From Ruminococcus sp. UBA3767 (GTDB taxonomy: Bacteria > Bacillota > Clostridia > Oscillospirales > Ruminococcaceae): DNA of 16,447 bases. Shown piece after piece: positions 1 to 16,447 of the stretch. The notes below the pieces were generated by a model, which worked only from the letters and a program-made list of their open reading frames with translations, did no database searches and was not told where the DNA came from. The position numbers and the translations under genes are program-made. Position 1 is the stretch's first letter; each line of letters starts with the position of its first letter. The DNA lies in contig DFFV01000069.1 of NCBI GenBank assembly GCA_002371625.1, forward strand, positions 1 through 16,447, in the 5' to 3' direction.

Positions 1-2
1 AC

Positions 3-3000
3 TGGTCAGACCACTGCCGTCACACTACCTTCCTGACTATAGTTGACAATGTGGACATCAAGGCTGACTATATAGCAGACACATTCAAGGACTATGTAAA
101 TACCAGAAAAGACCTGTACGCAGGCAGAACAGACAAGCCCATTACTCTTATGGACCTTGCCTGCATAGGTGCAAAGCAGCTTAAAAAAGAAGGTAAGCTG
201 AAGGATCTTGATGAGAGCGAGGAGATAAATGCCTGCTCGGTAAAGATCACCGTTGATATCGACGGTCAGGAAGAAGACTGGCTTTTGATGTTCAAGAACG
301 AAACACACAACCACCCGACAGAGATAGAGCCTTTCGGCGGCGCTGCGACCTGCCTGGGCGGTGCGATCAGAGATCCGCTTTCGGGAAGAAGCTACGTTTA
401 TCAGGCAATGCGTGTAACAGGCGCAGGCAACCCGCTCGTTCCCGTTGAGGACACAATAACGGGCAAGCTGCCGCAGAGAAAGATAGTTGTGGGCGCTGCA
501 AACGGCTATTCTTCATACGGCAACCAGATAGGACTTGCTACGGGCATAGTTCACGAGATATATCACCCCGGCTACGTTGCTAAGAGAATGGAGATAGGTG
601 CCGTTATCGGTGCTGCTCCTGCGGCTAACGTAAGGCGTGAGCGCCCTGCTCCGGGAGATATCGTTATACTGCTGGGCGGAAAGACAGGACGTGACGGCTG
701 CGGCGGTGCAACAGGTTCTTCAAAGTCGCACAATCTGCACTCGCTTGAAAGCTGCGGAGCAGAGGTGCAAAAGGGTAACGCTCCCGAGGAAAGAAAGCTG
801 CAGAGGCTGTTCAGAAATCCTGAGGTTACTTCAATGATAAAGCGCTGCAACGACTTTGGCGCAGGCGGTGTATCGGTTGCTATCGGTGAGCTGGCAGACG
901 GCTTGCAGATAAACCTTGATGCTGTAACCAAGAAATATGACGGACTTGACGGAACAGAGCTTGCTATTTCAGAATCGCAGGAAAGAATGGCTGTGGTAAT
1001 TGCCAGGAGCGACCTTGAAAAGTTCATGGCGGAAGCTGACAAGGAGAACCTTGAGGCTACTCTCGTGGCTGTCGTTACCGAAAACCCGAGACTTGAAATG
1101 AACTGGAACGGCAACACTATCGTTTCGCTTTCAAGAGAATTCCTTAACTCAAACGGTGCTGAAAAGCACACGGATATAAACATCGCAACACCTATCTTCG
1201 ACACTGTCACCGAGACCGAGGACAGCGCAGACAGGTGGGGCGCAATGATATCAAATCTCAATATCTGCTCTCAGAAGGGACTTGTTGAGAGATTTGACTC
1301 AACTATCGGCGCAGGCAGCGTGCTTATGCCTTACGGCGGAAAGTATCAGGATACTCCGGCGCAGGCTATGGCTGCAAAGATCCCTGTACTGCACGGACAG
1401 ACAAAGACCACCTCTGTCATGGCGTGGGGCTTTGACCCGTATCTTTCATCTATCAGCCCATATCACGGCGCAATGAGCGCTGTTGTCGAGTCTATCGCAA
1501 AGGTAGTTGCAACAGGCGGTACTTACGAAAAGTGCTGGCTGACTTTCCAGGAGTATTTTGAGAGAACACAGAACAACCCTGACAGGTGGGGCAAGCCTCT
1601 GGCTGCGCTGCTTGGTGCTTACAAGGCGCAGATAGCCCTTGGCTGCGGCTCTATCGGCGGAAAGGACTCTATGTCGGGTACATTCGAGGAGATAGACGTT
1701 CCGCCTACACTCGTTTCGTTCGCAGTTTCACTTTCAACTTCGGACAAGGTGGTTTCACCCGAATTCAAAAAGACAGGCTCAAAAGTCATTTTCATAAAGC
1801 CCGAATACGACAGCAACAAGCTGATAAACTTTGACTCGCTCAAGGAAGTGTTCGGTAAGGTTGAAGCGCTTATAAACGAGGGCAAGGTGCTTTCCTGCTG
1901 GGCTGTTTCCTACGGCGGAGTTTCCGAGGCTATCGCAAAAATGGCTTTCGGAAACCGCATAGGCTTCAGATTCACCGATAAGGTGAGCGCTGACGAGCTT
2001 TACAGGGCTTGCTACGGTGCTTTCGTTATCGAGCTTGCAGAGGGAACAGAAACTACCGAGAGAGTTATCGGTACAACTATCGAGGATTATGTAGTTATAA
2101 ACGGCGAGTACACTGTAAACCTCAGTGGTCTTTACAAGCAGTGGTCTGACAAGCTGGAGCCTGTTTACCCTGTTCACGTGGCTGAGCCGACAAGCAAGCC
2201 CGAAAAGTTCAGGTTCAATAATGCTCTCAAGCTCTCCCCTGCTATAAAGGTTGCTAAGCCGAAGGTGCTGATACCTGTATTCCCGGGCACAAACTGCGAA
2301 TACGATACCGCAAGAGTGTTTGAACGTGCAGGCGCAGATGTTGACACTATGGTAATAAGAAACCTCAATATGGACGCTATCAGAGAGTCGGTAGAGGTAA
2401 TGGAGAAAAAGATAAAGCAGGCGCAGATAATCATGCTGCCGGGCGGATTCAGCGGCGGCGACGAGCCTGACGGAAGTGCAAAGTTCATAGTTTCGTTCTT
2501 CAGGAACCCAAGGCTGAAGGAGGCTGTTCACGAGCTTCTGCACAAACGTGACGGACTTATGCTGGGTATCTGCAACGGCTTCCAGGCACTTATCAAGCTC
2601 GGTCTTGTGCCTTACGGAGAGATAACGGATATGCGTCCTGATTCTCCTACGCTGACATTCAACAAGATAGCAAGACACCAGTCCAAGATGGTAAACACTA
2701 GGATCGCTTCAAACAAGTCGCCGTGGCTTTACGGCTGTCAGGTAGATGACATACACAATATCGCTATCTCACACGGTGAGGGACGCTTTGTCGCTTCGGC
2801 TGAGGAGATAAGCAGACTTGCAAAGAACGGTCAGATAGCTACGCAGTATGTTGATTTTGACGGCGAGCCGACATTTGATATACAGTGCAACCCCAACACC
2901 TCATTCGAGGCTATCGAGGGCATCACTTCGCCTGACGGCAGAGTCCTCGGTAAAATGGGACACTCAGAGCGTATCGGCACGGATATCACAAAGAATGTCT

Positions 3001-3053
3001 GCGGAAACAAGGATCAGAAGATATTTGAAAGCGGAGTTGCTTACTTTAAGTAA
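3..3053 (+). CDS. purL: Phosphoribosylformylglycinamidine synthase PurL, 5' end missing
   Basis: FGAM synthase uses glutamine and ATP to convert FGAR to FGAM in cytosolic purine synthesis. The frame is open to the left edge, and its first visible residues are WSDHCRH, the conserved PurL motif, so about 220 N-terminal residues of a roughly 1240-residue single-chain enzyme lie outside the window. Visible are the KNETHNHPTEIEPFGG segment (about 295-345), the DFGAGGVSVAIGELADG segment (about 850-905), and a C-terminal class I glutamine amidotransferase domain beginning near 2260 with FPGTNCEYD. The nucleophile Cys (in GICNGFQ) is codon 2571-2573; the catalytic His and Glu (in GHSER) are codons 2961-2963 and 2967-2969. 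The active site therefore looks intact. An internal GTG at 51 could be mistaken for the start but cuts off the conserved motif. The next gene starts 18 bases after the stop. Confidence 0.97.
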   Translation, partial: WSDHCRHTTFLTIVDNVDIKADYIADTFKDYVNTRKDLYAGRTDKPITLMDLACIGAKQLKKEGKLKDLDESEEINACSVKITVDIDGQEEDWLLMFKNETHNHPTEIEPFGGAATCLGGAIRDPLSGRSYVYQAMRVTGAGNPLVPVEDTITGKLPQRKIVVGAANGYSSYGNQIGLATGIVHEIYHPGYVAKRMEIGAVIGAAPAANVRRERPAPGDIVILLGGKTGRDGCGGATGSSKSHNLHSLESCGAEVQKGNAPEERKLQRLFRNPEVTSMIKRCNDFGAGGVSVAIGELADGLQINLDAVTKKYDGLDGTELAISESQERMAVVIARSDLEKFMAEADKENLEATLVAVVTENPRLEMNWNGNTIVSLSREFLNSNGAEKHTDINIATPIFDTVTETEDSADRWGAMISNLNICSQKGLVERFDSTIGAGSVLMPYGGKYQDTPAQAMAAKIPVLHGQTKTTSVMAWGFDPYLSSISPYHGAMSAVVESIAKVVATGGTYEKCWLTFQEYFERTQNNPDRWGKPLAALLGAYKAQIALGCGSIGGKDSMSGTFEEIDVPPTLVSFAVSLSTSDKVVSPEFKKTGSKVIFIKPEYDSNKLINFDSLKEVFGKVEALINEGKVLSCWAVSYGGVSEAIAKMAFGNRIGFRFTDKVSADELYRACYGAFVIELAEGTETTERVIGTTIEDYVVINGEYTVNLSGLYKQWSDKLEPVYPVHVAEPTSKPEKFRFNNALKLSPAIKVAKPKVLIPVFPGTNCEYDTARVFERAGADVDTMVIRNLNMDAIRESVEVMEKKIKQAQIIMLPGGFSGGDEPDGSAKFIVSFFRNPRLKEAVHELLHKRDGLMLGICNGFQALIKLGLVPYGEITDMRPDSPTLTFNKIARHQSKMVNTRIASNKSPWLYGCQVDDIHNIAISHGEGRFVASAEEISRLAKNGQIATQYVDFDGEPTFDIQCNPNTSFEAIEGITSPDGRVLGKMGHSERIGTDITKNVCGNKDQKIFESGVAYFK

Positions 3054-3071
3054 TAGCTGATCGGAGGAAAT

Positions 3072-3359
3072 ATGAAAGGTTTTCTCACAGACCATTCAAC
3101 TGCGGTGCTGGTATACCTGCTTATGATCAACCTTTGTGCCTTTATCGTTTACGGCATCGACAAGCGCCGTGCAAAGAAAAAGCGCTGGAGGATACCCGAG
3201 ATAACGCTGATAATGTTCTCGGCGCTCGGCGGAGGTATAGGTTCGCTGGCAGGAATGTTCTTTTGGCACCACAAGACCAAAAAACTCAAATTTCTTTTCG
3301 CAGTGCCCGCACTTATTATTCTGTGGATAGCTGCGGCGATATGCATATTTACACTTTAA
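3072..3359 (+). CDS. DUF1294 small membrane protein
   Basis: This 95-residue protein of unknown function matches the DUF1294 pattern from memory: an N-terminal hydrophobic helix (about residues 11-28), a YGIDKRRAKKKRWRIPE segment, a glycine-rich second helix (about 43-64), an HHKTKK motif and a third helix (about 75-94). It should be an inner-membrane protein with a basic cytoplasmic loop. A good ribosome binding site (GGAGG, 3062-3066) lies just before the ATG. It sits 18 bases after purL, so it is probably co-transcribed, but nothing links it to purine synthesis. The family is common downstream of unrelated housekeeping genes. Confidence 0.85.
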   Translation: MKGFLTDHSTAVLVYLLMINLCAFIVYGIDKRRAKKKRWRIPEITLIMFSALGGGIGSLAGMFFWHHKTKKLKFLFAVPALIILWIAAAICIFTL

Positions 3360-3363
3360 CACT

Positions 3364-3416
3364 AACAGGCAGGCTCTTGCAGAGGTCTGCCTGTTGAAAC
3401 AGGATAACACTTTTTT
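3364..3416 (+). promoter_or_regulatory. Inverted repeats with three complementary segments before the lrp-type gene
   Basis: AACAGGCAG (3364-3372) can pair with CTGCCTGTT (3387-3395), extendable to about 12 bp with wobbles. The same right arm contains CCTGT (3390-3394), which can instead pair with ACAGG (3399-3403) around a TGAA loop. A run of six T lies at 3411-3416, eight bases past the second hairpin. This could be a weak terminator after DUF1294 or a leader switch. The gap between the hairpins and the T-run makes a classical terminator uncertain. I see no consensus promoter in 3360-3432. Confidence 0.4.
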
Positions 3417-3432
3417 CTAAGGAGGCTGCAAT

Positions 3433-3906
3433 ATGAACAAGCTGATAGACCTACTCAAAAGCAATGCAAGGCTTTCAAACAGTGAGCTTGCGGTAATGCT
3501 CGGAATTAGCGAGCAGCAGGTCGCACAGGAGATAGAAAAGCTCGAAAACGAAGGCATAATCAAGGGCTACACTGCGATAATAGACGAGAGCGCCTATGAT
3601 CCTAACAGCGTTTTTGCGCTGATAGAGCTGAAAGTTACTCCGCAGTCACAATCCGGCTTTGATGAGATAGCTCAGCAGATATCAAGCTATGAGCAGGTGG
3701 AGGCTGTGCGCCTTATGTCGGGCACTTACGATATAATCGTTGAGGTAACGGGCAGGAATATCAGAGATATCTCGCTGTTCGTTTCGCAGCGCCTTGCGGC
3801 GATAGATGCGGTGCAGGAAACTACCACTCATTTCGGACTAAGAGTTTACAAGGACAACGGTATCATCATCGGCAGCGATGAGAAAGACGAAAGAGGAATG
3901 TTCTGA
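3433..3906 (+). CDS. Lrp/AsnC-family transcriptional regulator
   Basis: This 157-residue DNA-binding regulator has the family layout. Residues 1-50 form a winged helix-turn-helix (SNSELAVMLGISEQQVAQEI, then EGIIKGYTAII), and residues about 60-140 form the RAM effector domain, with a GTYDIIVEVTG signature near residues 96-106. Lrp proteins sense amino acids and usually assemble as dimers to octamers. The start has a strong AAGGAGG site (3419-3425). Its stop overlaps the next start in TGATG (3904-3908), so it is coupled to an aminotransferase. The likely job is local control of amino-acid metabolism, probably including its own operon; the effector cannot be read from the sequence. The last dozen residues form an acidic tail beyond the RAM domain. 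Confidence 0.92.
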   Translation: MNKLIDLLKSNARLSNSELAVMLGISEQQVAQEIEKLENEGIIKGYTAIIDESAYDPNSVFALIELKVTPQSQSGFDEIAQQISSYEQVEAVRLMSGTYDIIVEVTGRNIRDISLFVSQRLAAIDAVQETTTHFGLRVYKDNGIIIGSDEKDERGMF

Positions 3907-5090
3907 TGATAGATTACAACAAGGCTCTGAACAAGGCTATCAAGGAGATGAAGCCCTCGGGAATAAGAAAGTTCTTTGATATCGCTCAGGGCATGGAAGG
4001 TGTTATTTCGCTGGGTGTGGGCGAGCCTGATTTCAAGACTCCGTGGCTGATAAGAAAGGAAGCCATAGATGTTCTTGAAAAGGGAAAGACCTGCTACACG
4101 GCAAACTCGGGACTTATGGACCTGCGCAAAGAGATATCAAAATACTTTGAGCGCACGATAAACACCCACTATGATCCCGAACATGAGATAATTGTTACCG
4201 TTGGCGGCTCAGAGGGCATAGACCTTTGCATAAGAAGTATGGTCGAGCCGGGCGATGAAGTGCTGGTAGTTGAGCCGAGCTTTGTGTGCTACTGCCCTAT
4301 CGTTGAGCTTTGCGGCGGCAAGGCGGTAAGCATTGAAACGAAGGCTGAAAACGAATTCCGCCTTACAGCTGATGAGCTGCGTGAAAAGATAACGGACAGG
4401 ACAAAGCTGCTCGTGCTGCCTTTCCCGAACAACCCAACGGGTGCGATAATGCGCAGGCAGGATCTTGAAAGCATCGCTGAGGTGCTCAAGGAGACAAATA
4501 TAATCGTTATCTCGGACGAGATATACTCAGAGCTTACCTATTCGGGCAGGCACGTTTCACTTGCGCAGATAGACGGAATGAGAGAGCGCACTATCGTTAT
4601 AAACGGCTTCTCAAAGAGCTTTGCGATGACAGGCTGGCGGCTCGGCTTTGTGGGCGGACCGCAGGAGATAGTTTCGCAGATGCTCAAGCTGCACCAGTAT
4701 GCGATAATGTGTTCACCGACTGTGAGCCAGTACGCTGCGGTGGTCGCAATGCAAAGCTGCATAGGCGACATAGAAAAAATGAAAAACGAATATGATATGA
4801 GAAGGCGCTATATCGTTGACGCTTTCAACAAGCTGGGGCTTGAATGCTTTACGCCGCAGGGCGCATTCTACGTTTTCCCGTGCATAAAAAGCACAGGGCT
4901 GACCAGTGCCGAGTTCTGCGAAAAGCTGATATTCAGCCAGAAGGTCGCAGTCGTTCCGGGCGATGCTTTCGGGGCGTGCGGCGAGGGCTTTATAAGAGTT
5001 TCCTATGCTTACTCGATAAACCATTTGCGTGAGGCGATAAAGCGCATCGGTGTATTCTTAGAGGAACTGAAAAATGGCAAGGTACAGTAA
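3906..5090 (+). CDS. PLP-dependent class I/II aminotransferase
   Basis: This 394-residue fold type I aminotransferase is cytosolic. The PLP Schiff-base lysine is K237 in the SKSFAMTGWR motif; N176 (NPTG), D204 and Y207 (VISDEIYSEL) fit the cofactor pocket, and R364 (EGFIRVSYAYS) is the expected substrate carboxylate contact. Length and motifs match the aspartate/aromatic/alanine aminotransferase group (AspC/PatA-like), but the amino-acid substrate cannot be assigned from sequence alone. The start overlaps the stop of the Lrp-type regulator by one base, and the 3' end overlaps ispE by 17 bases, so the three genes are translated as a tightly linked unit. The pairing with an Lrp regulator supports a role in amino-acid turnover. 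Confidence 0.93.
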   Translation: MIDYNKALNKAIKEMKPSGIRKFFDIAQGMEGVISLGVGEPDFKTPWLIRKEAIDVLEKGKTCYTANSGLMDLRKEISKYFERTINTHYDPEHEIIVTVGGSEGIDLCIRSMVEPGDEVLVVEPSFVCYCPIVELCGGKAVSIETKAENEFRLTADELREKITDRTKLLVLPFPNNPTGAIMRRQDLESIAEVLKETNIIVISDEIYSELTYSGRHVSLAQIDGMRERTIVINGFSKSFAMTGWRLGFVGGPQEIVSQMLKLHQYAIMCSPTVSQYAAVVAMQSCIGDIEKMKNEYDMRRRYIVDAFNKLGLECFTPQGAFYVFPCIKSTGLTSAEFCEKLIFSQKVAVVPGDAFGACGEGFIRVSYAYSINHLREAIKRIGVFLEELKNGKVQ

Positions 5091-5961
5091 TGCTGTCGTT
5101 TACGCTTTCGGCAAGCTGAATCTGATGCTGGATATCGTCGGGATAAACGCTGACGGGTACCACGAGCTTGAAACGGTGATGCAGTCGATAAGCATTCACG
5201 ATACGCTTGAGCTGCAGATAAACGGAAGCGGCGAAAACAGGATAATATGCGATAAGGCGGGCTTTCCGTGTGACAGAACGAACCTTATCTGGAAAGCGAT
5301 AGATGCATTTGAAAAATTCACAGAGCGCAATTTCGGCGGTATCACCGTAAAGGTCGATAAGCAGCTGCCCTCAATGGCAGGCATGGCAGGCGGCAGCGCA
5401 GACTGCGCAGCAACGCTTTGTGCGCTTGATGCGATGTTTGAAACAAGGCTCACCCGGAAGCAGCTGTGCGACATTGGCGTAACGCTCGGTGCGGACGTTG
5501 CTTTCTGCATTGTCGGCGGCACGCAGATGTGCAGAGGCGTGGGCGAAAAGATGACTGCGCTTTCGATGCCGGAGTGTACTTTCGTTGTGGTAAAGCCGGA
5601 AGTGAGCATTTCAACACCTGCTGCTTTTAAAAAGTATGACAGTCTGCAAAATGTTCCAAAGTGCGATACAGCGGCGTTTGTGGATACACTTGAAAACAGC
5701 GGGATAAAGGATATGTGCGCAGGTATGTTCAATGCACTTGAATTTGCAGCGCAGGAAGAACAGATAGAGAATGCAAAGAAAAAACTCAATGCCGCAGGTG
5801 CGCTCGGCTCGCTTATGACGGGCAGCGGCTCAGCGGTATTCGGGGTTTTTGAAGACAACAAAAAGGCGCAGTATGCGCTTGGGGAAATTAAAAAGGATTA
5901 CGCTCAGGCGTGGATCTGCGATCCCGTAAGTTCGGGTACACAGATCATAAGCCTTGGTTAA
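5074..5961 (+). CDS. ispE: 4-diphosphocytidyl-2-C-methyl-D-erythritol kinase IspE
   Basis: IspE phosphorylates CDP-methylerythritol with ATP in the non-mevalonate isoprenoid pathway. The 295-residue protein is a GHMP kinase. It has an N-terminal FGKLNL segment with K14, the ATP-binding glycine loop LPSMAGMAGGSADCAA (residues 98-113), and LGADVAFCIVGGT with D141, which together with K14 corresponds to the catalytic pair known from E. coli IspE. A late GSGSAVFGVF segment forms the C-terminal glycine motif. The ATG at 5074 lies inside the aminotransferase gene and is preceded by GAGG (5061-5064); the frame ends 13 bases before the next gene. The organism therefore probably makes isoprenoids through the MEP pathway. 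The glycine loop departs slightly from the usual GLGGGSSDAA, as expected in Clostridia. Confidence 0.94.
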   Translation: MARYSNAVVYAFGKLNLMLDIVGINADGYHELETVMQSISIHDTLELQINGSGENRIICDKAGFPCDRTNLIWKAIDAFEKFTERNFGGITVKVDKQLPSMAGMAGGSADCAATLCALDAMFETRLTRKQLCDIGVTLGADVAFCIVGGTQMCRGVGEKMTALSMPECTFVVVKPEVSISTPAAFKKYDSLQNVPKCDTAAFVDTLENSGIKDMCAGMFNALEFAAQEEQIENAKKKLNAAGALGSLMTGSGSAVFGVFEDNKKAQYALGEIKKDYAQAWICDPVSSGTQIISLG

Positions 5962-5974
5962 AGGGGTGGTTTGA

Positions 5975-7054
5975 TTGGGTAACAAATGTAAGATCTGCGG
6001 ATACAGATTCAAGAGCAAAGATGAGGCAATATGCCCTGAATGCTTTACTGCACGAGAGAACGACATCTCCTGCGAAAGATACTCGGCAAGCGAACACGCA
6101 CACGGCACAAGCTACAGCATAGGTCTGCGTGACGACGGTGAATCGTTCGTGCAAAAGGAGCTGCGTGAGGAAAGGCGCAACAGCTTTGCAAGGGAGAATT
6201 TCGGTGCACGGGCGAACGCAGGGCTTGACCTGTCCGATGACGGCACAAGGTTCGACCAGCAGTCACGGTTTGTGCGCAATGACTACAACTACGGCAGCGC
6301 AAATCAGTATCGGCAGGCGATGCCGCAGCAGTCCGCTTATCAGCGGTACATCGCTCAGCAGCAGCGCAAAGCAGGCACTGCATCAGGTTATTCAAGTCAG
6401 ACAAGCGGCTTTACACCTGCGGGACAGATATTTGCCCAGCGCAGCACTATACCGACGCAGCAAAGCTCGCTGCAATACTACCGCACTACGCAGTACGGGC
6501 AGCGCAAAAAGGCAAACAGTGCCGGTGCGGTAATTTTCCTGATAATCTTCGTCAGCATTTTCGGCTTAGTGATCGCTATGTCGGCTTCACAGGAGAACAA
6601 GAACAGAAAAAGCAGTACCACTACCACAACTACAAGGACTACACAGAGCACCAAAAGTACCAACAAGACCGTTTCGATCGGCTCGGTTGCCGCTGAAATA
6701 AAGAGCATAAGCGACTCGGATGAAAAAGGTACGGAGATCGACAAGCTCAGAAACAACACACAGCTATTTGACAAAAACGCTCAGCTCAAGCTGATAAAAA
6801 TAAACGTTATGGTAAAAAGCAATAACGGCAAAACAGGTACGGCAAAGCTGACCTCGGCTAATATCAGAGCTTATTCGGGCAGCAGCTCCTCAAAGATACT
6901 TTCAAGCTGCTGGACATACCCAAAGAAAGAGATACAGCTTACGACCGAAGGCACGAGCATTGAGCTCAATGCATTTTTCCCGATAGACAGCAAAAAAGGC
7001 TCGCTTTACCTGCTTTTCGAGGGGCAGCTGGTAAGCCTGAACTTTGAGATGTGA
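5975..7054 (+). CDS. Zinc-ribbon single-pass membrane protein of unknown function
   Basis: The gene starts with TTG at 5975, set by a purine-rich site (AGGGGTGG, 5962-5969). The 359-residue product has a zinc ribbon at the extreme N-terminus (C5, C8, C20, C23), an arginine/glutamate-rich then glutamine/tyrosine-rich low-complexity region (about 50-180), one hydrophobic helix (about 184-203), a Thr/Ser-rich linker (213-232, with six Thr in a row), and a C-terminal domain rich in predicted beta strands (about 270-359). That domain resembles extracytoplasmic DUF4352-type domains only in general appearance. The positive-inside rule (RKK before the helix) puts the zinc ribbon in the cytosol and the C-terminal domain outside. 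It follows ispE by 13 bases and is the last gene before a terminator. Function unknown. Confidence 0.85.
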   Translation: MGNKCKICGYRFKSKDEAICPECFTARENDISCERYSASEHAHGTSYSIGLRDDGESFVQKELREERRNSFARENFGARANAGLDLSDDGTRFDQQSRFVRNDYNYGSANQYRQAMPQQSAYQRYIAQQQRKAGTASGYSSQTSGFTPAGQIFAQRSTIPTQQSSLQYYRTTQYGQRKKANSAGAVIFLIIFVSIFGLVIAMSASQENKNRKSSTTTTTTRTTQSTKSTNKTVSIGSVAAEIKSISDSDEKGTEIDKLRNNTQLFDKNAQLKLIKINVMVKSNNGKTGTAKLTSANIRAYSGSSSSKILSSCWTYPKKEIQLTTEGTSIELNAFFPIDSKKGSLYLLFEGQLVSLNFEM

Positions 7055-7061
7055 TAATTTG

Positions 7062-7089
7062 CAGGGACTTTATAAGTCCCTGTTTTTTT
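7062..7089 (+). terminator. Rho-independent terminator after the zinc-ribbon gene
   Basis: CAGGGACTT (7062-7070) pairs perfectly over 9 bp with AAGTCCCTG (7074-7082) around a TAT loop, followed by seven T (7083-7089). The T-run is immediately followed by the ribosome binding site of the next gene. Confidence 0.93.
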
Positions 7090-7102
7090 GGGAGGTGATG
7101 AA

Positions 7103-8002
7103 ATGACGAGCGAGATAATGCGGCACTGCTGCCTTTGCCCGAGAAAATGCGGAGCTGACAGGACAAAAACGGTCGGGTTCTGCGGCGAAAGTGACAAGGT
7201 ACGCATTGCACGGGCAGACCTGCACAAGTGGGAAGAGCCTTGCATAAGCGGCAGCTGCGGCGCAGGAACTGTGTTTTTCTCAGGGTGCAGCCTTAAATGC
7301 TGCTTTTGCCAGAACTATGAGATATCTGCGCAGGGCAAGGGGTTTGAAATATCCGTTGAGGAGCTTGCTCAGACTTTTCTGATGCTTCAGCAAAAGGGCG
7401 CACACAACATCGACCTTGTAAGCCCGACACATTTTGTTCCGCAGATATGCGATGCACTGGATATGATAAAGGGTGAGCTGAGGATACCTGTTGTGTACAA
7501 TTGCGGCGGCTATGAGCTTCCCGAAACGCTGGAGCTGCTCGGGGACAGGGTTAACGTTTTTTTGCCCGACCTTAAATTCTTTGACGGTGAGCTTGCGCAG
7601 CGCTGCTGCCTTGCGGGAGACTACTTTGAAAACGCTATGGCGGCGATAGAAAAAATGGTATCTATCGCAGGAAAGCCGCAGTTTGACGAGAAAGGGCTGA
7701 TAACTCACGGGGTGATCGTGCGCCACCTTGTGCTGCCAAATCACAGACACGATTCTATCCGCCTTGTGAATGAGCTTGCGCAGCGCTTTAAGCCTTCGCA
7801 GCTGCTTATCAGCCTGATGAGCCAGTATGTTCCGCTGCACAAGGCACTTGAGCACAGCGACCTTTCACGGCGTACCTCGACCTTTGAATACAACAGTGTG
7901 CTTAAAGAGATAGAAAAAGTCGGTTTTGACGGCTATTTTCAGCAGCGCTCTTCCGCCGAGAAGGAGTATATCCCGACATTTTACGATAAGAAATATTATT
8001 GA
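7103..8002 (+). CDS. PflX-like radical SAM protein (COG1313 type)
   Basis: This 299-residue radical SAM enzyme resembles pyruvate-formate-lyase activase-like proteins of the PflX group, whose substrate is not established. The 4Fe-4S cluster motif CxxxCxxC is C62, C66, C69 (GCSLKCCFCQN). The N-terminus carries the group's hallmark extra cysteines, CCLCPRKC at residues 9-16 then GFCG at 25-28, with further Cys at 47 and 52, which could hold a second cluster. The VYNCGGYE segment and VFLPDLKFF follow as in other members. The ATG at 7103 is chosen because GGAGGTGAT (7091-7099) precedes it; a TTG at 7088 in frame overlaps that site and the terminator. No formate-lyase gene or glycyl-radical partner is in the window. 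Confidence 0.88.
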   Translation: MTSEIMRHCCLCPRKCGADRTKTVGFCGESDKVRIARADLHKWEEPCISGSCGAGTVFFSGCSLKCCFCQNYEISAQGKGFEISVEELAQTFLMLQQKGAHNIDLVSPTHFVPQICDALDMIKGELRIPVVYNCGGYELPETLELLGDRVNVFLPDLKFFDGELAQRCCLAGDYFENAMAAIEKMVSIAGKPQFDEKGLITHGVIVRHLVLPNHRHDSIRLVNELAQRFKPSQLLISLMSQYVPLHKALEHSDLSRRTSTFEYNSVLKEIEKVGFDGYFQQRSSAEKEYIPTFYDKKYY

Positions 8003-8029
8003 ATTAGTTAGAAAATCATTTTTTCGTAA

Positions 8030-8050
8030 TACAATTATACCTAAATTGTA
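8030..8050. repeat. AT-rich inverted repeat upstream of the HD gene
   Basis: TACAATT (8030-8036) and AATTGTA (8044-8050) form a perfect 7-bp inverted repeat with a 7-base centre. It lies 28 bases after the radical SAM stop and about 24 bases upstream of the -35 box of the next promoter. There is no T-run behind it, so it is not a good terminator. It could be an operator, but chance in AT-rich DNA is possible. Confidence 0.35.
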
Positions 8051-8073
8051 ATCTTAATGTTATCAGATATTTG

Positions 8074-8103
8074 TTGACATTTACCTATATTATGAGTTAT
8101 AAT
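8074..8103 (+). promoter_or_regulatory. Consensus promoter for the HD-domain gene
   Basis: TTGACA (8074-8079) and TATAAT (8098-8103), both perfect, are separated by 18 bases. The expected transcript start is near 8110, giving a leader of about 60 bases before the GTG at 8171. Confidence 0.88.
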
Positions 8104-8110
8104 TAAGTTG

Positions 8111-8128
8111 TAGAGGTGTAAGCCTCTA
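8111..8128 (+). other. Hairpin at the 5' end of the HD-gene leader
   Basis: TAGAGG (8111-8116) pairs with CCTCTA (8123-8128) around a TGTAAG loop. It would lie at the very 5' end of the transcript from the promoter at 8074-8103. A second, smaller repeat (TTGTT 8138-8142, AACAA 8148-8152) follows. A role in mRNA stability or regulation is possible but not shown. Confidence 0.45.
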
Positions 8129-8170
8129 TATACGAAGTTGTTTACATAACAAAGAATCGAGGTAATGCCG

Positions 8171-8704
8171 GTGTCAAGAGCAATGGGATCACGTTACACC
8201 GTTGAATATTCTAAAGAGATGCAGGAATATTTTGAGTTTGTCAAGGACCTTCTTGACAGCGACGTGGTCAACGAGATGAAAAATTATCGTCACCATTACA
8301 GCGTGACTTGCTTTCAGCACAGCCTGAACGTTTCATATTATAACTATCTTGTCTGCAAAAAGCTCGGACTTGATGCAAGATCTGCCGCAAGGGCAGGACT
8401 GCTTCACGACCTGTTTTTATATGATTGGCGCACTAAGGAGAAAAAGCCGGGTGAAAAACCGCACGGCTTCACACATCCGCAGATCGCCCTTGAAAATGCA
8501 AAGGCACATTTTGATGTTGCAAAGCGTGAGGAGGATATGATAGTCAAGCACATGTGGCCTCTGACTGTCAAGCTGCCCAAGTATGCGGAAAGCTACGTTA
8601 TCGTTGCGATAGATAAGTATTCTGCTGCGCTTGAGATAAGCGTGCATCTTGGCAGACTTATGAAAAACAAAGCCAAGCAGATCAAAAACCGCAAGGCAAG
8701 CTGA
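8171..8704 (+). CDS. HD-domain phosphohydrolase
   Basis: This 177-residue protein carries the HD metal-dependent phosphohydrolase signature: H50 (FQHSLNVS), the HD pair H79-D80 (LLHDLFLYDW), H98, H102 and H127 (VKHMWPL), and D148 (VAIDKYSA). All metal ligands are present, so catalysis is likely; the substrate (nucleotide or other phosphate) is unknown. The start is placed at GTG 8171 because GAGGT (8159-8163) is 7 bases upstream; the ATG at 8165 in the same frame is only one base from that site and looks too close. The gene is alone between its own promoter and a terminator. The C-terminus is lysine-rich. Similar small HD proteins are common in Clostridia. Confidence 0.9.
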   Translation: MSRAMGSRYTVEYSKEMQEYFEFVKDLLDSDVVNEMKNYRHHYSVTCFQHSLNVSYYNYLVCKKLGLDARSAARAGLLHDLFLYDWRTKEKKPGEKPHGFTHPQIALENAKAHFDVAKREEDMIVKHMWPLTVKLPKYAESYVIVAIDKYSAALEISVHLGRLMKNKAKQIKNRKAS

Positions 8705-8716
8705 ATAAGCTGATAT

Positions 8717-8747
8717 GAGCCGATCTTTAATGGTCGGCTCTTTTTTT
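8717..8747 (+). terminator. Rho-independent terminator after the HD gene
   Basis: GAGCCGATC (8717-8725) pairs with GGTCGGCTC (8732-8740) over 9 bp including one T-G wobble, with a TTTAAT loop and seven T (8741-8747). Confidence 0.93.
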
Positions 8748-8769
8748 GCGAAAAAAATGAAAAAGGTAC

Positions 8770-8798
8770 TTTAAAAAAAGGGGAAAGTGTGTTATACT
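8770..8798 (+). promoter_or_regulatory. Probable extended -10 promoter for the CPBP-like gene
   Basis: TATACT (8793-8798) is preceded by TGT, giving an extended -10. A poor -35 (TTTAAA, 8770-8775) is 17 bases upstream. The start would be near 8805, just before the strong AGGAGGTGATC ribosome binding site, so the leader is very short. Confidence 0.65.
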
Positions 8799-8822
8799 GT
8801 AATAAGCTGAGGAGGTGATCGC

Positions 8823-9977
8823 TTGGGAGACAAGGATAAGTATCTGATAGATATTGCTCACGAAAAAACATATCAGAACCAGTTTGACGACTACCACAAG
8901 GAGTTTTCCAAGTGGAGAACCGATGAGGAAAACCCCTACGGCTACAATTTTGTGCACGATGTGCGTGAGCACACTTATGTCGACGGCGAAGGATACTTTC
9001 TGAAATCCGCTGAGGCTGCCGAGAGAAAGGCGCTTGTTAAGTGCATCTCGCTGCTGGGCGTTATCATGCTGATGATGACTGCGATAGACGCTATCGCCTC
9101 GATGATGTTTTACCGCTTGTTTCAGGATCCCGCCGCATACTCGATATATTTTTCAAGTATAAAATCAAACAGTATCAGCATCTCACCTTCGCTGACGCTT
9201 ATTTACGGGTGCATGATGCTGCTAAAGCACCTGCTCGGGCTTTGGCTGTTCATACACTTTACCAGGATACCCTCAAAGGTCGCCGTTCCGCTGCCAAAGG
9301 GCGCAAAGCTCTCAAAAAGCGGAATATTCCTGATGTTCGTGATAATGGTCTTCGGCAGAGTTTCAAACTATTTTCTGCATATTGTTTTCGGCTGGATAAA
9401 TATTGACGGCGTTTACTCGCTGATGATACACAACCCAGACGACCTTGTCAGTGACATTATTTATGTTGTATTCAACTGCATACTTGTGAGCATCGTTTCG
9501 GAGATACTTTTCAGAGGTGCGATAATGCAGACGTTCCGCCAGTTTGGCGACACATTTGCGATAATGATCTCAAGCATTGCGTTTTCGCTGACATTCTACG
9601 ATCTGTCCTCGATATTCTACGCTGTGCTGTGCTCGGCTGCGCTGGGACTTTTCACACTCAGGACAGGCTCGCTGAAATCTGCGATAATAATGCGTGTAAC
9701 TTCCGCCTGCGCAAGCTTTGCGCTTTCCTGCCTTGTGCTTGATAACTACTCAAGCGGCAGGATAGTTGAAGTGTTTATCAGTGCATTTATAATCGGTGTT
9801 GCTGCATTTATTTTCGCAAGGCTTATGTGCAACGGCAAGTGGGCATTCGTTATCAGAGATGACCCTTCCGAGATCACAAATGCCTCAAAGCTGAGGATAT
9901 TCTTTACGAATATCCCTACGGTGATCTGGCTGATAGGTGTACTGGGAATGATACTGCTGATAATGAGGTTCGTATGA
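8823..9977 (+). CDS. CPBP/CAAX-protease-like membrane protein lacking protease residues
   Basis: The gene starts with TTG at 8823, fixed by AGGAGGTGATC (8810-8820). The 384-residue protein has a charged cytoplasmic N-terminus (about 1-70), then several membrane helices (about 73-95, 122-147, 167-190, 210-225, 243-258, 262-278, 316-333, 364-382). The region 220-300 follows the CPBP (Abi) fold pattern: SEILFRGAIMQTF (226-238), a FSLTF segment (254-258) and TLRTGSLKSAIIMRV (278-292). The key residues differ: motif 1 is SExxxR (S226 instead of Glu), motif 2 lacks its His (F258), and motif 3 has Arg (R291) where His is expected. It is therefore probably not an active protease. Its stop overlaps tadA by ATGA, so the two are coupled. 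Confidence 0.82.
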   Translation: MGDKDKYLIDIAHEKTYQNQFDDYHKEFSKWRTDEENPYGYNFVHDVREHTYVDGEGYFLKSAEAAERKALVKCISLLGVIMLMMTAIDAIASMMFYRLFQDPAAYSIYFSSIKSNSISISPSLTLIYGCMMLLKHLLGLWLFIHFTRIPSKVAVPLPKGAKLSKSGIFLMFVIMVFGRVSNYFLHIVFGWINIDGVYSLMIHNPDDLVSDIIYVVFNCILVSIVSEILFRGAIMQTFRQFGDTFAIMISSIAFSLTFYDLSSIFYAVLCSAALGLFTLRTGSLKSAIIMRVTSACASFALSCLVLDNYSSGRIVEVFISAFIIGVAAFIFARLMCNGKWAFVIRDDPSEITNASKLRIFFTNIPTVIWLIGVLGMILLIMRFV

Positions 9978-10450
9978 TACAAAGTGACGAATATTACATG
10001 AAAAAAGCCCTTGAACTTGCAAGGGCGGCAGGCGGCGAGGGCGAAGTACCTGTCGGGGCGATAGTTGTAAAAAAGAGCACAGGCGAGATCGTCGGCTGCG
10101 GCTATAACAAGCGTGAAGGTTCAAAGTCGCCGCTTGCGCACGCTGAGATAACAGCGATAGATACGGCAAGCAAAAAGCTCGGCGGCTGGCGGCTTATCGA
10201 CTGCGAGCTGTTTGTAACATTAGAGCCTTGCCCGATGTGCGTTGGTGCGATAATCAATTCGAGGATAGAGCGTGTGGTCTTTGGGGCATACGATGCAAAG
10301 GCAGGCTCCTGCGGCTCGGTGATAGACCTGTTTGAGCTTCCCTACAACCACAAGCCCGAGCTTATCGGCGGAGTACTTGAAAGCGAATGCTCACAGGTGC
10401 TTTCCGACTTTTTCAAAAAGCTGAGAGAAACAAAAAGACAGAAGTCCTGA
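9974..10450 (+). CDS. tadA: tRNA-specific adenosine deaminase TadA
   Basis: TadA converts adenosine 34 to inosine in tRNA-Arg(ACG) and is normally essential. The 158-residue protein is a zinc-dependent cytidine/deoxycytidylate deaminase-fold enzyme: the zinc ligand H56 and catalytic E58 lie in HAEITAID, and C86 and C89 in EPCPMCVGAI. The C-terminal part (YDAKAGSCGSVIDLF) has the TadA look rather than that of a dCMP deaminase. The ATG overlaps the stop of the membrane gene in ATGA (9974-9977), with GAGG at 9965-9968. The stop codon lies in the loop of the downstream terminator. Confidence 0.95.
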   Translation: MIQSDEYYMKKALELARAAGGEGEVPVGAIVVKKSTGEIVGCGYNKREGSKSPLAHAEITAIDTASKKLGGWRLIDCELFVTLEPCPMCVGAIINSRIERVVFGAYDAKAGSCGSVIDLFELPYNHKPELIGGVLESECSQVLSDFFKKLRETKRQKS

Positions 10451-10470
10451 TAAGACTCCTGTCTTTATTT
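10432..10470. terminator. Bidirectional terminator between tadA and recR
   Basis: AAAGACAGAAGTC (10434-10446) pairs with GACTCCTGTCTTT (10454-10466) over 13 positions with one A-C mismatch and a CTGATAA loop. On the - strand the hairpin is followed by a T-rich run (TTTTTG, from 10436 down). On the + strand it runs into TTTATTTA. The tadA stop is in the loop, and the recR stop (TAA, 10469-10471) directly follows the stem. Confidence 0.85.
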
Positions 10471-11074
10471 ATGCCATTTCGTTTCTGTTTTTTATAGCCT
10501 CGTTGAGCGTTTCCTTATCGGCATACTCAAGGCTTCCGCCTACGGGCAGACCGAATGCGAGCCTTGTGACCTTAACGCCGAGCGGTTTGAGCAGCTTTGA
10601 GATATACATAGCCGTGCTTTCGCCCTCAACAGTGGGGTTAGTTGCCATAATGACCTCGGTTATGCCCTCAGGCTCGATACGCTTTAAAAGCTCGGTTATT
10701 TTCAGGTCCTGCGGTCCGATATTCTCCATCGGTGAAAGCAGACCGTGCAGCACATGATAGACTCCGTTAAACTCACGGGAGCCTTCAAATGCAGCAATAT
10801 CCTTAGGGCTTTCCACCACGCACACGAGTGAATGGTCACGCCTGCCGTTCTCACAGACACTGCATATATCCTTATCCGTGAAGTTCTGGCAGCGCTTGCA
10901 CAGGTGCACCCTGCTGTGAACAGCCGAGATAGCATCTGCGAATGCTTTTGCATCCTCGGCAGACATTGACATGACATGATAAGCCAGTCTTTGCGCCGAT
11001 TTCATGCCTATGCCGGGCAGCTTAGCGAACTGCTCGGTAAGCAGCACCAGCGGCAATGCATCAGACTGCGGCAT
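10469..11074 (-). CDS. recR: Recombination mediator RecR
   Basis: RecR acts with RecF and RecO to load RecA on gapped DNA. The 201-residue protein has the expected parts in order: an N-terminal helix-hairpin-helix (KLPGIGMKSAQRLAYHVM, about 18-35), a C4 zinc finger (C59, C62, C71, C74), and a TOPRIM domain starting with VCVVESPKD (E88). The GLLSPMENIGP segment follows, and a C-terminal LPVGGSLEYAD motif is present. Length is usual for the family. Its ATG follows the ybaB stop with a one-base gap (TGATATG), and I see no strong ribosome binding site, so translation is probably coupled. It is the last gene of the SRP RNA-dnaX-ybaB-recR unit. Confidence 0.97.
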   Translation of the reverse strand: MPQSDALPLVLLTEQFAKLPGIGMKSAQRLAYHVMSMSAEDAKAFADAISAVHSRVHLCKRCQNFTDKDICSVCENGRRDHSLVCVVESPKDIAAFEGSREFNGVYHVLHGLLSPMENIGPQDLKITELLKRIEPEGITEVIMATNPTVEGESTAMYISKLLKPLGVKVTRLAFGLPVGGSLEYADKETLNEAIKNRNEMA

Positions 11075-11075
11075 A

Positions 11076-11426
11076 TCAGAAAAGTCCCGGGAAAGAAACT
11101 CCGCCTGTGAGAGCCTTCATTTCCTCATCGCTTGTCTTATCAAGAGTTTCAACTGCCTGGTTGAATGCGCTCATGATAAGATCCTGAAGCATCTCAACAT
11201 CGTTAGGATCAACGACCTCAGGCTTGATATTGAGCTTGAGCACATTTCTCTTACCGTTGATAACTACCTCAACTACTCCGCCGCCTGCTGTACCTGTAAA
11301 CTCTCTCTGCTCCAGGTCTGCCTGCAGCTCGGTGATCTTATCCTGCATCTGCTGAGCCTGTCTGAGCATCTGATTCATATTGCTTGCCTGACCTTTGCCC
11401 ATACCCTGTGGTAATCTTGCTTTCAT
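11076..11426 (-). CDS. YbaB/EbfC nucleoid-associated protein
   Basis: This 116-residue DNA-binding protein belongs to the YbaB/EbfC family, which forms dimers and binds DNA. The family core is clear: a long N-terminal helix rich in Met and Gln (MNQMLRQAQQMQDKITELQ), the FTGTAGGGVVEVVINGKRNV sheet region, and a C-terminal helix (LQDLIMSAFNQAVET). The glycine- and methionine-rich first 15 residues are usual. The start has AAGGAG 8 bases upstream. The position between dnaX and recR is the classical bacterial arrangement. Confidence 0.95.
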   Translation of the reverse strand: MKARLPQGMGKGQASNMNQMLRQAQQMQDKITELQADLEQREFTGTAGGGVVEVVINGKRNVLKLNIKPEVVDPNDVEMLQDLIMSAFNQAVETLDKTSDEEMKALTGGVSFPGLF

Positions 11427-11445
11427 TTTAAAAACTCCTTAACAG

Positions 11446-13050
11446 TCAATTTTTTATTTCAACCTCAATACCGCTTGCCTTCGCCTTATCGAGAAGCTGA
11501 TTCGTTGGATCGTCAGCATCATCAGGCGCAGCCTTTTTGGCTGATTTGACCTTGATATTGAAAGTCTTTCCGTAATTCTCAAGCAGCACCTCGTTGATAA
11601 TGCTTGCATCGGACGAGGATTTGAACTTTTTCAGATAAATATCGCTCTGCACTATCAAAAACAGATCAGAGCCTTTGATAAATGCTACCGAGCCTTTCAG
11701 GAACGTACCCACCGCAGGTGATCTGTCCCTTATCATACTAACTATATCATTCCACTGTTTAAGCGGCCCGTCGTTATTCTCATTGAGCTGTTTAAGCTCG
11801 GGATCGTACTGCTTCGGCGGTTCTGCCGGTCTTGCCGCAGCATTTGGCTGCACCGCTGCAGCGCCGCCTGCGAGCCTGCTTTCAAGTGAAGCGATCCTTT
11901 TCATCAGTCCGCTCACCTCGGCAGGAGCTGCTGCCTGGACATTTCCCTCTGCGGCAGGTGAAGCTGCACCCGATGCTGAACACAGCCTGATGATAGTCAT
12001 TTCCATTTCTATACGTTTTGAGGTGCATTTAGCAAAGCGCTCATTACACTCCTGCAAAACGGTTATGCTTTTAAGTATCTCATCCAGCCTGAGCTTGTTA
12101 GCAAGTGCTTTGAGCCTTTCATACTCATCAGGCAGGCAGATAACGAGTTCCCTGCTGTTATCGACCGTTTTAACGAGCATAACGTTTCTCATCTGCACCA
12201 GCAGCTCGTTAGCCAGCACCTTCAGATCCTTACTCATCGAGTAGAGCTTGTCCACTATTTTCAGCGCCTCGGCGGCATCCTTATCGGCAATATGCTCTAT
12301 CATATCAAACAGGTAATCACGTCCTGCGATACCCGAAGCTCCCGAAACTACGTCCAGCGTAATATGGTCATCAAAAGCCACGCACTGATCCAGCAGTGAG
12401 AGCGCATCTCTCATTCCGCCGTCAGAAAGCCTTGCTATCATCGCAGCAGCGTCCTTTTCAAGCGTAAATCCCTCCTGCTGTGCGATAAACGTCAGCCTAT
12501 CGACAATATCCTCGGTGCGTATCCTATGAAAATCAAAGTGCTGACATCTTGAAACGATAGTAGCGGGCACTTTATGTATCTCGGTAGTTGCAAGTATAAA
12601 CTTGACGTGCTCGGGCGGCTCCTCCATAGTTTTCAAAAGCGCATTGAAAGCGCCTGCGGAGAGCATGTGCACCTCGTCTATTATATAGACCTTATACTTA
12701 CACATCTCAGGCGTATAAACAACGCCCTCACGCAGCTCTCTGATATCATCGACTCTTGAATTTGAAGCTGCATCTATCTCGATTATATCCGCCAGCGTAC
12801 CATTATCTGCTGCCTTACATATCTTACAATCAAGGCACGGCTCGCCGTCGTGGGGATTTTCGCAGTTTACTGCCTTTGCAAAAATTCTTGCGCAGGTAGT
12901 TTTGCCCGTTCCTCTTGAACCTGTAAACAGGTAGGCGTGGGCTGTTTTGCCTGTTTTGATCTGATTTTTGAGTGTAGTGGTTATATGCGGCTGAGAAACG
13001 ACATCGTCAAATGACATCGGACGCCATTTTCTGTATAAAGCCTGATACAT
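11446..13050 (-). CDS. dnaX: DNA polymerase III subunit gamma/tau DnaX
   Basis: DnaX is the clamp-loader ATPase of the replisome. The 534-residue protein has MYQALYRKWRPMSFDDVV at its start, Walker A GSRGTGKTT (44-52), four zinc cysteines (C63, C72, C75, C78), Walker B IIDEVHML (123-130), and the SRC motif (167-169) with the arginine finger. A low-complexity Ala/Pro linker (about 360-425) precedes the C-terminal polymerase-binding domain. The start at 13050 is chosen because AAGGAG (13060-13065) lies upstream and the family begins exactly there. The same frame stays open further upstream to 13188, but that DNA is the SRP RNA. I found no A AAA AAG slip site by eye, so separate gamma and tau forms are not evident. 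Confidence 0.96.
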   Translation of the reverse strand: MYQALYRKWRPMSFDDVVSQPHITTTLKNQIKTGKTAHAYLFTGSRGTGKTTCARIFAKAVNCENPHDGEPCLDCKICKAADNGTLADIIEIDAASNSRVDDIRELREGVVYTPEMCKYKVYIIDEVHMLSAGAFNALLKTMEEPPEHVKFILATTEIHKVPATIVSRCQHFDFHRIRTEDIVDRLTFIAQQEGFTLEKDAAAMIARLSDGGMRDALSLLDQCVAFDDHITLDVVSGASGIAGRDYLFDMIEHIADKDAAEALKIVDKLYSMSKDLKVLANELLVQMRNVMLVKTVDNSRELVICLPDEYERLKALANKLRLDEILKSITVLQECNERFAKCTSKRIEMEMTIIRLCSASGAASPAAEGNVQAAAPAEVSGLMKRIASLESRLAGGAAAVQPNAAARPAEPPKQYDPELKQLNENNDGPLKQWNDIVSMIRDRSPAVGTFLKGSVAFIKGSDLFLIVQSDIYLKKFKSSSDASIINEVLLENYGKTFNIKVKSAKKAAPDDADDPTNQLLDKAKASGIEVEIKN

Positions 13051-13065
13051 TTTTTCACACTCCTT

Positions 13066-13080
13066 AAAAAATCGATCCGA
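13066..13080 (-). terminator. Terminator formed by the SRP RNA closing helix
   Basis: On the - strand the SRP RNA ends in TCGGATCGAT (13080-13071), which pairs perfectly with ATCGATCCGA at the RNA's 5' side (13205-13196). It is followed at once by a T-run (13071-13066) and then by the dnaX ribosome binding site AAGGAG (13065-13060). The long-range helix plus U-tract looks like a terminator that leaks into dnaX, or a processing point. Confidence 0.65.
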
Positions 13081-13205
13081 CATATAGGCATGCAGGCGAA
13101 ACTGTGTCACACGAAACAGAATGCTTAATGCTGCTCGGTTCCCCGCCTGACATGGTTCACAGCGTTTCATTGCACAGGACCCGCACACCTATATCTCGGA
13201 TCGAT
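13072..13205 (-). ncRNA. ffs: Small SRP RNA (4.5S/scRNA type)
   Basis: The RNA component of the signal recognition particle, partner of Ffh. Read on the - strand, the invariant domain IV is present: GTCAGG, then CGG-GGAA-CCG (a GNRA tetraloop), then AGCAGC, within about 13120-13150. A long closing helix pairs 13180-13194 with 13082-13096 (15 bp, three G-T wobbles), and it continues after one G-G mismatch as a perfect 10-bp helix (13196-13205 with 13071-13080). The core of about 113 bases (13082-13194) is the size of the small Alu-less type. The exact processed ends are not visible. Its place directly before dnaX is the same as scRNA in Bacillus. It has its own promoter at 13253-13281. Confidence 0.93.
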
Positions 13206-13234
13206 GAGAGACATCAGATCGGTAAATAGCTGCT

Positions 13235-13254
13235 ATATTAAAAGCCTTTAATAT
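13235..13254. repeat. 20-bp palindrome over the SRP RNA transcription start
   Basis: ATATTAAA (13235-13242) and TTTAATAT (13247-13254) form a perfect 8-bp inverted repeat with a four-base centre. It covers the expected start point and touches the -10 box, so it could be an operator or a hairpin at the 5' end of the precursor. AT-rich chance is possible. Confidence 0.4.
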
Positions 13255-13281
13255 TATAACACATCTGCCCGAAAATTTCAA
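13253..13281 (-). promoter_or_regulatory. ffs: Promoter of the SRP RNA-dnaX-ybaB-recR unit
   Basis: On the - strand TTGAAA (13281-13276) and a perfect TATAAT (13258-13253) are 17 bases apart, with TGT directly before the -10 (extended -10). The expected start is near 13246, about 40 bases before the SRP RNA closing helix, so the 5' end is probably trimmed. Confidence 0.9.
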
Positions 13282-13290
13282 GTGTTTTCT

Positions 13291-13333
13291 AAAAAAACTT
13301 TCAGGCAGCCCGCTATTTTAAGCAAGCCGCCTG
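13291..13333 (-). terminator. Terminator after the CheX-like gene
   Basis: On the - strand CAGGCGGCTTGCT pairs with AGCGGGCTGCCTG (13333-13302) over 13 positions including G-T wobbles, with a TAAAAT loop. AAAG and a run of seven T (13297-13291) follow. The -35 box of the SRP RNA promoter begins only about 10 bases beyond. Confidence 0.85.
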
Positions 13334-13344
13334 TTTTAGCGCTA

Positions 13345-14229
13345 TTACTTATTGCAGATTATGAAATCCACTGTGCCGAACGGGAACTGCACGGGGATAC
13401 AGAAGCCTGATTTGCTGAAATCTATCGTAGTATCCTTGAGCACTTCCTGCGGGTTCATTGTAAGCTCAACACCGTACTCGTTAGACTCATTCACCGCAAA
13501 CAGTCCGTCAACTACGTTAAGGAACTCACCTATCGTAGCGTCAACGAAATCGTCTATCTCGGTAAACGTTTCCTTTGAGAATCTCTCGGCAAGGCCTTTA
13601 TATGCCTCGTCATCGGCTGCTATGCAAGCCACTGAGTTATAGCTTCCCGTAAATTCCTGCTTAACAAAATTCTTTATCTGATAATCTCTTACCATGTGCG
13701 ATTTGAGCGGTGTGAAGTCATCACCGATAAATCTGATGACATTCTTGAAAAGCAGCGTTACATAATCGGTATATATCCTTGCATTTTCAGCGCTGTCAAA
13801 ATGATAGAAATCATTTATAACTCTTGCCAGCACCTCATTCTGATTTTCGCTTATATCCTCATCAGAGAACTGCGTTTCAGCCTTATATGCATTTATAGCC
13901 TCTTCAAACTGCGAATTTGTGAGCACGCCGTTATTTACCAGCGTCTGTCCGAGCAGCAGATAATCTGTCGGCTGCTGAGAAAGCAGCTTTTCAACATCGT
14001 CGTTAGTCACATAGCCAAGCTCAACTGCGAGGTCACCAAAGCGCTTATCAACGCTCTGCTGAGTGATATTAACGTGCTCTACCTGCTGTGCTGTCATAAG
14101 TCCTGCATTTATAGCCAGAACGCCCAGACGCATACGGGTATTTTTCTTATCCTCTATTGCTGTTGTAAGGTCCTGCGAATTTACCAGGCCTTTATTGAGC
14201 AGATAACCGCCAAAAAACTGAGCAAACAT
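13345..14229 (-). CDS. CheX-like phosphatase with four MshEN-type N-terminal repeats
   Basis: The 294-residue protein has two parts. Residues 5-116 hold four repeats with an exact 29-residue period: the first Gly of each is G7, G36, G65, G94 and the second G14, G43, G72, G101. Repeats 2 (R34-Q57) and 3 (R63-Q86) fit the RLGxxLxxxG...Q pattern of the MshEN domain, a cyclic-di-GMP receptor made of two 24-residue motifs with a 5-residue spacer. Residues about 150-294 resemble CheX/CheC CheY-P phosphatases; the expected ExxN pair is E235-N238, with P260 at the expected distance. The start ATG abuts the receiver stop (TAAATG), with AAAGGAG 8-9 bases upstream. Likely job: signal-dependent dephosphorylation of the neighbouring receiver. 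Ligand binding and phosphatase activity are inference. No motility gene is in the window. Confidence 0.78.
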   Translation of the reverse strand: MFAQFFGGYLLNKGLVNSQDLTTAIEDKKNTRMRLGVLAINAGLMTAQQVEHVNITQQSVDKRFGDLAVELGYVTNDDVEKLLSQQPTDYLLLGQTLVNNGVLTNSQFEEAINAYKAETQFSDEDISENQNEVLARVINDFYHFDSAENARIYTDYVTLLFKNVIRFIGDDFTPLKSHMVRDYQIKNFVKQEFTGSYNSVACIAADDEAYKGLAERFSKETFTEIDDFVDATIGEFLNVVDGLFAVNESNEYGVELTMNPQEVLKDTTIDFSKSGFCIPVQFPFGTVDFIICNK

Positions 14230-14610
14230 TTACAAAACTCCTTTCGCAGCGTTCTCGAGGATCTTCTTAGCGTCCTCGTCTGTTATTGGCTTCTGAAGGA
14301 AATCGGCAGCGCCTGCTTTGAGAGCGTCCTTTAAATGTCCCTGAGTACCAACGGAAGAAGCCATAACTATCTTAGCATCGGGATGCTTTGCAATAATAGC
14401 CTTGAGCGCATCTATTCCCGTTACCTTAGGCATGATGATGTCCATAAAAACAACATCGGGGTCGCACTCATCGTATCTTTCGATAGCCTCAGCACCGTCA
14501 GCGGCTTCAAATATCTTGCCTACGCCCATTGCGGCGATAGCCATATTCAGCTTTTTGCGTGCGAACATTGAGTCGTCGCATATCAGAACAGTAAGATCCT
14601 GTAATGTCAT
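14230..14610 (-). CDS. Stand-alone CheY-like response regulator
   Basis: A 126-residue receiver domain with no output domain. The acidic pocket D12-D13 (CDDS), the phosphoacceptor D57 (VVFMDIIMP), S85/S86 (VMASSVG) and K107 (FLQKPI) are all present, so it should be phosphorylated by a histidine kinase encoded elsewhere. Stand-alone receivers act by binding a partner, as CheY does on the flagellar switch. Here the obvious partner is the CheX-like protein directly downstream, translated from an abutting ATG. The start is supported by AGGAGG 8 bases upstream. Whether it serves chemotaxis or another process cannot be told. Confidence 0.92.
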   Translation of the reverse strand: MTLQDLTVLICDDSMFARKKLNMAIAAMGVGKIFEAADGAEAIERYDECDPDVVFMDIIMPKVTGIDALKAIIAKHPDAKIVMASSVGTQGHLKDALKAGAADFLQKPITDEDAKKILENAAKGVL

Positions 14611-14647
14611 TGTAACTGCCTCCTAAACTTATTTTGGATACAATATG

Positions 14648-14676
14648 ATTATACCACAAAATCAAACAAAAATCAA
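14648..14676 (-). promoter_or_regulatory. Promoter for the receiver/CheX-like operon
   Basis: On the - strand TTGATT (14676-14671) and TATAAT (14653-14648) are 17 bases apart, and TGG precedes the -10 (extended -10). The start would be near 14641, giving a leader of about 30 bases with the AGGAGG site. Confidence 0.82.
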
Positions 14677-14745
14677 GTGCTTTTTCAAGTATTTTTATGT
14701 GTATTGCTACAAATTACGAGGGTGCAGTTTCGTCATTCTATAAAC

Positions 14746-14774
14746 TTGACAATAAGGGACAGATATGGTATAAT
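14746..14774 (+). promoter_or_regulatory. Consensus promoter for tRNA-Leu
   Basis: TTGACA (14746-14751), a 17-base spacer, and TATAAT (14769-14774) preceded by TGG: a perfect extended promoter. The start near 14781 leaves a leader of about 59 bases before the tRNA. It diverges from the receiver-gene promoter about 70 bases away. Confidence 0.92.
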
Positions 14775-14839
14775 AATTTGGTCAGCTTATGCCTTAAAGG
14801 ATACATATTTACGGGCTTTGAGCTATTATTCTATCTCAT

Positions 14840-14924
14840 CGGGGAATGGCGGAATTGGCAGACGCACATGACTCAAAATCATGCGCCGCAAGGCATGAGG
14901 GTTCAAGTCCCTTTTCCCCGACCA
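14840..14924 (+). tRNA. tRNA-Leu (anticodon CAA)
   Basis: An 85-base class II tRNA. The acceptor stem CGGGGAA (14840-14846) pairs with TTCCCCG (14914-14920), followed by A and an encoded CCA (14922-14924). The anticodon stem CATGA/TCATG flanks loop CTCAAAA, with anticodon CAA at 14874-14876, reading UUG. The long variable arm (GCC-GCAA-GGC) is typical of leucine tRNAs. The T loop reads TTCAAGT. Confidence 0.96.
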
Positions 14925-14929
14925 CATTG

Positions 14930-14964
14930 CCGCAGGTTTATTATCGCCTGCGGTTTTTATTTTT
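14930..14964 (+). terminator. Terminator after tRNA-Leu
   Basis: CCGCAGG (14930-14936) pairs with CCTGCGG (14947-14953), followed by TTTTT-A-TTTTT (14954-14964). It lies six bases past the CCA. Confidence 0.93.
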
Positions 14965-14984
14965 CTTCGCACGGCTACAAGCAC

Positions 14985-15019
14985 AAAAGCTCTTGATACG
15001 GTGTATCAGGAGCTTTTTT
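14985..15019. terminator. Second terminator, probably for the ABC ATPase gene
   Basis: AAAAGCTCTTGATAC (14985-14999) and GTATCAGGAGCTTTT (15003-15017) form a 15-bp stem with one G-T wobble and a GGT loop. T-runs are available on both strands (15014-15019 on +; the A-run at 14985-14988 on -). It lies between the tRNA and the stop of the - strand ABC gene, so it can stop both. Confidence 0.85.
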
Positions 15020-15029
15020 ACATATTCTT

Positions 15030-15731
15030 TTACCACTCTATCTCGTCGATGTCAACAGGTTTATCGTTAAGCTCGACTGCCTTGATCTTTCCTGATTTTA
15101 CCGAGATAGTTCTGTCGGCTATCGGCTTGATAGCGGAGTTATGGGTTATTATCACAACGGTCACGCCGTGCTCACGGGAGAGCGTCTGAAGCAGCTTGAG
15201 AATGGATTTTCCCGTTACATAATCAAGTGCACCTGTCGGTTCATCGCAAAGCAGCAGCTTGGGGTTTTTGGCGATAGCACGGGCAATGGAAACTCTCTGC
15301 TGTTCGCCGCCGGAAAGCTGTGAGGGGAAATTATTCATTCTCTCCTCAAGTCCCACGCTGATAAGCGCCTGCTCTGCGTCCATAACATCGGTGCATATCT
15401 GCGTTGCAAGCTCGACGTTTTCCTTTGCGGTGAGGTTGTTTATCAGATTGTAGAACTGGAACACGAAACCCACGTCGTTACGGCGAAAAGTAGTGAGCTT
15501 CTTTTTCGGGAAGCCTGCGATATTCTGCCCGTCGATGATTATATCACCGCTTGTGCAGGTATCCATTCCGCCCAACAGGTTGAGTATAGTTGTCTTTCCT
15601 GCGCCTGATGCGCCGACGATAACGCAAAGCTCGCCTTTTTCTATCTCAAAGCTGACATGGTCATTGGCGAGTATCGTAGTTTCGCCCATTTTGTATTCTT
15701 TTACAACGTCTTTGAATTCGATGTAGCTCAT
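15030..15731 (-). CDS. ABC transporter ATP-binding protein, LolD/MacB type
   Basis: A 233-residue ABC ATPase complete in all motifs: Walker [10 protein letters not shown] (40-48), Q-loop Q92, signature LSGGE (139-143), Walker B LLLCDE (159-164), and H-loop H197 (ITHN). The sequence around these motifs is closest, by eye, to the LolD/MacB/FtsE-like exporters that pair with FtsX-type permeases. The start at 15731 has AGGAG upstream and overlaps the stop of the upstream membrane gene by ATGA; the frame runs open further upstream but that is inside the neighbour. No FtsX-type permease is in the window; the only membrane partner in reach is the upstream four-helix protein. Substrate unknown. Confidence 0.93.
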
Positions 15732-16231
15732 TTTTTCTCCTGTTTTCTCATTTTGTGTTTTCTTATTTCGTCCGCCGTAATTGTGGCGAACAGCGGCAAA
15801 GCAAGGGTAAGACATATTGTGATATTTCGGTTTACGATGAAATGCCAGCGTGACTGGTGTATAACGTGAAATGACCAGAACGACCAGAACACCGCCCAGC
15901 TCAGTTTGAGCATATCACACAGAAATCTTATTACAATGCGTATGCCCTCGGTCTCGCTCTCTTTGTACTTGCCGCCGACCTTTTTTATTTTGCTTGCGGC
16001 AAATGAGAGCAGGCTGAATATGACGAACAGCCCATACCCTGCAAAGAACGGGTAGAACGCCATTATTTTATTCTCGGTGTATATGTCGAAATTGCCGTCC
16101 ATGCCGTAATGCATACCGAATATATTTGGCAAGCCTGACAGCGTACATAGAGTCCACACAAGAAATATTGTCAGCAGGACGAGTGCAAGCGCATTTGAGG
16201 CGATATGAATTTTTTTGAACAGTTTTATCAG
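15728..16231 (-). CDS. Four-helix membrane protein coupled to the ABC ATPase, unclear start
   Basis: Not recognised. The product has about four hydrophobic helices (in the ALALVLLTIFLVWTL, FYPFFAGYGLFVIF, WAVFWSFWSFHVI and ICLTLALPLFATI segments) and a lysine-rich C-terminus, so it is an inner-membrane protein of about 165 residues. Its stop overlaps the ABC ATPase start by ATGA, so it may be the membrane half of the transporter, though it does not look like an FtsX permease. The frame is open up to a GTG at 16309, but that codon is in the loop of the tuf terminator, and a promoter lies between. Downstream of the promoter there is a GGGGGG site (16235-16240) but no ATG, GTG or TTG at normal spacing. 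Candidates are CTG 16231, ATA 16228 or CTG 16222; I give the outermost. Confidence 0.6.
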   Translation of the reverse strand: MIKLFKKIHIASNALALVLLTIFLVWTLCTLSGLPNIFGMHYGMDGNFDIYTENKIMAFYPFFAGYGLFVIFSLLSFAASKIKKVGGKYKESETEGIRIVIRFLCDMLKLSWAVFWSFWSFHVIHQSRWHFIVNRNITICLTLALPLFATITADEIRKHKMRKQEKK

Positions 16232-16258
16232 TATCCCCCCTATAATCTGTATGAAAAT

Positions 16259-16288
16259 ATTATACCCCACTGCAAGTACATTTGTCAA
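16259..16288 (-). promoter_or_regulatory. Consensus promoter for the membrane protein/ABC operon
   Basis: On the - strand TTGACA (16288-16283) and TATAAT (16264-16259), both perfect, are 18 bases apart. It follows the tuf terminator T-run by a few bases. The start is expected near 16252. Confidence 0.87.
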
Positions 16289-16291
16289 CAC

Positions 16292-16324
16292 AAAAAGGGA
16301 GCTGTCCACTCGGACAACTCCCTT
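16292..16324 (-). terminator. Terminator after tuf
   Basis: On the - strand AAGGGAGTTGTCC (16324-16312) pairs with GGACAGCTCCCTT (16307-16295) over 13 bp with one wobble and a GAGT loop, followed by TTTTT (16296-16292). It lies about 31 bases after the tuf stop. Confidence 0.92.
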
Positions 16325-16355
16325 GAATCACATATTTGGCTTATTTAAGCGAAAA

Positions 16356-16447
16356 TTACTTGTTGATCTTAGTAACAACGCCTGAACCAACTGTTCTACC
16401 ACCCTCACGGATAGCGAATCTCAGACCCTCTTCGATAGCGATAGGAG
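16356..16447 (-). CDS. tuf: Elongation factor Tu, C-terminal end only
   Basis: Only the last 29 residues are in the window; the gene continues past the right edge. The - strand reads LRFAIREGGRTVGSGVVTKI, the invariant EF-Tu C-terminus, followed by NK and a TAA at 16358-16356. EF-Tu brings aminoacyl-tRNA to the ribosome. It ends in its own strong terminator. Confidence 0.95.
   Translation of the reverse strand, partial: PIAIEEGLRFAIREGGRTVGSGVVTKINK

Follow-up and report, generated by a model that had tools for sequence, protein, structure and literature searches.

Cyclic di-GMP (c-di-GMP) usually joins chemotaxis phosphorelays at the motor, at the kinase or at a messenger-binding receiver; in the Cle proteins, it is the receiver itself that binds c-di-GMP. 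MshEN occurs with REC, with CheA and with the phosphatase CheX (Wang 2016, PMC5013675, section 12 in the available text), and this is the only paper in the literature searched that names MshEN together with CheX. No c-di-GMP-controlled CheX was found in the titles and abstract beginnings of the papers listed by searches of the freely available literature. PMC4013479 treats c-di-GMP in Borrelia and mentions CheX. Ligand recognition has been described for two motor ATPases. In MshE, the Leu at motif position 21 contacts a guanine (PMC5013675, available text). In the GSPII-B domain of PilF, Lys at motif position 1 binds tighter than Arg, and a hydrophobic residue is also allowed at that position in PilF (PMC11731258 and PMC12002112, both in excerpt). 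GSPII-A of the same protein is a near-consensus domain that does not bind, an effect to which its extended first helix contributes (PMC12002112, in excerpt). On the phosphatase side, the role of the active-site Asn and acidic residue of CheX is dealt with in the accessible part of PMC3035606.

Here, we analyze a gene pair that encodes a stand-alone receiver and a protein in which MshEN-type repeats are fused to CheX. The sequences themselves establish the receiver active site, the CheX signature, the MshEN motif residues, genes that abut or overlap, and near-universal adjacency. We hypothesize, with moderate confidence, that the CheY-like receiver is served by a CheX-type phosphatase and that c-di-GMP bound at repeats 2 and 3 tunes the duration of the receiver signal.

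Gene layout, receiver and CheX half

The window, i.e., the whole stretch of 16,447 nucleotides that was analyzed, belongs to a Ruminococcus genome that is 84% complete (G000). The two ORFs of the first-pass annotation were recovered on the minus strand, head to tail:

14648..14676, minus strand: promoter-like site ahead of the receiver gene (10/12, by consensus match only)
14230..14610, minus strand: CheY-like stand-alone receiver, 126 aa (PF00072, 86.6 bits)
14440..14442, minus strand: codon of the predicted phosphoacceptor Asp57 (from sequence; kept in 72/72 neighbouring receivers)
14238..14244, minus strand: AAAGGAG, ribosome-binding-site-like, for the fusion gene, inside the receiver gene
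13345..14229, minus strand: MshEN-repeat/CheX fusion protein, 294 aa (ORF, profile matches, AlphaFold2 model)
13348..13788, minus strand: CheX domain, residues 148-294 (PF13690 match; predicted fold)
13516..13527, minus strand: E235-x-x-N238, predicted phosphatase active-site pair (conservation; CheX literature)
13302..13333, minus strand: terminator-like hairpin after the fusion gene (13 pairs)

The TAA stop of the receiver gene touches the ATG of the fusion gene, AAAGGAG lies 8 nt upstream of that start, and stop and start fall within a few bases of each other in all 25 related loci compared (L033-L057). The hairpin after the fusion gene suggests a two-gene transcript. It is a weak signal, since 2 terminator-like hairpins were found against 1.6 expected, and so is the promoter-like site, with 6 found against 3.9 expected. 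No c-di-GMP riboswitch was detected in the window by Rfam at gathering scores. The neighbours of the pair, an ORF read by eye as dnaX and a tRNA-Leu, give no functional hint. This tRNA-Leu (CAA) occupies 14840-14924 on the plus strand. A small signal recognition particle RNA (RF00169, 64.2 bits) was found at 13087-13186 on the minus strand, just before the dnaX-like ORF, whose 580-aa GTG-start frame overruns it; the true start therefore likely lies further in.

The receiver carries what a CheY-type (PF00072) domain is tested for: two acidic residues (acid pocket D12/D13), the phosphoacceptor Asp (D57), Thr/Ser (S85) and Lys (K107). D12, D13, D57 and K107 are kept in 72/72 receivers beside fusion copies, as is S/T85 (72/72); these loci come from overlapping sets, i.e., the same genomes reached via different searches, and include the window's own copy. 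The closest solved chains are named CheY (best 4.9e-24). Four relatives (G030, G037, G044 and G048) have another receiver match at a distance of about 1 kb from a CheX-like frame (375-457 aa); of these frames, one is above the CheX cut-off and three are below. We read them as FliY-type, and a flagellin match is present in G030, G044 and G048. Given the CheY-named solved relatives, the kept active site and these second receivers near FliY-type frames, the receiver of the pair is likely of CheY descent.

A CheX fold at the C-terminus of the fusion, proposed at first pass, is supported by the predicted structure and by a PF13690 match of 32.2 bits (cut-off 27); two of the three distant homologues scanned fall below that cut-off (20.5 and 18.2 bits). 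Of the three residues put forward as a CheX signature, all are present and two are conserved: among 20 distant homologues, the E235 position is E in 18 and D in 2 and N238 is invariant (20/20), and among 118 homologues the former is E (79) or D (39) and the latter N throughout (118/118). P260 is not a firm signature, being P in only 15/20 distant homologues.

Four repeats and a predicted c-di-GMP site

The N-terminal half consists of four repeats of 29 residues, as had been noticed from the sequence. They start at residues 5, 34, 63 and 92, each with a 24-residue motif followed by a 5-residue spacer:

14146..14217, minus strand: repeat 1 (residues 5-28), degenerate; motif position 1 is F and position 24 is K, in relatives often Q
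14059..14130, minus strand: repeat 2 (residues 34-57), predicted to supply motif I of the c-di-GMP site with R34, G36 and Q57; overlays MshE
13972..14043, minus strand: repeat 3 (residues 63-86), predicted to supply motif II of the c-di-GMP site with R63, G65 and Q86; overlays MshE
13885..13956, minus strand: repeat 4 (residues 92-115), degenerate; motif position 1 is L and position 24 is Y

Their assignment to the MshEN type is supported by motif scores, by the NCBIfam profile and by the overlay of MshE on repeats 2 and 3. Scored against the relaxed 11-position MshEN motif of Wang 2016 (PMC5013675), repeats 1-4 reach 10, 10, 11 and 10, whereas the next-best place in the fusion protein reaches 7. 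The total of 41 for the four repeats in register was equalled in 0/2000 shuffles of the protein. NF053729 (MshEN_N / c-di-GMP motif, NCBIfam) matches over three stretches with 76.6 bits (cut-off 38; 9.1e-22), and it matches 18/18 members of a diverse alignment that includes the window's own protein. Its best stretch is 63-112 (repeats 3+4), and the genome scan with the same profile gave 38.4 bits to 6-53 (repeats 1+2) and 37.1 bits to 34-86; neighbouring repeat pairs are thus scored alike by this profile and 2+3 is not singled out. The Pfam MshEN family, PF05157, has no match in the fusion at E up to 10, so the protein is not filed as a full MshEN domain with the C-terminal subdomain; in PilB of the same genome, PF05157 is present at residues 59-144, after the motifs.

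In the AlphaFold2 model of the fusion (mean pLDDT 90.7, pTM 0.82), repeats 2+3 build a four-helix MshE-like unit, on which repeats 1 and 4 are predicted to sit as caps. The proposed alignment of the repeats to an MshEN structure came out as expected, with MshE overlaying repeats 2+3, and c-di-GMP-bound PilF GSPII-B overlays residues 34-89 (structure overlay by VIA, one alignment per entry). A PDB profile search with the fusion returned PilF at 2.5e-9 and MshE, on repeats 2+3, at 8e-6; the isolated PilF domains match repeats 3+4 weakly by sequence, with E of 0.015 and above. Foldseek with residues 1-128 gave no match with E < 0.001, the fragment model having a pLDDT of 74.7, and the helix before repeat 2 runs through 30-41 in the fragment model versus a start at 35 in the full model.

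The first-pass annotation had taken four motifs to make two sites. This is not supported: pairs 1+2 and 3+4 pass a strict R/K-G-Q test in 0/238 homologues, and the aligners place MshE on repeats 2+3. Two c-di-GMP sites (1+2, 3+4) were therefore rejected for the window on residue conservation and structural register. A softer test, in which a hydrophobic residue is also allowed at position 1 as in PilF, is passed by pair 3+4 in no homologue and by pair 1+2 in 1/120, 49/118 and 11/20 homologues; in the window, repeat 1 ends in K28 and fails it. A second or shifted c-di-GMP site is thus possible in some relatives.

Repeats 2 and 3, on the other hand, keep the Arg, both Gly and the Gln recognized earlier (R34/G36/G43/Q57 and R63/G65/G72/Q86). 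R/K, G and Q stand in both 24-residue motifs, with the 5-residue spacer, in 117/118 and 101/120 homologues. In the 20 distant homologues, repeat 2 has R/K, G and Q in 20/20 each and repeat 3 has R/K in 19/20, G in 20/20 and Q in 20/20; Lys at motif position 1 is common outside the window's genus (107/118). Judging from motif residues and the predicted fold, repeats 2+3 likely form a single c-di-GMP site. Of the hydrophobic positions 17/21, V50, V79 and L83 fit and position 21 of repeat 2 is N54 (window 14068-14070); it is N or H in 18/20 distant homologues and L in 39/118. The end of repeat 4 (residue 115, window 13885-13887) is Y or F in 20/20 distant homologues. As a side observation, residues 54 and 115 may bear on ligand choice or coupling.

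It could be argued that nucleotide binding has been lost and that the repeats act as a scaffold for protein interactions. The flanking repeats are degenerate yet conserved (Y115 in 120/120), N54 replaces a contact Leu, and PilF GSPII-A provides a natural non-binder. We nevertheless consider a scaffold quite unlikely, as the ligand-contacting residues of MshE and PilF are among the strictest conserved of the fusion family in repeats 2+3.

Distribution, chemosensory setting and proposed mechanism

The fusion occurs in 26/29 genomes of the same genus and in G030 of the same family, and the receiver adjoins it in all 27. In the three genus genomes without the fusion, the receiver was not found (E up to 1e-15); G016 (98% complete), G017 and G019 have CheW and MCP and lack both genes of the pair. 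Named contigs supply six full-length matches with 91-95% identity, four of Ruminococcus and two of uncultured Clostridiales/Clostridia, and homologues are also named Lysinibacillus and Natronobacillus. Across the class, taken to be Clostridia from the names of those six, 20/391 sampled genomes, in 8 families, carry a full-length fusion, with two copies in G146. Among 20 class-wide copies besides the window's, 19 have an adjoining same-strand receiver, 9 before and 10 after the fusion, and one (L130) has no receiver within 1.5 kb. That the partner receiver travels with the fusion gene is supported by this near-universal adjacency in the survey, and the switched gene order with adjacency kept argues for a shared function. 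Repeats, CheX and receiver even form one 418-aa chain in P0227, found in two contigs. A second candidate receiver fusion, P0079 (470 aa, one contig), was rejected, its extra tail having no receiver motif by eye. Frames of 565-580 aa in G189, G040 and G030:C18 have the repeat part only; they were read as MshEN ATPases and left out of the fusion counts.

The pair goes together with chemosensory genes. CheW is present in 20/20 class-wide carriers versus 155/391 genomes overall (hypergeometric P 4e-9, a statistic that ignores kinship) and, within the family, in 26/27 carriers versus 3/10 non-carriers; G001 (85% complete) has the pair and no CheW match. The window's own genome encodes a CheA with Hpt, P2, dimer, kinase and CheW domains, two CheW, CheR, CheB and one MCP. 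One MCP match in 27/29 genomes and CheW in 28/29 are typical of the genus. In a survey of 52 chosen genomes, no flagellin match was found in any of the 29 genus genomes or in 2/2 of the sister genus, and flagellin is present in G030 and in 17/17 carriers outside the family.

The last figure would fit an ordinary flagellar CheY-P phosphatase with an incidental N-terminus, which we regard as very improbable: the genus, with no flagellin match in 29/29 genomes, keeps the pair in 26. G030 has, besides the pair's receiver, a second CheY-like frame, and a separate frame that is CheX-like but just under cut-off lies about 1 kb from it. Moreover, the repeat half is conserved better than the CheX half: three alignments give mean column entropies of 0.85 v. 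1.52, 1.53 v. 2.05 and 1.68 v. 2.19. For the window's genus, an ordinary flagellar CheX was rejected on the missing flagellin match.

In an unlikely alternative of a different kind, the receiver would serve not as an output but as a sink that takes phosphate from CheA and is emptied by the phosphatase. In favour of this, no output domain is attached to the receiver, and CheA has a P2 domain for receiver binding. However, in two genomes of the genus (G007 and G015, 99% complete), it is the sole receiver frame under 200 aa, and therefore no other obvious single-domain output exists there. G022 has further short receiver frames (121, 185 and 195 aa), and in G000 a 138-aa one lies close to the end of a contig.

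c-di-GMP and pili are also linked in the window's own genome. It has 16 GGDEF matches and a 19-kb stretch with an MshEN pilus ATPase, a second T2SSE ATPase, which we read as PilT, a prepilin peptidase and a GGDEF-EAL protein. Besides the fusion, this type IV pilus ATPase is the only protein above the c-di-GMP-motif cut-off, and the GGDEF-EAL protein lies about 2.6 kb beyond it (both, with the PilT-like ATPase, at L101:8113-14057, contig C77). By eye, the pilus ATPase motifs have P and M as their first residues and Q and R as their last, which makes them less canonical than fusion repeats 2+3. The link follows from the pilus ATPase motif and the nearby GGDEF-EAL protein, and it speaks for repeats that bind c-di-GMP only to place the phosphatase at a pilus or chemoreceptor site, with catalysis unchanged. 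We find this unlikely, since the genes for receiver and enzyme are coupled, and in P0227 fused, which indicates action on the partner.

In the mechanism we prefer, the receiver would be phosphorylated by CheA of the same genome and the CheX half is predicted to strip its phosphate. c-di-GMP in the central site of repeats 2+3, flanked by repeats 1 and 4, would alter enzyme activity, possibly by shifting the caps and the linker (residues 116-147) and so changing the access of E235/N238 to the receiver. As for the sign, we lean toward a ligand that raises phosphatase activity, so that high c-di-GMP would shut or damp chemosensory output. The motor may be the output in carriers with flagella; in the flagellin-free genus, type IV pili or another surface process is the most likely candidate, a guess from gene content. 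Pili of R. albus bind cellulose (review PMC13234629, available text). More tentatively, and with less confidence than for the general mechanism, c-di-GMP between repeats 2+3 may switch CheX and set the CheY-phosphate lifetime, a pared-down one-receptor pathway in flagellin-free Ruminococcus may steer type IV pili (the cellulose-holding organelle in R. albus), and the polar N/H half-site may allow a mixed ligand, e.g., cGAMP. Separately, a 911-aa CheA (L103:7753-10488, G041, contig C38) has a weak c-di-GMP-motif match mid-protein (26.2 bits, below cut-off); in other lineages, the kinase may be the point where c-di-GMP feeds into the same pathway.

Comparison with known systems

The statement that this fusion was not known as a characterised system stands as far as characterisation is concerned; the domain association itself was printed in 2016 (PMC5013675). 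To this the present analysis adds the four-repeat anatomy with a single site that is likely central, the almost constant presence of the receiver, which is in one case fused to the other parts, and a setting without flagellin. The pair is widespread, uncharacterised as far as the literature searched shows, and small, so that two purified proteins would suffice to test it. It is also a way into the role of a chemosensory pathway in rumen Ruminococcus without flagellin.

MshE of V. cholerae (PMC5013675, available text) resembles the fusion in its two 24-residue motifs, 5-residue spacer and key residues. Compared with MshEN proteins, the fusion has four motifs in a row, a likely site in the centre and CheX rather than an ATPase as the partner. 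PilF GSPII-B of Thermus thermophilus is similar in that its bound form overlays the unit at 34-89 (PMC11731258 and PMC12002112, in excerpt); in contrast to the fusion, PilF GSPII domains each have their own C-terminal subdomain and sit on a motor ATPase. With CheX of T. maritima (1squ/1xko) and the B. burgdorferi CheX-CheY-BeF3 complex (3hzh), the fusion shares the predicted fold and E/D-x-x-N, whereas the solved CheX chains among the matches listed have about 150-160 residues and no repeats. The Cle proteins of Caulobacter, CheY-like c-di-GMP effectors (PMC5677366), are like the pair in joining c-di-GMP to CheY-type output; unlike Cle, it is the partner phosphatase, not the receiver, that would bind c-di-GMP. 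If true, a phosphatase that carries its own c-di-GMP site would be another kind of joint, at which the messenger would set signal duration.
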